A stretch of 42,065 nucleotides of DNA from Alcaligenaceae bacterium. GTDB lineage: Bacteria; Pseudomonadota; Gammaproteobacteria; Burkholderiales; Burkholderiaceae_B. This document shows, piece by piece, positions 1-42,065 of this stretch (within the stretch, counting starts at the first letter, position 1; each line of letters starts with the position of its first letter). Under the pieces are notes generated by a model. That model made no database searches. It worked only from the letters and a program-made list of their open reading frames with translations, and was not told the DNA's origin. A program made the translations under genes and the position numbers. The DNA lies in assembly GCA_947378965.1 (NCBI GenBank), contig CANCMG010000031.1:1-42065 (forward strand), read 5' to 3'.

Positions 1-57
1 GGCCGCAACCCAGATTCATATCGCTCGCTGATCGAAAAACTCGGTCTGCGTAAGTGA
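1..57 (+). CDS. rpsO: 30S ribosomal protein S15, C-terminal end (partial)
   Basis: The window opens inside a reading frame that ends in GRNPDSYRSLIEKLGLRK and a TGA stop. This is the typical C-terminus of ribosomal protein S15, which binds 16S rRNA in the small-subunit platform. Only the last 18 codons are present. The following gene is pnp, and rpsO-pnp is a classic conserved pair in proteobacteria, so tail and neighbour support each other. Confidence 0.93.
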   Translation, partial: GRNPDSYRSLIEKLGLRK

Positions 58-90
58 TCAAAATCCATGGGGCAGTCTCCCCGTGAAGCA

Positions 91-134
91 ACCGTGGTCG
101 CTGCGGCATTTTTGCCGCACTGCCCACGGTTTTT
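91..134 (+). terminator. Rho-independent terminator/leader hairpin between rpsO and pnp
   Basis: ACCGTGG pairs with CCACGGT, and inside this TGCGGCA pairs with TGCCGCA around a short T-rich loop. A run of five T follows the stem. This is a strong intrinsic terminator placed like the rpsO terminator of enterobacteria. Partial read-through would feed pnp, and the hairpin could also be a processing site in the pnp leader. The processing role is inferred. Confidence 0.8.
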
Positions 135-155
135 CATTTGTAAGGAATACATGTC

Positions 156-2339
156 ATGTTCAATAAAGTGACCAAATCTTTTCAGTATGGCCAACACACC
201 GTTGTACTTGAAACCGGCGAAATTGCTCGCCAGTCTTCAGGTGCAGTATTGGTTACTGTCGAAGACACTGTCGTACTCGCAACGGTTGTTGCAAAAAAAG
301 ATGCCAAGTCAGGTCAGGATTTTTTCCCCCTGACAGTGGATTACATCGAAAAAACCTACGCTGCGGGCAAAATCCCCGGCGGCTTTTTCAAACGTGAAGG
401 CAAGCCTTCTGAAAAAGAAACACTGACCTCGCGTTTGATCGATCGCCCGTTGCGTCCGTTGTTTCCAGAGGGCTTCTACAACGAAGTTCAGGTCATCATT
501 CACGTGTTGTCTTGCAACCCTGAAATCGATCCTGATATCCCTGCCATGATTGGTGCCTCTGCTGCGTTGGCAATCTCGGGTATCCCATTTAACGGCCCAA
601 TTGGTGCAGCCCGCGTGGGTTATATCGACGGGCAGTATCTGGTCAACCCAACCGCCTCGCAACTCAAAACCTCGCAAATGGATTTGATCGTTGCTGGTAC
701 CGAAGCTGCCGTGCTGATGGTTGAATCTGAAGCTCAACAGCTCTCAGAAGAAATCATGCTCGGTGGCATTGTGTTTGGTCATACCCAAATGCAAGCCGTC
801 ATTGGCGCTATCCACGAACTCGTGCGCGACGCTGGCAAGCCCGACTGGGATTGGAAACCTGCTGCTAAAAACGAAGCGTTGATTGCAAGCGTATCTGCTA
901 CTGCACAAGGCCCGTTAAACGCAGCCTACCAAACTCGTCAAAAGCAAGAACGTACGACTCAATTGCGTCAGGTTTATTCTGATGTGCATGCTAAGCTCGC
1001 TGAAGAAGCGGCTGCGCAAGGTACACCCAAGCATGATGGCGTTGTGGTTGACAATATTCTGTTTGACCTCGAAGCCCGTATTGTGCGTAGCCAGATTCTG
1101 TCAGGCGAGCCACGCATCGATGGTCGCGACACACGCACTGTGCGCCCGATCAGTATCCGTATGGGCGTGTTGCCACGTGTTCACGGCAGCGCCTTGTTTA
1201 CGCGCGGCGAAACGCAAGCACTGGTCATTGCAACGCTAGGTACCAAGCAAAACGAACAAGTGATCGATGCCTTGATGGGTGAGTATCGTGATCGTTTTCT
1301 GATGCACTACAACATGCCTCCGTTCGCCACCGGCGAAACAGGTCGTGTGGGTACCCCCAAGCGTCGCGAAATCGGCCATGGCCGTTTGGCTAAGCGCTCG
1401 CTCGTGCCTTTGTTGCCTAACGCGGCTGACTTTCAATACACCATTCGTTTGGTGTCAGAAATCACCGAATCAAACGGTTCGTCGTCAATGGCTTCGGTCT
1501 GCGGTGGCTCACTGGCCATGCTAGATGCTGGGGTTCCAGTCAAAGACTTGGTTGCTGGTGTGGCAATGGGCTTGATTCTTGATGCTGGCAAATTTGCCGT
1601 GCTGACAGATATCCTGGGTGATGAAGATCATTTGGGTGATATGGATTTCAAAGTGGCCGGTACCGAACAAGGTATCACTGCTTTGCAAATGGATATCAAA
1701 ATCCAAGGTATCACCAAAGAAATCATGCAGGTTGCTTTGGCTCAAGCCCGCGAAGGCCGGTTGCATATTCTAAGCAAAATGCGCGAAGCCACTTCAGGCG
1801 CGCGTACTGAGCTGTCAGCATTTGCCCCACGCATGCTCACCATGAAAATCAATCCTGAAAAGATTCGTGATGTGATCGGTAAGGGCGGTGCGACGATTCG
1901 TGCGTTGACCGAAGAAACCGGTTGCCAGATCGATATTTCAGATGATGGCACGATTGTTGTGTCGAGCGCCGATCTTGATCGTGCTCACGAAGCGCAGCGC
2001 CGCATCTCTGAACTGACTGCAGAAGTTGAAGTGGGTCAGGTCTACGAGGGCAGCGTGTTGCGTCTGTTAGATTTCGGCGCAATCGTTCAGGTCTTGCCTG
2101 GCCGTGATGGTTTGCTGCATATCTCTGAGATCGCAAATTACCGTATTGCTAACATCAACGACGTACTCAAAGTCGGTCAACCTCTGCGCGTAAAAGTGAT
2201 CGAGGCCGACGACAAAGGTCGTCTGCGTCTGTCAGTCAAAGCCATTGGTGGCATCGAGCAACAAACCGAAGGCGCTGCCCCTGCAGCAACTGAGGCTCCT
2301 GCTGCTGCCCCCGAAGCACCGGCTGCACCACAGGCTTAA
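156..2339 (+). CDS. pnp: Polyribonucleotide nucleotidyltransferase (PNPase)
   Basis: PNPase degrades RNA 3'-to-5' using phosphate and releases nucleoside diphosphates. It works as a trimer in the cytoplasm and is part of RNA turnover complexes. The 727-residue product has the full family layout: two RNase PH-like domains joined by a helical linker, a KH domain ([20 protein letters not shown]), and a C-terminal S1 domain ([19 protein letters not shown], then [11 protein letters not shown]). The last 25 or so residues are an Ala/Pro/Glu-rich tail that looks disordered. The length is slightly above the 711 residues of the E. coli enzyme because of this tail. The ATG lies behind a GGAA-type ribosome site. 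rpsO precedes it and a strong terminator follows. Confidence 0.98.
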
Positions 2340-2410
2340 GTTGTAAGGTTCTAACGTTCTAAGTTGTTTTAGTCCTTAAATCTTTACACTTCAGTAAAAC
2401 GCATCAAAAA

Positions 2411-2447
2411 ACCCCCGCTCGCACCTCGGTGCTTGCGGGGGTTTTTG
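2411..2447 (+). terminator. Rho-independent terminator of pnp
   Basis: ACCCCCGC pairs with GCGGGGGT, with further partial pairing around CACCTCGGTG, followed by TTTTTG. An A-run precedes the stem, so the hairpin could also act on the opposite strand. It lies about 70 bases after the pnp stop. Confidence 0.9.
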
Positions 2448-2554
2448 TTTGGGGATCACGACTGGATAAAATTATCCACGTGCGCTGGTGACCCATACAA
2501 AGTAGATCAAAATCTAGCCCTGCCACTTGCTGTCTGCCGGACAAGTGAATTTTT

Positions 2555-2583
2555 TTGATCAGCTGAAAAGCCATAAATTTTAT
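2555..2583 (+). promoter_or_regulatory. Putative sigma70 promoter of the DUF4258/HTH pair
   Basis: TTGATC and TTTTAT are separated by 17 bases upstream of the small accessory gene pair. If this is the promoter, transcription would start near 2590. That rules out the upstream ATG at 2582 and favours the ATG at 2609. This rests on hexamer matches only. Confidence 0.35.
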
Positions 2584-2608
2584 GGGTGTTAAAATTCGAT
2601 TTAGATTA

Positions 2609-2905
2609 ATGAACAACGCGCAACTGCAGCAGCATATTCGCCTGCTCGCGCAGGACAGTCAGCGGGTTTTCATCTCGGATCACGCTGCGCAAAGGATGCA
2701 AGAGCGCCAGGTAAGCGACTTTCAGGTGCTTGAATGTTTGCGACTGGGCATCATTCAACGCCCGCCGGAAACTGATCGTCAAACTGAAGACGTGAAATGT
2801 CGCGTTGAGTATTTTGGAACCGCGCGTAATTTGTCGGTGATTGTGGCGTTGGATGAGGCCGAACCCGACATCGTGGTTGTCACTGTAATCGTGCAAAAAA
2901 GGTAA
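2609..2905 (+). CDS. DUF4258 domain protein, putative toxin-like partner
   Basis: A small basic protein of about 98 residues. The segment RVFISDHAAQRMQERQVSDF, followed by a LECLRLGII helix and ending in a VIVALDEAEPDIVVVTVIVQK strand pair, matches the DUF4258 fold. That family is related to RelE/BrnT-like small toxins and often lies next to an HTH gene. The ATG at 2609 is preferred to one nine codons upstream because a likely -10 box overlaps the earlier ATG, and residues before MNNAQLQQH do not look like the family. The stop lies 6 bases before the next gene, so the two should be co-transcribed. A toxic role is inferred from family and context only. Confidence 0.72.
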   Translation: MNNAQLQQHIRLLAQDSQRVFISDHAAQRMQERQVSDFQVLECLRLGIIQRPPETDRQTEDVKCRVEYFGTARNLSVIVALDEAEPDIVVVTVIVQKR

Positions 2906-2911
2906 TTTCAA

Positions 2912-3391
2912 TTGAAAAACTGGTTTCATTACACGCTTTGTGGTTTGGATAACGTTTGGTTGGCGAGCGGCTACCAGATCAAAGATACTAAATATGGTCG
3001 GGCGGCCTCTGTTTTTGATACTGAGGGCTTGCATCGTTTATTGACGATGGCATTGATCAATAAAGCAGGCCTATTGAGCGGAAAAGAATTTAGATTTTTA
3101 CGTGTGCAGTTAGGGTTGTCGCAGCAGGGGTTAGGTACGTTTTTGGGTGGCCTTTCAGAAAACGCAGTCAGCCTCTGGGAACGTAAAAATACTGTACCTG
3201 CCATTTATGACCACTGGCTTAGGCTAATGGTGATCGCCAAGTTTAGTGGTGACACTAAAGTGGCTGATGCCATTGAGCGTATCCACACGGTCGAAAAATT
3301 GATTCATCAAAATTATGTGGTGAAGGGCCTTGATGCACAGCGGCGTGTCGAGGTTGTGAAAGACTCGGAGCGCACGTTGATGGCCGACTAA
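2912..3391 (+). CDS. HTH transcriptional regulator, MqsA-like putative antitoxin
   Basis: A 159-residue protein with a short N-terminal segment (HYTLCGLDNVWLASGY, then an EGLHRLL helix) and an XRE-like helix-turn-helix at about residues 60-100 (EFRFLRVQLGLSQQGLGTFL, then SENAVSLWERK). This arrangement is typical of the HTH partner of DUF4258/MqsR-type toxins, where it acts as antitoxin and operon repressor. Only one Cys is left at the N-terminus, so it should lack a zinc ribbon of the MqsA type. The start is TTG at 2912, six bases after the upstream stop; no ATG fits better. Confidence 0.75.
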   Translation: MKNWFHYTLCGLDNVWLASGYQIKDTKYGRAASVFDTEGLHRLLTMALINKAGLLSGKEFRFLRVQLGLSQQGLGTFLGGLSENAVSLWERKNTVPAIYDHWLRLMVIAKFSGDTKVADAIERIHTVEKLIHQNYVVKGLDAQRRVEVVKDSERTLMAD

Positions 3392-3392
3392 G

Positions 3393-3545
3393 TTGGATGC
3401 AGCATCAGAACTCAACGCATACGAATTGCTCGGTTCAATGCTGTTTGAGCACCTGAGGGGGCAAATTGTTAAGTTTGATCCAGAGTCATCAATTAATTCG
3501 CGCGAGTTGACTGCGCCCACCGCTCATAGCACCCCGCGAGTCTAA
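3393..3545 (+). CDS. Possible 50-residue protein after the HTH gene (uncertain)
   Basis: A TTG codon directly behind the HTH stop opens a 50-codon frame that starts LDAASELNAYELLGSMLFEH, an amphipathic helical stretch. It ends inside the 3' part of the convergent PIN gene. It could be a third small product of the pair, a decayed gene end, or chance. I do not recognise it and see no clear ribosome site other than possible coupling to the upstream stop. Confidence 0.2.
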   Translation: MDAASELNAYELLGSMLFEHLRGQIVKFDPESSINSRELTAPTAHSTPRV

Positions 3546-4242
3546 ACAAGCGATCGCGCTTTAGCATCGCAACAACGGGCTCGGGTTGACGTCTGCCAGT
3601 TGAAAAAAGCTCTGCAATCGTGGCGTTGATGTGCCGTTGTAATTGAGACGATTGGGTGGCCCACCATTGCGACAGCAATCGATCAGGGTCGATCAGGCCA
3701 AGTTGCTGCTTACGCAGCTCAGAGCGACTAAAGTCTTTGAGGTTCCAGGTCAGCACGCTGATCGGCTGCGCCACTTGCTTGGAAACGCCTGCAATACCGG
3801 CTGCAGCTACGTGCTTGTCTTTACGATCAGTGTGACGCAGTTCTGCCTCAAACTCGGTAACATCACCCATGTTTGAGTGCGGAAATTGCTCTTGCATGAG
3901 CTGCCATTCGTTTTTTAACAGCTCGGGCTCAATCGGCCAAAGACGTGCGGCGTTACGCTGCCATTCTTGTCCGATCTTGTCTGTCCACAGCGGCATCAAC
4001 AGGCCAGCGTGAGCCAGATTAAGAAGCAGCGGCCGCAGCAAACCAGACATCAAAATACACGCGTCTAGCACTAGACCTGGTGTCTGTTGTAAAACTGGCG
4101 ACGCAGCAGCTGGCTCAAGATTTTCTTGATTGACTGGCTGCCTACTTGGCGCGACGGTCAGCGTGGTGTCACGGTGAGCGTCGTCTTTTGGCGTGTCTGC
4201 GCTGATCGTACGTGGTGAGGCGTGGGCTGGTATCGAGGGCAT
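3493..4242 (-). CDS. PIN-domain protein (PIN_3-like putative ribonuclease)
   Basis: The core has the PIN nuclease pattern: LVLDACILMSG with the first catalytic Asp near residue 60, a DRKDKHVAAAG motif of the type that carries later acidic residues, and VLTWNLKDF, typical of PIN_3 members. PIN domains are metal-dependent RNases, and many are VapC-type toxins. About 55 polar, probably disordered residues precede the core, and no good internal start exists to remove them. The ATG is only 4 bases after the stop of the upstream E1 gene, so it is probably read from the same transcript. No small antitoxin gene precedes it, which is unusual for a VapC toxin. Role unknown. Confidence 0.78.
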   Translation of the reverse strand: MPSIPAHASPRTISADTPKDDAHRDTTLTVAPSRQPVNQENLEPAAASPVLQQTPGLVLDACILMSGLLRPLLLNLAHAGLLMPLWTDKIGQEWQRNAARLWPIEPELLKNEWQLMQEQFPHSNMGDVTEFEAELRHTDRKDKHVAAAGIAGVSKQVAQPISVLTWNLKDFSRSELRKQQLGLIDPDRLLSQWWATQSSQLQRHINATIAELFSTGRRQPEPVVAMLKRDRLFRLAGCYERWAQSTRAN

Positions 4243-4246
4243 CCCG

Positions 4247-6886
4247 CTATTCTAAAGCGAGCACCGCAGCGCGTACGATTGCAGCGGCATCTACCCCAAA
4301 ATATTCGCGCAAAGCCGCACGGGTATCGCTGCGACCAAAACCGTCTGTGCCCAGTGTTAAGTAGCGGCGATCGGCGGGCAGGTAAGCGCGCACAGACTCT
4401 GGCAGGGCATGCACATAATCTGTGGCTGCGATGATCGGGCCTTGGCTGGTGCTTAACTGCGAATAGATGAAAGGCACGCCTGCTGTAGCAGAACCCGCTA
4501 AGCGGGCGTCTTGGCACGCCAGTCCATCGCGCGCGAGTTCGCTCCAGCTTGTGACGCTGTAGACGTAGGCGGTCACGCCTTGAGCGGCGAGTTGCTGAGC
4601 GGCTTTGATCACTTCAGTCAGGATCGCACCTGACCCCAAGAGTGTGATCGCTGCAGTCACGCCTTTAGTCTGCGCCTCATACGTCTCAAACAAATAGCAC
4701 CCACGAATGACTTGATCGTGCATTGCGTTGGGCAAGCTCGGTTGTGCATAGTTTTCGTTCATCAGCGTGATGTAATAAAACACATCGCGTTGCTCAATCA
4801 TCATGTCTTGAATGCCTTGATTCACGATCACGGCCATCTCGCCCGCAAAGGCAGGGTCGTAAGCTTTGCAGTTAGGGATGGTTGCGGCGTGAAGATGGCT
4901 TGAGCCGTCTTGATGCTGTAAGCCTTCGCCGCCTAAGGTGGTGCGCCCAGAGGTTGCACCCAATAAGAAGCCGCGTGGGCGTTGGTCGGCGGCAGCCCAA
5001 ATCTGATCGCCGACACGTTGAAAGCCAAACATCGAGTAGTAGATATAAAACGGCAACATCGCTAAGCCGTGCACGCTGTAGCTGGTAGCCGCTGCCGTCC
5101 AGCTAGCAATGGCGCCGGCTTCTGAAATACCTTCTTCGAGGATTTGGCCGTCAAGGGCTTCGCGGTAGCTTAAGACCGAACCAATGTCTTCAGGTGCATA
5201 ACGTTGACCGACACTTGAATAAATGCCAACCTGCTTGAATAAGTTGGCCATGCCAAAGGTACGAGCCTCGTCGGCCACGATTGGCACAATGCGCGGGCCT
5301 AGGGCAGAGTCCTTAAGAAGATTACCCAGCATGCGCACAAAGGCCATGGTGGTGCTCATTTCTTTGCCTTCGGCGTTCAGTGCGAAGCCGCTGTACTGTT
5401 CGATCGCGGGCACAGGCACGGTGTCGCAGGCGGTGTCGCGCTTAGGCAAATAGCCACCTAAGGCTTGACGTTGCGCCTGCAGGTATTTCATCTCAGCGCT
5501 CTCAGCGCTGGGCTTGTAAAACGTGAGTGAGGTCGCTTCGTGGTCTGACAAGGGCAGGTTAAAGCGATTGCGAAACTCAAGCAGATCGGTATCGTCAAAT
5601 TTCTTTTGGCTGTGCGTGGTCATTTTGCCTTGACCGGCGCTGCCCATTCCGTAGCCTTTTTTGGTGTGCGCCAAGATGACAGTTGGTTGGCCGACGTGAT
5701 TGGCGGCCGAAGCATACGCGGCGTGAATTTTGACTAAGTCGTGCCCGCCGCGCTTCAAACGATCAATCTGATCATCGGTCATGCCTTGTGCCAATTTTGC
5801 GAGCTCTTCGTTTTGCCCAAAAAACGTGTCGCGATTAAAGCGACCATCTTTAGCGGCAAAGGTTTGCATTTGTCCGTCGACCGTGTTGGCAAAAGCTCGG
5901 GCTAACGCGCCTGTCACATCGCGGGCAAACAGACCATCCCAATCGCTGCCCCAAACGAGTTTGATGACATTCCAGCCGGCGCCGGTAAAGAGCTTTTCGA
6001 GTTCGTCGATAATGCGGCCGTTGCCGCGCACAGGGCCATCAAGGCGTTGCAGATTGCAGTTGACTACCCAAACCAGATTATCCAGGCCTTCGCGGGCGGC
6101 CAGCGTTAAGGCGCTCATGGATTCGGGCTCGTCCATTTCGCCGTCACCAAACACGCCCCAGACCTTGCGCGCCGAGCAGTCAAGCAGATTGCGATGGCTG
6201 AGGTAGCGCATGAAACGTGCGTGATAAATCGAACTGATCGGCCCAATCCCCATCGAGCCCGTCGGAAACTGCCAAAAATCAGGCATGAGCCAGGGGTGTG
6301 GATAGCTTGATAACCCCACCGCACCGTGTTCGGCCGCGCGGATTTCTTGGCGATAGTTCAGTAAATCTTGCTCGCTTAACCGGCCTTCAAGAAACGCGCG
6401 CGCGTAGACGCCAGGTGCGCTATGGGGCTGAAAAAATACCAAGTCGCCGCGATGCTGCTCGGGGCCTGTGCCTTGCCGTGCCTCAAAAAAATGGTTAAAG
6501 CCAGTTTCGAACAAATCTGCCGCGCTGGCATAACTGGCAATATGGCCGCCAAGCTCGCCGTAGGCTTGATTGGCGCGCACGACCATTGCCAAGGCGTTCC
6601 AGCGCATGATCGAGGCCAAACGTTCTTCAATCGCCAAATCACCCGGAAATACCGGCTGCTGATCGACCGAAATTGTGTTGACATAAGGTGTACTCAGTTC
6701 GGGTCGCCAGCCGATTTTTGCTGAGTGTGCGGTGCGCACAAGCTCATCCAACAAAAAGCGGGCGCGTTCTGGGCCCTGAGCGGCCAGCACGGCTAACAGT
6801 GCTTCGCGCCATTCACTGGTTTCTTGGGTGTCGGTATCAGTCGTTGTGAGCATGGCGGTCAGACGGGGATCGATCGAGGCGTTCAT
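4247..6886 (-). CDS. AceE-family 2-oxoacid dehydrogenase E1 (pyruvate, or MdeB-like 2-oxobutyrate)
   Basis: A homodimeric-type E1 of 879 residues, about the length of E. coli AceE (887). The ThDP-binding motif GDGEMDEPES lies at residues 247-256, followed by LVWVVNCNLQRLDGPVRGN. The active-site loop reads HTKKGYGMGSAGQGKMTTHS with the expected His. Such E1 subunits decarboxylate a 2-oxoacid and pass the acyl group to the lipoyl domain of E2. No aceF or lpd is nearby. The gene lies alone with a divergent Lrp/AsnC regulator, the arrangement known for mdeB of Pseudomonas putida (2-oxobutyrate from methionine breakdown). It may therefore be a paralogue with a non-pyruvate substrate borrowing E2/E3 from elsewhere. 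Family assignment is firm; the substrate is inferred. Confidence 0.92.
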   Translation of the reverse strand: MNASIDPRLTAMLTTTDTDTQETSEWREALLAVLAAQGPERARFLLDELVRTAHSAKIGWRPELSTPYVNTISVDQQPVFPGDLAIEERLASIMRWNALAMVVRANQAYGELGGHIASYASAADLFETGFNHFFEARQGTGPEQHRGDLVFFQPHSAPGVYARAFLEGRLSEQDLLNYRQEIRAAEHGAVGLSSYPHPWLMPDFWQFPTGSMGIGPISSIYHARFMRYLSHRNLLDCSARKVWGVFGDGEMDEPESMSALTLAAREGLDNLVWVVNCNLQRLDGPVRGNGRIIDELEKLFTGAGWNVIKLVWGSDWDGLFARDVTGALARAFANTVDGQMQTFAAKDGRFNRDTFFGQNEELAKLAQGMTDDQIDRLKRGGHDLVKIHAAYASAANHVGQPTVILAHTKKGYGMGSAGQGKMTTHSQKKFDDTDLLEFRNRFNLPLSDHEATSLTFYKPSAESAEMKYLQAQRQALGGYLPKRDTACDTVPVPAIEQYSGFALNAEGKEMSTTMAFVRMLGNLLKDSALGPRIVPIVADEARTFGMANLFKQVGIYSSVGQRYAPEDIGSVLSYREALDGQILEEGISEAGAIASWTAAATSYSVHGLAMLPFYIYYSMFGFQRVGDQIWAAADQRPRGFLLGATSGRTTLGGEGLQHQDGSSHLHAATIPNCKAYDPAFAGEMAVIVNQGIQDMMIEQRDVFYYITLMNENYAQPSLPNAMHDQVIRGCYLFETYEAQTKGVTAAITLLGSGAILTEVIKAAQQLAAQGVTAYVYSVTSWSELARDGLACQDARLAGSATAGVPFIYSQLSTSQGPIIAATDYVHALPESVRAYLPADRRYLTLGTDGFGRSDTRAALREYFGVDAAAIVRAAVLALE

Positions 6887-6958
6887 AGGCGCGTGAGGTT
6901 ATTTGAGAGTGGTTATGCGGCAATCTGATCATTCTAGAGATAACTACGCAGCATGAGG

Positions 6959-6994
6959 TGCTTTAAATGCAGGATAAAAGACCTATTTAAAGCA
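6959..6994. promoter_or_regulatory. Perfect 10+10 bp inverted repeat, candidate Lrp/AsnC operator
   Basis: TGCTTTAAAT and ATTTAAAGCA form a perfect inverted repeat with a 16-base gap in the 162-base space between the divergent E1 and Lrp genes. The next 50 bases are very AT-rich, with further short A/T repeats. Lrp-family dimers bind AT-rich inverted repeats and often control both their own gene and the divergent target. The repeat is seen directly; the binding role is inferred. Confidence 0.55.
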
Positions 6995-7048
6995 TAAAAT
7001 TCTGTAATATTATGTTTTATTAAAATAAAAAACTAATAATATTGATTT

Positions 7049-7522
7049 ATGAAGCTAGACGCAATTGATCTAAAAATTCTACAAGAGTTACAACTCGATG
7101 GGGCACTCTCAAACATTGAGTTGGCCAGGCGAGTTCATTTAAGTCCATCGCCCTGCCTAGCTCGCGTACGGGCACTTGAAAATGCTGGCGTCATTGATCG
7201 TTATGTTGCACTGGCTAGCGCGGCTGCGCTAGGACTTGGGCTCAATGTGTTTATCAACATTAGCTTAACGAGTCAAAGCAAAGAATCATTGGCCCACTTC
7301 GAACAACGCATTTGTGAACACGACGAGGTCATGGAGTGCTATCTCATGACCGGCGACAGTGACTATTTGATTCGTGTCGCGGTAGCAGACATCGGTGCTC
7401 TTGAAAAATTTATTCTCGAGCAGCTCACGCCGATTCCTGGCATCGAAAAAATCCGTTCTAGCTTTGCCTTAAAGCAAGTGCGTTATAAAACAGCTTTACC
7501 CCTACCAAGTGCGCAGCGTTAA
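7049..7522 (+). CDS. Lrp/AsnC family transcriptional regulator
   Basis: A 157-residue protein with an N-terminal winged HTH ([20 protein letters not shown], then [20 protein letters not shown]) and a C-terminal RAM/AsnC ligand-binding domain ([19 protein letters not shown], then [19 protein letters not shown]). These proteins form dimers to octamers and respond to amino acids or their breakdown products. It is divergent from the lone E1 gene, so it probably controls that gene in response to an amino acid or 2-oxoacid. The ATG has no good Shine-Dalgarno sequence, and the leader is extremely AT-rich. Confidence 0.94.
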
Positions 7523-7592
7523 GCCTCGGCGCTGAGGTATGCTACTGAATACAAGAATGACATGAACAGCCATAAATAAAGGAGCATCACAC

Positions 7593-8141
7593 ATGAGTAC
7601 TCAAGCAGCGCCAAATGATAGCCAGACACACGCTTGGCAAGACGATATTTTTAATGTTTTGAAAAAAGGCGGCATTAAACAGGTGTCTTACGTACCTGAT
7701 GCCGGTCATGCACACGTGATTCGCCGCGTGCATGCTGATCCAGACATGCGTGGCATTGTCTTGACCACCGAAGAAGAAGGTGTTGCGATTGCAGCTGGCG
7801 CTTGGTTGGGTGGTGATCGGCATGCGTTGCTGATGCAAAGTAGTGGGGTTGGTAACTGTATCAACATGATGTCACTGCTTGATAGCTGCCGGTTTCCGTT
7901 TTTGACGCTTGTCACCATGCGTGGTGAGTATGCTGAGTTCAATCCGTGGCAAGGTCCGATGAGTCGCGCGACGAAAGGCGTGATGGAGCTCATGGGCATC
8001 ACGGTTTATCGTGTGAGCAAGGCCGATGAAGTTGAAGATGTTGTGAGTGCCGCGCTAGATTCGGTATTTGAAGCGGGTGACCGTGTTGCCATTTTGTTAT
8101 CGCAAAGCTTGATTGGTCGCAAAAAATGGGTGCGTGATTAA
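7593..8141 (+). CDS. ThDP-dependent decarboxylase alpha subunit (sulfopyruvate/phosphonopyruvate decarboxylase type)
   Basis: A 182-residue protein with only the pyrimidine-binding (Pyr) domain of a ThDP enzyme. The EEEGVAIAAGAWLGG motif carries the Glu that activates the cofactor, followed by LMQSSGVGNCINM and LVTMRGEYAEFNPWQGPM. Split decarboxylases of this kind include the ComD subunit of sulfopyruvate decarboxylase, and the fused form is seen in phosphonopyruvate decarboxylase. The partner domain is encoded by the next gene, 55 bases downstream. A good AAGGAG ribosome site precedes the ATG. The real substrate is not shown by the sequence; no xsc or phosphonate genes lie in the window. Confidence 0.85.
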   Translation: MSTQAAPNDSQTHAWQDDIFNVLKKGGIKQVSYVPDAGHAHVIRRVHADPDMRGIVLTTEEEGVAIAAGAWLGGDRHALLMQSSGVGNCINMMSLLDSCRFPFLTLVTMRGEYAEFNPWQGPMSRATKGVMELMGITVYRVSKADEVEDVVSAALDSVFEAGDRVAILLSQSLIGRKKWVRD

Positions 8142-8196
8142 GCACTTGCTGACCACATCAATTTCAACACGCTAACTCTTTAAGATAGGAAACATC

Positions 8197-8796
8197 ATGA
8201 GCAATATTCCAGCTTTTTCTGGCACCATCGAGCGCCGCGCTTTTGTGAAAGAACTTCTCAGTTTATGCCCTGAGGCCTTAGTTGTTCCTGGCTTGGGCTC
8301 GTCGAACTATGACATCTATGCGGCAGGTGATCGCGATCAATACTTCTATATGTGGGGTGCCATGGGTGGCGCGGCTTTGATTGGTCTTGGCCTCGCCCTG
8401 GCGCAACCAAACAAGTCGGTCCTGGTGATTACGGGTGACGGCGAGCAACTGATGGGCATGGGGGGGTTGGCAACGATCAACGCGCAGCAGCCTAAAAATC
8501 TCACGATCGTCGTGCTTGATAACGGCCATTTTGGTGAAACTGGTATGCAGCATAGTCACAGCAGCCTGGGCACCGACCTGACGGCAGTCGCAAAGGGCTG
8601 TGGTATTTCTAATTCTTTCAAAGTTAGAGAGGCAAGCGAGGCCAAAACTATTGCGCAAAATGTGTTGGCGCGCACTGGTGTGTCGTTTGCGCAGGTCTAT
8701 GTCAAAGCCGACGATGTGCCACGTGCCTTTCCGTCGCGTGATGGCGTACATATCAAAAACCGTTTTCGCAAGGCGCTGGGTTTGCCGTCGTTTTAA
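8197..8796 (+). CDS. ThDP-dependent decarboxylase beta subunit (sulfopyruvate/phosphonopyruvate decarboxylase type)
   Basis: A 199-residue protein with the diphosphate-binding (PP) domain. The motif runs from GDGEQLMGMGGLATI through VVLDNGHFGETGMQ, the GDG-to-N pattern that holds Mg and ThDP. It should combine with the preceding alpha subunit so that each active site lies between the two chains, as in ComDE. The AGGA ribosome site and the 55-base gap suggest one operon. Two Bug receptor genes follow in the same direction, so the pair may act on a small organic acid brought in through such a receptor; that link is inferred. Confidence 0.86.
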   Translation: MSNIPAFSGTIERRAFVKELLSLCPEALVVPGLGSSNYDIYAAGDRDQYFYMWGAMGGAALIGLGLALAQPNKSVLVITGDGEQLMGMGGLATINAQQPKNLTIVVLDNGHFGETGMQHSHSSLGTDLTAVAKGCGISNSFKVREASEAKTIAQNVLARTGVSFAQVYVKADDVPRAFPSRDGVHIKNRFRKALGLPSF

Positions 8797-8901
8797 GGCG
8801 TTGCAAGCGAGGGCATCGGTGTTAGGCACGATGTCACGATATGGTGATTCAGTTTCGCATTGATGCAATGTTCTTTTTAACGAAGACCGGAAATCAAAGA
8901 G

Positions 8902-9873
8902 ATGAAAAATATTTTCAAAAAATGGTCAATGATCGGCTTATTGGCATTGATGGGAGTTTTTCCGGTTGCCAGTTCAGCGGCCTGGCCCGATGATCAAACG
9001 ATTGAGTTGATCGTCGGCTTTGCCCCGGGCGGCGGGACCGATCTGATGGCCCGTGCCTTGGTGCCATTTCTTGAAAAGAAACTCGCTGGCAAGGCGCGTA
9101 TCGTGGTGGTTAATAAACCTGGTGCGGGTGGCGAAATATCGTCGGCATACATCGCCCGCTCAAAACCTGACGGTTATACGGTTGGGTTTGTCAACGTACC
9201 GGGGTTCGTTTTCATTCCAATGTATAAGCAGTCGGCTTATCAAACCAGCGATCTGAAACTCATTGCCCGCGTGGTCGATGACCCCGCTGTCTTGGTGATG
9301 CACAAAAAATCAAAATACAGAACCTTTCCAGAACTGCTTGCTGCGCTAAAAAACGATCCTGGCTCGCTATCGTTTGCAACCAGCGGACGTGGTACTAGTG
9401 GTCATCAGGCGTTGCTTAAAATTGAGCAGGCGGCAGGTGTGAGAGGAACAGACATCGCCTTTAAAGGCGCGGGTGATTTCAAAAGCGCTGTGATCGGCGG
9501 GCATGTTGACTACGCGTTCTCAAGTATTGGCGAGTTTTTGACTGGCTATGCTGACTCTGATATCGCAACTGCCATGCTGGTTGTTAACCCGACTCGTGTT
9601 GCAGTGATTAAAGATGTGCCTTCGATTAAAGAACTTGGTTTTGATGTGCGAGTGAGCTCTGAGCGAGGCATCGCGGCCCCTAAGGCCTTGCCGCAAGACA
9701 TCGCAGACCGGTTGCAGAAAGCGATTCAAGACACGTTGGCAGACCCTGAGTTTTTAAAAACCATCAAGAACGATGCCCCGTTAGTTGCCTTTATGCCTGG
9801 CTCTGACTGGACAAAATCGCTTGAGAGTATGCCGGCTGAACTTATGCCGTTTGTTAGCAAAATGAAAGAATGA
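8902..9873 (+). CDS. Bug/TctC family periplasmic tricarboxylate-type receptor (first copy)
   Basis: A 323-residue protein with a clear signal peptide (lysine-rich start, hydrophobic core, VASSAAW cleavage region). The mature start IELIVGFAPGGGTDLMARALV is the signature of the Bug (TctC) family, together with VVVNKPGAGGEISSAYIARS. These receptors bind carboxylates in the periplasm, and many lack their own TctAB membrane partner, as here. The gene follows the decarboxylase pair by about 105 bases. The ligand cannot be predicted. Internal segments that usually cap the ligand are intact. Confidence 0.93.
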   Translation: MKNIFKKWSMIGLLALMGVFPVASSAAWPDDQTIELIVGFAPGGGTDLMARALVPFLEKKLAGKARIVVVNKPGAGGEISSAYIARSKPDGYTVGFVNVPGFVFIPMYKQSAYQTSDLKLIARVVDDPAVLVMHKKSKYRTFPELLAALKNDPGSLSFATSGRGTSGHQALLKIEQAAGVRGTDIAFKGAGDFKSAVIGGHVDYAFSSIGEFLTGYADSDIATAMLVVNPTRVAVIKDVPSIKELGFDVRVSSERGIAAPKALPQDIADRLQKAIQDTLADPEFLKTIKNDAPLVAFMPGSDWTKSLESMPAELMPFVSKMKE

Positions 9874-9927
9874 AGAGCCAACGCACTCCATATGCATCGG
9901 GAAGCACCAAAAGCGAATCAGGTGGCC

Positions 9928-9948
9928 TGAAGAGTGAAGAGTGAAGAG
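9928..9948. repeat. Heptamer TGAAGAG repeated three times in tandem
   Basis: Three perfect head-to-tail copies of TGAAGAG lie between the two Bug genes, 65 bases before the second start. Such a short tandem repeat can change copy number by slippage. It lies upstream of the second receptor, so it could only alter spacing in the leader, not a reading frame. Confidence 0.85.
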
Positions 9949-10013
9949 TTTTGTTGGTGGATAGTTGCGCGCTCGACTGGTTATGATTTTTGAGCTTCAG
10001 GTTCATATTTAGG

Positions 10014-10985
10014 ATGTCGGCATTGAAAATTCGTATGTTGTTCGGTGCTCTGTCGCTATGTTGTGCTTCAAATGTGTGGGCGCAATACCCCGAAAAAGCG
10101 ATTCGCTTTGTGGTGCCCTTTGCGCCTGGCGGCACGTCTGAAATTGTCGCCCGTTCGGTCGCAAGCAGCCTGACCATACAGTTAGGTCAATCGGTATATG
10201 TTGAAAATAAACCGGGTGCTGCAGGCAATATTGCGATGGCTGAGGTCAAGCGGGCAGCGCCTGATGGCTATACGTTAATCCTCGGGCATGTCGGTACGCT
10301 TGCGGTGAATCCTGCGCTGTTTGGCGCAAAGCTTCCTTACGATCCAGTTAAAGATTTTGTGGCGATTTCCTTGATTGCCAAGGTGCCAAACGTGATCGCC
10401 GTGAGCCAACGCTCTGGGTTTAAAACTCTTGCTGACATGGTTGCTGCGGCGAAAGCCAAGCCTGGCTCCATCAATTATGGTTCGGCGGGTAATGGCAGTG
10501 CAGGCCATCTGGCGATGGAATACTTCGCGGCTGAGGCGGGCATTGAATTAGTGCATGTACCTTACAAGGGTTCGGGCCCTATGCTGACGGATCTGATCGG
10601 CGGGCAAACGCAGGCGACGTTTAATGGTTTGCCTTCGTTGGTGGCGCAGATTAAAGGAGGGGCCTTAGTCCCCTTAGCAGTTGGTTCAGGTGCGCGTGCT
10701 GCCTCACTGCCCGACGTGCCGACCATCGCAGAAAGTGGTTACCCGCGGTTTGAAACTTCGCAATGGTACGGGCTGATGGCGCCTGCAGGAACGCCCGAGG
10801 CGATTATCAAGCGCCTGCAAAGCGAGGTTGTGCTTGCACTGAAATCTCCCGAAGGTACTAAACGTATGCGCGAGGATGGTGCTTTGCTAGTTGGCGATAC
10901 ACCGCAAGAATTTACCGCCTTCATTGCTCAAGAACGGGCGCGCTGGGGCGAGGTCGTCAAAAAAGCAAAAATTAACGTGGATTAG
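10014..10985 (+). CDS. Bug/TctC family periplasmic tricarboxylate-type receptor (second copy)
   Basis: A 323-residue Bug receptor. The signal peptide runs from the chosen ATG (MSALKIRMLFGALSL) to SNVWAQ, and the mature part starts YPEKAIRFVVPFAPGGTSEI. VENKPGAAGNIAMAEVKRA and INYGSAGNGSAGHLAMEYF are further family motifs. The open frame extends upstream to a TTG, but those extra residues spoil the signal peptide, so the ATG at 10014 is preferred. It is clearly diverged from the first copy, so the two probably bind different ligands. Neither has TctA or TctB genes nearby. Confidence 0.92.
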   Translation: MSALKIRMLFGALSLCCASNVWAQYPEKAIRFVVPFAPGGTSEIVARSVASSLTIQLGQSVYVENKPGAAGNIAMAEVKRAAPDGYTLILGHVGTLAVNPALFGAKLPYDPVKDFVAISLIAKVPNVIAVSQRSGFKTLADMVAAAKAKPGSINYGSAGNGSAGHLAMEYFAAEAGIELVHVPYKGSGPMLTDLIGGQTQATFNGLPSLVAQIKGGALVPLAVGSGARAASLPDVPTIAESGYPRFETSQWYGLMAPAGTPEAIIKRLQSEVVLALKSPEGTKRMREDGALLVGDTPQEFTAFIAQERARWGEVVKKAKINVD

Positions 10986-10987
10986 GG

Positions 10988-11035
10988 CGAACCCCCTAGC
11001 GTAAATACCCTGTTGCAGTGCAAAATAGGGGTTCG
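10988..11035 (+). terminator. Possible weak terminator after the second Bug gene
   Basis: CGAACCCC and GGGGTTCG form a perfect 8-bp stem immediately behind the stop, but the loop is 32 bases long and the run after it has only scattered T. It may mark the transcript end; intrinsic strength looks low. Confidence 0.4.
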
Positions 11036-11078
11036 GGCCTTTAGTGTTCAAGCGCCCAATAGGTACTGTCTATAAGTT

Positions 11079-11108
11079 TTGCCTGGCAAGGCTTAAGCGA
11101 AGTGCTAT
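11079..11108 (+). promoter_or_regulatory. Possible sigma70 promoter of the glt genes
   Basis: TTGCCT and TGCTAT lie 18 bases apart, ending 28 bases before the gltI ATG, which has a CAGGAG ribosome site. This is a pattern match only. Confidence 0.3.
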
Positions 11109-11135
11109 CCATACATTATTTACAGGAGTCTTAAC

Positions 11136-12050
11136 ATGTTTCGTCAAACCCTTAAACACGGCTTGGTTGCACTCGCGACAGTCGTGATTGGTAGCACGGC
11201 TTTTGCACAAGATTTAACCGGTACTTTGAAAAAAATTAAAGATACCAACACGATTACTGTCGGCCATCGCGATGCGTCATTGCCTTTTTCGTATTACGAC
11301 GATCAGCAAAAAGTGATTGGCTATGCGGTTGATATTTGCATGTACATTGTTAATGAAATTAAAAACGAACTTAAGTTACCTAACTTGCAAGTCAAGTTGG
11401 CACCGGTCACTTCGGCAACTCGCATTCCTTTGATTGCGAATGGCACGATCGACCTTGAGTGCGGTTCAACCACCAACAACGTCGAGCGTCAAAAGCAAGT
11501 GGCCTTTGGCCCAACCTATTACCTGACTGCAACACGCTTTGTGTTCAAAAAGAGTTCAGGCATCACCAATCTCGCAAGCCTAAAAGGCAAAACAGTTGTG
11601 TCGACTGCTGGCTCAACCAACCTCAAGCAAATCTCAGAAGCCAATACAGCGCAAAACCTTGGGCTGACAATCTTGGCGGCTAAAGATCACCCCGAGGCTT
11701 TCTTGATGGTTGAGACAGGTCGCGCTGCTGCGTTTGTGATGGATGATATTTTGCTGGCAGGTTTGGTCGCGGGCTCTAAAAAGCCAAGTGACTTCACAAT
11801 TTCTAGCGACGCTCTCTCAAATCCTGAGCCTTATGCCTTGATGATGCCGCGTGATGACGCACCCTTTAACAAGATGGTGACTGCTGCCGCCAGCAAGCTT
11901 TACAAGTCAGCCGAGATGCCTGCCTTGTATTCAAAATGGTTTGATAAGGCGGTGCCACCTAAGGGTTTGATCATGAATCAGCCGATGTCCGACAAAATGA
12001 AAAAAGCGTTGGCTAACCCAACCAACAACCCAGATCCTGCTAGCTATTGA
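11136..12050 (+). CDS. gltI: Glutamate/aspartate ABC transporter, periplasmic binding protein
   Basis: A 304-residue amino acid binding protein. The signal peptide MFRQTLKHGLVALATVVIG ends near AFAQ. The mature start TITVGHRDASLPFSYYDDQ with KVIGYAVDIC, then IDLECGSTTNN and ERQKQVAFGPTYYLTATRFV, matches the GltI/DEBP class for glutamate and aspartate. The two permease genes follow directly. A hairpin lies between this gene and gltJ and could raise expression of the binding protein above the permeases. Confidence 0.92.
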   Translation: MFRQTLKHGLVALATVVIGSTAFAQDLTGTLKKIKDTNTITVGHRDASLPFSYYDDQQKVIGYAVDICMYIVNEIKNELKLPNLQVKLAPVTSATRIPLIANGTIDLECGSTTNNVERQKQVAFGPTYYLTATRFVFKKSSGITNLASLKGKTVVSTAGSTNLKQISEANTAQNLGLTILAAKDHPEAFLMVETGRAAAFVMDDILLAGLVAGSKKPSDFTISSDALSNPEPYALMMPRDDAPFNKMVTAAASKLYKSAEMPALYSKWFDKAVPPKGLIMNQPMSDKMKKALANPTNNPDPASY

Positions 12051-12071
12051 TTCCCATTTAGTACAGCGGCA

Positions 12072-12119
12072 TGTCGTTGAGTCATCGGTCACGGTGCTCA
12101 GCGACATTCTGCTTTTTAT
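12072..12119 (+). terminator. Intercistronic hairpin with T-rich tail between gltI and gltJ
   Basis: TGTCGTTGAG pairs with CTCAGCGACA (ten pairs, one G-U) around a 15-base loop, followed by TTCTGCTTTTTATT. It looks like a partial terminator or a 3' stabiliser. Such elements are known between binding-protein and permease genes and set their ratio. The effect here is inferred. Confidence 0.55.
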
Positions 12120-12144
12120 TACGTCGTAACAACAGGATTGCAGC

Positions 12145-12894
12145 ATGAATTACAAATGGAATTGGGGCATTTTGTTTGAGGTGTCGCCTGAAGGCAAGGG
12201 CACCTATCTCGAGATGCTGCTTTCCGGCCTGCAGTGGACGCTCACCACGGCGTTCTTTGCCTGGATGATTGCGTTATTGCTTGGCGTAGCGGTTGGGGTG
12301 CTGCGCACCTTGCCAAGCCGTACCGGTCGTCTTGTGGGTAATGCGTATGTTGAGTTCTTTCGCAACATCCCGCTGCTGGTGCAATTGTTCTTGTGGTATT
12401 TCGTAGTGCCTGAGCTAGTCCCCGAGCATATCGGTGACTGGCTCAAGCAATTGCCCAACGCCGCGTTTTATAATGGGGTGTTAGGAGTTGGCCTGTTTAT
12501 GTCGGCGCGTGTGGCCGAGCAGGTTCGTACCGGTATTGAGTCACTGCCAGTTGGGCAGCGCATGGCAAGCACTGCGCTAGGTATGACCACAGCGCAAATG
12601 TATCGCTACGTGTTAATGCCGATGGTGTTTCGGATTATCTTCCCGCCGCTGACCTCTGAGTTATTGAATACGATCAAAAATACGTCGGTTGCCTTAACGA
12701 TTGGCTTAATGGAACTCACCGCGCGTGCGCGCTCGATGCAAGAATTTTCGTTTCAAGTGTTCGAGGCCTTTACCGTAGCCACGTTGCTATATCTATTTAC
12801 AAATATGATTGTGACGATACTCATGCGTCGTCTTGAAAAGTCGATCGCTGTACCCGGCTACCTAGGTACGTCGGCCAACGTGGTCGTTCATTAA
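12145..12894 (+). CDS. gltJ: Glutamate/aspartate ABC transporter permease GltJ
   Basis: A 249-residue inner-membrane protein of the polar amino acid permease family. The N-terminus MNYKWNWGILFEVSPEGKGT is typical of GltJ. It is followed by about five membrane spans, FRNIPLLVQLFLWYF, and the cytoplasmic EAA loop (VRTGIESLPVGQRMASTALG) that contacts the ATPase. It pairs with GltK, whose gene starts 9 bases downstream. Confidence 0.93.
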   Translation: MNYKWNWGILFEVSPEGKGTYLEMLLSGLQWTLTTAFFAWMIALLLGVAVGVLRTLPSRTGRLVGNAYVEFFRNIPLLVQLFLWYFVVPELVPEHIGDWLKQLPNAAFYNGVLGVGLFMSARVAEQVRTGIESLPVGQRMASTALGMTTAQMYRYVLMPMVFRIIFPPLTSELLNTIKNTSVALTIGLMELTARARSMQEFSFQVFEAFTVATLLYLFTNMIVTILMRRLEKSIAVPGYLGTSANVVVH

Positions 12895-12903
12895 AGGCGC
12901 GCC

Positions 12904-13593
12904 ATGTTTAGTAATTTTGATTTTGACGTGATCGCGCGTAGTTGGCCTTATCTGTTTAAAGATGGCATGTCGTTCACCCTGATGTTGACGGCCCTGGCAA
13001 CAGGGGCTGGTATCGTCTTAGGCACCGTACTGGCGCTGATGCGCTTATCGAAATTTGTGGTGTTGCAAAAGTTTGCTGCCACGTACGTCAATATTATTCG
13101 CTCGCTGCCGTTGGTGTTGGTGATCTTTTGGTTTTATTTTTTACTGCCCTACATCGGGCAATGGGTCTTAGGCTCTGAGCGGCCGATGGCAGTTGGGGCG
13201 TTCATGTCAGCGCTCGTCACGTTTTCACTGTTTGAAGCGGCTTACTTTTCAGAAATTATGCGTGCGGGTATTCAAGCCGTGCCGCGTGGCCAGTTTGCTG
13301 CAGCGCAAGCGTTAGGGATGCGGTATCACCAAGTGATGGGGTATATCGTATTGCCGCAGGCCTTTCGGGCGATGACACCTCTGTTGCTCACGCAGTCAAT
13401 TATTTTGTTTCAAGACACTTCATTGGTCTATGTGTTGTCGCTCACCGACTTCTTGGGTGCGGCAAGCAAAGTGGCTCAGCGTGATGGCCGCTTGGTCGAG
13501 ATGTATATCTTTGCGGCCCTGGTGTATTTTGTGATTTCGTTTGGCGCTTCAATGCTCGTGAAGCGCTTGCAAGCACGGATTGCAGTTCGCTGA
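12904..13593 (+). CDS. gltK: Glutamate/aspartate ABC transporter permease GltK
   Basis: A 229-residue membrane protein with about five spans, the IIRSLPLVLVIFWFYFLLP segment and the EAA loop AGIQAVPRGQFAAAQALGM followed by VLPQAFRAMTPLL. It forms the heteromeric channel with GltJ. In most genomes gltL follows at once. Here an oppositely oriented methyltransferase gene comes first and the ATPase lies 2.2 kb away. Confidence 0.93.
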   Translation: MFSNFDFDVIARSWPYLFKDGMSFTLMLTALATGAGIVLGTVLALMRLSKFVVLQKFAATYVNIIRSLPLVLVIFWFYFLLPYIGQWVLGSERPMAVGAFMSALVTFSLFEAAYFSEIMRAGIQAVPRGQFAAAQALGMRYHQVMGYIVLPQAFRAMTPLLLTQSIILFQDTSLVYVLSLTDFLGAASKVAQRDGRLVEMYIFAALVYFVISFGASMLVKRLQARIAVR

Positions 13594-13690
13594 TTGAGTA
13601 GTTGTCAAAGCCTCTTCCATCAATGCAGTGCTAGCCTCATCAAGCTTAGTGCTACAGCCCGCTAACGGGGCAAAAACGTTACAGGCGTTC

Positions 13691-13738
13691 GGCAAAGTCT
13701 GCTGCCAAAGCGTGCAGCGTCTCGCAGATTACTTTGCC
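13691..13738. terminator. Hairpin between gltK and the convergent methyltransferase gene
   Basis: GGCAAAGT pairs with ACTTTGCC, and CTGC with GCAG inside. The right arm overlaps the stop codon of the minus-strand gene. There is no clear T run, so if it is a convergent terminator it is weak. The stem itself is exact. Confidence 0.4.
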
Positions 13739-15450
13739 AAATCAAACCACGGCGAGGCACGATCATGGCTGGCGGCAATCTTAACCACCATGCCTTTGGT
13801 TAACTGCAAAGGCTGATCAAAACGATAGATGGTTCGTTGCCAGGCTGTCGTCGAGCGAATATCGGTTGGGGGGTTTTCCCAGGTGGTCGTTGAATCAAGC
13901 TCGATGCGAATCCATTGCACTACGCCATAGCAAGTGCCCTCAGCGGTGGCGGTGAGCCCTAAGATTTTGTCTTCTGCAGGATATGCATCCTGATTCATAA
14001 AGTCAAAACGAAATGCATCGACTGGCGCGCTCATTGGGGTTAACGCAATATCTTCGCGATAGAAGGGGATTTTTTTCGAGGCAATCGAATTAAAGTGCGA
14101 TAGATCAAAGCCGTGACTGCTTTCAATACGTAGATATTTACCAGCGGCTTCGCCACCCATTAAGGCAATCATGATGCTGGCTGCGTGCGGCACAATTAAG
14201 GCGTCGGGTTTGAGCAGGCGCTTTTTGGCGTCTTCGATTGCAGGTAGCACGTGTTCGCCAATGATCGCGCTATCAAAAATTTCATGAATCAGCACGTCAG
14301 CTTTTTCTGGCAAGTCTTTGCCCAGTTCAACGTCATACGATATTTTTGAAAGGATCGTGACGGTATCAGCAAAGCCGTTGGTCTTTACAATTTCGGTGGC
14401 GGTTTTTGCAACTAAGGGTTCGGCCTCGCAGGCAACGACTTGGGTCGCCCCAAGCTTAGCTGCCATCATTGACAATAAGCCCGAACCTGCACCAATCTCT
14501 AAAACGAGTTTGCCTGGTTGTACCGCTGTCTTGATGCCTTCAAAGTAGGCATCATTGCGGTGCGATTCGTTCATCATGGGCACGTGCCACAACGGCACCA
14601 TCTTGCTGGTAGCCCAAGCTGAACCGAGCTTGGCCACTAACAGATTGGGCGAGACTTCAAGAGCCTTATTAAACAGTTCGAGAGCCTCAGTGCCGCGGTT
14701 AAGCGCCACCAGTAAGCCAGAGGCATTTTTAAGGGCTTGCTCGTGATCAGGCTTAATGGCTAAGGCAGCAAGATAATCGGTCAGTGCTTCGTGCGCGCGG
14801 CCCATGGCATCTAAGATTTCGGCGCGGGCAAGCAAAGCAGGCAGTAAGTGCTGGGCGAGACCAAGCGCCTTGGTCAATGATTCTAAGGCTTGTGGTGCTT
14901 GTGTAAGCGCTTGCTGAGCTAGGCCCATGCCAAGGTACGACGCGGCATTAGGCTCGCACTGAATGGCGTTTTTATATTGATGGATGGCGGCGCTGTAATC
15001 GCCTGCGGCCTTCAAGGCATCCGCCTTAATTAGCCAAGGTCGAAAAGAGGTGGGTGCAATCTTAATCGCTCGCTCAGCTGCGGTAATGGCTTGCTGGTAT
15101 TGACCAAGTTGTTGATGGCATTCTGCCAGATTTACCCAACCTTCAATCTCGTTCGGGTGTGCTTTTGTATAAGTTGAATAGACCTCGACGGCGGCATCAA
15201 GGTGTTGCAATTCTCTTTCGCAGACGGCCAGGTTAAAGAGTGCATCGCCATCGTTTGGACGCAAGGCAAGCACGGCTTGGTAGCCTATTTTTGCTTCAGC
15301 AAAGTTTCCAAGTACGACATACATCAGGGCCAATAGCCGTTTGGGCTCTAGGTTGGTCGGCTCGGCCGCGCAAAGTTGAGCACAGGCTTGAATCGCCTCT
15401 GAACGTTGGCCTTGTTTAAAGGCATTTTTAATCGAATCGATGGTTTTCAT
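13729..15450 (-). CDS. TPR-repeat protein fused to a PRMT-like SAM methyltransferase
   Basis: A 573-residue protein from the ATG at 15450 (a TTG five codons upstream is the alternative). Residues 1-275 hold about seven tetratricopeptide repeats, with repeated A.....A...P spacing. From about 290 a class I methyltransferase follows: NESHRNDAYFEGI, motif I LVLEIGAGSGLLSMMAAKLGA, an acidic VACEAEP, then HEIFDSAIIGEHVLP, whose two Glu lie nine residues apart like the double-E loop of protein arginine methyltransferases. The loop wording is closest to PRMT7/PRMT9, and PRMT9 also carries N-terminal TPRs. A later TTAWQRTIYRFDQPL sits where PRMTs have the THW loop, apparently with His replaced. It should methylate a protein, with TPRs choosing the partner; substrate unknown. 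It interrupts the glt locus in opposite direction. Confidence 0.85.
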   Translation of the reverse strand: MKTIDSIKNAFKQGQRSEAIQACAQLCAAEPTNLEPKRLLALMYVVLGNFAEAKIGYQAVLALRPNDGDALFNLAVCERELQHLDAAVEVYSTYTKAHPNEIEGWVNLAECHQQLGQYQQAITAAERAIKIAPTSFRPWLIKADALKAAGDYSAAIHQYKNAIQCEPNAASYLGMGLAQQALTQAPQALESLTKALGLAQHLLPALLARAEILDAMGRAHEALTDYLAALAIKPDHEQALKNASGLLVALNRGTEALELFNKALEVSPNLLVAKLGSAWATSKMVPLWHVPMMNESHRNDAYFEGIKTAVQPGKLVLEIGAGSGLLSMMAAKLGATQVVACEAEPLVAKTATEIVKTNGFADTVTILSKISYDVELGKDLPEKADVLIHEIFDSAIIGEHVLPAIEDAKKRLLKPDALIVPHAASIMIALMGGEAAGKYLRIESSHGFDLSHFNSIASKKIPFYREDIALTPMSAPVDAFRFDFMNQDAYPAEDKILGLTATAEGTCYGVVQWIRIELDSTTTWENPPTDIRSTTAWQRTIYRFDQPLQLTKGMVVKIAASHDRASPWFDLAK

Positions 15451-15754
15451 TGGGTTTGGGCGCAAACTCGCGAAACTAGCTGAAGAAGGTAGCGCTTTTC
15501 AGGAGGAGAGACGTCAAGTCAGTCGGTCTAAATGAGCGATACACAAGGCAAAGCAAAATTATAGGTGCAAACCAGCGGTGGCTCGCTTAGGCCGCTCAGG
15601 CCTTGACTCCCGAATGGGGAAAGCTACCAAGAGATTGACGCGCCTTGAGTCGATAATAACCAATGAAATCAAAGTGTTTTAAACCTTGATCCGTGTCACA
15701 ATGCTAGGGTATGAAACGGTGGCCGTGACCCGAATATCAGTACTAGGAAACTAC
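15451..15754. other. 304-base intergenic region before gltL
   Basis: This gap must hold the divergent promoters of the methyltransferase gene and gltL. I see a short hairpin at 15589-15603 (AGGCC/GGCCT) and a CTGAA/TTCAG stem near 15480-15502, but no convincing -35/-10 pair and no RNA gene. A TTGATC at 15686 could be a -35 box, though its -10 is poor. Confidence 0.4.
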
Positions 15755-16495
15755 ATGTCAGAACAAATGATTGCGATTGAAGATGTCTCAAAATGGTACG
15801 GCAGCTTTAACGTCCTAAAGCACTGCACCACTCAGGTCAATCGTGGCGAAGTCGTGGTGGTTTGCGGGCCATCGGGTTCGGGTAAATCAACCTTGATCAA
15901 ATGCGTCAACGCGCTTGAACCATTTCAGCAAGGCAAGCTCACGATCAACGGTGTTGAACTGCATGATCCCAAAACTAATTTGCCAAAGTTACGTAGTCAA
16001 GTGGGTATGGTGTTTCAGCATTTTGAGTTGTTTCCACATTTAAGCGTGACTGAAAACCTGACCTTGGCGCAAATTAAAGTATTGGGTCGTAGCCCCGCCG
16101 AGGCCTTAGAACGTGGGTTAAAGATGCTTGATCGCGTCGGTTTAACCGCACACAAAGATAAGCATCCGGGCCAGCTCTCTGGTGGTCAACAGCAACGCGT
16201 AGCCATCGCACGTGCGTTGAGTATGGATCCTGTCGTGATGCTGTTTGATGAACCGACCTCAGCGCTCGACCCTGAAATGGTCGGTGAGGTGTTGGATGTG
16301 ATGGTCACCTTAGCTAAAGAAGGTATGACCATGATGGTGGTCACCCACGAAATGGGCTTCGCCCGCAAAGTCGCGCATCGTGTCATCTTTATGGATGAGG
16401 GCGAGATCGTTGAAGATGCCGCCAAAGAGGCGTTCTTCACTGAGGCCAAAAGCGAACGTGCACAGCAATTTTTATCGAAAATTTTGCAGCACTAA
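15755..16495 (+). CDS. gltL: Glutamate/aspartate ABC transporter ATP-binding protein GltL
   Basis: A 246-residue ABC ATPase of the polar amino acid type: Walker [11 protein letters not shown]-loop [11 protein letters not shown], signature [15 protein letters not shown], Walker [16 protein letters not shown], and switch His in [11 protein letters not shown]. The frame is open further upstream to 15686, but the ATG at 15755 begins [18 protein letters not shown], which is the normal family start, and is preceded by TAGGAAAC. It should energise GltJK. Its separation from gltIJK by an inverted gene means it needs its own promoter. Confidence 0.93.
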
Positions 16496-16677
16496 GCGTG
16501 CGGCGCAAGGTATTTCGTATTGACCTGATCTTTCGGTGAGCGTTATTCAGGCTTGTCGGTATCTGCGCCATCCATTCGGTCACTGAGGGCGTATTGCTGC
16601 CCGTGGGTTGTGACAAGTCAAGTCCACGTCATAAGTGCTTTGTATACTGAGTGATCGAATATCGAGGTGGTCACCGC

Positions 16678-17310
16678 ATGAAAGAGTATTACGCCGCGCG
16701 TGCAAAAGAATATGACCAAATTTATGCTAAGCCAGAGCGTCAGGCCGATTTACGTTTGATTGAGCAGTGGTTACCATCGCGGTTTGAAGGTGCGCGGGTA
16801 TTTGAGATTGCGTGTGGCACGGGCTACTGGACCCAGTTCTTTGCCCCGGTTTCCAAGAGAGTCTTGGGCTTAGACGCCTCGGCCGAAACTCTTCAAATTG
16901 CCCAAGCCAGACCAAATAACGAAAGCGTTCAGTGGCTTGTGGGCGACGCTTACGCGTTGCCTGCCCCGCGCGAACCCTATGATGCAGCCTTTGCGGGCTT
17001 TTGGTTTTCGCACGTGCCGCTCGCGCGTCAAAAAGAGTTTTTGTTGGGTTTGAACAAAACGCTCAGGTCAGGCGCGCGCGTGGTGATGCTAGATAACTTG
17101 TATGTCGAGGGCAATAGCACGCCTTTGATAGCGCCTGATCCAGAAGGCAATACGTATCAGCTGCGCAAGTTGGCTGATGGTTCAAGTCATCGCGTGGTTA
17201 AAAATTATCCCAATGAATTTGATCTGTGCGATTTAGTGGCCTCATTTGCTGAGCGACCAACCTACACGACGTGGCAGTACTACTGGGCGTTTGAATATAC
17301 CTTACGTTGA
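16678..17310 (+). CDS. Class I SAM-dependent methyltransferase
   Basis: A 210-residue methyltransferase. Motif I is VFEIACGTGYWT, followed by VLGLDASAETLQIAQ and VQWLVGDAYALP, then DAAFAGFWFSHVPL. This is the small soluble type that acts on metabolites. The ATG at 16678 is chosen because GAGGTGG lies just before it; a GTG nine codons upstream is the alternative. It is alone between gltL and a convergent membrane protein gene. The substrate cannot be told. Confidence 0.85.
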   Translation: MKEYYAARAKEYDQIYAKPERQADLRLIEQWLPSRFEGARVFEIACGTGYWTQFFAPVSKRVLGLDASAETLQIAQARPNNESVQWLVGDAYALPAPREPYDAAFAGFWFSHVPLARQKEFLLGLNKTLRSGARVVMLDNLYVEGNSTPLIAPDPEGNTYQLRKLADGSSHRVVKNYPNEFDLCDLVASFAERPTYTTWQYYWAFEYTLR

Positions 17311-17426
17311 CGAATCGCCCTATATTGAGAAAATTTTGTGTTGCAGCGAAGAACATGTGTTCTGTTCACGAACACTTGCTCTGCTAACGAATGCATTTTG
17401 TGCTGAATCTTAGGGTTGTGCGTATG

Positions 17427-18584
17427 TCAAGCTCGAGCTGTCGCCGCCTTTTTCTTGACCGCCACATTGCGAATTGCCCAAGCTGCACCCACTGCGGCGA
17501 TGAACAGGCCGCCTCCGAGCAAGGGCCGGCTTGCCAGCCACGCCACTGCGATCGTGACAAGTGCGATGGGGATGGCTAAGCCTAGAGCCACTAAGAAAGT
17601 TCCTGCGCCCACTAGCCCTTGTAAAAAGGGCAAAAAGGCGACCAACATTGCGAGCGGGCCCATGATGAGATTAAAACCAATCAGCAACATCAGAAAACCA
17701 CCAATGCGACAGACCCAGGTGATGATTTTTTCAGACGAGGCTTGATCGGCAAAGAGCTGTTGAGCACTGACAACGCCTGGTTCGATCAGCGCGATCTTGT
17801 AGTCATTTTTTGCGTCGTGATAAGTGGTCAAGGTGCTGTTGTTTTGTTGCGCAGCGATTGAATAGGTTTGGGCTGCAATCGCGTTGTAGGTGATACGAAC
17901 GTCGCCCAATGCGGGTTGCGCTGGGTTTGCACCCTTGTAAAACGTATTGCCCTGGACCGCATAGCCAGCGGGTGGCTTTGTTAGCGTTTGAACAGCTTCA
18001 AAATTATTTAAATCTTGCACAAGGCTTTTGTCTAAGGTGAACGCACCGATTTTGACCGAGTTCGCCTCAAAGACCTGTGACTTAAGCGGCATGGTCGGGT
18101 TTTGATGACCCGACGGGATTTTGAATTGCGCTGAGTTGTGCGGGCTTGTAGACCAATCTAAGACATAGGTATAGGTCTTTTGCGTCGTTTGTGAGCCTCC
18201 AAGGTTGTTGCTTGTGGTCTCGGATTCTCTTTCAATCCATTGGTACATCTCGACGTGACGCTGCAAGCGTACCAGGCCTGCTGCTGAGAGCCCGCTCCAG
18301 GGATCGATGGCGGGTGTGACTCCTGTCACCGTTCCATTCAGATAAACCAGCTTGGTGTTGTTTTGCGGATTAGCAGTCTCAGCACTGATTTCTACAATTG
18401 CGCCTAAGCCTCGCTTCAAACCTGTTGCAGCAGTTACGGCACGACCTTCGTTCCAGGACAGCAGCACAATCGCACTGGGCAATAAGATGATGCCAATCAG
18501 CACGCCCACTAAACTTGAACCGATACGGCTCAGCCAACTTGTGGTGGTTGTTTGAGTGAAGCTATCAGTATTTAAGTCCGCCAC
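17427..18584 (-). CDS. TMEM43 (DUF1625) family membrane protein
   Basis: A 385-residue protein. The start is set at the GTG at 18584 because AAGAGGGA lies 7 bases before it, and the upstream 28 codons look unlike the family. A membrane span follows at about residues 22-45 (VGVLIGIILLPSAIVLLSWNEGRA). A long extracytoplasmic domain comes next, then three to four close spans near the C-terminus and a basic KKKAATARA end. The segment beginning SWNEGRAV is a hallmark of TMEM43/LUMA-like proteins, found in animals and scattered bacteria. Function in bacteria is unknown. It stands alone, downstream of the peptide transporter operon. Confidence 0.78.
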   Translation of the reverse strand: MADLNTDSFTQTTTTSWLSRIGSSLVGVLIGIILLPSAIVLLSWNEGRAVTAATGLKRGLGAIVEISAETANPQNNTKLVYLNGTVTGVTPAIDPWSGLSAAGLVRLQRHVEMYQWIERESETTSNNLGGSQTTQKTYTYVLDWSTSPHNSAQFKIPSGHQNPTMPLKSQVFEANSVKIGAFTLDKSLVQDLNNFEAVQTLTKPPAGYAVQGNTFYKGANPAQPALGDVRITYNAIAAQTYSIAAQQNNSTLTTYHDAKNDYKIALIEPGVVSAQQLFADQASSEKIITWVCRIGGFLMLLIGFNLIMGPLAMLVAFLPFLQGLVGAGTFLVALGLAIPIALVTIAVAWLASRPLLGGGLFIAAVGAAWAIRNVAVKKKAATARA

Positions 18585-18705
18585 TTTATCCCTCTTGTGT
18601 ACGCGAAGTTCAAGCGGTATTAGGCTACTTGGACTGGATGTGACGGTCAAGAGGTTTTGTTTCAACATCCGATTGAAGTAGACGAATGGCTAGATTCTGT
18701 GTGAG

Positions 18706-18725
18706 CACTTCTAGCGCTAGAAGTG
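18706..18725. repeat. Perfect 20-nt palindrome
   Basis: CACTTCTAGCGCTAGAAGTG is its own reverse complement. It lies 8 bases after the dppF stop and 122 bases before the GTG of the next minus-strand gene. It may end the dpp transcript as a stem without a T tract, or be an operator for the downstream gene. Confidence 0.6.
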
Positions 18726-18732
18726 AGTCTAC

Positions 18733-19704
18733 TCAGCTGTTGTTCTTTGTTGGCGACGTGAACAAGTGGCAAGCCACTTCAGCTAAACCATGTTTTTGCA
18801 ATTCGGGTCGTCGCAACGAGCACTCGGCAGTGGCCTGTGGGCAGCGTGGATGAAACGTGCAGCCCGAAGGTGGATGCAGGGGGTCAGGAAACGAGAGCCC
18901 AAGACCAAGGTCGGGTAGGCCTAGGCCTGGCTCTGGCGTGAGCACAGAGGCGAGCAAGGCTTGCGTGTACGGATGGCGAGGGTGTTTAAAAAGCTCGGCC
19001 GTGGGCGCGAGCTCAACAACACGACCTAAATACATCACGGCCACTTGCGTGGCGATGTGCTCAACCACGGCTAAGTTGTGACTGATAAACACATAAGTCA
19101 GATTAAATTCTTTGCGCAAATCGAGCAACAGATTCAAGATCTGCGCTTGCACTGAAACATCTAAGGCTGAAGTGGGTTCATCGCACACCACGATCTCAGG
19201 GTGCATCACCAAGGCACGTGCAATCGCAACACGTTGGCGTTGCCCGCCTGATAATTGCCCTGGCGTGTTGTCGGCGTAGCGTGCCGGCAAACCCACGCGT
19301 TCAAGCATTTCAAGCGCCTTGTTGCGACGTTCGGCTTTGCTACCCAGGCCAGCCACATCTAACGGAAACGCCACGATCGAGGCAATGCTGCGTCTAGGAT
19401 TCAAAGACGAGTACGGATCCTGAAAAATCGGCTGCACACGTTTGGCAAGCTCGCGTCGATCAATCTTGCTCAGGTCTTGTCCGTCAAACGACACGCTACC
19501 GTGGCTAGGCGGGGTTAAGCCTAACAGCATCCGTGCGAGGGTTGATTTACCACAGCCCGACTCACCAACGATCCCTAAGACATCGCCTCGGTTCACTGAC
19601 AGGTTGATGCCGTTCACGGCGTGCAGGGTTTGATTGGGTTTGAACAAACCTGCGCGCACTTTGAAGCTGCGTTGCAAATCGTGAGTTTGGATGAGTGCAC
19701 TCAT
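18733..19704 (-). CDS. dppF: Dipeptide/oligopeptide ABC transporter ATPase (DppF/OppF type)
   Basis: A 323-residue ATPase that begins [20 protein letters not shown]. This ATG overlaps the TGA of the preceding gene in an ATGA, which decides the start; the long open frame upstream is not used. Walker A is [17 protein letters not shown], the signature is [15 protein letters not shown], Walker B is [12 protein letters not shown], and the C-terminal GCTFHPRCPQATAEC is the Cys motif that binds a 4Fe-4S cluster in DppD/F-type proteins. It is the last gene of the transporter operon. Confidence 0.93.
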   Translation of the reverse strand: MSALIQTHDLQRSFKVRAGLFKPNQTLHAVNGINLSVNRGDVLGIVGESGCGKSTLARMLLGLTPPSHGSVSFDGQDLSKIDRRELAKRVQPIFQDPYSSLNPRRSIASIVAFPLDVAGLGSKAERRNKALEMLERVGLPARYADNTPGQLSGGQRQRVAIARALVMHPEIVVCDEPTSALDVSVQAQILNLLLDLRKEFNLTYVFISHNLAVVEHIATQVAVMYLGRVVELAPTAELFKHPRHPYTQALLASVLTPEPGLGLPDLGLGLSFPDPLHPPSGCTFHPRCPQATAECSLRRPELQKHGLAEVACHLFTSPTKNNS

Positions 19705-20846
19705 GCTGCTACGACCTCTGTCGGCGCGAGCACACAGCGCCATTGATGCCCTTGCGAGGTTTGATGCACGGGGATGCTGCCCGCACACGAAACCTGTGCC
19801 GAGGCGCAACGGTCTCGAAAAGCGCAGCCCGTCATAGCGCCCAGCAAAGCGGGCACCACGCCAGGGATGGTGCCGAGTTTGCCGCCAGGGATCGTGCGGC
19901 CGGGGATTGGGATGCAACTAATTAACCCGCGGGTATACGGATGTTGAGGTGCCGAAAAAATCTCAGCGGCAGAGCCTTGCTCAACGATCTGACCTGCGTA
20001 CATGACAGCCACACGATCTGCAATACGCGCCACAACACCTAGGTCATGGGTAATCAAGACCATCGCAATACCAAGCTCTTTCTGCAAATCGGCCAGCAAG
20101 CGCAAGATTTGTGCCTGAATGGTGACATCAAGCGCGGTGCTGGGTTCGTCGGCGATTAACAGTTCAGGGTCGCACATCAACGACATGGCGATCATGACGC
20201 GCTGGCGTAAGCCACCCGACAGTTGATGAGGATATTGCCCCAGTCGCTGCGCGGCAGACGCAATACCAACTTTTTCAAGCAGATTCACCGCACGCGTACG
20301 CGCATCGGCTTCAGAGGCCCTGAGGTGATGGCGGTAGTGCTCGGTGAGTTGCTCGCCAATCGTGTAGGCCGGGTTGAGCGCTGTCATCGGCTCTTGAAAA
20401 ATCATGGCCATCTTATTGCCACGCAAGGTGTTGATATGGCCTTTGCTGGCCTGGCTGAGCTCTTCGCCTAAAAACTCAAAGCGCGTACTGCTGCGTTTGG
20501 CCGACTTGGGCAACAAACCCATAATCGCTAACGACGTCATTGATTTGCCGCAACCTGATTCACCCACAATACACAAGGTTTCGCCACGCTTGACGTGTAG
20601 CGAGACGTCGCGCACAACATGCAAGGTACCGCGGGGCGTGTTGATGTCAACGGTTAGGCCGGTGATATCAAGAACGTTGCCAGCTGCACGACTGGCCGCC
20701 TCTCTATCACCTGACAACGAAGGGCTTTCAGTCAGCCGTCCGTCAGTCGGGATTGAAGGGGCTAACGGTTGTTGATTTGTGGGCGCGTGTTCGGCCGAAG
20801 CAGAAGGTTTGTTGACTGGTGTTTCAGTCGCGATTTGGCTTGTCAT
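19701..20846 (-). CDS. dppD: Dipeptide/oligopeptide ABC transporter ATPase (DppD/OppD type)
   Basis: A 381-residue ATPase with Walker [20 protein letters not shown], signature [15 protein letters not shown], Walker [13 protein letters not shown] and the C-terminal Cys motif [15 protein letters not shown]. About 57 polar residues rich in Ser, Pro and Thr precede the first strand ([11 protein letters not shown]). No later start codon fits, and the ATG lies just after the dppC stop, so the extension seems real. It is likely disordered. It pairs with DppF to drive the permease. Confidence 0.92.
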
Positions 20847-20849
20847 CTG

Positions 20850-21677
20850 CTAGCCCCGCTCTTGCGGCGTTAGCCATTGATGCAACCCGTCGCCAGCAAG
20901 ATTAATCGCAAAGATCAACACTGCAAGCGCCGTGCCGGGGATGGCGATCAGCCAAAACGAGAAGAACATGTAGGACTTGGCTTCAGAAATCATTAAGCCC
21001 CAAGAAGGCAAGGGCGGTTGCACACCTAGCCCCAAAAAGGACAGCGCTGCTTCAAGCAAGATGGCGCTAGCGGCCTCAAGGGTTGCAATCACAATCAGGT
21101 GAGGCAAGACGTTAGGTAGCACTTCACTGAGTAGAATGCGCAGTGTAGAGGCACCGGCCGATTGCGCCGCAGCGACGTACTCCATGGCCCGAACTTGTTG
21201 AGTGGCGCTGCGCATCACCACGGCAAAGCGATCCCACTTCAGCAGGCCCAGCACCATGATCACGACCCACAGTGAACCGCCCACTAAGGCCACGGTGGCG
21301 AGCGCCACCAAAATGACGGGCATTGAGAGCCGAGTCGTCACAAAAAACGACACGACCATATCGATGCGGCCGCCAAAATAGCCAGCCAGCATGCCCATGG
21401 TGCAGCCAATCAAACCCGAGATGACTGCAACGCTTGCGCCGATCAGTAACGAGATGCGCGCACCATAAAACAGGCGCGACAAGTAATCACGACCAAGTTG
21501 ATCGGTACCAAGCGGATGCAGCCAGGTACCTTGCTCGTACCAAATTGGTGGCACGGTACGGTAGGTGAGATCTTGAAAATAGGGATCGTGTGGCGACAGC
21601 CACGGTGCAAATATGGCCATACCAAAAATGATCAGTAGCAGCCCGCAGCCAACGTAAAGTGCTTTGTTATTTTTCAT
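20850..21677 (-). CDS. dppC: Dipeptide/oligopeptide ABC transporter permease (DppC type)
   Basis: A 275-residue inner-membrane protein with an N-terminal span (LYVGCGLLLIIFGMAIFAPW), the LGTDQLGRDYLSRLFYGARISL segment that marks the OppC/DppC N-terminal domain, and the EAA loop (EYVAAAQSAGASTLRILLSE, then VLPNVL). An AGGTGG ribosome site precedes the ATG. The gene lies 69 bases after dppB. Confidence 0.93.
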   Translation of the reverse strand: MKNNKALYVGCGLLLIIFGMAIFAPWLSPHDPYFQDLTYRTVPPIWYEQGTWLHPLGTDQLGRDYLSRLFYGARISLLIGASVAVISGLIGCTMGMLAGYFGGRIDMVVSFFVTTRLSMPVILVALATVALVGGSLWVVIMVLGLLKWDRFAVVMRSATQQVRAMEYVAAAQSAGASTLRILLSEVLPNVLPHLIVIATLEAASAILLEAALSFLGLGVQPPLPSWGLMISEAKSYMFFSFWLIAIPGTALAVLIFAINLAGDGLHQWLTPQERG

Positions 21678-21746
21678 GTCAAGCCACCTAACACGAGGTG
21701 CTGCGTCAGATGCTTGCTTTGTGAGCGCTTAAGGCTGTGTTGCACG

Positions 21747-22664
21747 TCAGGCCACCCGAATCCGCGGATCAAGCCAAGCATTAGCCACATCAGAGGCCAA
21801 CGTGAGCAAGATATAAATCACAGAGAGCAACAGCACAATAATCTGCGTGACGGGGTAGTCTTTAAACGTAATGCTTTGATAGGCTAAATAACCTAGTCCA
21901 TCGAGCGCAAAAATTGTTTCGATGACGATTGATCCGCCAAGCAAAAAACCGAGTTGCACAGCGGCTAACGCCACCACCGGTACGATCGCGTTGCGTAACG
22001 CATGTTTAAAGATCACCGTGTGAGTGGGTAAGCCTTTGGCGCGAGCGGTGCGAATGTAATCAGCGCTGAGCACTTCGATCATGCCAGCACGAATCAAACG
22101 CATAAACGCGGGTGCAGCGTAATAGCCCAAAGTAATGGCTGGCATCACGAAGTGTTGCCAGGTACCGCTGCCCGAAACTGGCAACAGGCGCCACGAAATT
22201 GAAAACAGCATAATCAGAATCAGCGCGAAGAAAAAATTTGGCATGGCTTGGCCGACCACTGCGACGGCTAAGCAAAGGCGATCGATCCAGCTATTTTTGT
22301 AAATCGCGGCGAGTACGCCTAGTGGTACAGAGATTACTAGGGCAACGCCTAATGCATACACAGCCAACAGCAGGGTAGTTTCGAGTTTGCTAAAAATTAA
22401 GGGCGCAACGTCTGTTTTGAAGTACATCGACACACCCAGGTCGCCTTGAAGCAATTTCAGCAACCAGTCGCCATATTGCACAATCAAGGGTCGATCAAAG
22501 CCGTAGGTTTTACGGATGAGATCAATGTCGGCTTGACGAGCACCTTCGCCTGCGATGGCAAGCGCTGGGTCGCCCGACAGGTATAGCAACATGTAGGCGA
22601 TGACGGAGACGGTGAGAGCCACCAGCACCGCCAAACCCAGACGCTTAATCAGATACCCAAGCAT
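21747..22664 (-). CDS. dppB: Dipeptide/oligopeptide ABC transporter permease (DppB type)
   Basis: A 305-residue permease starting MLGYLIKRLGLAVLVALTVS, which has the usual RRLxxxxxxL entry into the first span. The EAA loop is ADYIRTARAKGLPTHTVIFK followed by HALRNAIVPVVAL. It forms a heterodimer with DppC. The start lies 6 bases after the receptor gene. Confidence 0.94.
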   Translation of the reverse strand: MLGYLIKRLGLAVLVALTVSVIAYMLLYLSGDPALAIAGEGARQADIDLIRKTYGFDRPLIVQYGDWLLKLLQGDLGVSMYFKTDVAPLIFSKLETTLLLAVYALGVALVISVPLGVLAAIYKNSWIDRLCLAVAVVGQAMPNFFFALILIMLFSISWRLLPVSGSGTWQHFVMPAITLGYYAAPAFMRLIRAGMIEVLSADYIRTARAKGLPTHTVIFKHALRNAIVPVVALAAVQLGFLLGGSIVIETIFALDGLGYLAYQSITFKDYPVTQIIVLLLSVIYILLTLASDVANAWLDPRIRVA

Positions 22665-22670
22665 TTTTGC

Positions 22671-24245
22671 TTACTTCCAGCTCATATCCCAAAACCGCAC
22701 AAGCTCGTCGTGATACGGTTTGAAATTTACGTCTTTATTCGCAACGTAATAGACAGGAACGGACCATAAAGGCAGCGCGTACGCTTTTTCAGAAATCAGT
22801 ACCAAGGCCTGGTTGTAAACTTTTTTGCGCTCGACTGGATCAACCGTGTTGTCGCCTTTGTTTAACAGGGCGATCACTTCGGGATCGCGACTGGTGTCAT
22901 CACTGCCGCCACCAAAATACACGGGCGTTGAGGCCGACAGATCGTTGACCAGGTTTGAGCCCCAAGTTTGATGCGTCAGAGCGGTTTTGTTTGCACGCGC
23001 TAGGTCACGCATGGCAGCATATTGCATAAAGCCCAGCTTGGCTTTGATACCGACCGCCTGAAGGTAATTGATCATCGCTTCGGTTTGCTGCCGCTCACGG
23101 TATGAAAAGATGTCAAGACTAAAGCCGTTTGCATAACCCGCCTCGGCTAAAAGTTTTTTCGATAAAGCGGGGTCGTATTTGTAAACCGTTGCACCATCGC
23201 TGCTACAGCCAACCTGCGAGGGGGTGCAGATGGTGTTGATGATCTCGCCTCCACCTACAATATTTTTAAGAATCGCCTCACGATCAATCGCATGCGCAAT
23301 CGCCTTGCGGACCCGAACATCAGCAAGCTCGGGGGCGGGTGTGCCTTCGCGGGAGTTCATTTGCAAAAAGGCAATACGCATGGTGTTGCCACTTAACACT
23401 TGTAAGTGGGGCAAGGTTTTAAGTTTTTCGGCTTGATCTTTTGGCACGTGCATAATCAGATCTTCGCCACCCGCCATCACTTCAGCCATCTGTGTTTGAC
23501 GGTCTGGGATAAAGCGAATTTTCACTTTGCCGATTTTGCCTGCGGTTTTGGGCGAGTCTTTAAAGTAATTGGCGTTGCGCTCGAGTGTGACCGATTTACC
23601 AGGTATGTATTCAATAATCTTGTAAGGGCCCGAGCCAACCGGTTTGGCATTCATGCCCGTAGGGCCCACCTCTTTGTAATATTTTGCGGGGTGAATTGCT
23701 ACGGTGGTGGATAAATAATCGATCGCTGCTGGAAACGGCTCTTTGCTGATAATGCGAACTTTAAACTGATTGATTTTTTCAACTCGATCGATCCAGCGAA
23801 CGTTTGCTTGGGTGGTGGCCTTGTTCGCGGGGTCTGCGACGTAGGTCAAGGTGAAAACCACCGAGTCGGCATCAAAGTCTTCGCCATTATGAAATTTGAT
23901 CCCTTCGCGCAAGTCGAACTCAAGCGTGAGCGGGTCGATTTGCTTCCAACTCTTGGCAAGCTGGCCCGTGTATTCGTTGGTGATCGGGTCGCGATAGACC
24001 AAGGTATCCCAGACATTTGCGGCAATGATCACGCCAATTCTGACATTATTAAAGTAAGGATCAATATTTTCGGGCGCTTGGTCGTAAGCCATGCCTAGAG
24101 TGTCGTTCGCCTTGTTGGCAAAGCTCGGGTTACTCAGACATAAAAAAGCACTTAGCGCACAGGCCGCCCAGGTGAGTGGGCCTAACCGACGGCGCAGAGT
24201 GACGCGATGGAGGGGCAAGTCGCGGAATTGGGCTGAAGCTGTCAT
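22671..24245 (-). CDS. Peptide ABC transporter periplasmic binding protein (SBP family 5)
   Basis: A 524-residue binding protein. The ATG at 24245 is chosen because AAGGAA precedes it; codons further upstream are open but have no ribosome site. The signal peptide has an RRRLGPLTWAACALSAFLCL stretch with a SFANKA cleavage region. The mature part shows family motifs LAKSWKQIDPLTLEFDLREG, KFHNGEDFDADSVVFTL and KPVGSGPYKIIEYIPGKS. It delivers peptides or similar ligands to DppBC. Ligand specificity is open: family 5 receptors also bind nickel, opines and sugars. Confidence 0.9.
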   Translation of the reverse strand: MTASAQFRDLPLHRVTLRRRLGPLTWAACALSAFLCLSNPSFANKANDTLGMAYDQAPENIDPYFNNVRIGVIIAANVWDTLVYRDPITNEYTGQLAKSWKQIDPLTLEFDLREGIKFHNGEDFDADSVVFTLTYVADPANKATTQANVRWIDRVEKINQFKVRIISKEPFPAAIDYLSTTVAIHPAKYYKEVGPTGMNAKPVGSGPYKIIEYIPGKSVTLERNANYFKDSPKTAGKIGKVKIRFIPDRQTQMAEVMAGGEDLIMHVPKDQAEKLKTLPHLQVLSGNTMRIAFLQMNSREGTPAPELADVRVRKAIAHAIDREAILKNIVGGGEIINTICTPSQVGCSSDGATVYKYDPALSKKLLAEAGYANGFSLDIFSYRERQQTEAMINYLQAVGIKAKLGFMQYAAMRDLARANKTALTHQTWGSNLVNDLSASTPVYFGGGSDDTSRDPEVIALLNKGDNTVDPVERKKVYNQALVLISEKAYALPLWSVPVYYVANKDVNFKPYHDELVRFWDMSWK

Positions 24246-24318
24246 TTTTTTCCTTGGGGCGCTCGTCATACTCAGAAGAGATCGTAGGTATTCAAAGAAC
24301 ATGTAAAAAGACGAAGTT

Positions 24319-24367
24319 TGTTATAACACTAGCTGAGGCACCTGCGTGTACGAAGCAGCTTGGTGCC
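24319..24367. promoter_or_regulatory. Palindrome and leader hairpin in the divergent transporter/hydrolase gap
   Basis: TGTTATAACA at 24319-24328 is a perfect 10-bp palindrome. It is followed by GGCACC at 24337-24342 pairing with GGTGCC at 24362-24367, with TGC/GCA pairing inside. Both lie between the divergent receptor and hydrolase genes. They could be an operator and a leader stem for the hydrolase; roles are inferred. Confidence 0.35.
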
Positions 24368-24410
24368 AACCCCTATTTCGCTAACTTTTTACCTCATTAA
24401 AGGTGCGCTT

Positions 24411-25472
24411 ATGCAGAACCCGACATTAGATCAGGCGATTCAGTTTGCCATCGAGCACGAAAGCCCCTGGAGTCGTGACTGCACCTCGCCCAACTGGGGG
24501 GTGCACCACCCTGATCCGGTGCCCTATAACCGTCTGCGCGGCCCGGTGCACGATCGTGGCCCTGAGTCTGGCACGATCTTGCTCAAGGGTAAAACCCTGA
24601 CCTCGTGGGGCGAGCCAAAGCGAGCGGATCTAACGTTTAGCGTTGCCAAAACTTATCTGGCGTTGCTGGCGGGGGTCGCGTTTGATCGTGGCCTGATAAA
24701 AGACGTCAATGCACCGGTTGGCAGCACCTTAAAAGGCATCGGCTTTGACTCAGGCAACAACGCCTTGATCACCTGGGAGCACATGCTGCAGCAAACCGGC
24801 GAATGGGAGGGCACGCTTTTTGGTTTGCCTGATCAGGTCGACCGCTATCGCGCGGTAACCTTTGCCGCTGCCCCAGACGGCAAAAAGGGCGATGCTCGCC
24901 CGTTGCAGCCGGCTGGTACTTACTGGGAGTACAACGACGTGCGCATCAATCAGTTGTCGCTGGCTTTATTGCACTTGTTTCAACGCCCTTTGCCCGAGGT
25001 GTTTCGAGAAGCGATTATGCAGCCGGTAGGCGCTTCAGATACCTGGAACTGGGTGGGCTACGACGACGCTTGGGTTGAAATCGCTGGCAAGCGCGTGCAA
25101 TCAGTGCCGGGCGGTACCCATTGGGGGGGTGGGATGTCGATTAGCAGCGAAGACCAGGCCTTAGTTGGCCAACTGTTGCTGGATAACGGCATGGCGCAAG
25201 GCAAACGTGTGCTGTCAGCCGAGTGGATCAAGCGGATGCGTACGCCGTGTGCGATTGCACCGTTTTATGGCTATTTGGTGTGGCTGAATGATCAGCGTAA
25301 GGTGTTTCCAAGTTTGCCTGAGTCAAGCTATTTTGCGGTGGGCGCTGGTAGCTCATTTACCTGGATTGAGCCAGAATTAAATATGGTTGTCATCATTCGC
25401 TGGTTGAATTCAGCCCATGCTGATGCTGTATTTGGCAAGATTTACGAGGCTGTTAAAGCGATCGCTAAATAA
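24411..25472 (+). CDS. Serine hydrolase of the class C beta-lactamase/DD-peptidase fold
   Basis: A 353-residue protein from the ATG at 24411 (AAAGG ribosome site). The catalytic tetrad motif SxxK is SVAK within ADLTFSVAKTYLALLAG. YWEYNDVRINQLSLALL supplies the second motif region, and GGTHWGGGMSISSEDQALVG lies where the third motif is found. The family includes esterases, D-amino acid peptidases and 6-aminohexanoate-dimer hydrolase. There is no signal peptide, so it is cytoplasmic. It is divergent from a peptide transporter, which suggests it cleaves an imported amide or peptide; inferred from context. Confidence 0.83.
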   Translation: MQNPTLDQAIQFAIEHESPWSRDCTSPNWGVHHPDPVPYNRLRGPVHDRGPESGTILLKGKTLTSWGEPKRADLTFSVAKTYLALLAGVAFDRGLIKDVNAPVGSTLKGIGFDSGNNALITWEHMLQQTGEWEGTLFGLPDQVDRYRAVTFAAAPDGKKGDARPLQPAGTYWEYNDVRINQLSLALLHLFQRPLPEVFREAIMQPVGASDTWNWVGYDDAWVEIAGKRVQSVPGGTHWGGGMSISSEDQALVGQLLLDNGMAQGKRVLSAEWIKRMRTPCAIAPFYGYLVWLNDQRKVFPSLPESSYFAVGAGSSFTWIEPELNMVVIIRWLNSAHADAVFGKIYEAVKAIAK

Positions 25473-25655
25473 GTGTTGTGTAAGCCCCCGAACTCGCTGA
25501 CTTAAGCAATAATATGCAACTGTGTGACTGAAGTTAGGCTGAGCTTCAGGTTGCAGGCACAACGTTGTTGTTGGCTTTGCGATCAGGGCAGCATTGCTTG
25601 CGTTGGTGGTTTGCAGAGTGCAAATATTAAAAATGTCTTTTTTACAGGGAACAAC

Positions 25656-26906
25656 ATGCGTACCTTCACCTTTTCGGCTGCCGCAGCAGCGCTGGCGCTG
25701 ACCTTAGCCACTGGCGGTCAAATTGTGGGGGCTGCGTTTACGGCACCTGCCTACGCGCAAACCGCGCAGCAAGCCGGCAGTATGTCGATGCCCGAGTTGC
25801 AGTCACTGGTTTCACCGATTGCGCTTTATCCCGATTCGTTGTTGTCGCAAATGTTGATGGCTGCCACCTATCCACTTGAAGTGGCCGAGGCCGCCAACTG
25901 GCTGCGCAGCAATAACCGTTTGTCGAGCACCGCGCTCCAAGACGCGTTAAAGCCACAAACGTGGGATAACAGCGTGAAGTCGCTGGTGACGTTTCCTGAT
26001 GCCCTGAACATGTTGGGCAACAAATTAGACTGGACGCAAAAATTAGGCGATGCTTACCTGGCACAGCCTAAAGATTTGATGCAAGCAGTTCAGGCGTTGC
26101 GCTTGAAGGCCAAGCAGGCAGGTAATTTGCAAACGACTTCGCAATCAGTGGTCTCAACCGATAGCCAAGCTAACATTATTATTGTCCCGTCCAACCCTCA
26201 GGTGATTTACGTACCCACCTACAATCCAATGATGGTGTATGGCGCGTGGGGCTATCCTGCGTACCCTCCGTATCCTGCCTATAACCCTGCCTGGGGCTTC
26301 ATGGCCTTTGGCGTGGGGATGGCGGTTGGTGCCTCGCTTTGGGCGCAGCCACATTGGGGCAGCGGCTCGATCACAATTAATAACACCAACTTCAATAACT
26401 TTAATGGTCGTTACAACTCGTATGCCAACCAAGCGGCAAATCATGTGGGTGCCGACAGTACGTGGGCACACAACGTGGCACACCGTGATGGCGTGCCCTA
26501 CGGCAGCTCAGCGCTAAATAATCGGTATGGCGTGGGCAATCATAGCGATATCGATCGTCAAAGCATTGCGCGTCAGCAAAACGCTGCGAACGATTGGAGG
26601 AACAACGCTAGCCCTGAAGACAAACAGCGTGCCGATCAGGCGCGTCAAAACGCCAATAGTGATTTTCAGCGCAATGCCACTGCTCAAGAAAAACAGCAAG
26701 CTAGCTCTTTGAACTCGCAAGCGCGCAGTGATGCGGCACAAGATCGCGCCAGCCCCAGTTACTCGCGCGAGGCTTCGCAAGAGCGACAGTTGGGTAGTGA
26801 GGGGCGCAGCGACGCTAGTCAAGATCGCTCGAGCAGCAGTCGTGATCGCTTTGGTGGCGGTGGCCGCAGCTTTGGTGGCGGGCATATGGGTGGGTTTAGA
26901 CGCTAA
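25656..26906 (+). CDS. DUF3300 domain secreted protein
   Basis: A 416-residue protein. The ATG at 25656 follows ACAGGGA, and the signal peptide runs MRTFTFSAAAAALALTLATG to PAYAQ. The DUF3300 region covers LVSPIALYPDSLLSQMLMAA, VAEAANWLRSNNRL, SVKSLVTFPDALNMLG and IIIVPSNPQVIYVPTYNP. A Tyr/Pro-rich stretch and a glycine/alanine segment follow. The C-terminal third is low-complexity, rich in Gln, Arg, Ser and Asp, with near repeats SDAAQDRAS and SDASQDRSS, and ends in a Gly-Arg-rich tail. Function is unknown; the family is an envelope protein of many Gram-negatives. Confidence 0.88.
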   Translation: MRTFTFSAAAAALALTLATGGQIVGAAFTAPAYAQTAQQAGSMSMPELQSLVSPIALYPDSLLSQMLMAATYPLEVAEAANWLRSNNRLSSTALQDALKPQTWDNSVKSLVTFPDALNMLGNKLDWTQKLGDAYLAQPKDLMQAVQALRLKAKQAGNLQTTSQSVVSTDSQANIIIVPSNPQVIYVPTYNPMMVYGAWGYPAYPPYPAYNPAWGFMAFGVGMAVGASLWAQPHWGSGSITINNTNFNNFNGRYNSYANQAANHVGADSTWAHNVAHRDGVPYGSSALNNRYGVGNHSDIDRQSIARQQNAANDWRNNASPEDKQRADQARQNANSDFQRNATAQEKQQASSLNSQARSDAAQDRASPSYSREASQERQLGSEGRSDASQDRSSSSRDRFGGGGRSFGGGHMGGFRR

Positions 26907-27037
26907 GAGGGGTATGAGGCGCCTCCTTGTATTCGAAGGGCGGCTTCATCTATTCCCCAACTGGCATCACCTAGACCAGCATCATTTTAAATAGCTATCT
27001 TTTTCAAGATCTAAATACTCAGTCATCGAGAACGAAC

Positions 27038-27415
27038 ATGATCCAAAAAATATTAGTCACCGCGGCTTTTGCCTTGTTGCCGTTATCAGTTTCGTTGGCG
27101 CAAAGCACCACGGCGCAAAATCTGCCACGCGCCGATGTCTCAACTGAGGCGATGGTGGCACTGTGCCAAAGCCGCACTGACCTCGAAGCGCAAACCTTTT
27201 GCTATGGTTTCGGTGAGGGTGTCTACCAAACCTATGAACTGAATCTTGATCCGAAAGCGCCTAAAACTGTGTGCCTGCCTGCCGCTGGGGTGGCGCGTGA
27301 CGTGGTCTTGGCCGAGTTCGTTCAATGGGCGCTGGCTAACCCTCAGTACAACAAAGACAAGGCCGCACAAACGGTGATTCGCTACCTGCCAATCAAGTTT
27401 CCCTGCAAGGGTTAG
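27038..27415 (+). CDS. Rap1a/Tai family small secreted protein
   Basis: A 125-residue protein with a signal peptide (MIQKILVTAAFALLPLSVSL, ending near AQS). Four Cys in the mature part lie in the contexts ALCQSR, TFCYGFGEGV, TVCLPAAG and FPCKG, the pattern of the Rap1a/Tai domain whose named members are periplasmic immunity proteins against type VI amidase effectors. No effector or type VI gene is in the window, so it is an orphan immunity protein or a housekeeping family member. It follows the DUF3300 gene by 131 bases. Confidence 0.75.
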   Translation: MIQKILVTAAFALLPLSVSLAQSTTAQNLPRADVSTEAMVALCQSRTDLEAQTFCYGFGEGVYQTYELNLDPKAPKTVCLPAAGVARDVVLAEFVQWALANPQYNKDKAAQTVIRYLPIKFPCKG

Positions 27416-27467
27416 GCCTGTTCAAACAAGATTTGGCGCTTTCGTTACAATAGCGCCTGTCTAAACT

Positions 27468-27552
27468 GCCCCGATGATGAAATCGGTAGACATATGAGAC
27501 TTAAAATCTCAGGCCTCAGGGCGTGCCGGTTCGATTCCGGCTCGGGGCACCA
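27468..27552 (+). tRNA. tRNA-Leu (anticodon UAA)
   Basis: The acceptor arms GCCCCGA and TCGGGGC pair fully, and the discriminator A is followed by an encoded CCA. The anticodon stem TGAGA/TCTCA encloses CTTAAAA, giving TAA. A long variable arm (GCCTCAGGGCGT) and the GGTTCGATTCC T-arm fit leucine tRNA. A TACAAT box at 27446-27451 could be the -10 of its promoter. Confidence 0.97.
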
Positions 27553-27574
27553 CAGAACACAGGCCTCTAGCCAG

Positions 27575-28762
27575 TTAGTTTAAGTCGTATTCGGGGATGA
27601 TACGTTTCATAAATTCGTCAAACATTGGCACAGTGAAGGCAGTGTCCCCGTGATTTGGGCTCCACACCATACCTTTGGCTATCAGAGTGCTTCGTGTTGG
27701 TGCGAGCGATGAGACCGGCACGTTAAAGTACGCTGAGATATCTCCCGAACGATGTGGTCCTGGCCCAAGCTCTGACATTGCCCGAAGATATTTTTTTTCT
27801 TTTGGGGTGAGGCGATCAAAACGCACACGAAAAAAACTTTCATCTAATGCTGCGATAGCAGTAAGAGATGCTGCAGTGACATCAACGATCGAAATCGGAG
27901 ATGATTGCGCTGCCCGCCAAGTATGACTGCCCCATTCTTGCAGAAAATAAGCATAGCCGTGGGTAAGTTGCAAAATTTGATCTAAAGCCGCTGCTTCGAT
28001 TTCTACACCCTCGTCATTTAATGGTTTTTGAAGCGCCTGACGAGCAGCCTCAGGCGGAAGTGGCCCAATGACAGGAAAATTAAATAATCTTTCTGCATAG
28101 GATTTGGCGTTTCCCATTCTTGCGCGCAGCTGTGGCAAACCGGCACCAACCAAGATAACGGGCAACTGACGTTGCTCGGTACGGTGGATCGCTGTAATGA
28201 GGGCTGCTAATTGTGCTTCTTCTACATACTGCAGCTCGTCAATGAAGATCGCCAGTACGGTTTCAGCAGATTTTGCTGCAAGACCGACTTGTTCGAAGAG
28301 CGCTTGCAGATCATGCTCAAGATCACCGTTGTCAGCGAGCCCTGGTTCAGAATCATAATCAAAACCCACTTCAATGTCGGCGTAGGTCACTTTAAGTTTT
28401 TTTGCAAACCCAGCAAGTGCTCTGAGCCCCCGCACTGCAAATTTTTTTGCGGCTTCAATCTGGCTCAATCGCAGTAGCGCTTGACGTAGTTGCGGCGCCA
28501 GTAACGCAGGAAGAGAACGCCCCTCAGGAGCCTCTATGCGTACCGTGTGAATCCGCGCCTGCTCAGCATCATCTCGCATACTATCGAGAAGCACGGTTTT
28601 ACCAACACCACGTAAACCCACTAGCATGAGGCTTTTAGAAAAGCGTCCGATTCTGGCGCGTTCAAACGTTATTCGAAACTCTTCACGCAGTGCATCTCGA
28701 CCAGCAAGCTCTGGTGGCGCTCTGCCAGCGCCAGGGGAAAATGGATTTCGAATAGGGTCCAT
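27575..28762 (-). CDS. AAA ATPase of the AAA_16/Orc-like type, accessory
   Basis: A 395-residue ATPase. Walker A is GLRGVGKT at residues 49-56 and Walker B is AIFIDELQYV with Asp175-Glu176. A sensor-like ILVGAGLPQLRARMG and an AERLFNFPVIGPLPPEAARQ segment follow, and the C-terminus looks like a winged helix (DISAYFNVPVSSLAPTRSTL). The start NPFSPGAGRAPPELAGRD is typical of this widespread family of single ATPases. The cellular role is not known. It sits beside tRNA-Leu, a common site for acquired genes, but no integrase or direct repeat of the tRNA end is seen. Confidence 0.85.
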   Translation of the reverse strand: MDPIRNPFSPGAGRAPPELAGRDALREEFRITFERARIGRFSKSLMLVGLRGVGKTVLLDSMRDDAEQARIHTVRIEAPEGRSLPALLAPQLRQALLRLSQIEAAKKFAVRGLRALAGFAKKLKVTYADIEVGFDYDSEPGLADNGDLEHDLQALFEQVGLAAKSAETVLAIFIDELQYVEEAQLAALITAIHRTEQRQLPVILVGAGLPQLRARMGNAKSYAERLFNFPVIGPLPPEAARQALQKPLNDEGVEIEAAALDQILQLTHGYAYFLQEWGSHTWRAAQSSPISIVDVTAASLTAIAALDESFFRVRFDRLTPKEKKYLRAMSELGPGPHRSGDISAYFNVPVSSLAPTRSTLIAKGMVWSPNHGDTAFTVPMFDEFMKRIIPEYDLN

Positions 28763-28777
28763 CGTAATATTTTTAAA

Positions 28778-28809
28778 AAGTTATCATAGTTTGTATTATT
28801 TCATAACTT
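28778..28809. repeat. AT-rich inverted repeat upstream of the AAA ATPase
   Basis: AAGTTAT at 28778-28784 and ATAACTT at 28803-28809 are perfect inverted arms 18 bases apart, starting 16 bases before the ATPase ATG. The whole leader is AT-rich compared with its surroundings. This may be an operator; no promoter hexamers stand out. Confidence 0.4.
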
Positions 28810-28940
28810 ACCAAATATCGCTATAAGTCGTAAGGTGTGTGACTGATAAGCGATAGATCTTGGGGCAGACCCCGCTTGCCATAAACTGATTGCAGCGGCT
28901 CTACCCTAGCGAGGTTGAGCCAGTAAGAGTTGGCCCCAGC

Positions 28941-29624
28941 TTAGCGTTTACGTACCAGTTGCCAAGGACGAATCAGGTAGGTGACTGAGGCAAAGCCGCT
29001 CCAGACATGTACCAACCGTGTAAACGGAAAAATCACAAATAGCGTCATGCCCATCAGCATGTGCAGCTTAAACAGCCATGGCGCATCGAGCATAAAGCTT
29101 GCGGCATCGCCCTGAAAAGTGAGTAGATGCTGTGCCCACATCATTAACTGCACCATCACTTCGCCGTCGCTGTGTTTTGCAGATTCTGTAATTGTGAGTA
29201 AGCCGAGCAACAGGGCACCTAAAATCCAACTCAGCAGTAACCAATCGCGCTTGCGTGTGGCGGCTGTGATGCGTGCATTTGTCACGCGTCGGTAAAGTAA
29301 AATGCTGAGGCCAGTCAAACACACCAAACCCATTGTGCCCCCGGCAATCAGTGCCACCATCTGTTTAAGGCTGTGCGTGACGCCTAAACTCTCCCACACC
29401 CAAAGCGGCGTGAGCAGGCCAAACAAGTGACCAAAAAACAAACCTAGTATGCCGATATGAAAAAGTATATTACCCAAGCGTAATTGGCCGCCGTACAACA
29501 GTTGAGACGACTCACTTTTCCAGGTGTATTGTTCGCGCTCAAAACGAATCAGACTACCCAGTAAAAAAATCGTTAGCGCGATGTAGGGGTAGATGCCAAA
29601 GGCAAGTTGGTTGAGGTAGGTCAT
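28941..29624 (-). CDS. narI: Respiratory nitrate reductase gamma subunit (cytochrome b)
   Basis: A 227-residue membrane protein with five spans. Its start LNQLAFGIYPYIALTIFLLG closely follows E. coli NarI. The haem b ligands are visible: His56 and His66 in FHIGILGLFFGHLFGL, and His188 and His206 in FKLHMLMGMTLF and RLVHVWS. It takes electrons from quinol at the periplasmic side and passes them to NarH. The ATG at 29624 has an AAGGGG site; codons upstream are open but not used. It is the last nar structural gene. Confidence 0.97.
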   Translation of the reverse strand: MTYLNQLAFGIYPYIALTIFLLGSLIRFEREQYTWKSESSQLLYGGQLRLGNILFHIGILGLFFGHLFGLLTPLWVWESLGVTHSLKQMVALIAGGTMGLVCLTGLSILLYRRVTNARITAATRKRDWLLLSWILGALLLGLLTITESAKHSDGEVMVQLMMWAQHLLTFQGDAASFMLDAPWLFKLHMLMGMTLFVIFPFTRLVHVWSGFASVTYLIRPWQLVRKR

Positions 29625-29640
29625 AGTGGGCCCCTTAGGT

Positions 29641-30465
29641 TTAAGCGCATGAGTGAGTGGGCCGGTGGCTTGGCTCAGCACCAGGCTTGGGCTTTGGCTG
29701 AAACTGCATTGTGTGCGTCATGCTCGGGCGCAACAAAGGCTCGACCCCATCGGCACCTGCACCAAAGGTTTCAAGTGCCTCGTCCATGTCGCGTACGGGT
29801 GGCTCAGTGAATGCTTGTGGTTCGGTTGTGCAGTGGTTGCGAAGCACTTCAAAGACGCAGGCGTAAGGGCTTTGAGCTGCGCTGAGCTTATTGCCAATCA
29901 TCGCCAGCACATGAATGGCATCGCCTAGCAGTGCTTGCACTTGGTCTTCTGGTAGCTGCGCTAAAAACTCTAAAAACAGTGGTACATAATCGGGTAACTC
30001 TGTGGTTGAAAGCTCGAACCCGTGCTTGCGATACTCTTCTAGTAAATCAACCATCGCTTGTCCGCGATCGCGACTTTCGCCATGAATGTGTTCAAACAGG
30101 TGCAAGCTGTGTGAGGTGCTGCGATCAAAGGTGGCGACGTAGTTTTCTTGAAGGCGAATGAGCGGCGCGCTGCCTAGATAATCAAGTAGAGGGGCGAGCG
30201 CGTGTTCAAGTTTGAGACCATCATCTCGAATTATCTTTGCTTCTTTGAGGTGCCGATCTGTATCCAAACTCGTGATATTTAAAAGCTCTGTTTGCTCTTC
30301 GTTTTGGTCTGTGACTTGACGCACGTTCGCAGTATCGTCAGTCGAGTCTGACAACGTGTGTTGTCCCATTTCATCTCTTAGTTTTTCGCGCAAAACGGGC
30401 AATGCTGCTAGTAACTCTGGCTCGGGGTAACAGAGGAGGGCAGATAATAATTTAAAGCTTTGCAT
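29641..30465 (-). CDS. narJ: Nitrate reductase assembly chaperone NarJ
   Basis: A 274-residue chaperone needed to insert molybdenum cofactor into NarG and to dock it on NarI. The core HSLHLFEHIHGESRDRGQAM, VDLLEEYRKHGFEL and ELPDYVPLFLEFLAQLPEDQ is highly conserved. The start MQSFKLLSALLCYPEPELL at 30465 has a GGAGA site. An extra polar, acidic stretch of about 45 residues (roughly 35-80) lies between the first helix and the core, making it longer than the 236-residue E. coli protein. Confidence 0.95.
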   Translation of the reverse strand: MQSFKLLSALLCYPEPELLAALPVLREKLRDEMGQHTLSDSTDDTANVRQVTDQNEEQTELLNITSLDTDRHLKEAKIIRDDGLKLEHALAPLLDYLGSAPLIRLQENYVATFDRSTSHSLHLFEHIHGESRDRGQAMVDLLEEYRKHGFELSTTELPDYVPLFLEFLAQLPEDQVQALLGDAIHVLAMIGNKLSAAQSPYACVFEVLRNHCTTEPQAFTEPPVRDMDEALETFGAGADGVEPLLRPSMTHTMQFQPKPKPGAEPSHRPTHSCA

Positions 30466-30508
30466 GAGCGGTCTCCGCCTTGCGCACAGGGTGCGCAAGG
30501 GTTAAGCG

Positions 30509-32062
30509 TTAAAGGGTTTCGGTACGAGCTTTACGCGACTTTGGCATCTCAATAAAGATATCGCTACCTTGTTTCTTTTTGCCAAACAGCGAGGGTTCAG
30601 ATACGCCATCCGAGCAACCATTGCCAAAGCTAAAGCCGCAGCTGCCTTTTTCGTTAAAGCTGTCTTCGGCCATTTCTTTGTGGCTTGAAGGCACTACAAA
30701 GCGATCTTCGTAATTGGCGATCGCCATGATTTGATACATGTCCTCAACTGTTGCGGCATCAAGCCCAACCTGTTCGAGTACGGCTGTATCGACGTGCTGA
30801 TGAACAGTCTCTGCCCGTTTAAAGGCGCGCATTGCTAGTAACCTTTCAAGCGCCAGTACGATGGGTTCCTCTTTGCCTGCGGTTAATAAATTTGCTAAAT
30901 AACGCACGGGGATGCGAAGACTTTTGACATCAGGGATGATGCCGTTCATACCCATGTGCCCTGCCTGCGCTGCGGCCTGTATGGGTGACAAAGGGGGTAC
31001 GTACCAAACCATCGGCAGGGTGCGATATTCAGGATGCAAAGGAAACGCGACCTTCCATTCGACTGCCATCTTATAAACAGGCGAGGCCGCTGCAGCATCC
31101 ACCCAGGCCTGTGGAATCCCTTGTTTGAGGGCTTCGGCAATGATCGCGGGGTCATGCGGATCAAGAAAGACATCGAGTTGGCTTTGATACAAATCTTGTT
31201 CGTTGGGCGTGGCGGCAGCCTCTCCGATCTTGTCAGCGTCATAGAGCAACACGCCTAGATAACGGATGCGGCCCACGCAGGTTTCAGAGCACACCGTCGG
31301 TTGGCCAGCCTCGATGCGTGGATAGCAAAAAGTGCATTTCTCAGCCTTGCCACTTTGCCAGTTGTAATAAATCTTTTTGTACGGGCAACCCGAGATACAC
31401 ATCCGCCAGCCGCGGCACTTGTCTTGATCGACTAACACGATGCCATCTTCTTCGCGTTTGTAGATTGACCCTGACGGGCAACTCGCCACACAGGTGGGGT
31501 TGAGGCAGTGCTCGCACAGCCTGGGCAGATACATCATGAAGGTATTTTCAAACGTCGAATACATCTCTTTTTGAACGCCTTCAAACAAGGCGTCTCGACT
31601 GCGCGAGGCAAACTCGCCTCCTAGGTCGTCTTCCCAATTTGGTCCCCATTCGATCTTGTCCATCTTTTTACCGGTCAGCACCGAGATGGGGCGCGCAGTG
31701 GGGGGCGTTTCGCTTAACGGGGCGTTTTGCAAATGCTCGTAATCAAACGTAAAGGGCTCGTAGTAGTCGTCAATCGCAGGTAAGTTTGGATTGGCCAGCA
31801 TATTGGTCAAAATCTTTAGCCGCCCACCCTGGCGAGGCTCAAGTTTGCCGGCTTTGTTGCGAATCCAACCACCTTGCCATTTTTCTTGGTCCTCCCACTC
31901 TTTGGGGTAACCAATACCGGGCTTGGTTTCAACGTTATTGAACCAGGCGTACTCAACGCCATCGCGACTGGTCCAAACGTTTTTGCAAGTGACTGAGCAC
32001 GTGTGGCAGCCGATGCACTTGTCCAGATTTAGCACCATACCGATTTGTGCGCGAATTTTCAT
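30509..32062 (-). CDS. narH: Respiratory nitrate reductase beta subunit (iron-sulfur)
   Basis: A 517-residue electron-transfer subunit. Four Cys clusters are seen: CIGCHTCSVTCKNVW, CEHCLNPTCVASCPSG, CRGWRMCISGCPYKK (with the Trp that replaces one Cys and gives a 3Fe-4S site) and CTFCYPRIEAG with PTVCSETCVGR. It links NarI haems to the NarG active site. The ATG at 32062 overlaps the narG stop in an ATGA, so the two are translationally coupled. Confidence 0.97.
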   Translation of the reverse strand: MKIRAQIGMVLNLDKCIGCHTCSVTCKNVWTSRDGVEYAWFNNVETKPGIGYPKEWEDQEKWQGGWIRNKAGKLEPRQGGRLKILTNMLANPNLPAIDDYYEPFTFDYEHLQNAPLSETPPTARPISVLTGKKMDKIEWGPNWEDDLGGEFASRSRDALFEGVQKEMYSTFENTFMMYLPRLCEHCLNPTCVASCPSGSIYKREEDGIVLVDQDKCRGWRMCISGCPYKKIYYNWQSGKAEKCTFCYPRIEAGQPTVCSETCVGRIRYLGVLLYDADKIGEAAATPNEQDLYQSQLDVFLDPHDPAIIAEALKQGIPQAWVDAAAASPVYKMAVEWKVAFPLHPEYRTLPMVWYVPPLSPIQAAAQAGHMGMNGIIPDVKSLRIPVRYLANLLTAGKEEPIVLALERLLAMRAFKRAETVHQHVDTAVLEQVGLDAATVEDMYQIMAIANYEDRFVVPSSHKEMAEDSFNEKGSCGFSFGNGCSDGVSEPSLFGKKKQGSDIFIEMPKSRKARTETL

Positions 32063-35000
32063 AATGAATCCTTGACCTCGACAAGCGGCCCTTCGAGCCA
32101 CTCAATTTTGTTCATTTTTCGAAGCACCACGAACTCGTCGCGATTGCTGCCTACGGTGCCGTAGTAGTTAAAGCCCCAGGCTTGCTGGGCATAGCCGCCG
32201 ATCATATGCGTGGGCTTGAGTACGGTGCGCGTCACCGAGTTATGAATGCCACCCCGCATACCGCTAGTTTGAGCACCAGGTGTATTGATGGTTTTCTCTT
32301 GCGCGTGATACATCAGACACGTGCCATCGGGTATGCGCTGGCTGACGACTACACGTGCGGTTAAGGTGCCGTTGACGTTAAAGACTTCGACCCAGTCGTT
32401 ATCAATGATGCCTGCCTTGCGTGCCTCTTTCTCAGAGATCCAGACGTGTGGGCCACCGCGACTGAGTGTGAGCATGCGTAAGTTGTCTGAATAGGTTGAA
32501 TGGATGCCCCATTTTTGATGCGGCGTCAGCCAGTTCAGCACTAACTCAGTTTCGCCATTAGGTTTAAAGCCCAAAACCGGTTTAATGGTCTTGGTGTCGA
32601 TCGCAGGCTTATACACACACGAGCCTTCACCAAAATCAAGCATCCAGCGATGATCCTGATAAAACTGCTGGCGACCTGTCAGCGTGCGCCACGGTATCAA
32701 CTCGTGAATATTGGTGTAGCCGGCGTTGTAGCTGACCTCTTCGCTTTCAATGCCCGACCACGTAGGTGCCGAAATAATCTTGCGAGGCTGTGCTTGCACA
32801 TCACGAAACCGAATCTTGTCATGCTCGCGGCCTTGCGCCATGTGGCTATGGTCACGTCCGGTGATCTTGGATAATGCCTTCCAGGCTTTGACCGATACAT
32901 GCCCGTTGGTTTCTGGGGCAAAAGTCAAAATCATTTCGGCGGCATCAATGGCAGTATCTAAGCGTGGACGCCCTTTGCCGATACCATCTGTTGTAACGGC
33001 CTTGTTGATACCTTTTAGTTCTTGTACTTCGTGTTCGGTGTTCCAGTTGATGCCTTTGCCGCCGTTACCAAGCTTTTCTAGCAAGGGGCCAACCGAGGTG
33101 AACTTGTTATAGATCTGGTTGTAGTCGCGTTCAACGACAGTCATGTTGGGTGCAGTTTTACCTGGGATTAAGTCGCACTCACCGTGCTTCCAGTCTTTAG
33201 GCTCAAAAGGCTGACCTAGTTCACCTGGTGTGTCGTGCATCAGCGGTGTGAGCACTAAATCTTTACGTGTGCCCAGATAAGGTCCGCCAATTTCACTAAA
33301 CTTTTTGGCTAAAAGTTTATAAATTTCCCAGTCCGTTTTACTTTCCCATAAGGGTTGCACCGCCTCACTCAACGGATGAATGAAAGGATGCATGTCTGAA
33401 GTGTTCAGATCATCTTTCTCGTACCACGTTGCTGTGGGCAGCACGATATCGCCATACAGACAGGTGGTGCTCATTCTGAAGTCGAGCACGACCAGCAGAT
33501 CAAGTTTGCCTTCGGCGGCCTCGGCGTGTGCTTTCACTTCGGTCGGCTTAATGGCATCGGCCTCATCTGCGAACAAAGCGTTCTGCGTACCAAGCAAATA
33601 TTTTAAAAAGTACTCGTGCCCCTTACCACTCGAGCCAAGAATATTTGAACGCCAGACAAACATATTGCGCGGAAAATTCTCTGGTGCATCGGGCTCGTCG
33701 CAACTCATGCTGAGCGTGCCATTCTTTAATTGCTCGGTGGCAAAGGCCACAGGATCTTGTCCTGCCGCTTCAGCGGCAGCAACCACCTCAAAGGGGTTGG
33801 TTTTTAACTGTGGTGCCGAAGGCAACCAGCCCATCCGTTCAGACTTTGCGTTCAAATCGAGCATGCTGAGCTGCGCGTATTTTTTTGCTTCAGCGGTGGG
33901 CGCCAAAATTTCATCGATGTGTAGTTTTTCGTGACGCCATTGACTGGTGTGCGCGTAAAAGAAACTCGTGCCATTCATCTGGCGCGGTGGACGTGACCAA
34001 TCTAAGGCAAACGCAAGCGGTGCCCAACCGAACTGAGGCCGCAGCTTCTCTTGCCCGACATAATGGGCCCAGCCGCCGCCACTTTTTCCGACGCAGCCGC
34101 ACATCATCAACAAATTGATGATGCCGCGATACGTCATATCCATGTGGTACCAGTGATTCAGCGCGGCCCCTACGATCACCATCGATTTACCCTCGGTGTC
34201 GTGGGCGTTTTGTGCAAACTCACGCGCGACCTGAACCACTAGCTCTGGCTTAACGGTGGTGTGCTTTTGTTGCCAGGCTGGGGTGTAGGGGATGTCTTGG
34301 TCGTAGCTTGAGGCGACGTTACCACCACCTAAGCCTCGGTCGATGCCGTAGTTCGCCATTTGCAAGTCGTAGACGGTTGCAACCCGCGCGAGGCTGCCAT
34401 CGGCGAGGGTAAGCGTTTTGACGGGTACGTTACGCACTAACAATTCGTCGTGTTCGCCGCCAAAGTACGGAAATGCAACACCGACCACTTCATCGTGATG
34501 TTCGAGTAGTGAGAGCGTAGGCTCAACGTCACGGCCTGAGGCGGCATCTTTTTTCTCAAGATTCCAGCGCCCAACTTGTGCGCCCTCGTTGACCTTACCT
34601 TCGCCCCAGCGCAAACCAATTGCTCCATTAGGCACGACCAATTCGCCGGTCAATGCGTCAAGCAATAGAGTCTTCCAGTCAGGGTTATTCGCCTCGCCGT
34701 GATTGTTGGTTAAGTGTGAGGCGCGCAAGAAATGATCGGGTACCCATTGGCCGTTATGCTCTTTTAATAACACCAGCATTGGCATATCGGTGTATTGCTT
34801 GGCATAGTTGCTAAAGTATTCAGACTTGCCGCTCAGGTGAAACTCTTTCAAGACGACATGACCCATCGCCATGGCCAACGCGGCGTCGGTGCCTTGTTTG
34901 GGTGCCAGCCAGATGTCGCCAAACTTAACCATCTCGCCATAGTCACTTGAAATGGCGACGGTCTTGGTGCCCTTGTAGCGAACCTCAGTATAAAAATGAG

Positions 35001-35790
35001 CGTCAGGTGTGCGTGTTTGCGGCACGTTTGAACCCCACACCATTAAGTACGTTGAGTTGTACCAATCGGCTGATTCAGGCACGTCGGTTTGTTCGCCCCA
35101 TACCTGTGGGCTTGCGGGGGGCAAGTCGCAGTACCAGTCATAAAAGCTCAAGCAGACGCCACCGATGAGGCTGAGGTAACGTGCGCCTGCGGCATACGAC
35201 ACCATTGACATGGCCGGGATGGGTGAAAAGCCAATCACGCGATCGGGGCCAAACTCTTTAATGGTGTAAGCGTTGGCCGCTGCGATCATTTCAGTGACGG
35301 TATCCCAGTTAGCGCGCACAAAGCCCCCTAAGCCTCGTACGCTTTTGTAACGCTTGGCGCGTTCGGGGTTTTGGCTGATGTGTGCCCAGGCTGCGATGGG
35401 GTCCATGGTCAAGCGGGCCTCGCGCCACATCTCCATCAGGCGTCCGCGCATCATCGGGTGTTTGACGCGCTGCGCTGAATACACATACCAACTGTACGAG
35501 GCGCCACGCGGACAACCGCGCGGCTCGTGATTCGGTAAGTCGGGGCGTGTGCGTGGGTAGTCAGTCTGTTGGGTTTCCCAGGTGATCAAACCGCTTTTGA
35601 CGTAGACCTTCCATGAGCAAGAGCCGGTGCAATTCACCCCATGGGTTGAACGCACGATTTTGTCGTGCTGCCAGCGCTGCCGGTAGGCGTTTTCCCAAGT
35701 GCGATCTTCGTTGACCACGGCACCGTGGTTGTCTGAAAAGGTACTTGTTGTACGTGAAAAAAAATTCAAGCGGTCTAAAAAATGACTCAT
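32059..35790 (-). CDS. narG: Respiratory nitrate reductase alpha subunit (molybdopterin)
   Basis: A 1243-residue catalytic subunit, the usual length. HGVNCTGSCSWKVYVKSGLI is the FS0 iron-sulfur site with its His ligand, and NHEPRGCPRGASYSW follows. ADWYNSTYLMVWGSNVPQTR carries the Asp that binds molybdenum in the NarG family. The ATG at 35790 (GGAG ribosome site) begins MSHFLDRLNFF; no Tat-cleaved signal is present, as expected for a cytoplasm-facing enzyme. It reduces nitrate to nitrite. The 183-base gap after narK2 leaves room for an internal promoter. Confidence 0.97.
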   Translation of the reverse strand: MSHFLDRLNFFSRTTSTFSDNHGAVVNEDRTWENAYRQRWQHDKIVRSTHGVNCTGSCSWKVYVKSGLITWETQQTDYPRTRPDLPNHEPRGCPRGASYSWYVYSAQRVKHPMMRGRLMEMWREARLTMDPIAAWAHISQNPERAKRYKSVRGLGGFVRANWDTVTEMIAAANAYTIKEFGPDRVIGFSPIPAMSMVSYAAGARYLSLIGGVCLSFYDWYCDLPPASPQVWGEQTDVPESADWYNSTYLMVWGSNVPQTRTPDAHFYTEVRYKGTKTVAISSDYGEMVKFGDIWLAPKQGTDAALAMAMGHVVLKEFHLSGKSEYFSNYAKQYTDMPMLVLLKEHNGQWVPDHFLRASHLTNNHGEANNPDWKTLLLDALTGELVVPNGAIGLRWGEGKVNEGAQVGRWNLEKKDAASGRDVEPTLSLLEHHDEVVGVAFPYFGGEHDELLVRNVPVKTLTLADGSLARVATVYDLQMANYGIDRGLGGGNVASSYDQDIPYTPAWQQKHTTVKPELVVQVAREFAQNAHDTEGKSMVIVGAALNHWYHMDMTYRGIINLLMMCGCVGKSGGGWAHYVGQEKLRPQFGWAPLAFALDWSRPPRQMNGTSFFYAHTSQWRHEKLHIDEILAPTAEAKKYAQLSMLDLNAKSERMGWLPSAPQLKTNPFEVVAAAEAAGQDPVAFATEQLKNGTLSMSCDEPDAPENFPRNMFVWRSNILGSSGKGHEYFLKYLLGTQNALFADEADAIKPTEVKAHAEAAEGKLDLLVVLDFRMSTTCLYGDIVLPTATWYEKDDLNTSDMHPFIHPLSEAVQPLWESKTDWEIYKLLAKKFSEIGGPYLGTRKDLVLTPLMHDTPGELGQPFEPKDWKHGECDLIPGKTAPNMTVVERDYNQIYNKFTSVGPLLEKLGNGGKGINWNTEHEVQELKGINKAVTTDGIGKGRPRLDTAIDAAEMILTFAPETNGHVSVKAWKALSKITGRDHSHMAQGREHDKIRFRDVQAQPRKIISAPTWSGIESEEVSYNAGYTNIHELIPWRTLTGRQQFYQDHRWMLDFGEGSCVYKPAIDTKTIKPVLGFKPNGETELVLNWLTPHQKWGIHSTYSDNLRMLTLSRGGPHVWISEKEARKAGIIDNDWVEVFNVNGTLTARVVVSQRIPDGTCLMYHAQEKTINTPGAQTSGMRGGIHNSVTRTVLKPTHMIGGYAQQAWGFNYYGTVGSNRDEFVVLRKMNKIEWLEGPLVEVKDSL

Positions 35791-35973
35791 AACTGAGCTC
35801 CAGTATGGCGACGTATTAAGTGTTGACGGTTTCAAGTGCGTGTTGCAAAACGGTTTTAAAACTGGTGAAACACTTTTTGGTTGAAACCGAAATTCTTTAA
35901 ACTAGGTGCTGTTAGTATTTATGTTGAAGGTGATTAGCAGGCAGCAAAGTCCAGGCGCCGGCTAACCTCGCTG

Positions 35974-37359
35974 TTAACACGGCATCGGCGCTTTGCCGCG
36001 CGCGTACCAAAACCAGGTGACCGCGACGCAGCTGAAATAAAACAGCACAAAGCAGAACAAGGCTGCGTGTGGGGTACCCGTCAAATCGATTGAGGTGCCA
36101 AAGCTTTTGGGGATAAAGAAGCCGCCATACGCACCAATTGCGCCTGAAAATCCCAAGACCGCTGCAGCCTCTTTGCTGCCATCAATCATTGCTTGCTTTT
36201 GCGACGCAAGATCTGAGTTTGCGCACTGTTGTCGATCGTTTAAAAAAATCACCGGAATCATGCGAAAGGTTGAACCGTTGCCGATTCCGGTGAGCGCAAA
36301 CAAAATAATGAACAGAGTCAAAAAACCAGTGAAGTTGCCGGCGCTGCCTTGGCTAGGTAAAAAATACATCACCCCGAGCACGGCGAGCATCATCCCGATG
36401 AAGGTCCAGAGGGTGACGCGAGCCCCGCCCACTTTGTCAGATACCCAACCGCCTACCGGTCGTACTATGGCGCCCACGAGGGGCCCAAGAAACGCATACT
36501 TTGTTGGATTGACGTTGGGAAATTGCGACTGTGTCAACAAGGCTAGGCCCGCCGAAAACCCAATGAACGAGCCAAACGTACCCAGATACAGCCAGCACAT
36601 CAACCAATTGTGTTTGCGCTTGAAGATCACAGCCTGATCCACAAACGAAGCTTTGGCATCTGCGATGTCGTTCATGCCAAACCACGCAGCGACTGAAGCG
36701 AGTGCAATAAAAGGCACCCAGATAAAGCCGGCGTTTTGTAACCAAAGCGTTTGCGCAACGCCGTTGGCCGTATAGTCGTGACCCGCACCACCAAAAGCAC
36801 CGAAGGCTCCAATAGAGATGATCAAAGGTGTTACGAACTGCACGACCGAGACCCCTAAGTTGCCAATACCTGCATTCAAGCCCGTCGCAAGCCCTTTTTG
36901 AGACTTCGGAAAAAAGAAACTAATGTTGGCCATCGAAGAGCTAAAGTTGCCACCGCCTAGTCCGCACAGTAAGGCCAGCACTAAAAGCGTTGGATAGCTG
37001 GTACTCGTATCGCGCAGCGCAAACCCCATGCCTAGCGCCGGGATTAACAGGCTTGCCGTGGATAGGGCAGTCCAACGGCGTCCACCAAAGATTGGGATGA
37101 GAAAGGAATAAAAAATGCGCAGCGTCGCACCGGATAAGGCGGGTAAGGCAGTCAGCCAAAACATTTGATTTTTACTGAAGTGAAAACCGGCCTTATTCAG
37201 ATTCACCACCACCACTGACCACAGCATCCAAACACTGAAGGCCAGCATGAGTGCTGGAATTGAGAGCCAGAGATTGCGCTGGGCAATGCGGTGTCCTTCT
37301 GCTTTCCAGAACTCGGGTTGTTCGGGTTCCCAGCGGGTAAGAATGTAGCGTGAAGACAT
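35974..37359 (-). CDS. narK2: Nitrate/nitrite transporter, NarK2 type (probable antiporter)
   Basis: A 461-residue major facilitator protein with about 12 spans. The nitrate signatures are GIGNLGVSVVQF and SSMANISFFFPKSQKGLATG. An Arg in GATLRIFYSF and another in GAIVRPVGGW match the two substrate Arg of E. coli NarK (R89 and R305 positions). By order and similarity it corresponds to the second of the paired transporters, usually the nitrate/nitrite exchanger. It lies 26 bases after narK1. Confidence 0.92.
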   Translation of the reverse strand: MSSRYILTRWEPEQPEFWKAEGHRIAQRNLWLSIPALMLAFSVWMLWSVVVVNLNKAGFHFSKNQMFWLTALPALSGATLRIFYSFLIPIFGGRRWTALSTASLLIPALGMGFALRDTSTSYPTLLVLALLCGLGGGNFSSSMANISFFFPKSQKGLATGLNAGIGNLGVSVVQFVTPLIISIGAFGAFGGAGHDYTANGVAQTLWLQNAGFIWVPFIALASVAAWFGMNDIADAKASFVDQAVIFKRKHNWLMCWLYLGTFGSFIGFSAGLALLTQSQFPNVNPTKYAFLGPLVGAIVRPVGGWVSDKVGGARVTLWTFIGMMLAVLGVMYFLPSQGSAGNFTGFLTLFIILFALTGIGNGSTFRMIPVIFLNDRQQCANSDLASQKQAMIDGSKEAAAVLGFSGAIGAYGGFFIPKSFGTSIDLTGTPHAALFCFVLFYFSCVAVTWFWYARGKAPMPC

Positions 37360-37385
37360 GGTGAACTCCGAGCAAGAGTGTGAAG

Positions 37386-38672
37386 TTATGAGTGAAGTAA
37401 CAGTGCAGGGGCTGAGCGTGTTTTGGGTGGCGCGAGGTCAGTTGGGCCAACGCTTTCCTTCCTGAAACTAAAGTGCATCCAGACCAGCGAGACGCAAACG
37501 GTGCCATAGAGCAGCATGAAACTCGACGAACGCACTCCGGTCAGATCCACCATGGCCCCAAACATAATGGGCAGCACAAAGCCACCGAGTCCTCCAGCCA
37601 AACCGACTACCCCAGAGACAGCTCCGATATTGTCTGGGAACTCATCTGAAATAAATTTAAAGACTGAGGCTTTGCCAATGGCCATGGCGATACCCACAAT
37701 AAAGAGCAACGTTGTGAAGATGGTCGGGGTCAGGCCAATAAAGAAGTCGCGCGGTCCGTTCACCGTCATCACCGTGAAATTGGTTTGCGGATAGCTGAGC
37801 AAAAAGAAGGCCACCCAACACACCCACATGACCCACCACGTGGTGTGATAAGCGCCATAGCGGTCTGAGACCCAACCGCCGAGCGCACGCAGTACGCCGC
37901 CCGGCAGTGAAAACACTGCCGCGAGCAGTGCCGCCTTTTGCATATCAAAACCATATTCACCGACGTAATACTTTGTCATCCATAACGCTAGAGCCACATA
38001 ACCGCCAAACACCACTGAGTAGTACTGGCAATAGCGCCAGACCCTAGGGTTTTTTAGCATCACGAGTTGCTGCGAAAACGTGGCGCCTGAAGAGATGTTG
38101 TGAGCGGGATTCGTGCTTGAGAATATCCAGAACAGCACCGCAGTGATTAGCATCGCAATTGAATACACCTGCGGGACAATCGTCCAGGAACCGGCTGCCG
38201 AGGCGATGAGTGCTGGTGCTACAAATTTGGTGAGTGCAGAACCTGAGTTACCAGCGCCAAAGATCCCCATTGCTAGGCCTTGACGGCTTTTAGGAAACCA
38301 GCGGGCGACATAAGGCGTGCCCACTGAAAACGATCCGCCGGCCAAACCGACAAAGCAACCAATCGCTAAAAAGTGCCAGTACTCGGTGGCGTAGGACATC
38401 AGCCAGATCGGCGCCACCGTGCTTAACATCAGCAAAAAAAATACGATGCGCCCGCCAAAGCGATCGGTCCAGATTCCGAGTGGGACCCTTATCAACGATC
38501 CTGTTAGCACCGGCATGGCGGCGAGTAGACCAAACTCAGTCTCGTTCAGACCAAGTTGCTTTTTGATTGGGATGCCGATGACTGCGAACATCATCCAGAC
38601 CGCAAAGCAGATCGTAAAGGCCAAGGTGCTAGAGGTGAGTACTGTTGTAGCGGTGCGAGTTTGAGAGCTCAT
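37386..38672 (-). CDS. narK1: Nitrate transporter, NarK1 type (probable nitrate/proton symporter)
   Basis: A 428-residue major facilitator protein. GAGNSGSALTKF and the Arg in GSLIRVPLGIW and GGVLRALGGW are the nitrate-binding marks. It lacks the extended N-terminus of NarK2. The ATG at 38672 gives MSSQTRTATT; a TTG ten codons upstream is less likely. It is the first gene of narK1-narK2-narGHJI, as in Pseudomonas, and is divergent from narXL across a structured gap. Confidence 0.92.
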   Translation of the reverse strand: MSSQTRTATTVLTSSTLAFTICFAVWMMFAVIGIPIKKQLGLNETEFGLLAAMPVLTGSLIRVPLGIWTDRFGGRIVFFLLMLSTVAPIWLMSYATEYWHFLAIGCFVGLAGGSFSVGTPYVARWFPKSRQGLAMGIFGAGNSGSALTKFVAPALIASAAGSWTIVPQVYSIAMLITAVLFWIFSSTNPAHNISSGATFSQQLVMLKNPRVWRYCQYYSVVFGGYVALALWMTKYYVGEYGFDMQKAALLAAVFSLPGGVLRALGGWVSDRYGAYHTTWWVMWVCWVAFFLLSYPQTNFTVMTVNGPRDFFIGLTPTIFTTLLFIVGIAMAIGKASVFKFISDEFPDNIGAVSGVVGLAGGLGGFVLPIMFGAMVDLTGVRSSSFMLLYGTVCVSLVWMHFSFRKESVGPTDLAPPKTRSAPALLLHS

Positions 38673-38740
38673 CGTGTGTCTTGAATGTTGTGAAAGCGAC
38701 AAGACAAAGACTAGAAGTTGGCGAGGTGCGCGCCTATTAG

Positions 38741-38819
38741 CCGCTGGTGGGAGAGCGGTCAGGCATCAGAGAGGGGTCATCTAGTTCTTTCGGACTAGAT
38801 AGGGGTGGATTCCTATCTA
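38741..38819. promoter_or_regulatory. Three inverted repeats with 8-nt gaps upstream of narK1
   Basis: CCGCT/AGCGG (38741-38758), ATCTAGT/ACTAGAT (38779-38800) and TAGATAGG/CCTATCTA (38796-38819) each have exactly 8 bases between arms. The last two share bases 38796-38800, so only one can form at a time. AGGGGTC at 38772 and AGGGGTG at 38801 each differ by one base from the reverse complement of the NarL heptamer TACYYMT. They may be binding sites or a leader switch; inferred. Confidence 0.5.
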
Positions 38820-38864
38820 TTAGGCTAAGCATCGGTGATAATGAGTCAATGGGGTGTCTGCGCT

Positions 38865-39000
38865 GCAGGCGTCATCCAAAATGGGTAAAGGCTTTGTTTG
38901 CAGGGTAAAGGTCATCAAGCAATGGATCAAAGCCGTGTCCGCAGGGCATATGTCATCAAGCAATGGATCACGGACTTGTTTGTAGGGTATGCCTAAGCAG
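38865..39000. repeat. Tandem array of about 41-bp units upstream of narX
   Basis: Two clear units (38900-38940 and 38941-38981) start GCAGGG and share the 19-base core GTCATCAAGCAATGGATCA. A shorter degenerate unit (38865-38899) precedes them, and a partial one starting GTAGGG follows. The 41-base period is close to four DNA turns. The degenerate unit contains ATGGGTA, the exact reverse complement of a NarL-type TACCCAT heptamer. The array fills most of the narX leader. No other feature is seen in the rest of the 38673-39021 gap. Confidence 0.8.
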
Positions 39001-39008
39001 GCTTCTTC

Positions 39009-39016
39009 AAGGAGGT
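39009..39016 (+). promoter_or_regulatory. Perfect Shine-Dalgarno sequence that sets a TTG start for narX
   Basis: AAGGAGGT lies 5 bases before the TTG at 39022. An in-frame ATG at 38989 has only a poor TAGGGT before it, so the TTG is the better start. Confidence 0.7.
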
Positions 39017-39021
39017 ATCGT

Positions 39022-40959
39022 TTGGCACTGACTTGGCCTCCCTCGCTTGGACGCAATCACAAACTCGGCGTGCGCCTCGTGTCAGTCTCGCTTGCTGGCT
39101 TGGTGTTTGGGTTGGCGATGGTGCTGGGCACCTTATGGCTATCGTGGGCGCTTGAAGGCGCTGCGGCTGCAATCAACGACACCGGCAGTTTGCGAGTGCA
39201 GTCGGTGCGACTCGGTCTGACCCTCAGTCAGTTACGCGCTCAGGCTGCACCAGACCTTGAGGTGCTGCGCCGTCAGCAAAACGCACTCGCTCAGACCCTT
39301 GCGAGCTTGCGCGAAGGTGATCCACAACGACCGTTACGTATGCCCGATAGTCAAGCTGTTCAAGAGCAGTTCGCGCGTGTGACAATGCTCTGGAACACAA
39401 CGTTATTGCCCGCCTTAGTGACGGTGGCGCAAGACCAAACATCGCGCGCGCAGGCTGTCTCGTTATATCTGCAAGAGCTGCCTCAGTTTGTCGAGCAAAC
39501 CGATCAGTTGGTGTCGCGTATTGAAAGCGAAAATAGTCGCACCACCACATACTTGCGCGGTTCACAGCTTGCGTTGATCGTGTTGATGTTGGTGGGTAAC
39601 GTGGCAATTATTTATCTGTTGTACGGCTGGGTGATTCGCCCGGTACAGGCTTTGCAGTCAGGTATCGCGCAGATGACTGCTAGAAACTTCTCGGTGCAAG
39701 TCCCGGTCGAGGGACGTGACGAATTTGGCGAGCTTGCCTCGGGCTTTAACGATATGGCCGCTCAACTCAAAGCGCTATATGCAGATCTTGAAGACCGCGT
39801 CTCGCAAAAAACTTTACAGCTTGCGCAACAAAATCGTGCGCTAAGCACCTTGTATGACTTCTCGTCGTATTTGAGTCAGCCTGGTGAGCTTGAGCAGCGT
39901 TGTACCGGATTTTTAAAAAAATTAGTTGAGTATTTTGGTGCCGATGGCGGCACAGTGCGTATTTTGGACCCGCGACAAAACAACCTGCACCTGACGGTAC
40001 ATCAAGGTGTTTCGCCTAACTTTGTTCAAGAAGAGCAGTGTGTGCACACGGGTGATTGCCTGTGTGGTGAAGCGGCAGCATTTGGAGAAACCCGACTACA
40101 TGATTTTCGGAAATTACCGGCCGAGCAACGTTATTTGTGTCGCGAAGAAGGGTTTAATTCAATTGCGATTGCACAAATCACGAACGGTGCGGCGACCTTG
40201 GGCAGTTACACCTTGCATTTTGCTGAACCACGCGAGTTTTCTGGCGATGATCGGCGCTTATTTGACTCGGTGGGTCAGCACCTTGGTGTGGCGATCGAAA
40301 ATCAACGGCTGCTGGCGCGTACCCGTGAGCTTGCAGTGGCACAAGAGCGTAACCTGGTGGCGCAAGGCTTGCATGATTCGATTGCACAAGGGCTGAACTT
40401 TTTAAAGTTACAGGTTCAAATGCTTGAAGACTCATTGAAGCGTAAGGATGCAACAGAAGTGACTGAAAGTATGCAGATGATCAAAACGGGGCTGCGTGAA
40501 AGCTACGATGACGTCCGTGAGTTGTTGCTCAATTTTAGAGTCAAGCTTGAGGCCGGCGATTTGAAGCAGGCCTTACAGCACGCGGCCGAACGCTTTACTC
40601 GACAAACGATGATTCCAGTTTCAATCCAAGCGGTTGGGCAGGGCGCGCCTTTGCCGGTCGAGCAGCAATTGCAACTACTCTTTATCGTGCAAGAGGCCTT
40701 GTCAAACATTCGCAAGCATGCAAAGGCTAAAGCAGTGAAGATTGTTGTGACGAATGCGCAAGATTTTGAGTTGTGCGTGCAAGATGATGGCTGCGGGTTT
40801 GACTTGTCAGCGTCAAGCGTTGAGCCCGAGCAACACGTGGGTTTAACCATCATGAAAGAGCGTGCAGCCAGGCTAGGGGCTGATTTGGCTGTTACGAGTG
40901 ATGCGACTGGCACACGCGTGTCGTTGCGACTGTCCCACCACGAGCGTGTGGCGGCTTGA
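39022..40959 (+). CDS. narX: Nitrate/nitrite sensor histidine kinase NarX
   Basis: A 645-residue membrane kinase. After the first span, GAAAAINDTGSLRVQSVRL (residues 46-64) matches the periplasmic P-box that binds nitrate in E. coli NarX. A second span (LALIVLMLVGNVAIIYLLYG), a HAMP domain, a GAF-like domain with a Cys cluster (QCVHTGDCLCGEAA, then RYLCREEG) and a HisKA_3 kinase follow. The phosphorylated His is His451 in QGLHDSIAQGLN; NIRKHAKA and DDGCGFD are the ATP-binding boxes. The start is TTG. narL follows 2 bases later. Confidence 0.94.
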   Translation: MALTWPPSLGRNHKLGVRLVSVSLAGLVFGLAMVLGTLWLSWALEGAAAAINDTGSLRVQSVRLGLTLSQLRAQAAPDLEVLRRQQNALAQTLASLREGDPQRPLRMPDSQAVQEQFARVTMLWNTTLLPALVTVAQDQTSRAQAVSLYLQELPQFVEQTDQLVSRIESENSRTTTYLRGSQLALIVLMLVGNVAIIYLLYGWVIRPVQALQSGIAQMTARNFSVQVPVEGRDEFGELASGFNDMAAQLKALYADLEDRVSQKTLQLAQQNRALSTLYDFSSYLSQPGELEQRCTGFLKKLVEYFGADGGTVRILDPRQNNLHLTVHQGVSPNFVQEEQCVHTGDCLCGEAAAFGETRLHDFRKLPAEQRYLCREEGFNSIAIAQITNGAATLGSYTLHFAEPREFSGDDRRLFDSVGQHLGVAIENQRLLARTRELAVAQERNLVAQGLHDSIAQGLNFLKLQVQMLEDSLKRKDATEVTESMQMIKTGLRESYDDVRELLLNFRVKLEAGDLKQALQHAAERFTRQTMIPVSIQAVGQGAPLPVEQQLQLLFIVQEALSNIRKHAKAKAVKIVVTNAQDFELCVQDDGCGFDLSASSVEPEQHVGLTIMKERAARLGADLAVTSDATGTRVSLRLSHHERVAA

Positions 40960-40961
40960 CG

Positions 40962-41621
40962 ATGACCACACCCATTCGTATTTTGCTTGTGGATGATCAC
41001 ACGTTATTTCGTAGCGGCATTCGTCTGCTGTTGCAGCGTAACCCTGAGTTCGAAGTGATTGGTGAGGCCGCAGATGGACTCGAGGGGGTTAAGCGCGCCA
41101 AAGAACTCAAGCCTGATATTGTCTTGCTCGATTTGCATATGCCAGGGCTGTCTGGTTTAGATGCGATTGGCTTGATTGTGCAAGACAGCCCTGCGTGTCA
41201 GGTCGTGTTGCTGACGGTGTCTGAAGATGCAGAAGATCTGGCCATGGCACTTAAAAAGGGTGCTGCGGGCTATTTGCTCAAAAATATTGATGCGGATTAT
41301 TTGCTTGAATCGTTACGCAGGGTGATGCGGGCGGATGCTGTGATTTCGCCAGACATGACAGCAAAGCTGGTCGCGAGCTTTCGTAAGCCTGCATCGCCCG
41401 CCACCAATGAACTTAAAAAGCTGACGCCCCGTGAAGGTGAAATGCTGGCCCAACTGGCGCTTGGGCTATCCAATAAAGAAATCGCCCGAAAACTCGATGT
41501 GGCCGAAAGCACAGTCAAAATTCATCTGCAAAGCATCTTGAAAAAGCTTGGAGTGAATAACCGCGTACAAGCGGCGATTTACGCGGTTGAACACGGGTTG
41601 TCAGACGCCGGCTCGTCGTGA
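40962..41621 (+). CDS. narL: Nitrate/nitrite response regulator NarL
   Basis: A 219-residue response regulator. The receiver has DDHTLFRSGIRLLL, the phosphorylated Asp57 in DIVLLDLHMPGLSG and the Lys in GYLLKNID. The C-terminal LuxR-type HTH is LTPREGEMLAQLALGLSNKE with VAESTVKIHLQSILKKLGV. The ATG at 40962 comes 2 bases after the narX stop. It should be phosphorylated by NarX and bind heptamer sites near narK1. Confidence 0.95.
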   Translation: MTTPIRILLVDDHTLFRSGIRLLLQRNPEFEVIGEAADGLEGVKRAKELKPDIVLLDLHMPGLSGLDAIGLIVQDSPACQVVLLTVSEDAEDLAMALKKGAAGYLLKNIDADYLLESLRRVMRADAVISPDMTAKLVASFRKPASPATNELKKLTPREGEMLAQLALGLSNKEIARKLDVAESTVKIHLQSILKKLGVNNRVQAAIYAVEHGLSDAGSS

Positions 41622-41712
41622 ACGAGCACAACACTATTTTAGGGTGCGTGAGCTGAGGCCTGACGTCGCTTCGCCACTTCAAGGCACTCAAGGAAATGAA
41701 CGATTCAACAAT

Positions 41713-42065
41713 TCAATGACTAGCGTGATTCAATTGTAATAAGCCCTGCTCGTTTAAGATCTCGACATGCGAGCCTTGAACTGAAATTAAGTGTTCTCGC
41801 GATAAGCGTTGTAGCGCGCGCGATAAACTTTCAGCTTGTAAACCCAAGCGTGAAGCGATTAGGCATTTACTGAATTTGAGTTGAGTTTGCGTACCTTGCC
41901 TAGGTTGCTTTAGCAGGTATTCGGCAACGCGTTCGCTGGCGCTATGTGTGCTCACCGTCTCGATGTCGTGTAGTAGGGTTTCAAAGCGAAGCGACACGCT
42001 TTTCAGCATCTTTAAGGCAAAGTCGGCCTCGGCCGCAAGAATTGGTTCGATGTCGCGCTTATCCA
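41713..42065 (-). CDS. Crp/Fnr family transcriptional regulator, C-terminal part (cut by the window edge)
   Basis: The minus-strand frame is open to the last base of the window, so the N-terminal sensor part is missing. The visible 117 residues hold the end of the dimer helix (FALKMLKSVSLRFETLLHDI), SASERVAEYLLKQP and a winged HTH (FSKCLIASRLGLQAESLSRA, then LQRLSREHLISVQG). This is the Crp/Fnr DNA-binding domain, of the Dnr/NarR-like kind often found beside nitrate respiration genes. The sensing mode cannot be told. Confidence 0.85.
   Translation of the reverse strand, partial: DKRDIEPILAAEADFALKMLKSVSLRFETLLHDIETVSTHSASERVAEYLLKQPRQGTQTQLKFSKCLIASRLGLQAESLSRALQRLSREHLISVQGSHVEILNEQGLLQLNHASH

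Follow-up and report, generated by a model that had tools for sequence, protein, structure and literature searches.

Gene locus

We analyzed a stretch of 42,065 nucleotides, hereafter the window (contig CANCMG010000031.1 of the Alcaligenaceae bacterium assembly GCA_947378965.1). On its reverse strand, a gene encoding a protein with an N-terminal TPR arm and a PRMT-type methyltransferase module, hereafter TPR-PRMT, is flanked by genes of an amino-acid-type ABC transporter. The features of the locus are as follows.

11136..13593, forward strand: amino-acid-type ABC transporter, solute-binding protein and two permeases (Pfam SBP_bac_3, BPD_transp_1, BPD_transp_1)
12904-13593, forward strand: gltK permease gene, neighbor of the TPR-PRMT gene
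13729..15465, reverse strand: TPR-PRMT gene (ORF), 578 aa from TTG, stop included
13732..14598, reverse strand: PRMT module, SAM-binding domain and beta-barrel, aa 290-578 (matches to PRMT7, PRMT9, and T. brucei PRMT7)
13840..13848, reverse strand: TAW, equivalent of the THW loop, aa 540-542
14254..14286, reverse strand: double-E loop HEIFDSAIIGE, aa 394-404, with E395 and E404
14599..15453, reverse strand: eight TPR helix pairs and a cap helix, aa 5-289 of 578 (Pfam TPR_2, AlphaFold2)
15686..16495, forward strand: ABC ATPase gene gltL (Pfam ABC_tran)

The names gltI, gltJ, gltK, and gltL were given by gene order and family. The TPR-PRMT gene lies antisense between gltK and gltL. It is sporadic in the genus, being present in 11 of 32 genomes (nine whole copies and two cut by contig ends). 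It adjoins gltK in all nine carriers examined, while gltJ, gltK, and gltL are directly consecutive in all nine loci examined from non-carrier genomes of the genus; these are 18 of the 21 gltK places, the remaining three being contig-end fragments. This is most simply explained by a single insertion of the gene, within a sublineage, into an operon already present; the transporter would then be a landing place and give no pointer to the function. Alternatively, TPR-PRMT may have been lost in the rest of the genus.

The ten neighboring ORFs of the window that we scanned encode transporter parts, a generic methyltransferase, and a TMEM43 protein. The generic methyltransferase gene (16651-17310, forward strand; Methyltransf_25, 6.7e-15) is located two genes from TPR-PRMT, and two consecutive genes of TctC solute receptors (8902-10985, forward strand) lie beside the amino-acid ABC transporter.

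The preliminary description had ended the gene at 15450, and this is indeed the ATG at codon 6 of the ORF, yielding a protein of 573 aa. Since eight close homologs carry Met at the same position (MKTIDSIK), ATG is a likelier start than TTG. In the genome itself (assembly 96% complete), the whole protein and Pfam PRMT_C had one match each, both being the TPR-PRMT gene. A scan for promoters and terminators found four promoter-like sites, where shuffled sequences gave 2.0 (sd 1.4), and two terminator-like sites, where they gave 3.1. With a GC content of 0.48-0.54, the gene resembles its surroundings (0.44-0.53).

The gene is under purifying selection. The median omega (NG86) is ∼0.065 for the whole gene and 0.073 for the TPR half, both relative to seven close relatives, and 0.047 for the catalytic half relative to eight; because of an ambiguous base, the pair with L038 is not in the first two figures (seven of eight pairs used), while the catalytic half covers all eight pairs.

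Domain architecture

The TPR arm is recognized by Pfam TPR_2 with E 4.5e-29, and a TPR family matches all 28 sequences of the alignment used for modeling (A2, see below). In the AlphaFold2 model, the arm has eight helix pairs (residues 5-271) and a further helix (276-289); the preliminary description was thus right about the presence of TPRs, while its count of about seven has to be corrected to eight. Among solved structures, this half of the protein also gives high scores with O-GlcNAc transferase and with TPR proteins made by design. Its sequence is the less conserved one, as the identity to all 24 relatives outside the lineage of the window is 11-40% in the TPR half and 41-60% in the methyltransferase half.

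Searched as a single sequence against solved structures, TPR-PRMT matches mouse PRMT7 (1.2e-39), T. brucei PRMT7 (2.4e-32), and PRMT9 (3.4e-31), the PRMT9 alignment starting at residue 211 and covering the last TPRs and then the methyltransferase. With a profile of 25 family domains, the values were 5.1e-62 for PRMT7, 2.9e-50 for PRMT9, and 8.1e-49 for T. brucei PRMT7, and the best type I PRMT was PRMT3 with 1.5e-29 (among the best 60 of 62 matches); no small-molecule methyltransferase family was on top. Pfam PRMT_C scores 17.4 to 20.6 bits on TPR-PRMT, below its cut-off of 27, and matches 22 of the 25 family domains at E up to 0.01.

The AlphaFold2 model, built from 28 aligned sequences, has a mean pLDDT of 92.9 and a pTM of 0.75. 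The TPRs are followed by a Rossmann-like domain and then by strands from 418 to 576 arranged as in the PRMT barrel, and the protein ends after this single PRMT module. In a Foldseek search of the PDB, the best match was bovine PRMT9 (8rbk, E 2.7e-21, 454 columns), followed by mouse PRMT7 and by T. brucei PRMT7 (TM 0.79 on the length of the target, 2.8 A), and the 50 matches listed include only PRMTs. Of the outcomes named beforehand as refuting, neither a model lacking the PRMT barrel nor a best match to a small-molecule family was obtained. The sequence, fold, and barrel matches therefore support the initial reading of the gene product as TPRs joined to a PRMT-type methyltransferase, and, by the features tested, TPR-PRMT is a PRMT-superfamily protein of the PRMT7/9 side.

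The closest comparisons are the animal type II enzyme PRMT9 (8rbk, 6pdm) and the type III enzyme PRMT7 (mouse 4c4a, T. brucei 4m36/4m38). Like TPR-PRMT, PRMT9 has N-terminal TPRs and a PRMT module, and this, together with the best fold match, bears out the resemblance to PRMT9 proposed in the preliminary description. However, the numbers differ, as PRMT9 has three TPRs rather than eight and carries a second, non-catalytic module (PMC13430611 and PMC10578352), whereas TPR-PRMT has one. Given these differences and a tree in which the place of PRMT9 is not settled, the resemblance does not amount to proof of orthology with PRMT9. PRMT7 is the best sequence match over the domain and shares the loop pattern but, unlike TPR-PRMT, has no TPR match. 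T. brucei PRMT7 has one matched stretch, like TPR-PRMT, and mouse PRMT7 is tandem, with two matched stretches.

Active-site motifs

The double-E and THW loops are functional elements of PRMTs. Both are discussed in PMC13430611 and PMC10578352. In TPR-PRMT, the two glutamates of the double-E loop are nine residues apart, as had been noted from the sequence. E395 and E404 occupy the double-E columns of PRMT7 and PRMT9 and are invariant in all 25 aligned methyltransferase domains, so that the spacing can hardly have arisen by chance. E323 of SAM motif I (VLEIGAGSGLL), the post-I acid E347, and Trp542 of the THW-loop equivalent are likewise invariant (25 of 25).

The THW loop indeed reads TAW. At this position, the 25 domains have SNW (17), TAW (4), ANW (2), SGW (1), or SVW (1); that is, the histidine is replaced by Ala in TPR-PRMT and three more domains and by Asn, Gly, or Val in the other 21. 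Mouse PRMT7 has DHW here, and module 1 of PRMT9 has TCW, which means that the histidine is not general in PRMTs.

The surroundings of the double-E loop resemble PRMT7 and PRMT9 as well. The RN..Y helix is common to the family, PRMT7, and PRMT9, with Phe for Tyr in some rows, and the second Glu is preceded by Gly in 22 of the 25 members (by Glu in L039 and by Ala in L050 and L056), as it is in PRMT7 and PRMT9. The type I PRMTs (PRMT1, Hmt1, PRMT2) share the fold, the double-E loop, and the barrel with TPR-PRMT but form a separate branch, and the three eukaryotic type I rows compared have R-T in the helix, Tyr or Phe before the second Glu, and an intact THW. Outside the 25 domains, on the same side of the tree, the second Glu is lost in L075 and L093.

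Distribution and phylogeny

One pattern scan of genome contigs yielded 33 loci. They comprise a lineage ∼90-93% identical to the TPR-PRMT of the window, and more distant groups from Ramlibacter, Caenimonas, Variovorax, Methylotenera and other Methylophilaceae, Sulfuritalea, Rhodospirillaceae, and loosely named MAGs. Three MAGs with a gene 91-93% identical to that of the window (L031, L032, and L036) are named Alcaligenaceae, Bordetella parapertussis, and Candidatus Methylopumilus; at least some of these names look wrong.

The whole genomes searched were from the phylum of the window, and each of the following counts includes the window's own genome. The domain profile matched 27 of 398 genomes in the phylum sample at 1e-10 (12 of those at 1e-45 or better), four of 399 in the order sample at 1e-30, and 16 of 268 in the family sample at 1e-20. 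In the plasmid collection, nine records, one of them from Streptomyces, hold distant relatives, all with less than 60% identity. None of 42 pattern matches in viral contigs was confirmed as a relative, and phages gave no match to TPR-PRMT. A mobile origin of the gene was considered and rejected, as viral and phage relatives are absent from these searches, the plasmid relatives are distant, and the GC content is unremarkable.

A plasmid of Eleftheria terrae (L093:4432-7083) encodes a protein of 883 aa with an N-terminal part that is TPR-like by eye and apparently two tandem PRMT-like modules, an arrangement known from animal PRMT7/9; the better-kept one of the two has Lys in place of the second Glu of the double-E loop. 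L087:1396-2436 encodes a bacterial type-I-like PRMT with the loop SEWMGHCLFYE, an intact THW, and matches to PRMT1 and Hmt1 near 1e-39.

Alignment A1 consists of 25 sequences from the window and L031-L062, without the near-duplicates L031, L032, L034, L036, L038, L054, and L057 and without L061, in which the match is not within one ORF. Alignment A2 has 28 sequences and excludes L032, L038, L054, L057, and L061. L063, cut by a contig end, is outside both, and L042 and L044, in which the open frames extend far upstream, were trimmed to the last 570 and 530 residues, respectively.

A tree of 58 rows, comprising relatives with loci (weaker matches without loci and the fragment L081 were kept outside), separates a PRMT7/9 side that includes TPR-PRMT from a type I side with support 99/91. 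The latter contains PRMT1, Hmt1, PRMT2, some bacterial rows, and L096 with its sisters L088 and L089. The split is retained (97/90) in a tree of 44 rows, from which 14 of the 58 rows had been dropped as long branches or near-duplicates. Still, it should not be over-read, since the AU test (p 0.089) did not reject a joint clade formed by the window group and L096, L088, and L089. Within the PRMT7/9 side, eukaryotic rows are interspersed among bacterial ones on long branches, and their order is not resolved. PRMT9 joins L093 and L075 in the 58-row tree, where long branches call for caution, and its place is not resolved in the 44-row tree, which lacks L093.

Gene neighborhoods of relatives

To compare gene contexts, we clustered the ORFs of 31 related loci. 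Gene context as a pointer to the substrate was rejected, as no partner is common across lineages. The neighborhood differs between lineages and so names no partner, and the named neighbors shared within one lineage are the housekeeping genes cstA, radC, coaBC, and lgt.

Some relatives do provide clues. The motif CPCGSG..K.CC, which we take to be the SEC-C, or SecA-like, metal-binding motif, stands at the start of 11 of the 59 proteins scanned, seven of the 11 being from Methylotenera or other Methylophilaceae; it is absent from the TPR-PRMT of the window. One type-I-side protein ends with it, making 12 of 59 in all: L083, a bacterial PRMT-like protein with the motif at residue 315 of 338. The corresponding metal-binding domain of SecA binds SecB (PMC8076867). 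In two of the 31 loci (L046 and L060), the TPR-PRMT gene is directly preceded by rimO (TIGR01125 above cut-off), the gene for a ribosomal-protein modifier, and in L060 the two genes overlap by ATGA. In L051, a gene of a TPR-GT41 glycosyltransferase is the second downstream of the TPR-PRMT gene, on the other strand. The SecA-like motif, the adjacency of rimO, and the TPR-GT41 neighbor are hints that favor protein partners. Overall, TPR-GT41 glycosyltransferase genes near a TPR-PRMT gene are found in Sulfuritalea, at L051:6521-10923 and L059:8973-13453; L051:6521-8476 was assigned by Pfam and the remaining genes by clustering only.

Plasmid relatives have contexts of a different kind. L090:7259-12477 (Pantoea) and L094:5926-9983 (Methylobacterium) carry methyltransferases of the PRMT7/9 side without TPRs, located with genes of an iron-containing redox enzyme, a Rieske protein, and an ATP-grasp protein, and in L090 also of an MFS transporter. 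These operons look like small biosynthetic clusters, and therefore not every member of the PRMT7/9 side need act on proteins. On a Streptomyces plasmid (L096:1097-8981), a PRMT-like gene lies near genes of an amidinotransferase, an arginine deiminase, a cupin, and a DUF3865 protein, which is possibly an SznE-like arginine metabolite cluster.

Possible function

Taken together, TPR-PRMT is probably a bacterial PRMT7/9-type protein arginine methyltransferase, and we infer that its substrate is an arginine in a protein. The TPR solenoid would hold the substrate protein or a partner, the guanidinium of an arginine would be gripped by E395 and E404, and an omega nitrogen would be methylated by SAM. 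Monomethyl- or symmetric dimethyl-arginine is the likely product, given that the loop resembles that of PRMT7/9 (RN..Y, Gly ahead of the second Glu) rather than that of type I enzymes (Tyr or Phe there). As TPR-PRMT lacks the second, non-catalytic module found in animal PRMT7/9, it would probably work as a dimer; T. brucei PRMT7, which is also single-module, does so. Against the reading as a protein arginine methyltransferase stand the replaced THW histidine, the sporadic occurrence in the genus, the varying neighborhood, the lack of the SecA-like motif in TPR-PRMT itself, the biosynthetic look of the L090 and L094 operons, and the outcome of the AU test. A similar design, in which TPRs would present proteins to the domain that modifies them, may underlie TPR-GT41 and O-GlcNAc-transferase-like enzymes, in which, however, the catalytic domain is unrelated and the modification is glycosylation rather than methylation. 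Another arginine methyltransferase, NDUFAF7/MidA, is of alpha-proteobacterial origin and unrelated to other PRMTs, as stated in PMC9006661.

The main rival to a protein substrate is free arginine, on which SznE acts. TPR-PRMT would then methylate arginine as a small molecule, as SznE does in streptozotocin synthesis, and the TPR arm would only assemble a complex, a reading that we regard as rather unlikely. SznE/StzE, as described in PMC11705231, is also a bacterial arginine-guanidino methyltransferase, but one that supplies N-omega-methyl-L-arginine for natural-product synthesis; it has been used to find the saskemycin cluster (PMC12637814). The biosynthetic look of the L090 and L094 operons speaks for such a role on the PRMT7/9 side, and so does the survival of the joint clade with L096, L088, and L089 in the AU test. 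On the other hand, these three fall with the type I PRMTs, away from the window, in both trees, and the ten neighboring ORFs scanned in the window contain no sign of a biosynthetic cluster. Moreover, eight TPRs would seem unneeded for a free amino acid.

The protein could also be a degenerate, non-catalytic PRMT that serves as a TPR scaffold, given the loss of the THW histidine and of the second module. This is quite improbable, as E323, E347, both loop glutamates, and the tryptophan are all invariant and omega is lower in the catalytic half than in the TPR half, while animal PRMT9 likewise has no histidine in the loop. Finally, a PrmA-like methyltransferase of ribosomal protein L11 is suggested by Pfam PrmA, the only family above cut-off in the methyltransferase domain (1.2e-10; E no higher than 0.01 in all 25 domains), and by the product name "50S ribosomal protein L11 methyltransferase" on four of the nine plasmid matches (L090, L091, L094, and L095), but it can practically be dismissed, as the match is limited to ∼90 residues of the SAM-binding core (profile positions 155-240 of 296), the NCBIfam prmA model scores 37.5 bits against a cut-off of 183, and the barrel, the double-E loop, and the PRMT-only fold matches among the 50 listed all point elsewhere.

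Significance

The methylation of arginine in proteins is mostly regarded as a eukaryotic trait and is little studied in bacteria. Domain databases list PRMT-like proteins in bacteria, and hence the TPR-PRMT family may be known as a sequence. Among the titles and abstract openings listed in searches for bacterial PRMTs, in a literature largely without subscription journals, none describes bacterial TPR-PRMTs; arginine methylated in proteins of bacteria is on record (PMC8466066). The four plasmid relatives named after L11 align with PRMTs, and such product names can conceal the TPR-PRMT family from annotation-based searches.

On a broader and tentative level, we consider it possible, if on the whole unlikely, that the family represents an overlooked arginine-methylation system of Pseudomonadota, in which TPR-guided PRMTs would modify ribosome-proximal or secreted proteins, and that this bacterial stock was the source of the eukaryotic PRMT7/PRMT9 branch, with the tandem form arising by a later duplication. 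Such targets are proposed because of the SecA-like metal-binding motifs and the rimO operons in relatives. Named isolates that carry relatives of TPR-PRMT belong to Caenimonas, Ramlibacter, and Variovorax and include Caenimonas soli (L041) and Variovorax sp. YR216 (L043), and a single-module protein with the catalytic residues kept makes the substrates of bacterial PRMTs directly testable in them. TPR-PRMTs are also simple homologs for studying the mechanism and ancestry of PRMT7/9.
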